Shown one piece after another: positions 1 to 45,103 of a stretch of 45,103 nt of DNA. Every line of letters starts with the position of its first letter. Positions within the stretch are counted from its first letter, which is position 1. Source of the DNA: Ferruginibacter sp. (lineage in GTDB: Bacteria > Bacteroidota > Bacteroidia > Chitinophagales > Chitinophagaceae); assembly GCA_025350645.1 (NCBI GenBank), contig JANXXM010000175.1, positions 1-45,103 of the forward strand. Reading direction: 5' to 3'. The position numbers and the translations under genes were made by a program. The notes below the pieces were generated by a model. It was not told the DNA's origin, did no database searches, and worked only from the letters and a program-made list of their open reading frames with translations.

Positions 1-238
1 CACTTGTTACATGTATGTCTCAGATTCATTTGAAAATTTTCTAGAAAAATGGCGAAATAGGCAAAAATATACCAAAATTGGCGAAAAATTTTATAGCACA
101 TTTTCGGACTTTTGGGACGATCTGACCCCCCCCCAGAAAATTTGGCATGTGCATGTATGGCGATATCTGTCTGTCCTATCGGCGTATTTTTCATGTTTTA
201 AAATAAAGATTCGAAATGGTTATTGTTCAAGTGAATGA
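1..238. other. Anomalous AT-rich stretch with C9 tract, no supported gene
   Basis: An open frame of 75 codons (11-238, plus) crosses this stretch, but its translation resembles no family I know. The DNA holds several near-copies of a short A/T-rich word containing ggcga flanked by A and T runs, and a run of nine C at 126-134. This is unlike the rest of the window. It joins directly onto the 3' remnant of a DUF5916 gene, whose upstream part should occupy this position. It could be an insertion, degenerated sequence or a chimeric contig end. I do not support it as a coding gene. Confidence 0.4.
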
Positions 239-487
239 AATCTGATTTCAACTTCGCATACTTTTAATATTGATATGATTTATACCTGGGATTTTAAATG
301 GGGCAGCAGGCTAACATTGGGCTGGAAAAACGCACTCGGCAGCAATGTAAATTTGAATGCTTATGAAAATACTACTTATGGTAAAAATATAATCCGGGTT
401 TTTACCAATCCTCATAGCAATGAAGCAACGATTAAAATTGTTTATTATCTGGATTATCTGGATTTGAATAAAAAGCGGAGAAAGTGA
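239..487 (+). pseudogene. 3' remnant of a DUF5916 outer membrane protein gene
   Basis: The open frame runs from just after a TGA at 236-238 to a stop at 485-487. Its sequence fits the extreme C-terminus of DUF5916 proteins, which have an N-terminal CBM9-like domain and a large outer membrane barrel. The matching pattern is FNIDMIYTWDF, GSRLTLGWKN, and an ending like IKIVYYLDYLDL, where the family usually ends in a YxxDY-like strand. Full-length members are many hundreds of residues long and only about 80 are left. An internal ATG at 275 exists but would give only a piece of barrel. The missing part does not appear in another frame of 1-238. It could also be a real gene cut by a contig chimera. 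Confidence 0.6.
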
Positions 488-537
488 GTGTATTGATATC
501 CAGTTTAAAGGAATTATTAAAAGTTCTAAAAGACATT

Positions 538-1767
538 TTACCGAAAGGTAATAGCTTTTACAGGCTTCACCGTTTTTATTAATATAGTGGGTATAATAAG
601 CGTGGCAAAGCAAATAATAAAAGTAACAATATCTACTACTACAACCTGCACCCAGTCTACATCTGCCTGGGCCACACTCATGTAATAGGACTCTTCGTTA
701 AGCGTTATAAAACCTGTTTTTTGCTGCAGGTAGCAAATACCTAAGCCCAGTATTGTTCCCGCTATTATTCCTATAATGGCTACAAGTGCAGCATTATATA
801 AAAAAATTAATTGTATGTCTGCATCTTTTGCTCCAAGCGCTTTTAATACACCTGTCATTGGAGTACGCTCCAGCGCAAGTATTACCAGGCATGTTACAAG
901 ATTAAGCATAGCTACTATAATCATTATTACGAGTAAAATATTTTTTAATTGTCCCTGTAATGCCAGCCAGTCAAAGATATCCGGCGATACTTCTTTCACA
1001 CTTTTTGCATACCAGCTATCCGGTAATTCCTCATAAATTTTACTGGCAATACTGTCTGTTTTTCTATAATCTTTTAGAAGCACTTCGTAGCCGCCAATTT
1101 GGTTAGGTTCCCATTTGTTTAATTTGCGAATGAGATTAATATCGCAGATAGCAAAGTTGTTATCATATTTTTCTATACCTGTTTTAAATATGCCTGCTAT
1201 ATTTAATTTACGTGCTGTACGGCTGCCATCTTCTCTAAAAAAATATACAATCAAACTATCACCTGTATGCAATTGCAACTGGTTTGCCGTATATGTACTT
1301 ATATTGAGCTGGCTGCTGTAACCGCTATCAGCAAAAGATAACCATTTTCCCTGTTGTAAAAAAGGTTGCAAGCGGGCAAAATTATATTTATCATCTACCC
1401 CTTTTAGCAATACACTTTCTATATCGGTACCAAATTTTAATATGGCAGATTTGGTGGCGTACTTTTCTACGGATAAAACTTCGGGTAATTTTTTTAAATA
1501 ATTTTCTACCGTATCATTTGCATTTATTGGGTATTCTTCGGCTGTGCCTATGCGATTATCAATATTTTGCTGCACCCGCACATGGCCTAAAAAACTAAAT
1601 ACTTTATTGGTAATCACATGCTGAAAACCATTTACAAAACTAAGTGCAACAATCATTACCGCTACACTAAGCGTGGTGGCTGCAATGGCAAGGGCTGTTA
1701 TAAAACGACTGAACGATTTTTGTTTAACAGATGCTAATCTTTTGGCTATGAAAAACGAAACGTTCAA
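538..1767 (-). CDS. LolC/LolE-type ABC transporter permease (FtsX/MacB family)
   Basis: Predicted inner membrane permease of an ABC complex that moves lipoproteins or other substrates out of the inner membrane. A first membrane helix lies at about residues 22-47 ([23 protein letters not shown]). A large periplasmic MacB-like domain follows to about 270, then three C-terminal helices typical of the FtsX fold (about 278-300, 320-345, 378-402). The length of 409 residues suits the LolC/E family. The only sensible start is TTG at 1767, which gives the family-like N-terminus [11 protein letters not shown]; no upstream in-frame ATG was seen. No ATPase partner is adjacent. The gene is divergent from the T9SS plug gene across 51 bp. 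Whether it is LolC or LolE cannot be told. Confidence 0.85.
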
Positions 1768-1818
1768 ATTCAGCTTATTTTTGTTGTATCTTCAAAATTA
1801 TAATAATTAACCTGTTAA

Positions 1819-3108
1819 ATGATAATCTATAAAATTTTACGTACTGTTTTTTTTGTTCTTTTTTTTAGTTACCCAACATTTTCTTTTGCGCAGATACCAG
1901 ATAAAATTTACAAACCTTATATAGCTACTGCACAACTTTTTCAATATGGCAACCAGTTGCAACTACCTATTTATACACTTAATAGCGGCGATAAATTTGA
2001 ACTGGATTTTGATGACCTGGAAGCTAATTTTAAAAGTTATTATTATAGCTATGTACTGTGCGATTATGACTGGAAGCCAGTGGATATTTCTTCTTTTAAT
2101 TACATAAAAGGCTTTACGCAAAACAGGATAACTTCCTACCGGTATTCTGCCATTGCATTTACAAAATATACCCACTATCAGGTTATTTTGCCCGATCAGA
2201 ATGCTGTGCCCACAAAATCTGGTAATTACTTGCTAAAGGTTTATACAGATGGCGATACCGCAAAACTTGCTTTTACCAAACGCCTGCTGGTGCTGGATAA
2301 CAAAGCTACTGTAGCTGCAGAAGTGGTGCAGCCGGTATCTGCACAATATTTTACCAATAGTCAAAAAATAAGATTTGCAGTAAACACTGGGGAGCTAAAC
2401 GCTTTTAGTGCTGCGCAACAAATAAAAGTGGTAGTGCTGCAGAATAACCGGTGGGATAATGCTCAGCGGGATATAAAACCCACATTTGTACGGGGAAATG
2501 TGCTGGATTACAGCAACGAAAATATTGCACTTTTTCCTGCAGGCAAAGAGTGGCGGTGGCTGGATCTGCGCAGCTTTCGCCTGCAAAGCGATCGTATAGA
2601 CCATGCAGATTATGGAAAAAATTTTACAACTATGTATGTAAAAAATGATGTAGACAGAAGTGCACAACGTTATTTATATTACCCGGATTATAACGGCACT
2701 TACAGCACTACAACTTATGAAAGTATAAACCCTTTTACACAGGGAGATTATGCTACGGTAAATTTTAGTTTTGCACCGCCTGGCGGGCTGCCTTATAAAA
2801 AAAATCTTTTTATAGCCGGGCAGTTTACTAATTATGAACTCACAGAAAAATACAAAATGAAGTTTAATGAAGATACAAAATTGTACGAGGGCAGTGTATT
2901 TATGAAGCAGGGATATTATGCTTACACCTATATTTTTGCTGATGAAAAAGGAGGAGATTATTTAAACACACTCGAAGGAAATTATTGGGAAACAGAAAAT
3001 AATTACACTATACTTATTTATTACAAAAGTTTTACAGACCGCAGCGATCAACTAATCGGAATAGGACAGGTAAACTCCCGAAGAGACAGGCCTGGCATAA
3101 GTTTTTAA
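1819..3108 (+). CDS. Type IX secretion system plug protein (DUF5103)
   Basis: A 429-residue secreted protein with an N-terminal signal peptide of about 24 residues ending SFAQ. The sequence pattern is that of DUF5103, now called the T9SS plug protein. In Flavobacterium this protein binds the periplasmic face of the SprA translocon and closes its channel. Typical elements are an opening like PDKIYKPYIATAQLF, the YYYSYVLCDYDW segment, and a C-terminal beta domain with NLFIAGQFTNY. It indicates that the organism secretes by T9SS, consistent with the secreted PKD protease at the end of the window. It is transcribed away from the permease gene and ends at a strong hairpin terminator shared with the convergent GLPGLI gene. 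Confidence 0.85.
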   Translation: MIIYKILRTVFFVLFFSYPTFSFAQIPDKIYKPYIATAQLFQYGNQLQLPIYTLNSGDKFELDFDDLEANFKSYYYSYVLCDYDWKPVDISSFNYIKGFTQNRITSYRYSAIAFTKYTHYQVILPDQNAVPTKSGNYLLKVYTDGDTAKLAFTKRLLVLDNKATVAAEVVQPVSAQYFTNSQKIRFAVNTGELNAFSAAQQIKVVVLQNNRWDNAQRDIKPTFVRGNVLDYSNENIALFPAGKEWRWLDLRSFRLQSDRIDHADYGKNFTTMYVKNDVDRSAQRYLYYPDYNGTYSTTTYESINPFTQGDYATVNFSFAPPGGLPYKKNLFIAGQFTNYELTEKYKMKFNEDTKLYEGSVFMKQGYYAYTYIFADEKGGDYLNTLEGNYWETENNYTILIYYKSFTDRSDQLIGIGQVNSRRDRPGISF

Positions 3109-3145
3109 ATAACAGCGCCCTTTAATTATCGAAGGGCGTTGTTAT
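3109..3145. terminator. Bidirectional intrinsic terminator between convergent genes
   Basis: Arms 3111-3122 (aacagcgccctt) and 3132-3143 (aagggcgttgtt) pair over 12 bp with one G-U wobble and extend by two A-T pairs (3109-3110 with 3144-3145). The loop is nine bases. T-rich DNA follows on the plus strand and A/T-rich DNA on the other side. It sits between the stop codons of two convergent genes. Confidence 0.85.
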
Positions 3146-3157
3146 TTATTTAAAAAA

Positions 3158-3922
3158 TTATAAAAGCAATGTCCAGATAAATCTGTTTTTTTGTTGTTTA
3201 TTTTCATCACTCTCATCTCCTTCATCAAACCAGTCTTTTGTACGTTCTTCTACAGTTGTTTTTACAAATGCATTGCTAAGATATTTTTTTGCTATAGATG
3301 GTTTAATAATGTCTGTATTTATACCATTTACATTTACTCTTGTTGCTATCCACGAAGTGTACAACCTGGGTATAGTTACACCCATTATCATACCTGGGAG
3401 GCCACTTATAGAACATGGCCCGCCGGGTATTAAAATTTCATCAGTATAAAATGCAAATACATACACACTGTCAAACATTTTCGCTACTGCTTTGCGGCAG
3501 TTAAAACCGGCAATGTTGCGACTTTCGGTTGTAATGCGCCATTCCAGTTTTGGCAAACTGTCTTCTATGTTGAACACAGAACCAAATACATTTTTCTGCA
3601 TGTTTATTTTGTGACTGTCAAAATCCATAAACCATACACTTTCTTCATCTGTCTTGCGCATAAATTCCGGTAGCTTAGTATCTGCACTCCACCTGTCAAA
3701 CTTATAAATACTTTTATTATTGGCAAAAGTATAGTTAAAATAACCTGTTTTAAAATTAGAAGAATTTTTCATCATGGCCTCATCCCACGAGCTGTTTCCC
3801 ATTGTTTTTTTTATGTTGGATTTCATTTCGTATTCTATGGCAGCTTTATCTATAAACTGCTGTGCAAAACTGCTATTTGCAAGGGCAAAAAAAGCTATTA
3901 CAAAAGTTATGAGCGTCTTCAT
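3158..3922 (-). CDS. GLPGLI family secreted protein
   Basis: A 254-residue protein with a signal peptide (MKTLITFVIAFFALANSSFAQ). It carries the signature that names the family: GLPGMI at residues 174-179, in the context GGPCSISGLPGMIMG. A conserved Cys lies before it (FNCRKA, about residue 142), as does an aromatic FYTDEI strand. The function of GLPGLI proteins is unknown. In Bacteroidota they are commonly encoded next to outer membrane barrel proteins, as here: it starts 23 bp after the barrel gene at 3946-6717, on the same strand, so the two are probably one operon. The C-terminal quarter is charged, with a DEGDESDENK segment. Confidence 0.88.
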   Translation of the reverse strand: MKTLITFVIAFFALANSSFAQQFIDKAAIEYEMKSNIKKTMGNSSWDEAMMKNSSNFKTGYFNYTFANNKSIYKFDRWSADTKLPEFMRKTDEESVWFMDFDSHKINMQKNVFGSVFNIEDSLPKLEWRITTESRNIAGFNCRKAVAKMFDSVYVFAFYTDEILIPGGPCSISGLPGMIMGVTIPRLYTSWIATRVNVNGINTDIIKPSIAKKYLSNAFVKTTVEERTKDWFDEGDESDENKQQKNRFIWTLLL

Positions 3923-3945
3923 TTTTTATTTTTTTTTGGTGATGA

Positions 3946-6717
3946 TTATTTAGCTTTTACTGCTTTGTTTTTAAAATTCCACGTAAAACCGAGCATCCAA
4001 TAGCGTTGCAGGCGTTCATTTCTTGTTTCGGTAAATGTATTACCGTCAAAATTTCTATCCAATCCTGTATTTTGGTTTAAAATATCTCTTATGCTTATAT
4101 AAGCAGTAAACTCATCTTTTTTAAAAGTACGTTGAAGGCGGGCATTCCATAAAGAATTATTAAAAGCTGGCGCCTGTGCTGTTTTTTGCCTGTAAAATAA
4201 TTCGTAATCGCTCTTTAGCGACCATACTTTTTTGTAATAAACAGTTCCATTAAAGGATACCCTGTTCGTGATATACTTAATATTACTATTACTTTGGAAT
4301 GTTTTACTGCGATTAAAATCCAGGTTTTCAGAAAAATTTACATCATACTTTTTTTCCTTGCTTTTAGATATGTCGAAAGATGTACCGGCATTAAGATTTT
4401 CAGAAAAAGTTTTAATGCTATTGATAACATCAGCATACTTACTATATCCTCCATTGGCATTTACAAAAAATCGAGTATCAATTTTTTTAACTTTAAAACC
4501 AGTACCTCCCCAAAAATTTACATTTACATTACCATTGGTATTTATGGGTTGTGTGGTGGTAGCACCTGTGTTGTAATTAATAATTCGGTTATTAGTTATA
4601 GAATTGTTTGTAAGGCTTACGTTAAGAGATTGATACGTCCAAACGTCTTTTATAAAATTGTAACTGTTGTGTGATATACTAAAATTATTACTGAACGATG
4701 GCTTTAGATCTGGGTTTCCAATATATTGGTTGAACAGATTATCGTTAACTCTAAGGGGCTGTAATTGATTCAATGTAGGCTGGCGGGTATTTCCATTATA
4801 GTTAATGCGCAGGTTATGGCTGGCTTTGTAGCTATAGTTTAACCCTGCAGAGGGAAAAAAGTTTGTGTAATTTCTATTATAATTTTTATTCAGAGATAAA
4901 TCTTTAAATTCAAAATTGGTTAACGCAATACCAGCACCTGCATTTATTTTAAATTTTTTGTAACTGTAGTTTATTTTAGCGGATGGTGTATGCTGTACTA
5001 TATTTTGTTTAAAATAGTTGGAAAGTGAATCTACCTTTGATTCGTACTTATTAGTGCCTGGTGCTTTAGTAAAAGTTGTTTGATTGTTGTTACCATTATC
5101 AAACCCAATCTGGTAGCCTAATTCCAGCGCATATTTTTTCCCCAATGGTTCTGTATAAATAAATTTTGAAGTGAAGTCAGTGGTAGTTTTATCAAAATCC
5201 TTCATTTGATCTATAAGCTGTGTACTATTATCAAATTTTATAAAATTGGACGATTGCAAATAATTTTTACCATTACTCTGCTGGTTCTTCCAATCTGCAT
5301 TTATAGAAAAAGTTCTTCTGGCAGTTTTAAACTTGTGCTTAAAAACAAGGTTGCCGGAGAGTGCTGTTTTATCACTTTGGGTTTCATATATTTTTGAAGA
5401 ACTATTTCTAAGCAACCCACTTTGATCAGTAGTAGAAGAGAAACTTTTCTCCTCACTTTCCACATGATAAAAATTGGTATTGCCAGTAAGTTTTAAGGTA
5501 TTTGTGCTATCCAGTTTTGTTTCAAGAATAGCTCTCGCTTTAAAGTTATACCGGTTTATATTTTTTGCAGATAAACTGTTTTCATTTAATGAACTATCTC
5601 CATTCAGTAATGTTTTACTATAAGTAGAATTTGTATTATCATAAGATTGCCGGTTGTATTTTGGCGAAATATTTATGGTGCTTTTTTCCCCTGCCTTATT
5701 GCTGTATTGTATACCCGCATTTACGCTGGTTAAAAATCCATTTTGCGGATTTATATAAACTTCTTCATCGCTGCCGCGGCTTCCATCATAGTAAGAAAAA
5801 CCAGCATCCTCATCTACCACCATATTATCACTTCCGCCGCCAAATTTCTGTTCGTCCTGCCAGCTTAATCCATCTTGCCCCGTATTTCCATTTAATACGA
5901 AGCCGGATATTTTTCTTTTTCCTTTAAATGAACTCAGCAAAATATTATCATTATACCTGTCTTCTATCTTTTTTTGTAATCCTCCGGCCACATCTACTTT
6001 ACCAAAATATCCATGCTTTTTATCTTCTTTCAGTTTCAGGTTAATGGTCTTTTTAGTTTTGCCATCATCAATTCCGGTAAACTCAGCCTGTTCGCTTTTT
6101 TTATCAAAAACCTGTACTTCTTTAACAGCATCTGCCCTTAAATTTTTTACGGCCATGCCAGGGTCATCACCAAAAAACTCTTCGCCATCTACCAAAACTT
6201 TTTCTACTGTTTCGCCCATGGCTTTAATTTTTCCGTCTTTATCTACCTGTATGCCTGGCATTTTTTTAAGCAGCTCTTCTACATTTGCGTTGGCGCTTAC
6301 TTTAAAACTATCTGCAGTGTATACCGTTGTATCTCCTCGCAGTTTTATGGGGTTACCAGATTTTACAATTACTGCTTCCAGCAATTTACTTTTAGAGGTT
6401 AATGCAATGCGGGAAATTTTTTCGTTTGCATCATTTACTTTAATGTCATCTACAAAATCAGCAAAAAGGGGATGGGTAACAACTAAAATATATTTACCCG
6501 GTTTAATGTTTTGTATAGTATAGTTACCGTCTTCTTTTACCCTTGCAAAGCCCGCCAATACAGAGTCTTTAGGTGTAAGCAATGATACCACTGCATTTTT
6601 TACTTTTATATTAGAAGAGGTATCCTTTACAGAACCAGTTACTTGCGAAACCGTTTGTGCATTGGCATTTTTAATAAAACAGAAAATGGCAATTAGGAGT
6701 AAAAATTTTTTTATCAT
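3946..6717 (-). CDS. Outer membrane beta-barrel protein with carboxypeptidase-regulatory and plug domains (OMP_b-brl_3 type)
   Basis: A 923-residue TonB-receptor-like protein. A signal peptide (about 1-20) is followed by a carboxypeptidase-regulatory-like beta sandwich (about 22-108) and a plug-like region (about 120-240) with the motif PGIQVDKDGKI and an EEFFGDDPG segment. A long barrel with many aromatic-ended strands runs to the end (FTWNFKNK). No SusD partner is present, so it is not a SusCD polysaccharide system; the downstream partner is the GLPGLI gene. It resembles the protein at 27094-29886 through the plug region (QVDKDGK, EFF, FTG.DDG, GYFG). The ligand is unknown. It is divergent from glgB over about 127 bp. 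Confidence 0.88.
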   Translation of the reverse strand: MIKKFLLLIAIFCFIKNANAQTVSQVTGSVKDTSSNIKVKNAVVSLLTPKDSVLAGFARVKEDGNYTIQNIKPGKYILVVTHPLFADFVDDIKVNDANEKISRIALTSKSKLLEAVIVKSGNPIKLRGDTTVYTADSFKVSANANVEELLKKMPGIQVDKDGKIKAMGETVEKVLVDGEEFFGDDPGMAVKNLRADAVKEVQVFDKKSEQAEFTGIDDGKTKKTINLKLKEDKKHGYFGKVDVAGGLQKKIEDRYNDNILLSSFKGKRKISGFVLNGNTGQDGLSWQDEQKFGGGSDNMVVDEDAGFSYYDGSRGSDEEVYINPQNGFLTSVNAGIQYSNKAGEKSTINISPKYNRQSYDNTNSTYSKTLLNGDSSLNENSLSAKNINRYNFKARAILETKLDSTNTLKLTGNTNFYHVESEEKSFSSTTDQSGLLRNSSSKIYETQSDKTALSGNLVFKHKFKTARRTFSINADWKNQQSNGKNYLQSSNFIKFDNSTQLIDQMKDFDKTTTDFTSKFIYTEPLGKKYALELGYQIGFDNGNNNQTTFTKAPGTNKYESKVDSLSNYFKQNIVQHTPSAKINYSYKKFKINAGAGIALTNFEFKDLSLNKNYNRNYTNFFPSAGLNYSYKASHNLRINYNGNTRQPTLNQLQPLRVNDNLFNQYIGNPDLKPSFSNNFSISHNSYNFIKDVWTYQSLNVSLTNNSITNNRIINYNTGATTTQPINTNGNVNVNFWGGTGFKVKKIDTRFFVNANGGYSKYADVINSIKTFSENLNAGTSFDISKSKEKKYDVNFSENLDFNRSKTFQSNSNIKYITNRVSFNGTVYYKKVWSLKSDYELFYRQKTAQAPAFNNSLWNARLQRTFKKDEFTAYISIRDILNQNTGLDRNFDGNTFTETRNERLQRYWMLGFTWNFKNKAVKAK

Positions 6718-6844
6718 ACGGTTTAGTTTTGTAGGAGCTTATATTTGGTAAATCAAATGTGTATCTTTATTTATAAGCAGCAAATTAAAATACATTAAAT
6801 TTTAGTTAAACAGGTATTACATAAACGGTACAATAGCAATCCAA

Positions 6845-8782
6845 ATGGCATACGAAGACGATCATTTTATAGATACCACAAAAATGGTTTGGAACTATTC
6901 TCTTTTTACCCAAGAGGAAGTTCATCTTTTTGGGCAGGGGAAACTTTTTTATGCGCATGAAAAATTTGGCAGTCACCACAAATATTTATTAGAAACCGAT
7001 GGATATTATTTTGCCGTGTGGGCGCCTAATGCTACAGAAGTGTGCGTGGTAGGTGAGTTTAATGGCTGGAAGCGTGGGCTGCACCCATTATTTGTGCGGC
7101 AGGATAGCTCTGGCATTTGGGAAGGCTTTATACCCCGTATGCCACAAGGTACGGTATACAAATATTTTATAAAAGGCTTTGAAGGAAAAGAAATTTATAA
7201 GGCAGATCCGTTTGCAAATTTTGCAGAATTACGGCCAGGCACCTGCTCGCTTACCTGGAATATGTATCACGAATGGAATGATACAGAGTGGATGAAAAAG
7301 CGCTCTTATAATAATTCTCTCGAAGCTCCGTGGAGTGTGTATGAAGTACACCTTGCAAGTTGGATGAGGCCGGATAAAAATAATCATGAAGCATTTAACA
7401 CCTATCGTAAAACTGCAGCGTTACTGGTACCTTATGTAAAGAGAATGGGCTTTACGCATGTAGAGTTTATGCCGGTAATGGAACACCCTTATGATGGAAG
7501 CTGGGGCTACCAGGATACCGGATACTTTGCTGCAACTTCCCGGTTTGGCAACCCGCAAGATCTTATGTTTTTAATAGAAGAGCTGCATAAAAATGATATT
7601 GGTGTTATCATGGATTGGGTACCATCACATTTCCCAAATGATGATCATGGGCTATATATGTTTGATGGTGCACACACCTATGAGTATGCAGATATGCGCA
7701 AAGGATTTCATAAAGACTGGAACAGTTATATTTTTAATTACAAACGGGGAGAAGTAAGGTCATTTTTAATAAGCAGCGCACACTTTTGGTTTAAACATTT
7801 TCATATTGATGGAATAAGGGTAGATGCGGTAAACTCTATCATACGACTGGACTTTAGCCGGGCACAGGGGGAGTGGGAACCTAATGAAAATGGTGGAAAT
7901 GATAATATAGAAGCTATCTCTTTTTTAAAGGATATGAACGATGTTATTTATACTGAATTTCCAGATGTGCAAACCATAGCCGAAGAAGCAAGCGACTGGG
8001 CAGGTATAACAAACCCTACAAGCAAGGGTGGCTTTGGCTTTGGTATGAAATGGATGATGGGATGGATGCATGACAGTTTTAATTATTTTAAAAAAGACTG
8101 GCGCCAGAGAAAAAAACACCAGAATGATTTTAGTTTTAGCATGATGTATTTCTATGATGAAAAATTTATGCTTCCTATAAGCCACGACGAAGTGGTACAT
8201 GGCAAAAGCCCTATGCTTTATAAAATGCCCGGAGATGAGTTTCGTAAATTTGCTAACCTTCGCTTATTGTATACTTATATGTACACTCACCCAGGTGCAA
8301 AATTACTTTTTATGGGTAACGAGTTTGGTCAAACAAACGAATGGGATTATAATAGCGAACTACAATGGGAACTCTTGCAGCATAATGCACACCACAACTT
8401 ACAAACCTGTGTACAATCACTAAATTATTTGTACAAAAATGAGCCATCACTGCATGAATGGCAATTTGATAAAAAGGGATTTCAATGGGAGAGTTTACAA
8501 AATGAAAAAGATGGCATCATTATTTACAGGCGCATGGGTAAAGATAAAAGTAAAGATGTGGTGATAATTTTAAATGTATCTGAGAAAGCAAAAAGCAATT
8601 GGGAAATAATTTTAAACGGAAAAACAAACTGGAAAGAACTGCTTAATACAAACGATATAAAATTTTGGGGTAGCGGCAATCATTTAAATCATTCTATAGA
8701 ATGTGAAGTTGTGGATAAAAGAAAAAAAATCTACAAAATAAAAGTGAATGTAGCAGCGTTAAGTGCTTTGGTAATCCAATAG
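6845..8782 (+). CDS. glgB: 1,4-alpha-glucan branching enzyme
   Basis: Cytoplasmic enzyme that cuts an alpha-1,4-glucan chain and rejoins it as an alpha-1,6 branch in glycogen synthesis. Domains in order: an N-terminal CBM48/E-set domain (about 40-140, AVWAPNATEVCVVGEFNGW), a GH13 barrel, and a C-terminal beta domain. Catalytic residues are visible: nucleophile D327 (GIRVDAVNS), acid/base E380 (TIAEEAS) and the stabilising aspartate D448 (ISHDEVVHGK). The length of 645 residues is normal for the short bacterial form without an extra N-terminal domain. It is followed after 27 bp by a TPR gene on the same strand. No other glycogen genes are nearby, but an alpha-amylase lies at 39558. Confidence 0.96.
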   Translation: MAYEDDHFIDTTKMVWNYSLFTQEEVHLFGQGKLFYAHEKFGSHHKYLLETDGYYFAVWAPNATEVCVVGEFNGWKRGLHPLFVRQDSSGIWEGFIPRMPQGTVYKYFIKGFEGKEIYKADPFANFAELRPGTCSLTWNMYHEWNDTEWMKKRSYNNSLEAPWSVYEVHLASWMRPDKNNHEAFNTYRKTAALLVPYVKRMGFTHVEFMPVMEHPYDGSWGYQDTGYFAATSRFGNPQDLMFLIEELHKNDIGVIMDWVPSHFPNDDHGLYMFDGAHTYEYADMRKGFHKDWNSYIFNYKRGEVRSFLISSAHFWFKHFHIDGIRVDAVNSIIRLDFSRAQGEWEPNENGGNDNIEAISFLKDMNDVIYTEFPDVQTIAEEASDWAGITNPTSKGGFGFGMKWMMGWMHDSFNYFKKDWRQRKKHQNDFSFSMMYFYDEKFMLPISHDEVVHGKSPMLYKMPGDEFRKFANLRLLYTYMYTHPGAKLLFMGNEFGQTNEWDYNSELQWELLQHNAHHNLQTCVQSLNYLYKNEPSLHEWQFDKKGFQWESLQNEKDGIIIYRRMGKDKSKDVVIILNVSEKAKSNWEIILNGKTNWKELLNTNDIKFWGSGNHLNHSIECEVVDKRKKIYKIKVNVAALSALVIQ

Positions 8783-8809
8783 TGGTATAAACTTTGCCAA
8801 TAAGCTTTT

Positions 8810-9844
8810 ATGAAAAACCTATTAATCATTTTAGCTGTAACAGCTTCTGCAAAAGCCTTTGCAGGCACCCCGATAGATAGTGCAGCATTTTACTATACAA
8901 AAGGTATTGCAGAAAAAAATGCAGGAAGATTTTTAGTTGCATCCCAAAATTTTGATAAAGCCATATCATTTAACAAATTATACACGGAGGCTTTTATAGC
9001 AAATGGGTATGCAGCATTAGAAATGCGAAAAACAGATTTTGCTATGCAAAATTTTACAAGGGGATACGAATTACAGCCCGATAATATGGCTCTAATAAAA
9101 GAACTTACCAATTTATATTATGATTACCGCCAGTGGGATAAAGCCATTGAATTTGCAAAAAAATGTACGGGCTGCAGCAATGCAGATCGTATTATTGGAA
9201 TGAGTAATTACCAGAAAGAAGAATACCCACAGGCGGTTAATTATTTACTTAAAGCCACAGCAGCTGCACCCGCAGATGCACAGGCCACTTATACACTAGC
9301 CCGCACTTATCTGGATATGGAAGATTATAAAAAAGCTGTGCCGGTATTTGAGAAAGCAGTAACGTTGGATCCATTAAAAGGGGAATGGCTAAATGAACTT
9401 GGGTTGCTATATTACAACAACAACAATTTTAAAAGTGCTTTAGTTGCATTTGAAAGAGCCAAAACCGCAGGTTTTCCTGTATCGAATGACTTTAATGAAA
9501 ATCTTGGATATGCATATTTATATTCTGGCAATTTTTCTAAGGGAGAAGAAATGCTAATGATTATACAACAAAAAAAGCCTGGTAATAAAGATATAACAAG
9601 AGATCTTGCACAGGTTTTGTATGAGCAAAAACAATATGACCGTTCTTTATTTTACTGCCAGAAACTAATGGAAGAAAACCCAAAAGATGGTAAAGCTTTG
9701 TACCAGGCAGGATTAAATTTTCAAAAGAAAGGTCAAAAAGATAAAGGACAAGGCATGTGCGATAAAGCAATAGAAATGGATCCATCACTTGCATCTAAAA
9801 GATCTAAACAAGGGGATTTAGGCGGTGGAATAGGCGCATTGTAA
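8810..9844 (+). CDS. Secreted or periplasmic TPR-repeat protein
   Basis: A 344-residue protein with a signal peptide (MKNLLIILAVTASAKAFA). A chain of tetratricopeptide repeats runs from about residue 25 to 330, with recurring patterns such as AFIANGYAALEM, ATYTLARTYLDMEDYKKAVPVFEKAVTLDP and ALYQAGLNFQKKGQKD. Such proteins act as scaffolds for protein-protein contacts. No catalytic domain is seen. It lies 27 bp after glgB and may share its transcript, though an envelope location gives no obvious link to glycogen. A strong terminator follows. The specific role is unknown. Confidence 0.8.
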   Translation: MKNLLIILAVTASAKAFAGTPIDSAAFYYTKGIAEKNAGRFLVASQNFDKAISFNKLYTEAFIANGYAALEMRKTDFAMQNFTRGYELQPDNMALIKELTNLYYDYRQWDKAIEFAKKCTGCSNADRIIGMSNYQKEEYPQAVNYLLKATAAAPADAQATYTLARTYLDMEDYKKAVPVFEKAVTLDPLKGEWLNELGLLYYNNNNFKSALVAFERAKTAGFPVSNDFNENLGYAYLYSGNFSKGEEMLMIIQQKKPGNKDITRDLAQVLYEQKQYDRSLFYCQKLMEENPKDGKALYQAGLNFQKKGQKDKGQGMCDKAIEMDPSLASKRSKQGDLGGGIGAL

Positions 9845-9885
9845 AATATTTTATTTCTTAGATATTATATTAAAAACTTGCAGTT

Positions 9886-9924
9886 TATGGGATTATCCTT
9901 CAGCGGATAATCCCATATTTTTTT
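9886..9924 (+). terminator. Rho-independent terminator after the TPR gene
   Basis: A perfect 13-bp inverted repeat (tatgggattatcc at 9886-9898 and ggataatcccata at 9905-9917) with a six-base loop is followed by seven T (9918-9924). It is the strongest terminator in the window and ends the glgB-TPR transcript. The rest of 9845-10025 is A/T-rich with nothing else recognised. Confidence 0.92.
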
Positions 9925-10025
9925 ATAAGAAGCATAACTGTAAATATTCTATTTAACATAATATTAATTATAGTAAAATCAAATTGATTTATTTCTTGTA
10001 GTATTAATTTATACAATCAGTAATT

Positions 10026-10787
10026 TTATTTTGTAAATAATGCAAATAGAAAGATTGCAATCATCATAAAAACAATAAAGAAAATAGTTCCTAAAATATT
10101 CGCCAGTAATGCTTTTAGAATACCTTTAAAATGTTGTTCTTTAAAAAATTGTGAGTTGGCAAATATCTGAAAACTAAAAGAAAACAAAGACATAAAAGGA
10201 ACAACATAAATCCCAGATTTTTTAATGAAAAAAATCAGCAGCATCACCAGCATAGTAATAACAGTTGTTTGTGCGGTTATAAAAGTTTGAAGCGTTAAAT
10301 GCTCTGCATAATTAAAACGGTATTTTCTATACGCTATAAAAGTAGCGAGCGTAAAAAAGGGTAACTGCAAAAGGATTAAAAAATTAAAGTACTTACTTAA
10401 AAAAGTAGTGAGTTTATGCATAAGTCTAGCTTTATTGGCTGTTTCTGCATCAGCGCCGTTAATAACGGTAATAGCTGTTTCAAAATAATGAGAATTTACG
10501 GCTACAAATGCGGCTAAAGTACCGATGATTAAAATATATTGAAAGGGCAAAAAATATCTTTTACGTTTTCCTTCTGCAATATATTCTCTGGCAACTTTGC
10601 CCGGCCTTATAAATAACTGAATAAATAAATAAAGAAAACCTTTGTCAGCGTGCGTAAAAGAATGTAATAATTCATGACCAATATGGCTCATTGTAATTTT
10701 GTGAGCTAGCTTTTGCCCGCAATTATTACAGTAATCTTTTGAAAATTCATTATCGCAGTTACTACAGGTATGTATTGCTATATTCAT
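10026..10787 (-). CDS. DUF3667 membrane protein with N-terminal zinc ribbon
   Basis: A 253-residue protein matching the DUF3667 layout. A short zinc ribbon has two CxxC pairs (C8-x2-C11 and C20-x2-C23). An amphipathic stretch (HIGHELLHSFTHADKGF) and a conserved RPGKVAREYIAEGKRKRYFLP segment follow. About five membrane helices occupy residues about 80-250. The function is unknown; the family is widespread in Bacteroidota, often as stand-alone genes. It is transcribed alone here, divergent from the DEAD-box helicase. Confidence 0.85.
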   Translation of the reverse strand: MNIAIHTCSNCDNEFSKDYCNNCGQKLAHKITMSHIGHELLHSFTHADKGFLYLFIQLFIRPGKVAREYIAEGKRKRYFLPFQYILIIGTLAAFVAVNSHYFETAITVINGADAETANKARLMHKLTTFLSKYFNFLILLQLPFFTLATFIAYRKYRFNYAEHLTLQTFITAQTTVITMLVMLLIFFIKKSGIYVVPFMSLFSFSFQIFANSQFFKEQHFKGILKALLANILGTIFFIVFMMIAIFLFALFTK

Positions 10788-10885
10788 AAAAAATTTCTTC
10801 TAAATTTTAATAAATATAATCATAATATATGCAAATACAAATCTTGTAGCTTGCTTTAAGAAAAGCATATACTGGTTTAATAGTT

Positions 10886-10893
10886 TAGCTTTG
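10886..10893 (+). promoter_or_regulatory. Promoter -7 element TAGCTTTG of the DEAD-box helicase
   Basis: It matches the Bacteroidota -7 consensus TAnnTTTG and ends only five bases before the ATG at 10899. Transcription would therefore begin at or within a few bases of the start codon. No clear -33 element was found. Confidence 0.55.
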
Positions 10894-10898
10894 TAATT

Positions 10899-12227
10899 AT
10901 GACGATTTTCTCAGATAATAAAGAGCAATACCTGGACAGGCTTCGCATAAAATCTTTAAATGAAATGCAACAAGCTGCCATTAAAGGATTAGAAGAAAAT
11001 AATGATGTTATTTTATTATCCGCCACAGGTTCGGGCAAAACACTTGCATTTTTATTGCCGGTTTTAAATTCTCTAAATCCATCTTTAAAACTTGTACAGG
11101 CCATGATATTGGTGCCCAGCCGGGAGTTGGCGCTGCAGATAGAAACAGTGATTAAACAAATGCAGACAGGATTTAAAATTACTACCTGTTATGGCGGTCA
11201 TAAAAGAGAAATTGAAGAAAATAATCTCGTGCAGCCGCCAGCCATTATTATAGCTACTGCCGGGCGTATGGCAGATCATATAAGAAGAAATAACGTTGAT
11301 ATTGCACAGGTAAAATTTTTGGTGCTGGATGAATTTGATAAAAGTCTGGAACTCGGTTTTCTGGAAGAAATGCAGTTCATTATTGGGTCATTGCCCGCTG
11401 TAGAAAAACGTTTGCTAACCTCTGCGACAAATGCAGTAGAAATTCCGGAATTTGTAAAAATGAAGGTCCCCTTGGTGATTAATTTTTTACCACAAAATCC
11501 TGAACAAACAGAAAGCCTCCGCATAAATACCCTCCTCTCCGATGACAAAGATAAATTGCAAACACTACTTCAGTTGCTGTGTTATGCAAACAATACTTCT
11601 ACTATTATCTTTTGCAATCACAGAGATGCCGTTGAACGCACCAGCCAGTTTTTAGGTGAGCAGGGAATTGTAAATGTTTTTTATCATGGTGGTATGGAGC
11701 AACATGACAGAGAAGTAGCGCTTACAAAATTTCGTAACAGTACGTCTAATATTTTAGTAACTACAGATTTGGCCAGCCGTGGGCTTGATATACCTGATAT
11801 AAGAAATATTGTGCATTATCATTTGCCCCATGAAGAAGCAAATTTTACCCACCGTAATGGCCGTACTGCCCGCATGCACGCTACTGGCAACGTTTATGTA
11901 ATATGGAGCGAAGACGAAAAACTGCCGGTGTACATCTCTGAGTTTGCACAGGTATTTGAGCTTCCAGAAAAATTATCCATACCAGAAAAACCAAAATGGA
12001 GTACGCTTTTTATTGCTGCGGGTAAAAAAGATAAAATAAATAAAATAGATATTGTAGGGTTCTTATCCAATAAAGGGAATTTAAAAAAAGATGAAATTGG
12101 GTTAATAGAGGTAAAAGATTTTTCTGCATTCGCAGCCGTAAGAAAATCAAAAATTGGTAATGTAGTGGAGTTGGTAAAGGATGAAAAAATAAAAAATAAA
12201 AAAGTAAAAATTGCAGTTGCAAAATAA
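10899..12227 (+). CDS. DEAD-box-type ATP-dependent RNA helicase
   Basis: A 442-residue SF2 helicase with both RecA-like domains. Motif I is ATGSGKT (42-48). Motif Ia is PSRELALQ, then GG and TAGR. Motif II reads DEFD (144-147) instead of DEAD, and motif III is TSAT (174-177). The C-terminal domain has TTDLASRGLDIPD and the HRNGRTAR motif VI. A basic C-terminal extension of about 90 residues may contact RNA. Likely roles are ribosome assembly or mRNA turnover. It is more divergent than the canonical RhlE/DeaD paralogues, so no symbol is assigned. Confidence 0.9.
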   Translation: MTIFSDNKEQYLDRLRIKSLNEMQQAAIKGLEENNDVILLSATGSGKTLAFLLPVLNSLNPSLKLVQAMILVPSRELALQIETVIKQMQTGFKITTCYGGHKREIEENNLVQPPAIIIATAGRMADHIRRNNVDIAQVKFLVLDEFDKSLELGFLEEMQFIIGSLPAVEKRLLTSATNAVEIPEFVKMKVPLVINFLPQNPEQTESLRINTLLSDDKDKLQTLLQLLCYANNTSTIIFCNHRDAVERTSQFLGEQGIVNVFYHGGMEQHDREVALTKFRNSTSNILVTTDLASRGLDIPDIRNIVHYHLPHEEANFTHRNGRTARMHATGNVYVIWSEDEKLPVYISEFAQVFELPEKLSIPEKPKWSTLFIAAGKKDKINKIDIVGFLSNKGNLKKDEIGLIEVKDFSAFAAVRKSKIGNVVELVKDEKIKNKKVKIAVAK

Positions 12228-12300
12228 GTTTTCATCATTATTGCAATTGCCTTGTTATTACACATCATAGGCATCTCCTGTTTTTAGACTAAGCATGTTA

Positions 12301-12308
12301 TACTTTTG
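12301..12308 (+). promoter_or_regulatory. Promoter -7 element TACTTTTG
   Basis: TAnnTTTG match 38 bases before the ATG at 12347, suggesting an independent promoter for the small secreted protein gene after the helicase. No clear -33 element was found. Confidence 0.45.
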
Positions 12309-12346
12309 TTGAAACTATTGTTTACTTTTTATAAAGATATTAGTAC

Positions 12347-12829
12347 ATGAAAAAAATAACCATAGTTTTTTCGTTTCTTTTGTTTAATACACTAAAAACT
12401 GTTGCACAAAACAATGCATTTTTACCTGCAAAATTGAAGAGTACCATTTTGCTTAAAACACAAGCTGGTATTGCAGCACAGGCTAACAATATTAAGTGTG
12501 GGACTATAATAGTAAACATAGATACCAGTATAAAGGTTGCACCAAAAAATGCTTACCTCAGTGTAGATTTTGCAGGAATAACCGGCTCAAATATTACTGA
12601 TATACTGAGCGGGGAAAATATTTTTTGGGTATTTGATAAAGCAGGTAAAGAAATAAAAATTCCAGATAAATTGCTAAAAAAAGTAAACGGTTCTATGGAA
12701 AGTAATATGGTGAATATGATCATTAAAATCCCGTACCGTTTAAAAACAGATAAAAATATTTATACGATTCATTATCGCTGGGAAAGTAAAGATAAATCCA
12801 GGAATATAGATCTTATTACCTCTAAATAA
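12347..12829 (+). CDS. Small secreted hypothetical protein
   Basis: A 160-residue protein with a signal peptide (MKKITIVFSFLLFNTLKTVAQ). The mature part alternates short hydrophobic strands (YLSVDFAGITGS, NIFWVFDKAGKEIKIP, IYTIHYRWES) and looks like one beta-sandwich domain. I do not recognise the family. It lies 78 bp upstream of another secreted protein on the same strand (12908-13750), so joint expression is possible. An envelope or periplasmic location is inferred from the signal peptide only. Confidence 0.7.
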   Translation: MKKITIVFSFLLFNTLKTVAQNNAFLPAKLKSTILLKTQAGIAAQANNIKCGTIIVNIDTSIKVAPKNAYLSVDFAGITGSNITDILSGENIFWVFDKAGKEIKIPDKLLKKVNGSMESNMVNMIIKIPYRLKTDKNIYTIHYRWESKDKSRNIDLITSK

Positions 12830-12907
12830 TGATTGCGAAAATAAAGTACTAATGTTTTCGTAGATAAATAATTGCTTCTTATCTTTACCATAAATAAAAA
12901 CCAAAAT

Positions 12908-13750
12908 ATGAAATTGATATTCTTTTCGGCATTTTTGTTAGTAGCAGCCATAGCTACAGCGCAGCCAAAATTAGTTAACCAAGCCACCATAAGTACTATA
13001 ACCAACGTTATAGCTCCAGAGGATGAAGATATATCGCAAATAGCAAATGCTGCAGGTGCCGGGCCTGGGGCAAATTTTAGAAACTTTGGAGATGGCGAAA
13101 CAAAATCTACTACTTATATAAAAAACGATCTCACTAAAACAGAATACAAATCTGAGATGGGGCGGGGAAGTATTTTTAGAAACAATGTAACCAAAGTAAC
13201 TACTACTATTATAGAAGTAATGGGAAACAAAATGGGTTTTTATGCCTCTGATAACGATATGGAAGCCATGGCCAAAAAGAGAGACAGTATGATGAAAGAG
13301 AGGGCTAAAACTGATACTGCAATAAAACAAAGGTTACCTCGTACAAAATCATTTGACATTACTATAATTAATACTAACGAAACAAAAAAAATAGCTGGTT
13401 ATACTTGCAAAAAAGCGTACGTGGTAACGGATAAAATAATTGCGAAAGATTCTCTTGCGGTATGGTATACATCGGAAATAAAATTTACAAATATTACTTC
13501 AACAGGTGGTACTAGCGGGTTTGGAAGTTTTGGTGGCACTACAGGACTTGAAAAAATAGAAGGATTTGTAATGCAGTACGAGCGCAATATGCCCCGTGGT
13601 CGTAAAATGGAAGTAAAAGTTACTAAAATAGATATCGCTAAAGAAGTTGCTGACAAGGAATTTGATTTACCAAAAGATATAGATATAAAGCCAATGAGCG
13701 AAATGAATGGTGCCGGCGGCGGCTTCAGAATGATGCAAAGGGGAAATTAG
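12908..13750 (+). CDS. Secreted DUF4412/GLPGLI-like protein with Gly/Met-rich tail
   Basis: The frame is open from a TTG at 12872, but the signal peptide begins at the ATG at 12908 (MKLIFFSAFLLVAAIATAQ), so that start is chosen and gives 280 residues. The centre has the order seen in DUF4412 and GLPGLI proteins: IAGYTCKKAYVV, then AVWYTSEI, a glycine-rich loop and a GLEKIEGFVMQYE strand. It then ends with a KEVADKEFDLPKDID segment. The classical GLPGLI string is not preserved. The C-terminus is rich in Gly and Met (AGGGFRMMQRGN), similar to the tail of the barrel protein at 27094. Function unknown. Confidence 0.72.
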   Translation: MKLIFFSAFLLVAAIATAQPKLVNQATISTITNVIAPEDEDISQIANAAGAGPGANFRNFGDGETKSTTYIKNDLTKTEYKSEMGRGSIFRNNVTKVTTTIIEVMGNKMGFYASDNDMEAMAKKRDSMMKERAKTDTAIKQRLPRTKSFDITIINTNETKKIAGYTCKKAYVVTDKIIAKDSLAVWYTSEIKFTNITSTGGTSGFGSFGGTTGLEKIEGFVMQYERNMPRGRKMEVKVTKIDIAKEVADKEFDLPKDIDIKPMSEMNGAGGGFRMMQRGN

Positions 13751-13791
13751 GTAATTGTTTTTAAAAAAGAACGAGGTTTTCTAAAAATTTC

Positions 13792-13836
13792 AAAGTGTAT
13801 GTAATGTTGACCTTGTCTAAACATTACATACACTTT
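13792..13836. repeat. 17-bp perfect inverted repeat in a convergent intergenic region
   Basis: Arms aaagtgtatgtaatgtt (13792-13808) and aacattacatacacttt (13820-13836) are exact inverted copies around an 11-base loop. A weaker 7-bp dyad (attatca/tgataat) lies at 13850-13881. The region 13751-13949 separates a plus-strand gene from the convergent thiolase gene. The hairpin may end transcription on one or both strands, but it is AT-rich and lacks a long T run on the plus side. It could also be a small mobile palindrome. Nothing else was seen in the region. Confidence 0.7.
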
Positions 13837-13949
13837 AAAAATCCAAAAAATTATCAATTTCGACAGAGTCAATGTGATAATCTTTTGAATATTGAGACAG
13901 CCTTGCTCCTTTTTGTTTTAATTTTATTGTACTTAATAACTTATAAAAT

Positions 13950-15131
13950 TTACAAGATATTTTCTATCACTATAGCACTAGCTCCTCCTCCACCATTGCA
14001 AATACCCGCTGCCCCATATTTTGCATTTTGTTGTTTTAGTATATTTATTAGTGTAACAATTATTCTTGCACCACTAGCCCCCAAAGGATGGCCTAGCGAT
14101 ACAGCACCTCCATTTATATTAACTTTTGCAGGGTCTAATTTCATACGCTTTATATTTTCTATTCCTACCACACTAAATGCTTCATTAAGTTCAAAATAAT
14201 TAATATCATCAATTGTAAGCCCTGCTTTTATTATGGCTTTAGGCAACGCAATAGCAGGAGAAGTAGTAAAATCTATCGGTGCCTGCTCTGCATCAGCATA
14301 GCCTATTATTTTTGCTATTGGTTTTAAATCCAGTTCTTCTGCTTTTTCTTTACTTACTAAAATTAATGCAGCAGCACCATCATTCATTGTGCTGCTATTT
14401 GCCGCAGTTACGGTACCATCTTTAACAAAAGCTCCTTTGAGTCCTGCAATTTTATCAAATTTTACATTAAAAGGTTCTTCATCTTTTGCAAAAATAACTG
14501 GATCTCCTTTGCGTTGCGGTATGCTTACCGGCACAATTTCGTTATCAAATTTCCCGTTATTTATAGCTGCCTGAGAACGGGTGTAACTTTCTATTGCAAA
14601 CGCATCCTGGTCTTCTCTGCTTATACCACAAGTTGTAGCACAATGCTCAGCCGCATTACCCATAGCTTTTCCGTCATACACATCTGTGAGACCATCTTTT
14701 GCAAGTCCGTCTATCATTGTTACGTTACCATATTTATTCCCCCAACGCATATTTTCGCTATAAAAAGGCACATTACTCATGCTTTCCATTCCCCCGGCTA
14801 TCACAATATTTGCGTCCCCCAATATAATACTTTGGGCTGCGAGAGATATAGCTTTCATTCCACTGGCGCAAACTTTATTTATAGTTGTACAGTTTACGCT
14901 ATCTGGCAACTCTGCAAATTTTGAAGCCTGTCTTGCAGGCGCCTGCCCTACATTTGCCTGTAATACATTTCCCATTATCACTTCATCAATTTTAGTTATT
15001 TCCACGCCTGCTTTTTGGAGAGCGCCTTTAATGGCAATGGCTCCTAATTGTGTTGCAGACATATCTTTTAATGAGCCGCCAAAACTCCCTATGGGCGTGC
15101 GAACTGCTGCAAGAATATATACTTCTTTCAT
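13950..15131 (-). CDS. Acetyl-CoA C-acetyltransferase (thiolase)
   Basis: A 393-residue thiolase II enzyme that condenses two acetyl-CoA to acetoacetyl-CoA or runs the reverse reaction. Active-site residues are in place: nucleophile C88 (KVCASGMK), H348 (GGAVSLGHPLGASGAR) and C378 (GICNGGGGAS). The length and the N-terminal pattern (VRTPIGSFGGSL) are standard. It is monocistronic by position, with a promoter element at 15149-15156 and an upstream terminator separating it from the M48 gene. Candidate roles are ketone, branched-chain amino acid or short-chain acyl-CoA metabolism. No pathway partners are adjacent. Confidence 0.95.
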   Translation of the reverse strand: MKEVYILAAVRTPIGSFGGSLKDMSATQLGAIAIKGALQKAGVEITKIDEVIMGNVLQANVGQAPARQASKFAELPDSVNCTTINKVCASGMKAISLAAQSIILGDANIVIAGGMESMSNVPFYSENMRWGNKYGNVTMIDGLAKDGLTDVYDGKAMGNAAEHCATTCGISREDQDAFAIESYTRSQAAINNGKFDNEIVPVSIPQRKGDPVIFAKDEEPFNVKFDKIAGLKGAFVKDGTVTAANSSTMNDGAAALILVSKEKAEELDLKPIAKIIGYADAEQAPIDFTTSPAIALPKAIIKAGLTIDDINYFELNEAFSVVGIENIKRMKLDPAKVNINGGAVSLGHPLGASGARIIVTLINILKQQNAKYGAAGICNGGGGASAIVIENIL

Positions 15132-15148
15132 CTTTTAAATTTAGAGGG

Positions 15149-15156
15149 CAAATGTA
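15149..15156 (-). promoter_or_regulatory. Promoter -7 element TACATTTG of the thiolase gene
   Basis: On the minus strand it reads TACATTTG, a TAnnTTTG match ending 17 bases before the ATG at 15131. Confidence 0.5.
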
Positions 15157-15212
15157 GTTTAATGCTATAATACAATTTCAGAAAATGAATATTTTACAAA
15201 GAATTATGCAAT

Positions 15213-15243
15213 AAAAAACTCCGCAAATATTGCAGAGTTTTTA
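15213..15243 (-). terminator. Intrinsic terminator after the M48 peptidase gene
   Basis: Two 14-base arms (15213-15226 and 15230-15243) pair around a three-base loop. On the minus strand the one mismatch is a U-G wobble, and the hairpin ends in a run of six T. It lies nine bases beyond the M48 stop codon. Confidence 0.85.
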
Positions 15244-15251
15244 TTTAGATT

Positions 15252-16052
15252 TTATTTTTTTACCGGTTTATAATAACTCAGTGCCTCACTCATATAACCT
15301 TGTAACCTTGCTATACGATTTTCATCACTAGGGTGAGTAGAAAGCCATTCTGGTGGCTTGTTTCCCCCTCCTGCTGATGACATTCTTTGCCAGAAAGGTA
15401 TTGCCTCCTGCGGATTATAGCCTGCCATTGCGCAAAATAACAATCCAAAATGATCAGCTTCATATTCTTGATTGCGGCTGTTTTTAAGGCCATAAGCCTG
15501 GCTACCTATGCCATAGACTGCATTAAAAATATTTGCCTTCTGGCTATTGCCCGCTGCTGCACCTGCAACACCACCAATACCTTGTAATAAATATTCCTTA
15601 CTCAATCTTTCATTACTATGCTGTGCAACAGCATGTGTAATTTCATGGCCTAAAACTACACCTAATGCGGCTTCATTTTGTGTAATGGGTAACAAACCGG
15701 TATATACAACCACTTTCCCACCCGGCATACACCAGGCATTTACATCCTTACTATCTACAAGGTTAAATTCCCATTGATAACCACTCAACACATCTCCTTT
15801 ACCCTGTGCACTATAATATGAAGTGATTGCAGTTGCTATTCTTGATCCAACTCTTTTTACCATTTCGGCATCTCTGTTACCTGAGGAGCTTACCACTCTG
15901 TTTTCAGATAAAAAACTTCTGTATTGAGTGAGCGCATCAGCCTGTAATTGAGCCTCCGGCACAAGAGATAATTGTTTACGCCCAGTAACAGCATTTGTAG
16001 TGCAACCAGCAAAAACACCTGCTGCGGCAATTATTAGTAATAATTTTTTCAT
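15252..16052 (-). CDS. M48 family zinc metallopeptidase lipoprotein
   Basis: The frame extends up to 16118, but a lipoprotein signal peptide begins at the ATG at 16052 (MKKLLLIIAAAGVFAGC, lipidated Cys 17), so this start is used (266 residues). The zinc site is HEITH at 136-140, with the third ligand Glu in EADHFG (about 198). The pattern is that of Oma1/LoiP/BepA-like periplasmic M48 proteases, which act in envelope protein quality control. It lies 66 bp downstream of plsY on the same strand and ends at a good terminator. Confidence 0.93.
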   Translation of the reverse strand: MKKLLLIIAAAGVFAGCTTNAVTGRKQLSLVPEAQLQADALTQYRSFLSENRVVSSSGNRDAEMVKRVGSRIATAITSYYSAQGKGDVLSGYQWEFNLVDSKDVNAWCMPGGKVVVYTGLLPITQNEAALGVVLGHEITHAVAQHSNERLSKEYLLQGIGGVAGAAAGNSQKANIFNAVYGIGSQAYGLKNSRNQEYEADHFGLLFCAMAGYNPQEAIPFWQRMSSAGGGNKPPEWLSTHPSDENRIARLQGYMSEALSYYKPVKK

Positions 16053-16118
16053 GATGATTTTTTTATCTTTAAGATTAAAACAATACCCGTACCAATTATT
16101 CTTAAAGATAATTAGCAT

Positions 16119-16772
16119 TTACTTATTCTTGTTTTTTCTTCTGTCCCTGTATTTAAGAATTGGGATTCTGCTTTCTACGCCGCGGAGGAGGCGACTTATA
16201 TTTTTTTGGTGGGTAACAATAATTAATAGGGCAACAAGCAGTGCAAATATTCTGTACAATACCTCATGCTCATTCCATATCCATAACACAGATACAGGAA
16301 GCATAAGCCCGGCGAGAATAGAACTTAAAGAAACAAATCTCGTAAGATAAAGTACAATAATAAAAACTGCCACGCAGGCTATTGCAATAATGGGTTGTAT
16401 GGCTATAAGCATTCCAAATAATGTAGCAACGCCTTTACCTCCTTTAAAACTTGCCCATATAGGAAAAATATGTCCAACAACTGCAGCTAATCCTAAACCA
16501 ATCATGAGATTTGTACGCTCAAGTTCGTTGGTACTATGCAAATAAAAAGGAAGAAAATTATACAGTGCTACTGCAGATGCACCCTTAAGTATATCGCATA
16601 TCATAACTATAGTACCGTATTTGGAACCCAACACCCGAAAAGTATTGGTAGCTCCCATATTACCGCTTCCATAGTCTCTTATATCTATACCAAAAAATTT
16701 TCTGCTAATGATAAGAGCGCTGGGAATAGAACCAATAAGATAAGCGCAAATGATAATTAATAGTTCCTTCAT
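16119..16772 (-). CDS. plsY: Glycerol-3-phosphate acyltransferase PlsY
   Basis: Inner membrane enzyme that acylates glycerol-3-phosphate from acyl-phosphate, the first step of phospholipid synthesis. The 217 residues hold several membrane helices and the three signature loops: GSIPSALI near the N-terminus, DYGSGNMGATNTFR (about 33-46), and FKGGKGVATLFG (about 108-119). The C-terminus is basic (KYRDRRKNKNK). It is followed by the M48 gene and preceded by prmA, with a separate promoter element at 16799-16806. Confidence 0.96.
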   Translation of the reverse strand: MKELLIIICAYLIGSIPSALIISRKFFGIDIRDYGSGNMGATNTFRVLGSKYGTIVMICDILKGASAVALYNFLPFYLHSTNELERTNLMIGLGLAAVVGHIFPIWASFKGGKGVATLFGMLIAIQPIIAIACVAVFIIVLYLTRFVSLSSILAGLMLPVSVLWIWNEHEVLYRIFALLVALLIIVTHQKNISRLLRGVESRIPILKYRDRRKNKNK

Positions 16773-16798
16773 GCTTGATATTTAGATAAATGCATTTA

Positions 16799-16806
16799 CA
16801 AAAATA
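16799..16806 (-). promoter_or_regulatory. Promoter -7 element TATTTTTG of plsY
   Basis: TAnnTTTG on the minus strand, 26 bases before the plsY ATG at 16772, in the 83-bp gap after prmA. Confidence 0.45.
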
Positions 16807-16855
16807 ATGAAAACCTTACGTATTTACATGCGAAAGAAATCCACAAATTGATGTA

Positions 16856-17686
16856 TTAACAGACCGTTGTAATTGCCAGCCAGTTTTCTCTTTTAAAGAT
16901 ATGCGTTATTTTAATTTGTGCATTTTTTAAAACTTCTATAATATTTTTTTCATCATGCTCCATAATTCCGCTAAATAAAATAGTTGCTCCAGCGTGACAA
17001 GCATTTTTAATTTCGCTAATTTTATCTGTAATAATATTGAGGTTTATATTAGCTAAAATGATATCTCCTTTGTAAATATCTTTAATCGTTTCAGCCTTTA
17101 TCACACTTATATTTTTGCAGTTATTATTCTTTACATTTTCTATTGCGTTATTTACACTCCAATCATCACAGTCAATTGCGGTTATATGAGCAGATCCCAT
17201 TTTATCTGCAATAATGGCCAGTACTCCAGTACCAGTTCCAAAATCTATTACTGATTTTCCATGGAAATTTATTTGGCTCATTTGTTCAACCATAAGGTGC
17301 GTAGTAGGATGATGGCCTGTACCAAAACTCATTTTTGGTGTTATAATAATATCGTATTCAAAAGATTTTTGAGCTTTGTGGAAACCCGCTCTTATACAAA
17401 CAAAAGGTTTAGATGTAATCGGATTATAAATTTCAATAGGTGTAAAATCTGCTTCCCATATTTCATTCCAATTTTTTTCTTTAATAACTGACTTTAAATA
17501 TTTTATCTGTTTTATATCAATTAAATTATCTAATAGGTTTTTATCAAAATTTATTTTTGGAATAAATGCTTTCAATAAATTTTCTTCTTCCTCAAAGCCA
17601 TCATATCCAATATTACCAAGCATTGCTATTAGCATATCCTTTTTTACTTCATCAATTTTTTCAAATAAAATTTGGATGTATTGCAT
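16856..17686 (-). CDS. prmA: Ribosomal protein L11 methyltransferase
   Basis: Cytoplasmic SAM-dependent enzyme that methylates lysines and the N-terminus of ribosomal protein L11. The PrmA signature PKMSFGTGHHPTT is at 117-129 and the SAM-binding glycine-rich motif DFGTGTG at 148-154, followed by the ID acidic pair and the post-motif ANINLNII. The length of 276 residues is usual. The start at 17686 lies directly after the pnp terminator, so it is transcribed separately from pnp or by read-through. Confidence 0.95.
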   Translation of the reverse strand: MQYIQILFEKIDEVKKDMLIAMLGNIGYDGFEEEENLLKAFIPKINFDKNLLDNLIDIKQIKYLKSVIKEKNWNEIWEADFTPIEIYNPITSKPFVCIRAGFHKAQKSFEYDIIITPKMSFGTGHHPTTHLMVEQMSQINFHGKSVIDFGTGTGVLAIIADKMGSAHITAIDCDDWSVNNAIENVKNNNCKNISVIKAETIKDIYKGDIILANINLNIITDKISEIKNACHAGATILFSGIMEHDEKNIIEVLKNAQIKITHIFKRENWLAITTVC

Positions 17687-17687
17687 A

Positions 17688-17722
17688 AATAAAAAACTGC
17701 AGTCACATTAATGACTGCAGTT
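17688..17722 (-). terminator. Intrinsic terminator after pnp
   Basis: A perfect 11-bp hairpin (aactgcagtca 17695-17705, tgactgcagtt 17712-17722, six-base loop) with a T run on the minus-strand side. It sits between the pnp stop (17740) and the prmA start (17686). Confidence 0.85.
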
Positions 17723-17739
17723 ATATTTTTTAAAAATTA

Positions 17740-19896
17740 TTAATTATTATCGTTTCCCTGCGGCCTTGCAGCGGGTGCCTCAGGCTTTGGCATTAATACT
17801 TTACGGCTCAGCTTAAACTTACCCGTACGAGGGTCAACATCCAGTAATTTAACTTTAACCTTATCCCCTTCTTTGAATATGCCATCCATTGTTTCCAGGC
17901 GTTTCCAGCTTATTTCGCTAATGTGTAACAACCCTTCTTTCTTAGGCAGGAATTCTACAAAAGCACCAAACTCTTTTATACTTTTCACCGTGCCCTCATA
18001 AGTATCGCCAATAACAGGTGTAGCTACAAGCCCCATAATCCAAGTATAAGCTTTATCTAAAGCGACTTTATCTTTGCAGAATATACTTACTTCTCCAGCA
18101 TTATTTACTTCTTCAATGTTAACAGTAGCACCTGTTTCTCTCTGTATTTCCTGTATAACTTTACCGCCGGGCCCTATTACCGCACCAATATATTCTTTAT
18201 CAATAGTAAACTTAACCATACGTGGTGCATGTGGCTTTACCTCTGCACGTGCAGCATCTACTGTTGCATACATAGCATCTAATATATGCAGGCGACCATT
18301 TCTTGCTTGGGAAAGGGCGGATCTCATAATGTCCATACTCAAGCCATCTACTTTTATATCCATTTGTACCCCGCAAATACCTTCACGTGTACCTGTTACT
18401 TTAAAATCCATATCTCCTAAATGATCTTCATCACCCAAAATATCTGTAAGTACTGCAAACTGATCTCCCTTTTTTATCAACCCCATAGCTACACCACTCA
18501 AGTGTTTTTTTAATGGAACACCTGCATCCATTAATGCCAGAGAGCCAGCGCAAACTGTAGCCATAGAAGATGAGCCATTGCTTTCTAAGATATCACTTAC
18601 TACCCTAATGGTATAAGGATATTCGCTTCCCGGCATCATTTGCTTTAATGATCGCATAGCCAGGTTGCCATGACCTACTTCTCTCCTTCCCACCCCTCTC
18701 ATCATCTTTACCTCGCCTGTACTAAAAGGTGGGAAATTATAATGAAGCAAAAATTTAGTGTAATCAGAATGATGAGCACTCTCTACCAACAATTCATCTA
18801 ATGGCGTACCTAAGGTAACAGTTGTAAGTGATTGTGTTTCGCCTCTTGTAAATAATGCAGATCCGTGAGGAGTAGGAAGAATATCAATCTCCATTTCCAG
18901 TTGACGTATATCTTCTGTTCCCCTGCCATCCAATCTTTTACGATCATTTAAAATCATATCACGAACTACATTATATTGTAATTCGCCGAAGTAGTGACCA
19001 ATTAATTTCTTATCTGCTTCTTCTAATTCTTCTCCTAAAAATTCTTTAGTTTCAATTTTAAGTGCGGCAAAAGCATCACTTCTATCATGTTTTGCAGATG
19101 CGGCAGAAGAAATAGCATACATTTTACCTTTTGCAAATGCTGTGATTTTGGCATCTAACTCTTCATTTCGGTAAGGTTTTGTGTATGCTCTCTTTGTAGC
19201 AGAACCAACAAGATCTCTCAAATCTTCCTGTGCTTTTACATGACTTTTAATGGCTTCATGTGCAGTTTCTATAGCAATAATCAAATCTTCTTCACTGCAT
19301 TCTTTTGCTTCACCTTCTACCATCATTATATTTTCTTTGGTAGCTGCTATCAAAAATTCCATATCGGCATTTTTCAATTGCGTACGGGTAGGATTGGTAA
19401 CAATTTTACCATCAACCCTTGCTACTCTAACTTCTGATAATATTGCTGAAATAGGGATATCTGAAACCGCCAGCGCTGCAGATGCAGCAAGGCAGGCGAG
19501 AGAATCTGGCATTACTTCATCATCTGAAGAAATAAGAGAGACCAAAACCTGAACATCACAAAGATAATCTTCCGGAAACAAAGGGCGCAAAGCCCGGTCT
19601 ATTAAGCGTGAAGTGAGTATTTCATAATCGTTTAAACGGGCTTCTCTTTTAAAGAAAGAACCTGGGATACGGCCTGCAGATGAAAATTTTTCCTGATAAT
19701 CAACAGATAACGGAAAAAACGACTGACCTTCTTTAGGTTCTTTGTTTGCAACGACAGTTGCTAGTAAAATACAATTTCCCTGGCGAACGGTAACAGCTCC
19801 ATCTGCCTGACGTGCCATTTTTCCTGTTTCAATAGTTACCATTTGGCCACCGCCTATATCAAACGTAACCGATTTTGGTTGTAATAATGTTGACAT
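17740..19896 (-). CDS. pnp: Polyribonucleotide nucleotidyltransferase (PNPase)
   Basis: 3'-5' phosphorolytic exoribonuclease of RNA decay. In order: a first RNase PH domain (about 10-145), a helical linker, a second RNase PH domain (about 320-550) with the active-site stretch SDILESNGSSSMATV, a KH domain (IGPGGKVIQEIQ) and an S1 domain (EGTVKSIKEFGAFVEFLP). A short Pro/Asn-rich tail ends the protein. The frame opens at 19917, but the family N-terminus starts at MSTLLQPK, so the ATG at 19896 is chosen (718 residues). It lies downstream of rpsO, the conserved bacterial order. Confidence 0.97.
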   Translation of the reverse strand: MSTLLQPKSVTFDIGGGQMVTIETGKMARQADGAVTVRQGNCILLATVVANKEPKEGQSFFPLSVDYQEKFSSAGRIPGSFFKREARLNDYEILTSRLIDRALRPLFPEDYLCDVQVLVSLISSDDEVMPDSLACLAASAALAVSDIPISAILSEVRVARVDGKIVTNPTRTQLKNADMEFLIAATKENIMMVEGEAKECSEEDLIIAIETAHEAIKSHVKAQEDLRDLVGSATKRAYTKPYRNEELDAKITAFAKGKMYAISSAASAKHDRSDAFAALKIETKEFLGEELEEADKKLIGHYFGELQYNVVRDMILNDRKRLDGRGTEDIRQLEMEIDILPTPHGSALFTRGETQSLTTVTLGTPLDELLVESAHHSDYTKFLLHYNFPPFSTGEVKMMRGVGRREVGHGNLAMRSLKQMMPGSEYPYTIRVVSDILESNGSSSMATVCAGSLALMDAGVPLKKHLSGVAMGLIKKGDQFAVLTDILGDEDHLGDMDFKVTGTREGICGVQMDIKVDGLSMDIMRSALSQARNGRLHILDAMYATVDAARAEVKPHAPRMVKFTIDKEYIGAVIGPGGKVIQEIQRETGATVNIEEVNNAGEVSIFCKDKVALDKAYTWIMGLVATPVIGDTYEGTVKSIKEFGAFVEFLPKKEGLLHISEISWKRLETMDGIFKEGDKVKVKLLDVDPRTGKFKLSRKVLMPKPEAPAARPQGNDNN

Positions 19897-19964
19897 GTAA
19901 AATGTTTTGTAGAGCAAGATTTATATCTGGCTCATGTAAAATGTGGGTATGTATAAAGAATAAA

Positions 19965-19989
19965 TCCCAACGGCTAAACACAGTTGGGA
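19965..19989 (-). promoter_or_regulatory. rpsO-pnp intergenic hairpin (attenuator, terminator or RNase site)
   Basis: A 7-bp perfect dyad (tcccaac 19965-19971, gttggga 19983-19989, 11-base loop) lies between rpsO and pnp, followed on the minus strand by T-rich sequence. In Escherichia coli the same intergenic position holds a terminator and an RNase III site controlling pnp. A similar role here is inference. Confidence 0.5.
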
Positions 19990-20021
19990 AAAATTCAAAA
20001 ATATTACATACAATAAAGTTA

Positions 20022-20294
20022 TTATTTACGCAAGCCTAGTTTTTCAATTAAAGATCTATAACCAGTAAGATCATGCTTGCTAAGATAGGTAAGCAATCTC
20101 TTGCGTTGTCCTACCATCATCATCAGCCCACGCTGAGAAGAAAAATCTTTTCTGTTTATTTTTAAATGGTTTGAAATGTGGTTGATGCGTTCTGTAAGCA
20201 ATGCAACCTGCCCTTCTATTGAACCTGTATTTTTAGCGGCACCGCCATAGGTTGAAAAGATATTTGCTGTTTTTTCCAGTGTTAAATGCGACAT
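20022..20294 (-). CDS. rpsO: 30S ribosomal protein S15
   Basis: A 90-residue primary 16S rRNA-binding protein of the small subunit. It shows the S15 pattern [22 protein letters not shown], then the conserved DFSSQRGL loop and [14 protein letters not shown]. Length and motifs are standard. It is first in the rpsO-pnp pair, with a promoter element at 20343-20350. Confidence 0.98.
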
Positions 20295-20342
20295 TAATTA
20301 ATTTTTTTTAAAACGATTGTTTTATTTTCTTTTTATATTTTG

Positions 20343-20350
20343 CAAAAGTA
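20343..20350 (-). promoter_or_regulatory. Promoter -7 element TACTTTTG of rpsO
   Basis: TAnnTTTG match on the minus strand, 48 bases upstream of the rpsO ATG. A TTTA nineteen bases further upstream could serve as the -33 element. Confidence 0.5.
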
Positions 20351-20450
20351 CTATAAAACTTTCAAATTATAAAGCTGGTAAACATTTTTTTTAAGTGTTT
20401 TATGCATATTTGTGGTTAGACTTGCTTTTCTTAAAACGTAACTTTACAAA

Positions 20451-21461
20451 ATGTATCTTTTATTTGCTTTAATAGGTTGTGGGAGAATTGCAAAAAGACA
20501 TGCTGAGCAAATTACAAAGTATGGTAAACTTGTAGCAGTTTGTGATATTATTGAAGACCGTGCAAAAGAATTTGCAGAGGAGTATGGCGCAAAATATTAC
20601 GTATCGGCTGAGGTAATGTTGCTTGCTGAAAAAGAGGTAAATGTAATAATAATATGCTCCCCCAATGGTTTGCATGCAGTACACAGCATTATGAGCCTGC
20701 AGGCAAAAAGGCATGTGTTATGTGAAAAACCGCTGGCAACAACGCTTAAGGATGCAAGAAATATGATAGTGACTGCTGAAAAAAATAATTGCAAACTTTT
20801 TGTAGTAAAACAAAATAGGTATAATCCGCCTGTTATAGCTGTAAAAGAGTTGCTGGATAAAGATGTTCTTGGAAATATTTTTTCTTTTCAGATAAATTGT
20901 TTTTGGAACAGGCCAGAAGCTTACTATACCGGAACCTGGCGAGGCACCAAAAAATTGGATGGAGGTACGCTTTTTACCCAATTCAGTCATTTTATAGATT
21001 TGCTGTATTGGTTTTTGGGAGATGTAAAATCTGTAAAATCAATGATTGGCAATTTTGAACATCCAATAATAGAAATCGAAGATACCGGGGTTGTTTTACT
21101 GGAAATGCTGAATGGTGCTTTGGGAACATTAAATTATACTGTAAATAGTTTTCAGCACAATATGGAAGGTTCTTTTACCATTTTCGGTGAAAACGGTACG
21201 GTAAAAATAGGCGGCCAGTATTTAAATGAACTCGAATATCAATCTATAAAAAATACGGAACCCATACATTTAATGCCGGGAAACACCGCTAATAATTATG
21301 GCTATTATCATGGCAGCATGAGCAATCATGATAAAGTATATGAGAATTTAATAAAGGCGCTTTCGGATGATGATTTTGAAATGGCAAGTGCTTATGATGG
21401 TCTGAAAACAGTTGAGATCATCGAAAAAATATATAATTACACTTTATCTCCTCAAAAATAA
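20451..21461 (+). CDS. Gfo/Idh/MocA family NAD(P)-dependent oxidoreductase
   Basis: A 336-residue dehydrogenase with an N-terminal Rossmann fold (ALIGCGRIAKRHAEQI) and the family signature CEKPLATT (about 90-97), with the catalytic Lys of EKP. The segment VVKQNRYNPPV resembles WlbA/WbpB-type enzymes that oxidise UDP-GlcNAc-derived uronic acids, but the assignment is from memory of motifs only. The C-terminal domain has GGTLFTQFSHFIDLLYW, with a catalytic-type His. The glycosyltransferase gene that follows after 23 bp suggests surface polysaccharide or glycoconjugate synthesis. Confidence 0.88.
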   Translation: MYLLFALIGCGRIAKRHAEQITKYGKLVAVCDIIEDRAKEFAEEYGAKYYVSAEVMLLAEKEVNVIIICSPNGLHAVHSIMSLQAKRHVLCEKPLATTLKDARNMIVTAEKNNCKLFVVKQNRYNPPVIAVKELLDKDVLGNIFSFQINCFWNRPEAYYTGTWRGTKKLDGGTLFTQFSHFIDLLYWFLGDVKSVKSMIGNFEHPIIEIEDTGVVLLEMLNGALGTLNYTVNSFQHNMEGSFTIFGENGTVKIGGQYLNELEYQSIKNTEPIHLMPGNTANNYGYYHGSMSNHDKVYENLIKALSDDDFEMASAYDGLKTVEIIEKIYNYTLSPQK

Positions 21462-21484
21462 TTCTCATATTAAAATAAGCTCGT

Positions 21485-22573
21485 TTGCCCATCATTTATT
21501 TTACTGTAACAACTGATCTTTCTTACGATCAGCGTATGATACGAATCTGTTCTTCTCTTACCAGGGCAGGCTATACCATAGTATTGGTGGGCAGAAGATT
21601 GAAGAACTCTATTGCGCTTGAAGATAAATGTTTCAGACAAAAAAGAATACGCTGCTTTTTTGAAAAAGGAAAATTCTCCTACGCAGAATATAATGTGCGT
21701 TTATTTTTTTTCTTGCTATTTAAGAATATGAACGGGATTTGCGCTATTGACCTGGATACAATATTGCCTTGCTTTTATGTTTCAAAAATAAAAAAAATTG
21801 TACGCATCTATGATGCACACGAGCTTTTTTGTGAAATGAAAGAAATAAAAATAAGACCTGGAGTATATAAATTTTGGAAAAAAATAGAGCAGAAAACAGT
21901 TCCCTATTTTAAAAATGCCTATACAGTTAACGAACCGATAGCTGCTGAATTTAAAAAAATGTATGGCAACACTTTTGAAGTAATAAGAAATATTGCGCTC
22001 TTTCGGGAGCAGGAAAATGCCGCAGGCAAGGAAAAATATATTTTATACCAAGGTGCTGTAAATGAAGGAAGAAGTTTTGAGACTCTGATACCTGCAATGA
22101 AGTACGTAAAAGGGAAATTATTGATTTTGGGAGATGGCAATTTTTATGCTAAAGCTGTAAACCTTGTAAAAAAAGAAATGCTGGAGGACAAGGTTATTTT
22201 TAAAGGAAAAATTAGTCCGGAATTATTAAAAACCTATACTGATCATGCGCTTATTGGCATTACACTTTTTGAAAACAACGGATTAAGTAATTATTTTAGT
22301 CTTGCCAATCGTTTTTTTGATTACATACAGTCGTATGTGCCTCAATTATGTGTAGATTATCCTGTTTACAATACAATTAATAAAAAATATGAAATAGCGG
22401 TGCTTATAGATGATCTTTCGAAGGAGAATATAGCAAAAGCACTTAATCAACTGATAGAAAATAAAGAAAAATGGAAAACACTTAATAAAAATTGCATGGC
22501 TGCTGCCAAAGAATTAAACTGGCAAAATGAAGAAAAAAAATTATTGAATTTTTATGCAAAAATTTTTAATTAA
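21485..22573 (+). CDS. GT4-like glycosyltransferase (GT-B fold), TTG start
   Basis: A 362-residue probable retaining glycosyltransferase. The N-terminus YFTVTTDLSYDQRMIRICSS and the VLVGRRL strand form the first Rossmann-like domain. The C-terminal nucleotide-sugar domain contains LYQGAVNEGRSFETLIPA, LLILGDGNFY and KVIFKGKISPELL. The frame has a stop at 21476-21478 and no upstream ATG. The family-like N-terminus forces TTG at 21485; the next ATG (21536) would remove a core strand. It is in one operon with the oxidoreductase and overlaps the convergent GT2 gene by 8 bp. Acceptor and sugar are unknown. Confidence 0.82.
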   Translation: MPIIYFTVTTDLSYDQRMIRICSSLTRAGYTIVLVGRRLKNSIALEDKCFRQKRIRCFFEKGKFSYAEYNVRLFFFLLFKNMNGICAIDLDTILPCFYVSKIKKIVRIYDAHELFCEMKEIKIRPGVYKFWKKIEQKTVPYFKNAYTVNEPIAAEFKKMYGNTFEVIRNIALFREQENAAGKEKYILYQGAVNEGRSFETLIPAMKYVKGKLLILGDGNFYAKAVNLVKKEMLEDKVIFKGKISPELLKTYTDHALIGITLFENNGLSNYFSLANRFFDYIQSYVPQLCVDYPVYNTINKKYEIAVLIDDLSKENIAKALNQLIENKEKWKTLNKNCMAAAKELNWQNEEKKLLNFYAKIFN

Positions 22574-23453
22574 ATAACTGTATAAAATATGCCAGCCGCA
22601 CAAAATCGAATATTTTTAAAGAAGGGTTTGCGGAGTACAAATTTTTATAAAAGCTATTTTTAAAAATTTTATTAAAGAATACTACCATTTCTAGTAATTT
22701 ATACCTTTTACAGCCAAGATACCAGTAGTATAGTTTTACATGTTTTGCCAAAAGTTCAGGATCCGTTTGCATGGCAAGATCTTTTAAATTAACTAATGCC
22801 TCCATACTTTTCTTTAGAAAAACGGCATTTGTTTCTACGCCTGCATGCAAAACTGGGTTGTCAATATTTTTTACCGGATAATTATTATTGTAAAACCACA
22901 TTCCCCAAAAAGTATCTTCGTGGCCGTAACCACCAAAACTTTGCAGAACTGGCACTGCATTAAAAATATTTTTTTTGATCAGAAAATTGCCGGACGTAAA
23001 ATGCTTTTGCCTTTCGTTTTTTTGCCTGGTTTCTCTGTTGCTGCCATATTTCCAGTGGAGTAACCTGGATTTATCGTCAGGTTTGGTTTTGCTGTATACG
23101 TGGCTGCCACTGCATACGCTAAAATCATTCTTTATAATTTGATTATACTGTTGTATAAAATTTGGTTTAATGATAACCATATCACAATCCAGAAATAATA
23201 TATTTTCATAAGCGGCGAGTGTAGCAAGTTTTTTCCTTGCCAGCTGCCTGCCTCTATTTTCTGTATTAAAAAAAACTTTTACCTCCGGCGTGTTTACAAA
23301 GTGCATATACTGGTTTTTAAAGCCAGCACCAGAGCAGTCGTCCAACAAAATTATTTCTACAGTTTTTTTTTGTAAACGTACCTGGCTTAGCAAAGCAAAA
23401 ACCAACTCATTTATATCAAAGTTGTAAACAGGAATTAATATAGAAAGACTCAA
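22566..23453 (-). CDS. Family 2 glycosyltransferase (GT-A)
   Basis: A 295-residue GT-A transferase. The N-terminal nucleotide-binding part begins SLSILIPVYNFD, followed by the LLDDCS acidic motif. A DxD-like metal site is in LFLDCDMV (about 95-99). A C-terminal GGYGHEDTFWGMWF motif is characteristic of chondroitin-polymerase-like or galactosyltransferase C-terminal modules. The start lies only 3 bp after the FtsE-like gene, so the two are co-transcribed. Its 3' end overlaps the convergent GT4-like gene. The substrate is unknown. Confidence 0.87.
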   Translation of the reverse strand: MSLSILIPVYNFDINELVFALLSQVRLQKKTVEIILLDDCSGAGFKNQYMHFVNTPEVKVFFNTENRGRQLARKKLATLAAYENILFLDCDMVIIKPNFIQQYNQIIKNDFSVCSGSHVYSKTKPDDKSRLLHWKYGSNRETRQKNERQKHFTSGNFLIKKNIFNAVPVLQSFGGYGHEDTFWGMWFYNNNYPVKNIDNPVLHAGVETNAVFLKKSMEALVNLKDLAMQTDPELLAKHVKLYYWYLGCKRYKLLEMVVFFNKIFKNSFYKNLYSANPSLKIFDFVRLAYFIQLFN

Positions 23454-23456
23454 GCG

Positions 23457-24137
23457 TTATATTTTTGCATTATCCCACACTTTTCCTATTTCGGTTTTAA
23501 TAGTTCTTGCAGGAAATTTATTTATCACTACATAATCATGTGTGGCCATTACAATGGTTGTACCAAAATCTCTGCAAATGTGAAACAGCAGTTGCATTAT
23601 TTCATCACTCGTTTCAGGATCCAGATTTCCTGTAGGCTCATCTGCCAATATCAATTTGGGAGAATTAAGCAATGCTCTAGCTACATCTATTCTTTGCTGC
23701 TCGCCGCCACTCAGTTCAAAAGGCATTTTAAAACCTTTGGTTTTTAGGTTTACTTTATCCAGTACATCGGCAATTTTTTCATCCATTAATTTTTCATCCT
23801 TCCAGCCGGTAGCTTTAAGTACAAATTTTAAATTTTCATTTACATTTCTGTCTGTAAGCAATTGAAAATCCTGAAATACTACTCCTAAATTTCTTCTTAA
23901 AAAGGGAATGGTTTTCCATGTAAGTTCCCGCAGGTTATGTCCCACTACTGTCCCCTGCCCTTCTGTAAGTTCCAGATCGCCATATAATGTTTTCAATAAA
24001 CTGCTTTTGCCAGTACCTGTTTTTCCTACGAGATATACAAACTCGCCTTTATCTACTTTTATGTTTACTTCGCCCAATACCAATGTATTACTCTGGTAAA
24101 TATTTACGCCATTTAATTCAATGATAGCTTCTGCCAT
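23457..24137 (-). CDS. ftsE: FtsE-like ABC transporter ATP-binding protein
   Basis: A 226-residue ATPase with Walker A GKTGTGKSS (38-46), a Q-loop in VVFQDFQLLTDRNV, signature LSGGEQQR and Walker B LILADEPTGNLD, then the H-loop ATHD. The VFQDFQLL and ENLKFVLKATGW segments fit FtsE, the partner of FtsX that activates septal peptidoglycan hydrolases. No ftsX is adjacent; instead a GT2 gene follows 3 bp downstream. A LolD-like ATPase is the main alternative. Confidence 0.82.
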   Translation of the reverse strand: MAEAIIELNGVNIYQSNTLVLGEVNIKVDKGEFVYLVGKTGTGKSSLLKTLYGDLELTEGQGTVVGHNLRELTWKTIPFLRRNLGVVFQDFQLLTDRNVNENLKFVLKATGWKDEKLMDEKIADVLDKVNLKTKGFKMPFELSGGEQQRIDVARALLNSPKLILADEPTGNLDPETSDEIMQLLFHICRDFGTTIVMATHDYVVINKFPARTIKTEIGKVWDNAKI

Positions 24138-24347
24138 ATAATTTTTTATTTTCTATTAAATTTTATTATCCAAGTAAGCAATTGTCCGCATAATGATGTA
24201 GAAGACTATTTTGTTTATGGTATATTTTGTTTTAACGCTCTATCCATTATTACAAATACAACTTTGTTTAAAGAACATCAATAGCAAATGTAAATATACA
24301 TACGGCTGTTTTAAAATGTTTTTTAATGTAAGCCTGTTAAAATGTGG

Positions 24348-24388
24348 ATAACTAATTTATTAGTTATTAAAACTAAATAATTAGTTTT
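24348..24388 (+). promoter_or_regulatory. Tandem dyad operator upstream of the BlaI-type repressor
   Basis: Two perfect 20-bp dyads stand side by side. The first (24348-24367) is ataactaa-N4-ttagttat and the second (24369-24388) is aaaactaa-N4-ttagtttt. Both share AACTAA-N4-TTAGTT, and their centres are 21 bp apart, two helical turns. They end 18 bases before the ATG at 24407 and would cover the -33 promoter region; a TAnnnTTTG element at 24395-24403 follows. The ACTA/TAGT core resembles known BlaI-type operators, so autoregulation by the downstream repressor is inferred. The rest of 24138-24347 is AT-rich and shows nothing else clear. Confidence 0.82.
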
Positions 24389-24406
24389 GGAATATAAATT
24401 TTGAAA

Positions 24407-24769
24407 ATGATTAAGCCTCTTACAAAAGCCGAAGAACAAATAATGCAGGTGTTATGGAAATTAAACAAAGCATTCTTGAGAGAGATAATGGAAGCACTGC
24501 CAGAGCCAAGGCCACACAGCAATACGGTAGCCACCATTGTAAAAATACTGGTAGAAAAAGAATTTATTGGTATTACACTTTTTGGCCGCACACACCAGTA
24601 CCATTGGCTTGTAAGCAAAGATGCGTATAGCAAAGCCACTATGAAAACATTTGTAAAAGGATATTTTGAAGGCAACTTTAGCAATGCAGTTTCCTTTATG
24701 GTAAAAGAAAATAATTTAAGTATAAGCGATCTTGAGTTATTGCTGAAGGAACTAAAGAAGAAAAGTTGA
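24407..24769 (+). CDS. BlaI/MecI/CopY family transcriptional repressor
   Basis: A 120-residue winged-helix repressor. The DNA-binding part is LTKAEEQIMQVLWKLNKAFLREIMEAL with the recognition helix region PHSNTVATIVKILVEKEFI and a GRTHQYHWL wing. A C-terminal dimerisation helix follows. An in-frame TTG at 24401 exists, but the ATG at 24407 gives the standard N-terminus. In the classical system this repressor is cleaved after the partner M56 membrane protein is activated. Here that partner is encoded 61 bp downstream, and a tandem operator lies directly upstream. Confidence 0.92.
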   Translation: MIKPLTKAEEQIMQVLWKLNKAFLREIMEALPEPRPHSNTVATIVKILVEKEFIGITLFGRTHQYHWLVSKDAYSKATMKTFVKGYFEGNFSNAVSFMVKENNLSISDLELLLKELKKKS

Positions 24770-24830
24770 ATAAATACATTACTTGCAAAAAAAATCTGTC
24801 ATTCATATTGCAGAAAAAATTTTTTACATC

Positions 24831-27065
24831 ATGATAGCATTTTCCTATTTTTTATTAAAAGGTATTATTTGCTCCGCTGTTTTGTTTTGTTATTATTGGT
24901 TGCTGCTGCGCAATAAAGTTTTTCACGCATATAATCGTTTTTATTTACTGGCCATTGTGCTGCTGTCAATAACATTGCCCACTTTAAAAATTAATATTTT
25001 TAATGAGCCACAGGTACAGCAAACAAATTTGATAAAAATATTACAGATTGTTACTGCCAGCGATGATTTTATGGATGATATTATTATTGCTCCTGCAAAA
25101 CAACAGCTCACCTTAAAAGACATGCTACCATTTTTATACCTGCTAATAAGTGTGCTATTTTTTATACTGTTTTTGCAAATGTTTATAAAGATCCGTACCC
25201 TTTTAAAACAATACAAAAGCATATTGATAGAAGATATACATTTTGTAAATACTAATGCAGCAAGAGGCACCCCTTTTTCATTTTTAAAATATATTTTTTG
25301 GAACGAAAATATTGATATGCACAGCCCAACGGGCAGCCGTATTTTTCGCCATGAGATAGCGCATATACAGGAACGGCATACCTGGGATAAACTTTTTATA
25401 AACCTGGTACTTATCGTATTTTGGAGTAACCCCGTATTTTGGGTTATACGCAGAGAACTGAATATGATACACGAATTTATAGCTGATAAGAAAGCTGTAC
25501 AAGATGGCGATACCGCTGCATTTGCCACCATGATTCTCGCTGCCACCTATCCGCAACATTCTATTGCGATTGCAAATAATTTTTTTTATTCACCTATAAA
25601 ACGAAGACTCGCCATGATCACAAAAAACCAACACCCCCGCACAAATTACATTAGCCGGCTACTGGTGTTACCGCTTGCTGTACTGGTATTTGCTGCCTTT
25701 ACTTTAAAGGCAAGGCATTATAATGAACCAATAAAAAATGAAATAAAATCTAACGAAATTAATAGGGGCTTAACGGAAATTATAACCGTAGTAATAGATG
25801 CAGGCCATGGTGGCAAAGAGGGTGGTGCTTTTGCAGATGATGGTACCCAGGAGAAAGATGTTACACTGGCTTTAATCAAAAAAATAAAAGCGCTAAACAC
25901 CAATGATAAAATAAATATTATTCTTACCAGGGAAGATGATATTTACCAAGATCCGAGAGAGAGAGCAGCTTTTTCTCAAAAGTATAATGCAGATTTATTT
26001 GTGAGTATTCATTTAGACGTAGCAATTAAAAAAAATGACGACCATAGCGGTTTAAGTATTTTTACCAGTAATAGCGATGGTGATAAAGGGGAAAAGAGTA
26101 AACTATTTGCAAGCGTAGTTATTGGCCAGTTTAAAAACAATTTTAAATTATTAGTTGCAAATACAGCAATGCAAAGGCACAAGGGTATATGGGTACTGGA
26201 TGCCAATACGGTTCCAGCCATTTTAATAGAAGCTGGTTATATGTCCAACAAAAACGATTTGGCTTATTTAAAATCTGATGAAGGTCAGGAAACATTTGCA
26301 AAAAATATTTTGAATGCAATAAGCAATTTTGCGGCAAATAAAAATATTTATAAAACCAATATCGACAAAGGAGTGAGAGATACGCCTCCGCCTGCAGCAA
26401 CCATTTTGCCAAATGGCAATAGCATTAGTATAACCAAAGTGCCTGATACAATTGAAAACAAAGAACTTTTAAAACACCCACGGATAACTGATGTAACTAT
26501 TGATTTGGATAATAAGTATAAACCAGTATTACAGGGATTAATTTTAATAAACGGAAAGGAATACAATATTGAAGCATTAAATAATAAATTGATAAAAGGC
26601 GGTACAGCCACATTTTATAAAGCAGGCAACCCGCAATTAATAAAAAAGTTGGGAGAGAAGGCAAGAAAAGGGGCTATGATTATTGAGAATGCTGTAGTAT
26701 TAGAAGGAACCCCGGGTATAGAAAAATACAAAAATTCTCTACATGTAAAAATGGATTCTATTTATTTTGTAGATGCTAGCCAAAGAATAAAATACATTGA
26801 TTCTATTAAGGATGGCAAAGTAATCCCCACAAATTATTCATCTGCGCTCATAGTTATAAATGGAAAAATATCCAGCCAAAAAGCATTAAAGGATATACCT
26901 ACAAATAATATAAAAGATATTAAAGTATTAAAAGGAGCAGAAGCTACAAAAAAATATGGGAAAAATGCAACTAGTGGAGTTATAGAAATAAATACAAAAG
27001 CGGCTCCAATAGAAAAAGATAATGAAATTAAAATTGAAGGAAATGTTACGATTTCCAACCCATAA
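24831..27065 (+). CDS. M56 (BlaR1-like) membrane peptidase fused to an N-acetylmuramoyl-L-alanine amidase and a plug-like tail
   Basis: A 745-residue, three-part protein. The N-terminal M56 part has membrane helices (about 5-26, 36-55, 105-125, 190-210) and the zinc motif HEIAH at 174-178, with HEFIADKKA as third-ligand region. A further helix (about 275-295) leads to the periplasm. Next comes an Amidase_3 domain (about 318-500) with all expected zinc and catalytic residues: H326 (DAGHGG), E341, H394 (SIHLD) and E467 (LIEAGYMSN). The tail (about 540-745) has one degenerate and one good TonB-plug-like segment (IVINGKISS to GVIEINTK). The frame opens at a TTG at 24783, but the ATG at 24831 gives the usual M56 N-terminus. 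BlaR1 normally has a penicillin-binding sensor where the amidase sits. Confidence 0.9.
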   Translation: MIAFSYFLLKGIICSAVLFCYYWLLLRNKVFHAYNRFYLLAIVLLSITLPTLKINIFNEPQVQQTNLIKILQIVTASDDFMDDIIIAPAKQQLTLKDMLPFLYLLISVLFFILFLQMFIKIRTLLKQYKSILIEDIHFVNTNAARGTPFSFLKYIFWNENIDMHSPTGSRIFRHEIAHIQERHTWDKLFINLVLIVFWSNPVFWVIRRELNMIHEFIADKKAVQDGDTAAFATMILAATYPQHSIAIANNFFYSPIKRRLAMITKNQHPRTNYISRLLVLPLAVLVFAAFTLKARHYNEPIKNEIKSNEINRGLTEIITVVIDAGHGGKEGGAFADDGTQEKDVTLALIKKIKALNTNDKINIILTREDDIYQDPRERAAFSQKYNADLFVSIHLDVAIKKNDDHSGLSIFTSNSDGDKGEKSKLFASVVIGQFKNNFKLLVANTAMQRHKGIWVLDANTVPAILIEAGYMSNKNDLAYLKSDEGQETFAKNILNAISNFAANKNIYKTNIDKGVRDTPPPAATILPNGNSISITKVPDTIENKELLKHPRITDVTIDLDNKYKPVLQGLILINGKEYNIEALNNKLIKGGTATFYKAGNPQLIKKLGEKARKGAMIIENAVVLEGTPGIEKYKNSLHVKMDSIYFVDASQRIKYIDSIKDGKVIPTNYSSALIVINGKISSQKALKDIPTNNIKDIKVLKGAEATKKYGKNATSGVIEINTKAAPIEKDNEIKIEGNVTISNP

Positions 27066-27093
27066 TTTATTGCAAAAAACTTACCAATACCAT

Positions 27094-29886
27094 TTACATG
27101 CCCGGTGGTGATCCTCCCATCATTCTCATACCTCCGCCGGGCATTGTCATCTGCCCACCTTGTTGTGTACCACTAAATTTATTTAACCTAAGCACAAAGC
27201 TCAGCATAACATACCTACCCAGCCTGTTTGTTCGGGTATCGGTTATGGCGTTGCCAGTAACACTCCTGCTCACACTTATATTTTCGTTAAGCAAATCAAA
27301 AGCCTGCAATTTTAGAGAGGAGTTTTTCTTTTTAAACAATTGTTTTTCTAGTGTTGCGTTTATAATAAGCGGGTTTGCACTTACACTGTTTGCATAGCCG
27401 GAGTTTATGCTTTTATCCAGATCGTAACTAAAATTTACATCATGCTTAAAAAACATTCTCGATGAGTGAGTGATACTTATAGAATTGATTTTACTATTAT
27501 TATAGGAACTAAGGCTATATTTATTATCATTGAGCGAATAGTTAATACCGCCGCTGGTTTCCAGCCATTTTTTTATTTTATAATCTATAGAAAAACGCTG
27601 ACTGATCACAAAATTATTTCCTTTGTTTTTTTGAAAATTTAAGTAAGAAATATTATTATTGTAGTTGATGTTGCCACCAATATTAAAAACATATTTTCTG
27701 TTTTGCAATGGTTTGCTTACGGTATAAAATGCGTTTACATTATAATAGCCATTTGCGTTTAAATATCTCGTTTCCTGTATACCTCTATCCCGGGGTATAA
27801 TGTTGCTCACAATTTTATCTTTAGTAAACGATGCGCTTAGGTTACTAAAAAAAACATCGCCACTTACAAAATTAAAGTTGTTATAGCGCATGCTAAAAGT
27901 ATTGCTAAACTCCGGTTTAAGATCTGGATTACCTAATATAATATTTTGCCTGTTGCTATAATCATACACCGGCTGAGACTGTTGATAAGTGGGCTGGTTG
28001 GTGCTTCCATTGTAATTCAAATTAAAAGAACGGCTCCTGGAAAAATTGTAGGCTACCCGTATTACAGGAAAAAAGTTTACCAGGTTTTGTTTGTAACTGG
28101 TAGCATTTTTTGTAAATGAATTGCTTTCAATTGTAGCTGGCTGTATTGCAACACCAATAGTATAATTATATTTTTTTTGTACAGTTCTAAAATTTATTCC
28201 AAACCTGTTTGTAATATAAATATTTTCATAAATATTGGTGAGACTATCTACCAGTGTTTTTATATTACCGTTTACATCAAAGGTTTCTTTATCGTTTCTT
28301 ATAAATCTTTTGTTGAAGGCATAATTAAATTCCAGGCTTCTTTTTTTTGATAACTGTTCATTAAAAGATGCAGTTACACCATAATTGTGGTTATCATTAT
28401 TCTGCGAAATAAATTGATCTATTACCGGTAACCCTTGCGGGTAAGTGGTTTGGTTAAAAATATCATCAGTAGCATCTGTAGTGGATTTGCCAGCAGTAAA
28501 ATTTAAAGAAAGTGTTCTGCCCTTTTTGTGAAAGCGGTGATTGTATAAAATATTTCCGGAGTAATTGGGTGTTTTAGATTCGTTCATATCTGTATTAAAC
28601 CCAGTATTTATTACAGCACCTTTGTTATTAAAATAATTAAAGTCAGACCGGTAATTATCATTTATTTTTCGATAAGTAACCGTGGGGTTAAATTTTATAT
28701 AATTAAAAGAATCCACTTTATACTCTATATTAAAAGAAAAACGATGGTTATCTGTAATTGAATAATCCTTGTTGCTTTGGTTATTGGTAAATGTTTTTGT
28801 ACTGTCTGCCTGCACATTTTGTTGGTTAATATCTGCAATCAAGGTATTTGTTTTTTCAGAAAAACTATAACTGCCATACGCCGATATTTTGGGCGACCAG
28901 TCATCCCTGTAGTTTGCACCAATAGATTTCATAATGCCGATACCATCTGAATTACCGCCAAAAAAATTACTGCCACTGCCCCCACGTATACCGCCGAAAC
29001 TTCTCATCATGCTGCCTGCAATTGCCCCCATACCGCCTGGCAATGAACCAAAATCAAAAGTATTTGCATTGGTATTATTTATATTACCCGTTAATGATAA
29101 TTGCTGATTGCCTTTAAATTTATTTACGGAGAGTGAAGCCAGGTAACGATCCTGCGTTCCAGCTCCTGCAGAGGCTGTCCCAAAATATCCTTTATTTTTA
29201 TCCTTTTTTAATTGTATGTTCAACGTTTTAGTAGGGTCACCATCTTTTACCCCGGTAAATGCAGACTGGTCTCCATAGTCATCAATGATCTGAATTTTAT
29301 CAACCATATCGGCATTCAAATCTCTGGTAGCCGTTTTTACATCTCCGCCAAAAAATTCTTTCCCATTCACTTTTACTTTGGTTACTTCTTTTCCCTGTGC
29401 CGTTATTTTTCCATCTTTATCTACCTGCACGCCCGGCAGGTTTTTTATGATGGCTTCTACATTATCATTTTTGCGATACATGGTACTGTCTACTTTATAC
29501 GATACCGTATCTTCTTTTATTTGTACCCTGCTGCTTTCCAGCGTTACGGTTTCCAGCATATTATCGCCAGGTGTCATAATAATATCCGGTATCACTGCCT
29601 CTCCTTTTGCCGCAGTATTATCGTATACATCATTAAATTTTTTGTACCCGATATACGAAATAATGATACCTGTTTTACCCGGCTTTACATTTAAAAAACG
29701 ATAAACACCTTTTATATTAGTAATAGAGCGAAGCGTGTCTTTACCACCAGCTGTGTATAATAAAACAGTAGCATTCTGCAAGGGTTTGCCATCATCAATT
29801 TTGGCTGTACCGCTTATAGTTACTGTATTTTGAGCTTGTACCAGCATAGAAATTAAAATAGCAAGAAGGGTAAAAATAAATTTCAT
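27094..29886 (-). CDS. Outer membrane beta-barrel protein with carboxypeptidase-regulatory and plug domains (second copy)
   Basis: A 930-residue protein with a signal peptide (MKFIFTLLAILISMLVQAQ), a carboxypeptidase-regulatory-like domain (about 20-110), a plug region (PGVQVDKDGKITAQGK, KEFFGGDVKTATRDL) and a long barrel. The architecture is the same as the protein at 3946-6717. Two Gly/Met-rich segments stand out: a loop near 285-315 (GGMGAIAGSMMRSFGG) and a C-terminal tail after the last barrel strand (MPGGGMRMMGGSPPGM). No GLPGLI or SusD gene is adjacent. It converges with the M56-amidase gene with a 28-bp gap. A promoter element lies at 29916-29923. Ligand unknown. Confidence 0.87.
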   Translation of the reverse strand: MKFIFTLLAILISMLVQAQNTVTISGTAKIDDGKPLQNATVLLYTAGGKDTLRSITNIKGVYRFLNVKPGKTGIIISYIGYKKFNDVYDNTAAKGEAVIPDIIMTPGDNMLETVTLESSRVQIKEDTVSYKVDSTMYRKNDNVEAIIKNLPGVQVDKDGKITAQGKEVTKVKVNGKEFFGGDVKTATRDLNADMVDKIQIIDDYGDQSAFTGVKDGDPTKTLNIQLKKDKNKGYFGTASAGAGTQDRYLASLSVNKFKGNQQLSLTGNINNTNANTFDFGSLPGGMGAIAGSMMRSFGGIRGGSGSNFFGGNSDGIGIMKSIGANYRDDWSPKISAYGSYSFSEKTNTLIADINQQNVQADSTKTFTNNQSNKDYSITDNHRFSFNIEYKVDSFNYIKFNPTVTYRKINDNYRSDFNYFNNKGAVINTGFNTDMNESKTPNYSGNILYNHRFHKKGRTLSLNFTAGKSTTDATDDIFNQTTYPQGLPVIDQFISQNNDNHNYGVTASFNEQLSKKRSLEFNYAFNKRFIRNDKETFDVNGNIKTLVDSLTNIYENIYITNRFGINFRTVQKKYNYTIGVAIQPATIESNSFTKNATSYKQNLVNFFPVIRVAYNFSRSRSFNLNYNGSTNQPTYQQSQPVYDYSNRQNIILGNPDLKPEFSNTFSMRYNNFNFVSGDVFFSNLSASFTKDKIVSNIIPRDRGIQETRYLNANGYYNVNAFYTVSKPLQNRKYVFNIGGNINYNNNISYLNFQKNKGNNFVISQRFSIDYKIKKWLETSGGINYSLNDNKYSLSSYNNSKINSISITHSSRMFFKHDVNFSYDLDKSINSGYANSVSANPLIINATLEKQLFKKKNSSLKLQAFDLLNENISVSRSVTGNAITDTRTNRLGRYVMLSFVLRLNKFSGTQQGGQMTMPGGGMRMMGGSPPGM

Positions 29887-29915
29887 GAAATTATTTTAGC
29901 ATTTAATAAGAAACA

Positions 29916-29923
29916 CAAAAATA
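29916..29923 (-). promoter_or_regulatory. Promoter -7 element TATTTTTG of the second barrel gene
   Basis: TAnnTTTG on the minus strand, 29 bases before the ATG at 29886. No clear -33 element was found. Confidence 0.45.
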
Positions 29924-29975
29924 CATATACGGAAGCATTCGTAGATACCGTTTGTAATAAATATAAACCGAAAGA

Positions 29976-31031
29976 CTATTGTTTTTTAAACCCTTTAATA
30001 AAATCTACCATTATTTTATTGAAGGCAGCAGCTTCACCAAATAAAAAATGATGCTTTACCGGTAGCGCAAATATGGGATAGGATAACAATTCTTTTTCGA
30101 ATTTCTGTAACCGCACGGCATCTTTTTCTGTGGTTACAATTATTTTATTTTCTGCTGGCAGTTTTTCAAAATGCTTTTTTATGTCTTTTAAATCGCCGCT
30201 GTTAAATATATGATGATCCGGATAGCGCAGCATATCATAACTCTTTACGTGCTTTGTCAAAAAATTTTTTAAAGGCCGGGGGTTCGCAATACCGGTTATG
30301 AGCAACGCATCATGGGCAATATTAATATCAGTTTTTTCGCTATTAAAAAGATGATAAGGCCTGCCATATAATATTGCTGTAAAAAATAATTTTTGTTGCG
30401 GCAAAATCTTTAATTCTTTTTCAATTATCTTTTTTTCCTCTTCAGTTAAATCGGTTTTGCATTTTGTTACAATAATAATGTCTGCCCGGGTGCTGCTTTT
30501 TTTTATATCTCTTAAATCACCCGATGGCATCATCAGATCTCTGCTATAGCGGTTTCCATACTCTGTAAGCAAAATATTCAGGCCGGCTTTTACCTGCCTG
30601 TGCTGGAAAGCATCATCTAAAATAATAACTTCCGTTGCTGGCCTTTCGTGTAGTAATTGTGGTATTGCTACCAGCCGCTCTTCTCCTACAGCCACTGTTA
30701 CGTTTTTAAATTTTTGGTGAAACTGCATGGGCTCATCACCAATATCCAATGCAGTAGAAGCATCGCCGGCTACAGTAAACCCTTTTGTTTTTCGTTTATA
30801 CCCACGGCTAAGCGTAGCCGTTTTAAAATCGTTTTGCAGCAGCTCCATTAAATATTCCGTCATGGGAGTTTTGCCGGTGCCGCCAGTAGCAAGGTTTCCC
30901 ACACAAATTAAAGGAAAATTAAAACTGGTGGAACGCAATATATTTTTATCAAACAAAAAATTGCGCACCCATACTACCGCACCATACACAAGCGAAACAG
31001 GAAACAAAAGATATCGGAAACTTTTAAGCAA
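29976..31031 (-). CDS. lpxK: Tetraacyldisaccharide 4'-kinase
   Basis: Inner-membrane-associated kinase that phosphorylates the 4' position of the lipid A disaccharide. The N-terminal hydrophobic helix is typical. The P-loop lies in GNLATGGTGKTPM (about 45-57), and the later segments TLSRGYKRKTKGF and VIILDDAFQHRQV are LpxK hallmarks. The length of 351 residues is normal. It follows the 5-formyl-THF cyclo-ligase gene by 10 bp, so the two are co-transcribed. It shows that the organism makes lipid A. Confidence 0.96.
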   Translation of the reverse strand: MLKSFRYLLFPVSLVYGAVVWVRNFLFDKNILRSTSFNFPLICVGNLATGGTGKTPMTEYLMELLQNDFKTATLSRGYKRKTKGFTVAGDASTALDIGDEPMQFHQKFKNVTVAVGEERLVAIPQLLHERPATEVIILDDAFQHRQVKAGLNILLTEYGNRYSRDLMMPSGDLRDIKKSSTRADIIIVTKCKTDLTEEEKKIIEKELKILPQQKLFFTAILYGRPYHLFNSEKTDINIAHDALLITGIANPRPLKNFLTKHVKSYDMLRYPDHHIFNSGDLKDIKKHFEKLPAENKIIVTTEKDAVRLQKFEKELLSYPIFALPVKHHFLFGEAAAFNKIMVDFIKGFKKQ

Positions 31032-31041
31032 ATTGAAAATT

Positions 31042-31608
31042 TTAAAACTGATAAATACGATCTGGTGTTATGCAAATGTCCATTTTTTCATCAAAGTTAT
31101 TTGTGTCTTCAATTTCATCAGCATCAAAAAAACTAAAACCAATTTTAATAGTTTGCGGGCGGCATTTTTTTATGAAGTTGTCATAGTAACCTTTACCATA
31201 ACCCACCCTGTAGCCGATTACATCAAATGCAAGCAAGGGTAAAATCATTAACCCTACTGCCTCCGGTGCAGTTTCTTTACCATTTATAGGTTCATCTATT
31301 TCGTATTCGTTCCGCTCAAATAACGTATCTTCTTTTACTGCAAAAATATTTAAGTTGTTATGTATTTTATCTGCAACCGGATATAACAATGTGGTGGCCG
31401 GGTTTTTAAAAAAACAATATTCTTCTATTAAAATAGGGTTGTATTCGTTCATCGTTTCTATAGGAGCATAAGTCATCAGCATATCAGGTATTTTCAGGTG
31501 CAGGCTTTGAAACTGTATCAGCATCAAATCTTCCAACCTGCTTTTTGTGGCCGGAGAAAGAGCTGTTCTTTTCTCTTTATATAATTTACGCAGTTTACTT
31601 TTTGTCAT
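31042..31608 (-). CDS. 5-formyltetrahydrofolate cyclo-ligase
   Basis: Cytoplasmic ATP-dependent enzyme converting 5-formyl-THF to 5,10-methenyl-THF. The 188 residues show the basic N-terminus KSKLRKLYKEKRTALS, which contacts ATP, the LPLLAFDVIGYRVGYGKGYYD signature near 145-165 and a C-terminal ICITPDRIYQF. It is upstream of and nearly contiguous with lpxK. A palindromic element and 179 bp separate it from rsmD, the next gene upstream on this strand. Confidence 0.94.
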   Translation of the reverse strand: MTKSKLRKLYKEKRTALSPATKSRLEDLMLIQFQSLHLKIPDMLMTYAPIETMNEYNPILIEEYCFFKNPATTLLYPVADKIHNNLNIFAVKEDTLFERNEYEIDEPINGKETAPEAVGLMILPLLAFDVIGYRVGYGKGYYDNFIKKCRPQTIKIGFSFFDADEIEDTNNFDEKMDICITPDRIYQF

Positions 31609-31668
31609 TAAAAATTATTTACATTTTTATTTTGCGCTTTCGCCAGCAACAAAAATTCAGCATTTGTT

Positions 31669-31748
31669 CGGGCTATTCGCTTCAATCTTTTTTGTTTCCG
31701 CAAAGGCCGGAAAACAAAAAAGGATTTCCGCTGCTATCCCGCAGCCCG
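31669..31748. repeat. Palindromic intergenic element between rsmD and the cyclo-ligase gene
   Basis: A nested palindrome about 80 bp long. The outer arms cgggct (31669-31674) and agcccg (31743-31748) pair. The inner hairpin pairs 31687-31700 with 31708-31722 over about 13 bp with one bulged A and a seven-base loop. Between them lie related blocks CGCTtcaATC and CCGCTgctATCCC. It is richer in GC than its surroundings and non-coding. From memory it resembles dispersed palindromes common in Bacteroidota intergenic regions; this is untested. It may also form a terminator or processing site. Confidence 0.7.
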
Positions 31749-31787
31749 TAAGCAGTTTAACATTTTTAGCAACAGAGATTCGAAATA

Positions 31788-32327
31788 TTACTCATTAATA
31801 AACGTACTAAATATAGTTGTACCATAATTTCTTTCCGTCACATAAAAATCAAATTTCCTGTAATCATTGCGGGGCGTATGTTCCAGCACAAATCTACCGC
31901 CGGGTTTTAGCAGTTTTTTTTCAAAAATAAACCTCGGTAAATCATCAATAGTGGCAAGTGCATAAGGCGGACCTGCAAAAATAAAATCGTATTTTTCAGT
32001 ACAGCTTTTTATAAAACCAAATACTTCAGACTTTATAATTTTAAAGTTTTCCAAACGCAGTGTTTCAGCGGTTTGTTTAATAAAGTCGTACATCTTGTTA
32101 TCTTTCTCCACAATGGTAATATCCGGCACTCCCCTGCTGGCTAGCTCATAACTTATGCAACCGGTGCCGCCAAAAAGATCCAGCGTTTTAAGGTCTTCAA
32201 AGTCTAATTGGTTTTGTAGTACATTAAATAAACCCTCCTTTGCAATATCGGTTGTGGGCCTGGTATGCGGCATATTTGCAGGTGGAGAAATTCGTCTTCC
32301 ACCATGTATACCGCTTATTATACGCAT
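31788..32327 (-). CDS. rsmD: 16S rRNA (guanine(966)-N(2))-methyltransferase RsmD
   Basis: SAM-dependent methyltransferase acting on the 30S subunit. The 179 residues begin MRIISGIHGGRRI, with the conserved TRPTTDIAKEGLFN segment. SAM motif I is DLFGGTG (50-56) and motif II is VEKD. Motif IV, expected as DPPY/DPPF, reads GPPY (119-122) in FIFAGPPYAL: the aspartate that normally supports amino-group methylation is a glycine. The rest of the fold is intact, so it is annotated as RsmD with that caveat. It overlaps the DUF3822 gene by 10 bp. Confidence 0.9.
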   Translation of the reverse strand: MRIISGIHGGRRISPPANMPHTRPTTDIAKEGLFNVLQNQLDFEDLKTLDLFGGTGCISYELASRGVPDITIVEKDNKMYDFIKQTAETLRLENFKIIKSEVFGFIKSCTEKYDFIFAGPPYALATIDDLPRFIFEKKLLKPGGRFVLEHTPRNDYRKFDFYVTERNYGTTIFSTFINE

Positions 32328-33142
32328 TGTGCAAGCTCGGTTAAGTGTGTGTAAAAATGATGCGGATGTTCGTTTAATTTATCTGCTAACAAAACATTGT
32401 GAGGCAATTCTTTTAAATAAATATTTAAAAAGTATTTATAAATTTCTTCGTACAATGCAGAGTTGAGTGCTATCATACCACTTAATAATAATTTTATTTC
32501 AGCTGGTGCTACATCAAATTGCTTACATACATTCAATAAATAAAATACTACATTAGCTGGTGCTGTGTAATCAAAGTATTGTACAATTTGCAGTTTATTA
32601 TTTTTGTATAACGTGAGCCTTATAGTAGTGTGGTACACCAGGCAATCCATAATATTTGCTTCTCCGGTATTTTTTATTTGTGCCACAGCATGTTTTACAT
32701 CAACATTGCCAAATTCAATATTCATTAATGACAAAGCTTTTTGCGGCACCCGGTACACAACTTTTATATCAGCATTTTGCATGTTTTCATCAAAGCATAT
32801 TTTTCGCTTATCTTCTCCAAAAAGAAGGTTGCAGATATTTTCTTTTTGCTGCTGCACAAAATAGTTTTCCGGCAGTAATGCTATTTCTTTAACATTATAA
32901 AATAATTTTTTGGATGCAAATTTTTTGTGCAAAATAGTTTCGCTTTTAAATATACTTTCAATCGTTTCTGCAAGGTCATTTATATAAAGACTTTTATCAA
33001 AATTAAAAGTATAAAAGCCATGCAGGGTAAACGGATGTTTTTCAAATATTAAAAAAGAAACTTCGTCCCCACCTACTTCTGCCAATAAATGAAATGCAGA
33101 AAAATCAGTAAGCTGTGGTGGTATTTTAAACGCAATGTTCAT
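32318..33142 (-). CDS. DUF3822 family protein
   Basis: A 274-residue cytoplasmic protein without signal peptide or membrane segments. It matches the DUF3822 pattern, with conserved blocks near LLPENYFV and VYRVPQKAL and a central DCLVYHTTIRLTLYKN strand pair. The family is found next to rsmD in many Bacteroidota, as here, where it overlaps rsmD by 10 bp and is translated first. The function is unknown. The fold may resemble actin-like ATPases, but I see no clear phosphate-binding motif. Confidence 0.85.
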   Translation of the reverse strand: MNIAFKIPPQLTDFSAFHLLAEVGGDEVSFLIFEKHPFTLHGFYTFNFDKSLYINDLAETIESIFKSETILHKKFASKKLFYNVKEIALLPENYFVQQQKENICNLLFGEDKRKICFDENMQNADIKVVYRVPQKALSLMNIEFGNVDVKHAVAQIKNTGEANIMDCLVYHTTIRLTLYKNNKLQIVQYFDYTAPANVVFYLLNVCKQFDVAPAEIKLLLSGMIALNSALYEEIYKYFLNIYLKELPHNVLLADKLNEHPHHFYTHLTELAQCV

Positions 33143-33273
33143 GTGGTTTATTTATTTTATTATCGCTCCTATTTCGTTATATAACTGGTTCACCCAATAT
33201 CAATAAATATATACCCGAGCTATAAAATTTTAGTTATTGATTTTATCAATGAATTTAGGCAGGCAAAATAAGA

Positions 33274-33281
33274 TATTTTTG
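33274..33281 (+). promoter_or_regulatory. Promoter -7 element TATTTTTG of the MATE gene
   Basis: TAnnTTTG match ending eight bases before the ATG at 33290. A 15-base dyad, attgat-ttt-atcaat, lies just upstream at 33236-33250 and could be an operator. Confidence 0.5.
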
Positions 33282-33289
33282 CTGACTTT

Positions 33290-34642
33290 ATGGAAAGTAC
33301 AACCGCAATAAATAACTTAAAAGTAAATGTTACCAACAGGCAAATTCTTTCTATTGCCCTACCAATAACACTTTCTATACTTATACCGCAAATAAATATG
33401 CTTACCAACAGTATTTTTTTGGGACGGGTAAGCGAAACTGCATTGGGTAATGCAGGCATTACAGGAGTTTTCTATTTAATATTTGCAGTAGCTGGGCATG
33501 GGCTTAATAATGCCATGCAAAGTGTTTTTTCCCGCAATGCGGGCAGTGGTAACCCAGAGGTTTTTAAAACAATTTTGTCGCAGGGTATTCGCATAAGTTT
33601 ACAATTTGCTGCTGTGGGTATTTTATTTACCTGGTTTATTGCACCTCTTATTATGCGCTCTGTAGCAGATGCAGCCTCGTACCCGCAAGAGATGAGCTTT
33701 TTAAAAATTAGGATTTTTGGCCTGCCCTTTTTATATCTTTTTCAAATGGGTAATGCGTTTCTAGTAGCATCGCTCAATAGTAAATATTTAATGATTGCTT
33801 TTATTTGCGAAGCTTTAACCAATATTATTTTTGATTACCTGCTCATATTTGGACATGGAGGTTTTACCGCAATGGGTTTTAATGGAGCAGCTGTAGCATC
33901 TGTTATTGCTGAGTTTGCGGGCATGCTGGTTGTTTTTGGCGTACTCATTATATCCGGGTTAAAAAAGAAATATGATCTCCTGCAAAGCTTTCGTTTTAAT
34001 AAAGATATAAATCAGCAAATATTAAAAGTATCTCTACCATTGGTTATGCAATATGTAATAAGTGTAACTACCTGGCTCATATTTTTTTTATTGTTGGAAA
34101 AAATAGGAGATGTAGCTAAAGCCATAAGCAATGTTATGCGAAATGTATTTGGCCTTACTGGTGTGTTTGTATGGGCGTTTGCAAGCACCAGCAATACGAT
34201 GGTGAGTAATTTAATGGGGCAAAAAAGAGAAGATGATATTTTACCAGCCATTAAAAGAATAATGTACTGGAGTATTGGTTTTTGCTGTGTTATGGTATTG
34301 CTACTTAATATTTTTCCGGCTGCGTTTTTTAACCTTTTTGGGCAAAGCGGGCAGTTTGTTACAGAAGGTATATCGGTTATAAGAATGGTATCGCTCGGCA
34401 TGATATTTATGAGCATTGCAAACATTTGGCTAAATGGGGTAACAGGCACCGGCAAAACACAAGTAAATTTAGGGATAGAAATTGTGGCCATAAGTTTTTA
34501 CATGCTCTATACTTTTTACTTTATGAAAATGCGCTACATATCTCTTGCCATAGCATGGAGCAATGAGTTTGTATACTGGACAATTATTTTCGTACTCTCC
34601 TTTATTTATTTGAGAAGTGGAAAATGGAAAACGAAAGAGTAG
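33290..34642 (+). CDS. MATE family efflux transporter
   Basis: A 450-residue inner membrane antiporter with about twelve hydrophobic helices in two similar halves. The opening LSIALPITLSILIPQINMLTNSIFLGRVSETALGNAGI and the later SLPLVMQYVISVTTW are typical MATE helices 1 and 7. These transporters export cationic drugs or metabolites using H+ or Na+. It stands alone, between the divergent DUF3822 gene and mtaB (68 bp downstream, with its own promoter element). The substrate cannot be predicted. Confidence 0.92.
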   Translation: MESTTAINNLKVNVTNRQILSIALPITLSILIPQINMLTNSIFLGRVSETALGNAGITGVFYLIFAVAGHGLNNAMQSVFSRNAGSGNPEVFKTILSQGIRISLQFAAVGILFTWFIAPLIMRSVADAASYPQEMSFLKIRIFGLPFLYLFQMGNAFLVASLNSKYLMIAFICEALTNIIFDYLLIFGHGGFTAMGFNGAAVASVIAEFAGMLVVFGVLIISGLKKKYDLLQSFRFNKDINQQILKVSLPLVMQYVISVTTWLIFFLLLEKIGDVAKAISNVMRNVFGLTGVFVWAFASTSNTMVSNLMGQKREDDILPAIKRIMYWSIGFCCVMVLLLNIFPAAFFNLFGQSGQFVTEGISVIRMVSLGMIFMSIANIWLNGVTGTGKTQVNLGIEIVAISFYMLYTFYFMKMRYISLAIAWSNEFVYWTIIFVLSFIYLRSGKWKTKE

Positions 34643-34696
34643 TAATTAGTATTAATAGCAATAGTTTATTAGCAAATGAGATACAACCAAATTCAT

Positions 34697-34704
34697 TAAT
34701 TTTG
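34697..34704 (+). promoter_or_regulatory. Promoter -7 element TAATTTTG of mtaB
   Basis: TAnnTTTG match ending five bases before the mtaB ATG at 34710, implying a very short or absent 5' leader. Confidence 0.5.
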
Positions 34705-34709
34705 CGGCA

Positions 34710-36008
34710 ATGCAAAAAACAGTAGCCTTACACACCCTCGGGTGTAAATTAAATTTTAGTGAAACCACAGCGCTGGGTCGCATGCTGGAAAATGATGGCT
34801 TCATTAAAAAACAATTTGATGAAGTGGCGGATGTGTACGTAATAAATACCTGCTCCGTTACTGATAATGCAGATAAAGAGTGCCGCCAGATTGTAAGAAA
34901 AATACAACGCAAAGCACCGGAAGCACTCGTTGTAATAACCGGTTGTTATGCCCAGCTAAAACCTGCGGAAATAGCAGCTATACCGGGTGTAGACCTTGTA
35001 TTAGGCGCTGCAGAAAAATTTAATATTGCACAGCATTTAAAAGAAGTAAGCAAAAACGATCCTACAAAAATATGCAGTTGCGATGTAGAAGATGTAAACA
35101 TTTTTGTGCCATCACATTCTATAAATGAACGCACCAGAATTTTTTTAAAAGTACAGGATGGCTGTGATTATAACTGTAGTTTTTGTACCATACCTATGGC
35201 CCGTGGTAAAAGCCGCAGCAACGAAATTGAAAATATTATAACTGATGTAAAAACAATAGCAGCAGGCGGTGCAAAAGAAATTGTACTCACCGGGATAAAC
35301 CTGGGCGATTTCGGAAAAAGCACCACTCTTCCCATCTCCAACGGGCAGCAGGGTATACGCATTACAAAGAGTGGAGAAAACTTTTTTGATTTAATAAAAA
35401 AATTAGATGCGTTGGATGGTATAGAGCGATACCGGATTTCTTCTATTGAACCCAATTTACTGAATGATGAAATTATAGAATTTGTGAGCACGAGCAGGTA
35501 TTTTATGCCTCATTTTCATATACCATTGCAGAGCGGCAGCAACAAAATATTAGCTGCTATGCGCCGCCGTTATAAAAAGGAATTGTATGCAGAAAAAATA
35601 ACCCTTATTAAAGAACTAATGCCGCATTGCTGCATTGGGGTAGATGTTATTGTGGGTTTCCCTGGCGAAACAAATGATGACTTTGCAGAAACGGTGGAGT
35701 TTTTAAAAGGGCTAGATATTTCTTACCTGCATGTGTTTACTTATAGTGAGCGGGACAATACGCATGCCCTTACCCTCGCCCCTGTTGTGCCTGTAAATAC
35801 ACGTAATGAAAGAAACAAAATACTACGAAACCTTAGCTACCAAAAAATGCAGGCATTTACACAACAACATATTGGCGAAACAAGAAAAGTATTATTTGAA
35901 AGTGTAAATAAAAATGGGATGATGGAAGGATATTCAGATAATTATATTAAAATAACAACTCCATATCAAAAAGAAAAGGAAAATGAAATTGTGGATTGGA
36001 CATTATAA
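34710..36008 (+). CDS. mtaB: tRNA (N6-threonylcarbamoyladenosine37-C2)-methylthiotransferase MtaB
   Basis: Radical SAM enzyme that adds a methylthio group to t6A37 of tRNA. The N-terminal UPF0004 domain binds one iron-sulfur cluster through C12 (TLGCKLN), C48 (NTCSVT) and C79 (GCYAQ). The radical SAM cluster ligands are C152, C156 and C159 (CDYNCSFC). LVIxG-type blocks (VIVGFPGETNDDF) and a short C-terminal TRAM-like region follow. The C-xK-LN motif at the N-terminus fits MtaB rather than MiaB or RimO. It converges with miaA, which makes the isopentenyl modification at the same tRNA position. Confidence 0.94.
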   Translation: MQKTVALHTLGCKLNFSETTALGRMLENDGFIKKQFDEVADVYVINTCSVTDNADKECRQIVRKIQRKAPEALVVITGCYAQLKPAEIAAIPGVDLVLGAAEKFNIAQHLKEVSKNDPTKICSCDVEDVNIFVPSHSINERTRIFLKVQDGCDYNCSFCTIPMARGKSRSNEIENIITDVKTIAAGGAKEIVLTGINLGDFGKSTTLPISNGQQGIRITKSGENFFDLIKKLDALDGIERYRISSIEPNLLNDEIIEFVSTSRYFMPHFHIPLQSGSNKILAAMRRRYKKELYAEKITLIKELMPHCCIGVDVIVGFPGETNDDFAETVEFLKGLDISYLHVFTYSERDNTHALTLAPVVPVNTRNERNKILRNLSYQKMQAFTQQHIGETRKVLFESVNKNGMMEGYSDNYIKITTPYQKEKENEIVDWTL

Positions 36009-36051
36009 TAAATGTGTAGCAGTTATATAGTATTTATAACATTTTGCCTTG

Positions 36052-36948
36052 TTACATAAACCTTTTTACAGCTTTCATCACCGCATCTATATCTGCTGGT
36101 ACTAACTGTATATTTTCTTCTTTCTTAAACCAGGTAACTTGCCGCTTGGCATAGTTACGGCTGTTTTGTTTAATTAAATCTACTGCTTTCTCCAATGAAA
36201 TGTTATTATCAAAATAAGTAAAAAGTTCTTTATAGCCCACTGTTTGCAATGCATTCAATTTTTTATAAGGCTGCAAATGATGTACTTCTTTTTCTAAACC
36301 GTGCAGCATCATATCATCTACTCTGTTGTTTATACGGTCATATAAAATTGACTTTGGTACATCCAAACAAATTTTTATAACATCAAAATTCCGTTGCTTT
36401 TTTTGTTTGGTTTGGTGTTGCAAAATAGATAACCCTGTGGATCTTTTTACCTCCAATGCCCTGAGCATACGGTGTGGGTTTTTCATTTCACCCTTTGCAA
36501 AAAAAACCGGATCCTCTTCCTGCAATTTTTGTTGTAGCCATGTTATGCCACTATCAGCAAAACTGTGTGCTATGGTATTTTTTATATCTTCATTTAGAGT
36601 AGGAATAGCATCCAGCCCCTGGCAAAAAGCTTTTATGTACAACCCCGTTCCTCCGCACATAACAGCAATATTTTGTTGTTTAAATATTTCTTCAGCTGCT
36701 GCAAGTGCACATAATTCAAAATCTGCCACAGATGTATTTTGTGTAACAGAATGTGAATTAATAAAATAATGTTGAACTTCGGAAAGCTGTGCCAGCGAAG
36801 GCTTTGCAACGCCAATATTTAATTCTTTAAAACACTGGCGGCTATCTGCAGATATTATATGGGTATTAAAATATTTTGCAACTTTAATAGCAAGTGCAGT
36901 TTTTCCTGAAGCGGTAGGGCCTGCTATAATGATAACTTTTTTTACCAA
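36052..36948 (-). CDS. miaA: tRNA dimethylallyltransferase MiaA, TTG start
   Basis: Transfers a dimethylallyl group to A37 of tRNAs reading UNN codons. P-loop GPTASGKT is near the N-terminus. DSRQCFKELNIGVAKPS and SVADFELCALAA follow, then MCGGTGLYIKAFCQGL and the late QTVGYKELF. The frame is open to 37140, but that extension overlaps the upstream gene (36962-37549) and is very basic, so it is not real. The first plausible start after the upstream stop is TTG at 36948, giving MVKKVIIIAGPTASGKT and 298 residues, the normal length. It is probably co-transcribed and translationally coupled with the upstream gene, 13 bp away. Confidence 0.93.
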   Translation of the reverse strand: MVKKVIIIAGPTASGKTALAIKVAKYFNTHIISADSRQCFKELNIGVAKPSLAQLSEVQHYFINSHSVTQNTSVADFELCALAAAEEIFKQQNIAVMCGGTGLYIKAFCQGLDAIPTLNEDIKNTIAHSFADSGITWLQQKLQEEDPVFFAKGEMKNPHRMLRALEVKRSTGLSILQHQTKQKKQRNFDVIKICLDVPKSILYDRINNRVDDMMLHGLEKEVHHLQPYKKLNALQTVGYKELFTYFDNNISLEKAVDLIKQNSRNYAKRQVTWFKKEENIQLVPADIDAVMKAVKRFM

Positions 36949-36961
36949 AATACTTACTTTT

Positions 36962-37549
36962 TTAAAAATCTTCCTGTTCCTCTGCACTTTCATTCTCACC
37001 CTCATCATGCGTTTCCTCTGCCTCCTCCCCGCTTCCATCTTCACCTTCCGTACCATAGCCTTCCTGTAATGCTTCCGGCTTAAGATCATATTTTTCTTCC
37101 ATTTCGGCAAGGCGTTTATCCACCAGCCCTTTTGTGCCATATTGAGATATGGAAATTCCTTCGGAGCGAACGCAGGCAGGATATTCTAGTTTTTTATTTT
37201 CTTCCTTATCTACATTAATCAACTCTACCATGAAATGCCAGTTTTTAGTAAAGTCGTATTCATAAATAAATTTTTGATTGGGATCCCGTATCTCAGTATT
37301 AATAGCTGTTTCGTTCATAATGAGCGGCTCTGCTTTATACTCTTTGTCATACTTTTCTACAGAAATTTCTTTTCCCCGTTGCCAGCTATCATTGCTACGG
37401 TAAAAGGTAGCCTGGTGTTTACTGTCAAACTCATAGCTTCGCAAAATGGCACTATGCAAATCAAAGAAAGTTTGTGTATGTTTCACAACTATATCCCTGT
37501 AAATACTTTCATCTTCCTGAAAATAAACCCGAAATTTTAATATTGCCAT
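36962..37549 (-). CDS. pRiA4b ORF-3-like (IS1096 ORF3 family) protein with acidic tail
   Basis: A 195-residue cytoplasmic protein of the plasmid pRiA4b ORF-3 / IS1096 passenger family. The core (about 1-150) has the FRVYFQEDESIYRDIVV opening, then TFFDLHSAILRSYEFD, and the YEYDFTKNWHFMVELI block that is diagnostic for the family. The last 40 residues are almost wholly Glu, Asp and Gly. The function is unknown despite the name, and nothing nearby marks a mobile element. It is upstream of miaA in the same operon. A promoter element at 37554-37561 ends four bases before its ATG. Confidence 0.88.
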   Translation of the reverse strand: MAILKFRVYFQEDESIYRDIVVKHTQTFFDLHSAILRSYEFDSKHQATFYRSNDSWQRGKEISVEKYDKEYKAEPLIMNETAINTEIRDPNQKFIYEYDFTKNWHFMVELINVDKEENKKLEYPACVRSEGISISQYGTKGLVDKRLAEMEEKYDLKPEALQEGYGTEGEDGSGEEAEETHDEGENESAEEQEDF

Positions 37550-37553
37550 GAGG

Positions 37554-37561
37554 CAAATTTA
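37554..37561 (-). promoter_or_regulatory. Promoter -7 element TAAATTTG of the pRiA4b-like/miaA operon
   Basis: TAnnTTTG on the minus strand, ending four bases before the ATG at 37549. It implies an almost leaderless transcript. Confidence 0.5.
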
Positions 37562-37616
37562 GTTGTTTTGTTTAAAAAATATTCATTGCTATAAAAAAGC
37601 GCAATAATATAAAATG

Positions 37617-37632
37617 TATTTTTTAAAAAATA
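37617..37632. repeat. 16-bp A/T palindrome after the CCA enzyme gene
   Basis: A perfect palindrome TA-T6-A6-TA lies in the 160-bp gap between the CCA enzyme stop and the start of the next gene on the same strand. It may be a weak terminator or simply low-complexity DNA. Confidence 0.4.
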
Positions 37633-37709
37633 AGCTATAAGTATGATCTTATGTAAAACGCAAGTAAAGTCCTGCTCACCTTCTTTTGTACCCGTACATT
37701 TTTTGTAGA

Positions 37710-39131
37710 TTAATTTAGTCCCATTTCTTTTGCTTTGTTTAGCATAAAGTTATATGCAGCATCGTAATCATTTTTTATTTCTCCGTCTAATATAGCATTG
37801 CGTATGGCATCTTTTATTATACCTACGTTTTTAGAGGGCGGCAATTTAAATGCTTCCATAATTATTTCTCCGGTAATGGGAGGCTGCCAGTTACGCAGGC
37901 TATCGCTCTCTTCTACGGCTGCACAGCGTATGCGAACGAGTTCAAAATTTTCTAAAAATCGTTTTACCTTTTGTTTATTTTTTGAAGTTATATCTGCATT
38001 GCAAAGTTTCATAAGGCTGTCAATATCTTCTCCGGCATCAAACAATAAACGGCGTATAGCAGCATCTGTAATATTTTCTTTGGTAAGGCTTATAGGGCGC
38101 AAATGCATTTCTACCATTTTGCGAACGAAATTCATTTTTTCATTTAAGGGTAATTTTAATTGTGCAAATATTTTGGGTACCATTCTCCCTCCCACCACTT
38201 CGTGCCCATGAAACGTCCACCCATGGTTTTCTTCAAATTTTTTTGTAGCAGGTTTTGCAATATCGTGCAGTACAGCCGCCCACCGCAGCCACAAATCATC
38301 TGTAGTTTGCGCAATATTATCCACAACCTGCAGCGTATGGTAAAAATTATCTTTGTGGCCGTAGACATCAATAAATTCTGCACCGGCAAGTGCCGTCATT
38401 TGTGGAAAAATAAGCTGTAGCAAACCAGTTTTATACAACAAGTCAAATCCTACAGAAGGCTTATTGCTCAGTAAAATTTTATTTAACTCCTCTGCAATTC
38501 TTTCTTTAGTAATAATGCTGATGCGCTTTGCATTTGATGCAATAGCAGCCAGTGTTTTTTCTTCTATCTTAAATTGAAGTTGGCTTGCAAAACGAATAGC
38601 ACGCAACATCCGCAGCGGGTCATCTATAAATGTTTGCTCCGCAGTAAGCGGTGTTTTTATAATCTTTCTTTCAATATCTCCCAGCCCGTCAAAAGGGTCA
38701 TTCAATATTCCAAAATCTTTTTCGTTTAGGCTAATACTTATTGCATTAATAGTAAAATCCCGCCGAAGCTGGTCATCCTTCAAAGTGCCTTGTTCTACAA
38801 GCGGGTTGCGGCTTTCTGTTTGATAACTTTCTTTTCTTGCGCCCACAAATTCCACTTCCATCCATTCTTCTTTTATTTGTATTTTTAATTGTGCTGTGCC
38901 ATATGTTTTAAAAATGTTGACAAACGGCTGTGGCGCAAATAATTTTGCAGTGGCTTCTGCAAGCGCAATACCATCTCCCACGCACACTACATCTATATCT
39001 TTGGTTTGCCTGCACATTATTTTATCCCGCACAAAACCACCAATAGCATAACACTCAACCCCCACACTGGCTGCGGCTGCGGCTATTTTTTTTAAAAGAT
39101 ATAATTCGTTGCTACTATATTCCAAATTCAT
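37710..39131 (-). CDS. CCA-adding tRNA nucleotidyltransferase with HD domain
   Basis: Class II nucleotidyltransferase that adds or repairs the 3' CCA of tRNAs. The catalytic head has GGFVRD (31-36) and DID (45-47) in KDIDVVCVGDG, then RRDFTINAI and the DDPLRMLRAIRFASQL neck. A C-terminal HD domain (HDIAKPAT and HGHEVVGGRM) carries phosphohydrolase motifs. The frame opens at 39158, but a promoter element at 39140-39147 lies inside that extension. The ATG at 39131 (MNLEYSSNE) is therefore preferred, giving 473 residues. A poly(A) polymerase-like role is the alternative. Confidence 0.92.
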   Translation of the reverse strand: MNLEYSSNELYLLKKIAAAAASVGVECYAIGGFVRDKIMCRQTKDIDVVCVGDGIALAEATAKLFAPQPFVNIFKTYGTAQLKIQIKEEWMEVEFVGARKESYQTESRNPLVEQGTLKDDQLRRDFTINAISISLNEKDFGILNDPFDGLGDIERKIIKTPLTAEQTFIDDPLRMLRAIRFASQLQFKIEEKTLAAIASNAKRISIITKERIAEELNKILLSNKPSVGFDLLYKTGLLQLIFPQMTALAGAEFIDVYGHKDNFYHTLQVVDNIAQTTDDLWLRWAAVLHDIAKPATKKFEENHGWTFHGHEVVGGRMVPKIFAQLKLPLNEKMNFVRKMVEMHLRPISLTKENITDAAIRRLLFDAGEDIDSLMKLCNADITSKNKQKVKRFLENFELVRIRCAAVEESDSLRNWQPPITGEIIMEAFKLPPSKNVGIIKDAIRNAILDGEIKNDYDAAYNFMLNKAKEMGLN

Positions 39132-39139
39132 ACTGGGGG

Positions 39140-39147
39140 CAAAAATA
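39140..39147 (-). promoter_or_regulatory. Promoter -7 element TATTTTTG of the CCA enzyme gene
   Basis: TAnnTTTG on the minus strand, eight bases before the ATG at 39131. It argues against the longer frame starting at 39158. Confidence 0.5.
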
Positions 39148-39557
39148 ACTAAAAGCATATTAAATTAACGCTATGGCAATTTTGTAGAAATAAATAAACA
39201 ATACTGGTACAAACGTGATTGGAACGTTATTTGAAGTTTTAAGAAAGAATATGATAATTTTTGAAAAAATAAATAGAAGGGTTGTTTAAATTTATTATTT
39301 TTTGCATCAGCTATAACAGCAACTATAATCATCATCGTTGTGTCACTCACTTGTATTGAATATCTTTATTCAACTTATTTATTAAAATGATATTTATTTA
39401 ATTAAGTAAAAAAAATTCAGCATATTTTATAAATTTTTTACTCAAAAAAATTATATCTAATGAAAATAAAATAATTAAAAAATGTGTTTTAAAAATATAC
39501 TAGTTTCAAAAAAGTACCTGTTTGATATAAAAAATTTATAACCTTTTAATAAAAAAA
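39148..39557. other. Long AT-rich divergent intergenic region
   Basis: About 410 bp between the CCA enzyme and the alpha-amylase genes, almost entirely A and T with many short homopolymers. A TTTG followed by TAAC at about 39520-39545 could be part of the amylase promoter, but the spacing is short. I see no gene, RNA or clear repeat. Its length and composition would allow regulatory sites I cannot resolve. Confidence 0.5.
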
Positions 39558-41045
39558 ATGAAAAACAATACCATACTCCAGTACTTTCACTGGTACAGCA
39601 ATGCAGATGGAAATTTGTGGAATGAAATAGCCAAAGATGCTGCAAATCTAGCAAAGACGGGTATTACAGCCGTATGGCTTCCTCCTGCCTTTAAAGCCAA
39701 TGATGGCAATGTGAGCACAGGTTATGATGTGTATGATATTTATGACCTGGGCGAATTTGATCAAAAAGGAACGGTACGTACAAAATACGGAACTAAAGAC
39801 GAGTATATAGCCTGCGTAAAATCTTTGCAACAACAAAGCATAGCGGTATATGTGGATATTGTGCTGAACCACAAAGCAGGTGGCGATGAAACTGAAGTGG
39901 TTCATGCTAAAAAAGTAAATGAAAATAACCGGCTGCAAGAAATAAGCGAGCCCATAGAAATAGAGGCGTTTACGATTTTTAATTTTAGCGGAAGGCAAAA
40001 TAATTATTCTGATTTTAAATGGAACCACCAGCATTTTACAGGGGTGGATTTTGATAACCGTACAGGAGAAACTGGGGTGTACAGTATTTTAAATGATGCA
40101 GGCGAAAGCTGGGAAGATATGATAGACGATGAAAAAGGCAACTATGATTACCTCATGTATTCTGACGTAGAATTTCGCAACCCCGAAGTAAGGGAGGAGT
40201 TAAATAAATGGGGCGACTGGTATAGAGATACGGTACATTTTGATGGCGTAAGATTGGATGCTGTAAAACATATACCACCCTATTTTTATAACGACTGGCT
40301 TAACCACATGCGGGCAGCCGGCAAGCCGAAACTTTTTGCTGTAGGCGAATACTGGGCCCCGGGAGATCTATCCCTACTCCAAAAATACATTGTAGCTACA
40401 GAAAGAAAAATGAGTTTATTTGATTCCTGTCTGCAAAAAAATTTTCATGAGGCATCCAATGCTGGCAGCGATTATGACATGACGACAATTTTTAACGATA
40501 CCCTTACTGTTACAGATCCTTTATTATCTGTAACTGTGGTAGATAATCATGATACGCAGCCGCTACAATCGCTGGAAGCCCCTGTGGAGGCTTGGTTTAA
40601 GCCCATAGCATACGCATTGATATTACTGAGAGAAGCAGGTTATCCCTGTGTTTTTTATCCGGATATGGTGGGCACAAATTATAAAGGACCAGGAAACGAC
40701 GGCAACGAATATGAAATTCATTTGCCTGCCTGCGAGCATATTCATGAACTGCTAAAGGCAAGAGAAAATATAGCGTACGGAGAGCAGCATGATTATTTAG
40801 ATCATAACAATTGTATTGGGTGGACGAGAGAAGGATCTGATGAAATGGAAAAATCTTCCTGTGCTATATTATTATCCAACGGGGATGAAGGCGAAAAAAA
40901 AATGTATGTCGGCAAGAAGCATACCGGCAAAATATATACTGATCTTTTAAAACTCTGCGAGCAGGAAATACAAATAGATGAAAATGGCGAAGCAGTTTTT
41001 TATTGTACTGCAGGGTCGGTTTCTGTGTGGGCTTTGAAAAATTAA
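39558..41045 (+). CDS. Cytoplasmic alpha-amylase (GH13)
   Basis: A 495-residue GH13 enzyme of the intracellular AmyA/AmyS type. It hydrolyses internal alpha-1,4 bonds of starch, glycogen or maltodextrins. It begins at the barrel (NTILQYFHWYSNADGNLW) with no signal peptide. The conserved DIVLNHKAGGD region is present. Catalytic residues are D234 (VRLDAVKH), E264 (AVGEYW) and D332 (VDNHDTQP). A large B domain follows barrel strand 3. With glgB at 6845 it suggests turnover of an internal glucan store. It is monocistronic by position. Confidence 0.94.
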   Translation: MKNNTILQYFHWYSNADGNLWNEIAKDAANLAKTGITAVWLPPAFKANDGNVSTGYDVYDIYDLGEFDQKGTVRTKYGTKDEYIACVKSLQQQSIAVYVDIVLNHKAGGDETEVVHAKKVNENNRLQEISEPIEIEAFTIFNFSGRQNNYSDFKWNHQHFTGVDFDNRTGETGVYSILNDAGESWEDMIDDEKGNYDYLMYSDVEFRNPEVREELNKWGDWYRDTVHFDGVRLDAVKHIPPYFYNDWLNHMRAAGKPKLFAVGEYWAPGDLSLLQKYIVATERKMSLFDSCLQKNFHEASNAGSDYDMTTIFNDTLTVTDPLLSVTVVDNHDTQPLQSLEAPVEAWFKPIAYALILLREAGYPCVFYPDMVGTNYKGPGNDGNEYEIHLPACEHIHELLKARENIAYGEQHDYLDHNNCIGWTREGSDEMEKSSCAILLSNGDEGEKKMYVGKKHTGKIYTDLLKLCEQEIQIDENGEAVFYCTAGSVSVWALKN

Positions 41046-41275
41046 TATTCTTCAGCAAGATTCTTTCGCATTTAGTAATTAAGATAACAACAAATCAACT
41101 TAGTAAATTAAAATAAGCTGTATTTATTAACCCTAACTAACATTTTGTGTTCTACGAAACGGCAGACATAAAAAGTAAGTATTAAATAATAACAGATTGG
41201 TTTATTCGCTTACTTTGTTGTTGCGGGAGTTACGCACCAAGGCTTAACCATTGTTGATTTTAAAAGATAATTACC

Positions 41276-41992
41276 ATGATTAAATATTTTATTTTATTAC
41301 TACTTTGTCTTTGTTGTATTTTTATTTCGTGTACAAAAGATACATCTTCAATTAAACAACAAAATGTTACTCCTCCTTTGGTTGGTAAAAACTATTCTGC
41401 AAATGAAATAACTGCATTTAAACAAATGACTATTAATGCTACGAATGGTATCATAATCAAATGGTCTAAAAATGTTTCTATATATTTAGTTGATACCGTT
41501 TATCCGACCTTAACAACGGAACTTGATTCAATAATATCTGAACTAAATACACTGGCAGATACAAACCTTATAATTACCAGAACTACCAATAATACTGCTG
41601 CAGATATAAAAGTGTATTTAACTGATAGAAACACTTACCTGTTTGCTGAGCCGCAAGTTGTTCCACAAACCTCTAATTACATAGGACTTGCCTATCTGTA
41701 TTGGAATAGAGATAATGGTATAATCAATAAAGGAAGTGCTTTTGTTGACATGATCGGTACGGATATTAATAATCAACGTAGAATTATTCGTCATGAATTA
41801 ATGCATACGCTGGGTTTTTATGGGCATGTAAGTTTACCTGAGTTTTATTCTGTTCTATTTGCCATTTCCGGTTTTCCCTTTCCAACTATGTACACATCTT
41901 TTGATAAAAGAATGATAAAACTGCTCTACAATCCGGCAATAAAATCCGGCATGAACGAAACAGCTTTAAATGCTGTATTAGTTAATTTGTAA
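41276..41992 (+). CDS. Astacin-like zinc metallopeptidase-like lipoprotein
   Basis: A 238-residue lipoprotein (MIKYFILLLLCLCCIFISC, lipidated Cys about 19). The C-terminal half holds HELMHTLGFYGH at residues 173-184. The HELMHxLGFY part is close to the astacin motif HExxHxxGFxHE. Here the third His comes one position later (residue 184) and the expected ligand position is Gly. Upstream, IIVITRTTNN-like strands and a GxAFVDM segment suggest a small metzincin fold. It may be a diverged protease or an inactive relative. It is transcribed alone, with 230 bp of non-coding DNA before it in which nothing is recognised. Confidence 0.7.
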   Translation: MIKYFILLLLCLCCIFISCTKDTSSIKQQNVTPPLVGKNYSANEITAFKQMTINATNGIIIKWSKNVSIYLVDTVYPTLTTELDSIISELNTLADTNLIITRTTNNTAADIKVYLTDRNTYLFAEPQVVPQTSNYIGLAYLYWNRDNGIINKGSAFVDMIGTDINNQRRIIRHELMHTLGFYGHVSLPEFYSVLFAISGFPFPTMYTSFDKRMIKLLYNPAIKSGMNETALNAVLVNL

Positions 41993-42296
41993 TCCTTTTA
42001 AAGTAGTTATCAAAATAATTGTTCTACAAGTGTGCGGTAAGAGTGTATAAAAAAGCGAACGCATAATAATTAGACTTTCGTGGCGTGCGCAGCAAGAAGC
42101 ATTAAATATTTGGTTAATGGTAAGGATATTTGATCTTTACTTGTAACCCTTTCTCGGTCAAAATAATTATAGTCTCCCGCTTTTATTTTATTAAATTACA
42201 ATAGATATAATTATTGTAGTGCGGCAGCGGTTTTATAATACGTGTACTCTTTATAAAAAACTAACATTATTCCTGCTAATAATAATTCTTCCAAAA
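41993..42296. other. Non-coding stretch upstream of secreted protein genes
   Basis: About 300 bp, AT-rich. The frame of the next gene extends back to 42219, but its signal peptide begins at 42297. I see no hairpin terminator or clear promoter element here. Confidence 0.4.
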
Positions 42297-42725
42297 ATGA
42301 AAAAATATATACTCCTTTTTATCTCCCTTTCTTTTTTGTGCGTAAAATCATTTTCGCAAACTGTAAAGGCAAATCTTTTAACAGATACCACTGTGCGTTA
42401 TTTTATGGATAACAATATGCTGCAATTATTTTCTTCCAAGCCAAAAAAAGAAATAACCAGCATTGTACTTTCCGCAAATGTTACTCTCACCGCAGCTATA
42501 AATATGAACGAATGGAATGATGCAAATACACATACCATCGGGGCAAAATTGCTGGGCTACAATGAAACTTATTTAACCATTAGTTTTTATACCAATAAAG
42601 GCGAATCATTTGTAAGAGGCGAAATTTTTTCAACAATAGAAAATATTGCTTTTAAAATTTATAATTCAACAGCCGGTAAAATATGTTTTGAAAGAACAAC
42701 AAAAGACCAGATAATAGCAGAGTAA
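42297..42725 (+). CDS. Small secreted hypothetical protein
   Basis: The frame is open from a GTG at 42219, but the ATG at 42297 starts a clear signal peptide (MKKYILLFISLSFLCVKSFSQ), so this start is used (142 residues). The mature part appears to be one beta-rich domain (ITSIVLSANVTLTAAINM, LTISFYTNKGESFVRGEIF). I do not recognise the family. It lies 43 bp before the large PKD protease gene and is probably in the same operon, so it could be an accessory or inhibitor. That is only context. Confidence 0.65.
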   Translation: MKKYILLFISLSFLCVKSFSQTVKANLLTDTTVRYFMDNNMLQLFSSKPKKEITSIVLSANVTLTAAINMNEWNDANTHTIGAKLLGYNETYLTISFYTNKGESFVRGEIFSTIENIAFKIYNSTAGKICFERTTKDQIIAE

Positions 42726-42768
42726 TAATTTAAAACAGAACAAGTATTTTTTATGCTAAATTAAAAAA

Positions 42769-45103
42769 ATGAATACACGTTTATTTTTAATAATTGGGTT
42801 TCTTATTTTGGGCTGTCAAAAAATATTTTCGCAGGTGCCGTTGTTCAACAGCCTGCCAGGCGCCAGTTACGTAGTGTTTCTGGATTTTGACGGGCACACC
42901 GTTTCCGGTACATCATGGAACAGTGCATACAATAGCGGCAACCCCATTGTATGTGCCGCTTCTGGCTACGATGCTGCAAAAATTACTGAAGTATATAATA
43001 TTGTAGCAGAAGATTACCGGCCTTTTACTATTAATGTAACTACAGATTCTACTATATTTTTAGCAGCACCGGTTTTACAAAAAGTGAGGATAGTCATTAC
43101 GCCTACTCAAAGCTGGTATCCTTCATCTGCAGGTGGTGTGGCATTTTTAAATTCTTTTACCAGTGCAAGCAACAATGTATGTTTTGCATTTACCGGCAGC
43201 CTGGCCAATAGCGGGCCATACACGGCAGAGGCTTCTTCCCATGAAGCAGGGCATACTTTGGGGTTAAACCACCACTCCGTTTACAACAGCAGTTGCGTAA
43301 AAACAGATGAATATTTACAGGGCTATGGCAGCGGAGAAATAGGCTGGGCGCCAATTATGGGAGTAGGCTATTATAAAAATATGACTACATGGAGCAATAT
43401 CCCCAACACCGGCGGCTGCAGCAATGCACAAAGCGATTTGCAACTAATAACTGCAACTAACAATCGGGGGCTATCTTTACGGCCAGATGATCATGCAAAT
43501 AACAATACCGGCGCTACACCGCTAAACCTTGCTGGCGGTACGTTTGCAGATAGTGGCATTATTACCAGCACAGCAGATGTTGATGTTTTTAAACTCAGTA
43601 TCGCAGTAAAATCTACGGTAAATATAAATGCTGCCCCATGGAATTATGGGCCTGCAAATACAAAAGCAAACCTTGATATTTTATTGACTTTAAAAGATGC
43701 AACTGGCAATAATATCCGCATAAATAACCCTGCCACTTTCTTAAATGCATACATCAGCGATATTATTTTGCCACCCGGCGATTATTTTATTTACATAGAT
43801 GGTGTAAATAATATTAACCAGAATGGATACGGAAGCTTGGGTAAATATTTTATTACGGGCACTACTGCTGCTTATATAAACAATACATTGTCAGCAAATT
43901 TTTTGGCCAGTGATACCAATATTTGCAAAGGTTTTGCCAGTAATTTTACTGACCAGTCTGCCGGAAATATTACGAGCTGGAACTGGACTTTTACAGGCGG
44001 CACACCAGCAGTATTTACCGGGCAAAACCCTGGCAACATTGTGTACAACACAGCAGGTACGTACACTGTAGCCCTTACTGTAAGTGATGGAATGAGTACA
44101 GATACCAAAACAATAACGAGTTATATTAAAATAAATAACTCCCCCGCCATTACCATTATTCCTGCATTGCCTGTAGTGTGCGGCAACAGCAGTACACTAT
44201 TAACAGCAGCGGGTGCATCCACTTACGAATGGGCACCACCCACAGAGTTAAACAATTCTTTTTTAAACAATGTATCGGTGTTTGGTATTACTGCAGATGC
44301 AACGTATACCGTTACTGGCACAGATGTTACCGGCTGTGTGGGCAGCAAAGCAGTGCTGGTAAAATATTATCCCAACCCGGTACTTACAAAAATACCGGCC
44401 AGCAATGATGCTATTTATATTTGTAAAAATGATTCTGTTAGTCTTGCAGTAAGTGGTGCAAATAGCTATGTGTGGAGCCCCCTTACAGGCCTTAGCAGTG
44501 CTACCGGTGCAAATGTAAAAGCTGCATCACCCAATGCCGCTGCACTTTATTATAACATTACCGGCACTGATATAAATGGTTGCAAAGGCTATGCAAATTT
44601 TAATATTATTGTAAGAAGCTGCGACTCCTTAGCCGCTTATTTTACCAGCTCCGGCAGTGCGTTATGCGTGGGGGAAAATACATCCTTTGCAGATTTTTCT
44701 ACCGGCACTCCTACCGAATGGCTGTGGACTTTTTATGGCGGCACACCATCCACATCAGCATTGCAAAACCCTGGCGTAGTTACTTACAATACAGCGGGCA
44801 GTTATAACGTAAAATTGGTTTCTATAAAAGGTACAGATACCAGCACCCGCATTGCAGAAAATTTTGTAGGTATTGCAAACATACCCGTACTTACTATAAC
44901 ACCCGCTGCCCCGGTTATTTGCCTTACAGATTCTGTGAACCTTACAGCCGCCACTGCACAAAATTACCGGTGGGATGCTAATGCCAGCCTAAGTAATATT
45001 TATGCTAACCCCGTAAAAGCAAAACCCAGCAGCACCACAAAATATTTTGTAACTGCTACAAACTATGCTAATGGAGGGGGTGGCAGCCTTGCAGGCTTTA
45101 AAG
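42769..45103 (+). CDS. Secreted metzincin protease with PKD domains (incomplete at window end)
   Basis: At least 778 residues, open to the window edge, so the C-terminus is missing. A signal peptide (about 1-22, ending FSQ) precedes a reprolysin-like catalytic domain. That domain has the zinc motif HEAGHTLGLNH at 158-168 and a downstream Met-turn (M197 in APIMG). Then come a beta domain (about 240-370) and PKD modules: one at about 375-450 (NWTFTGGTPAVF, YNTAGTYTVALTVSDG) and a second at about 620-700 (WLWTFYGGTPS, YNTAGSYNVKLV). Ig-like repeats (STYEWAPPTELN, SYVWSPLTGLS) lie between them. This is the layout of T9SS cargo; the sorting domain would lie beyond the window. Confidence 0.85.
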   Translation, partial: MNTRLFLIIGFLILGCQKIFSQVPLFNSLPGASYVVFLDFDGHTVSGTSWNSAYNSGNPIVCAASGYDAAKITEVYNIVAEDYRPFTINVTTDSTIFLAAPVLQKVRIVITPTQSWYPSSAGGVAFLNSFTSASNNVCFAFTGSLANSGPYTAEASSHEAGHTLGLNHHSVYNSSCVKTDEYLQGYGSGEIGWAPIMGVGYYKNMTTWSNIPNTGGCSNAQSDLQLITATNNRGLSLRPDDHANNNTGATPLNLAGGTFADSGIITSTADVDVFKLSIAVKSTVNINAAPWNYGPANTKANLDILLTLKDATGNNIRINNPATFLNAYISDIILPPGDYFIYIDGVNNINQNGYGSLGKYFITGTTAAYINNTLSANFLASDTNICKGFASNFTDQSAGNITSWNWTFTGGTPAVFTGQNPGNIVYNTAGTYTVALTVSDGMSTDTKTITSYIKINNSPAITIIPALPVVCGNSSTLLTAAGASTYEWAPPTELNNSFLNNVSVFGITADATYTVTGTDVTGCVGSKAVLVKYYPNPVLTKIPASNDAIYICKNDSVSLAVSGANSYVWSPLTGLSSATGANVKAASPNAAALYYNITGTDINGCKGYANFNIIVRSCDSLAAYFTSSGSALCVGENTSFADFSTGTPTEWLWTFYGGTPSTSALQNPGVVTYNTAGSYNVKLVSIKGTDTSTRIAENFVGIANIPVLTITPAAPVICLTDSVNLTAATAQNYRWDANASLSNIYANPVKAKPSSTTKYFVTATNYANGGGGSLAGFK

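Follow-up and report, generated by a model that had tools for sequence, protein, structure and literature searches.

What is a peptidoglycan amidase doing on a BlaI-linked membrane protease, at the position where BlaR1 and MecR1 carry their penicillin-binding sensor? This question is raised by a two-gene operon in the window, i.e. the whole 45,103-nucleotide stretch of Ferruginibacter sp. DNA that was analysed, and the possible answers are that the amidase senses the wall, cuts it, or merely holds the protein to it. The answer we prefer, and to which we give an even chance of being right, is that the operon encodes a self-regulating, one-operon receptor system of BlaR1/BlaI type, with a peptidoglycan amidase fold taking the place of the penicillin-binding sensor.

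The operon and its BlaR1-like receptor

The operon and the protease part of the receptor comprise the following features:

24407-24769, + strand: blaI, a BlaI/MecI-type repressor gene (ATG at 24407, stop codon ending at 24769; Penicillinase_R profile)
24831-27065, + strand: gene for the M56-amidase-plug receptor, 744 residues (reading frame, Pfam, model)
24834-25625, + strand: BlaR1-like membrane and M56 gluzincin part, residues 2-265 (Pfam M56; superposition)
25350-25364, + strand: HEIAH zinc motif, residues 174-178 (H, E and H in 152/152 fused proteins)
25473-25475, + strand: third M56 ligand, E215 (152/152)
25650-25706, + strand: last membrane helix, residues 274-292 (hydropathy peak; helix at 280-291 in the model)

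The repressor matches Pfam Penicillinase_R with 93.9 bits (cut-off 22.6; E 1.1e-26) and, by sequence, the structures of MecI (3.1e-08) and BlaI; profile and winged-helix sequence place it in the BlaI/MecI/CopY family. A gap of 61 bases separates blaI from the receptor gene, whose open frame spans 24783-27065, with ATG 24831 as the likeliest start and 744 codons free of internal stops. Pfam reports Peptidase_M56 (35.9 bits, cut-off 31) and Amidase_3 (145.1 bits, cut-off 27) in the receptor, and its AlphaFold model (mean pLDDT 77.4; 92 aligned sequences) is of high confidence in the M56 and amidase cores and of low confidence in the linker (292-308) and parts of the tail. Model residues 4-254 superpose on BlaR1 chains, the best match being residues 4-243 on that of S. 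aureus (8ext; Z 15.9, rmsd 3.5 over 203 residues, 16% identity), and Foldseek likewise finds the membrane/protease fold of BlaR1 (E 6.6e-06). A single-sequence search of the M56 part against the PDB gave zero matches at E ≤10, so that it is the fold and the Pfam profile that tie it to BlaR1 structures. As in BlaR1 and MecR1, a cognate BlaI/MecI repressor is encoded in the operon and an M56 gluzincin site of HExxH, Glu and Asp is placed between membrane helices; H174, E175, H178, E215 and D219 are invariant in all 152 distinct fused proteins, and the His-to-Asp spacing is identical (H174/D219 in the receptor, H201/D246 in BlaR1). According to the available text of PMC9834060, BlaI is a direct substrate of BlaR1, and BlaR1 cuts itself at a site (Phe284) that precedes a helix whose Arg294 completes the active site. 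In the receptor, Phe252 (150/152), K257 and R258 (151/152) and R259 occupy the place of these two residues, and are compatible with both self-cleavage and cleavage of BlaI.

Hydrophobic peaks lie at residues 2-26, 39-57, 101-119, 188-206 and 274-292, and the loop ahead of the last helix (254-279) has six K+R and zero D/E. From hydropathy, loop charge and the BlaR1 superposition, the M56 core is likely cytoplasmic and the amidase periplasmic, as the initial annotation had it; its placing of the amidase in the sensor position past the last helix also agrees with the Amidase_3 match and the BlaR1-like fold and topology. The Pfam and NCBIfam matches at E ≤1 include no penicillin-binding sensor domain, Amidase_3 standing in its place, and the receptor is therefore not a BlaR1 by membership. 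By plan, as far as sequence can tell, it would work like one.

Distribution of the fusion and probable control by its own BlaI

Recurrence of the fusion across many genomes rejects a frameshift or an assembly join of two genes, which the initial annotation had named as a possible flaw; uniqueness to the genome itself is rejected by the presence of the fusion in relatives. In a sample of 59 genomes (own genome and relatives), 16 of 36 genus genomes hold the fusion, two of these cut by contig ends, and a spanning match occurs in none of the 23 genomes from other families of the order. Across the family, at least 112 of 394 Chitinophagaceae genomes carry it (at least 113 spanning rows, one of which, G283, contains stops), and the best 80 of 255 relatives include Ferruginibacter, Terrimonas, Sediminibacterium, Lacibacter, Flavisolibacter, Agriterribacter and other Chitinophagaceae. 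Among the matches listed for 298 genomes of the order (E 1e-50), no spanning match lies outside the family, while 395 genomes of the phylum gave one (G874; a protein of 475 residues that ends past the amidase), and re-examination of 12 outside-family loci gave one fused protein (G790). The spanning criterion misses some cases: G660 was matched over M56 only, yet its protein holds an amidase (L345). The fusion is concentrated in Chitinophagaceae and not confined there, with all counts being lower bounds. The rarity that the initial annotation implied thus gives way to an architecture that is common in this family of environmental organisms. The G874 and G790 proteins (L300 and L355), from other families of the class, are M56-amidase fusions with divergent M56 parts, the former with a BlaI gene upstream and the tail absent; they are possibly separate fusions. 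A first census (111 loci plus the window) gave 109 spanning frames, of which 17 near-identical ones were dropped to leave 92; the larger one had 189 sources, 185 of them spanning (L007, L019, L169 and L184 being without a spanning frame), and after 33 were dropped left 152 distinct fused proteins, nearly all from Chitinophagaceae. In open PMC papers we found no description of an M56-amidase-plug protein with BlaI, and the available portions of PMC12204202 and PMC10710014 contain nothing on an M56-amidase architecture.

The control region and the upstream neighbour are as follows:

24350-24365, no strand: operator dyad 1, AACTAA-N4-TTAGTT (the pair is conserved upstream of blaI in relatives)
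24371-24386, no strand: operator dyad 2, 21 bp downstream of dyad 1 and just before blaI
23457-24137, - strand: divergent FtsE-like ATPase gene, a context neighbour (best NCBIfam match FtsE)

The fused gene is preceded by a BlaI gene at 148 of the 149 loci that could be tested (the exception is L287), which, together with the Penicillinase_R and Peptidase_M56 matches, confirms the pairing of repressor and protease with which the initial annotation began. At these loci the usual paired operator is ACTA-N6-TAGT. A strict pair is found at 117 of 147 BlaI-bearing loci (the 148 minus one with too little sequence before blaI), at least one dyad at 28 more, and none at 2. Where the upstream sequence reaches 480 bases or more, as it does at 147 loci, there are 116 strict pairs and 31 loci without; the spacing of the dyads is 20 bp in 113 of the 116 pairs and 21 bp in three, and just past dyad 2 a TAnnTTTG box, which we take to be the Bacteroidota -7 element, is present in 66 (3.5 in shuffles). 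With operators at the promoter, the operon is very likely controlled by the BlaI that it encodes. The genus sample of 59 genomes has 26 paired sites in 25 genomes (reversed control, 1), 25 of which stand before blaI. The exception, G013:C19:3505-3539 (L063), is the sole pair in this sample without an adjoining BlaI gene, and could be a further target. The own genome contains the perfect dyad ACTAA-N4-TTAGT five times (twice for the reversed control): two at the window operon, one before a second BlaI-M56 pair and two elsewhere. A wide regulon was rejected, as the latter two have no evident promoter role; judging from open reading frames, one (C93) adjoins a Rieske-like gene and the other (C136) lies within a restriction-subunit-like reading frame. 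Paired-site searches of the own genome and the genus sample found no further BlaI targets beyond the operon, and judging from these motifs BlaI is very probably the repressor of its own operon, with few other targets at paired sites. The second BlaI-M56 pair of the genome (L002; G000:C153:1541-2829) resembles the window operon in the operator pair that precedes blaI; its tail is repetitive and contains no amidase, and cross-talk between the two repressors is possible.

Since the paired operator is found almost only at the receptor operon (one site excepted in the genus sample), the obvious product of the switch is the receptor itself. This is a point in favour of the chief rival to the amidase as sensor, namely the amidase as effector: a dosage-controlled, membrane-tethered wall amidase, the amount of which M56 protease and BlaI would match to another signal. 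For reasons that follow from the amidase domain we regard this rival as unlikely, if still worth serious consideration.

The FtsE-like neighbour scores 231.7 bits against NCBIfam FtsE, below the cut-off of 264.85. A divergent ftsE is present in 30 of 62 loci and absent from 23 others despite more than 2.5 kb of upstream sequence, and co-regulation of ftsE with the operon is not backed, given those 23 loci. The adjacency itself proves little because ftsE belongs to a wider conserved gene block. FtsEX governs amidase activation in E. coli, and the neighbourhood may be meaningful or merely inherited synteny. On the other side, the receptor gene is followed in the window by a gene for an OMP_b-brl_3 outer-membrane protein (27094-29886, - strand), a position at which many relatives carry purM and ribF-like genes.

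Binding, cutting and the variable tail

The part of the receptor beyond the last helix contains the following features:

25782-26348, + strand: Amidase_3 domain, residues 318-506 (Pfam; Z up to 29.0 against Amidase_3 structures)
25806-25808, + strand: zinc ligand H326 (152/152)
25851-25853, + strand: zinc ligand E341 (152/152)
26010-26012, + strand: zinc ligand H394 (152/152)
26229-26231, + strand: catalytic Glu E467 (kept in the window copy; replaced in 13/152 relatives)
26538-26705, + strand: first plug-like module, residues 570-625 (model alone; Pfam gives no match)
26844-26996, + strand: second plug-like module, residues 672-722 (Pfam Plug; model)

The four amidase residues, counted from ATG 24831, are exactly those named by the initial annotation; their roles as zinc ligands and catalytic Glu are assigned from the Amidase_3 family. 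Residues 315-505 superpose on the Amidase_3 crystal structure 4rn7 with Z 29.0 (CwlV and AmiC, Z about 27), and the window copy thus has the fold, the three zinc ligands and the catalytic Glu of the family. The zinc ligands are invariant in all 152 fused proteins. The catalytic Glu is kept in 139, including the window copy, and replaced in 13 (Q in seven, H in two, and D, G, N and A in one each). The tree needs 11 such changes, of which well supported branches account for at least 10, most simply read as at least 10 independent losses, with the qualification that the trees come from quick searches, that some of their branches are long, and that state changes do not separate loss from regain. 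Stand-alone Amidase_3 proteins from genus, family and order keep the Glu in 62 of 62 cases (64 entries minus L323 and L327, which are fused and cut by a locus end), a difference from the fused proteins with a Fisher p of 0.022 on rows that are not independent. BlaI and the operator pair are retained in all nine Glu-less operons checked (L089, L090, L091, L108, L122, L127, L133, L136 and L138); Glu-less L123 has too little upstream sequence for this count, and the later additions L290 and L291 are without a strict pair. On these alignments and trees, several lineages can do without the catalytic residue, and cutting has very likely been lost in the 13 members. Because the Glu has changed at least 10 times with the zinc ligands and the protease site unchanged, sensing is favoured as the conserved duty of the domain, i.e. 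binding rather than cutting. The initial annotation's "sense or trim" therefore holds best in its first half, with trimming possible in the window copy; its suggested tie to wall damage is conjectural.

The same changes of the Glu, with all else kept, count against an effector amidase, as do orthologous operons that have no amidase at all. For it speak the full catalytic set in 139 of 152 proteins, which indicates that cutting is usually still selected, and the short core of the fused domain, without the insert of most stand-alone enzymes seen (third ligand to Glu, 62-82 residues in fused proteins; 62-63, 109-113 or 134-165 in stand-alone ones). A loss of cutting also bears on a second alternative, in which stem peptides released by the amidase would pass into the cytoplasm and themselves target BlaI. 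Here gamma-D-Glu-m-A2pm is a precedent with B. licheniformis BlaI: in the available text of PMC3305447, two of 20 compounds, both peptidoglycan dipeptides, dissociated the complex of BlaI and operator when present at about 2 mM. This route needs the very activity that 13 of 152 proteins have very likely lost, and BlaR1 is reported to cleave BlaI itself, with no further component (PMC9834060, available text); we consider it highly improbable.

The amidase-free operons are informative in their own right. L332, L334, L339, L343 and L344 encode M56 proteins with plug modules and no amidase, and have the operator pair and the ftsE-like neighbour; L020 differs from its nearest fused relatives by the absence of the amidase. 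As these sister operons work without it, the amidase is not essential to the switch, and at least six fused/unfused changes on well supported branches of the M56 tree indicate that it was gained or lost more than once. In L331 (G094:C4:70000-76000), a separate membrane-anchored amidase gene (1523-2362), situated between ftsE and the blaI operators, accompanies an amidase-free M56 protein (2858-4657). This amidase is of the fused type, being 42-46% identical to fused domains as against 28% for stand-alone enzymes, and the locus is a probable fission of the fused gene.

As to the tail, the TonB-plug-like end proposed at first stands as two small plug-like modules, and not as a full plug domain. 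The Pfam Plug match is marginal (24.5 bits, cut-off 23.9) and covers positions 56-107 of 107, half of the profile, and the protein ends soon afterwards, in place of the full plug and beta-barrel of a TonB-dependent receptor. Could the tail (plug-like, TonB_C or GldM-like) or the linker nevertheless be the sensor, with the amidase merely anchoring the receptor to the wall? Amidase-free sister proteins retain such tails, and of 86 relatives' tails, some of them cut by locus ends, 54 have a Pfam match to TonB_C and 52 one to Plug. Tails nonetheless vary widely, with fewer than 40 residues beyond the amidase in 6 of 91 relatives' proteins, set against an invariant amidase zinc site, and we hold a sensing tail to be improbable. 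M23 modules are reported by Pfam in 2 of 86 tails. Third-domain matches to GldM (GldM_3rd), part of the gliding and type IX secretion motor, are present in 7 of 86, those of L149 and L101 beside TonB_C.

A candidate wall-state sensor and its known relatives

The repeated loss of the cutting residue, and never of the metal site, makes it probable that the receptor senses the cell wall and tunes the expression of its own gene. With the amidase as sensor, we infer the following sequence of events. BlaI dimers, by predicted binding to the two operators over the promoter, would keep the operon down. The receptor would span the membrane, its M56 zinc protease on the inner side and Amidase_3 on the outer, the latter binding peptidoglycan and, in most lineages and probably in the window copy, also able to cut it. 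Wall material held by the amidase fold would alter the state of the protease across the membrane; once activated, this would cleave BlaI and release the operon, so that the first product of the signal, and its main output, would be more receptor and more BlaI. In a more specific form, put forward tentatively and with rather less than even confidence, the amidase fold and its zinc site would recognise periplasmic wall peptides, as a pseudoenzyme in some lineages, making the system a self-amplifying wall-state gauge with a mainly self-reporting BlaI switch. If true, the BlaR1 plan is not tied to antibiotics, and M56/BlaI would be a platform on which sensors are swapped in general, the penicillin receptor being one example. 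To our knowledge, few wall-state sensors are known in Bacteroidota, and with two genes and one promoter the system is a compact, widespread candidate, the natural variants of which, without catalytic Glu, amidase or tail, would make sensing separable from cutting.

Compared with known systems, the receptor domain shares fold and zinc ligands with the Amidase_3 enzymes (CwlV, CwlD, AmiA/B/C and the membrane amidase LytH), and the Glu in most members, but differs from them in its fusion to a BlaI-linked protease, the repeated loss of that Glu and the short core. The BlaI-M56-plug operons of Chitinophagaceae, i.e. the six amidase-free loci above, share repressor, protease, operator pair and ftsE-like neighbour, and differ in having no amidase domain. 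Relative to BlaR1/BlaI and MecR1/MecI of staphylococci and Bacillus licheniformis, the receptor has Amidase_3 in place of the penicillin-binding domain, plus an extra plug-like tail, and the operon is without a resistance gene: it contains no gene for a beta-lactamase or resistant PBP, and the paired operator marks no other gene of the own genome (single or weaker sites being possible) and is self-only in the genus sample. What the systems have in common is a BlaI-type repressor with operator dyads, a membrane protease of BlaR1 type whose catalytic residues and their spacing agree, and a sensor domain derived from a wall enzyme and placed beyond the last membrane helix.
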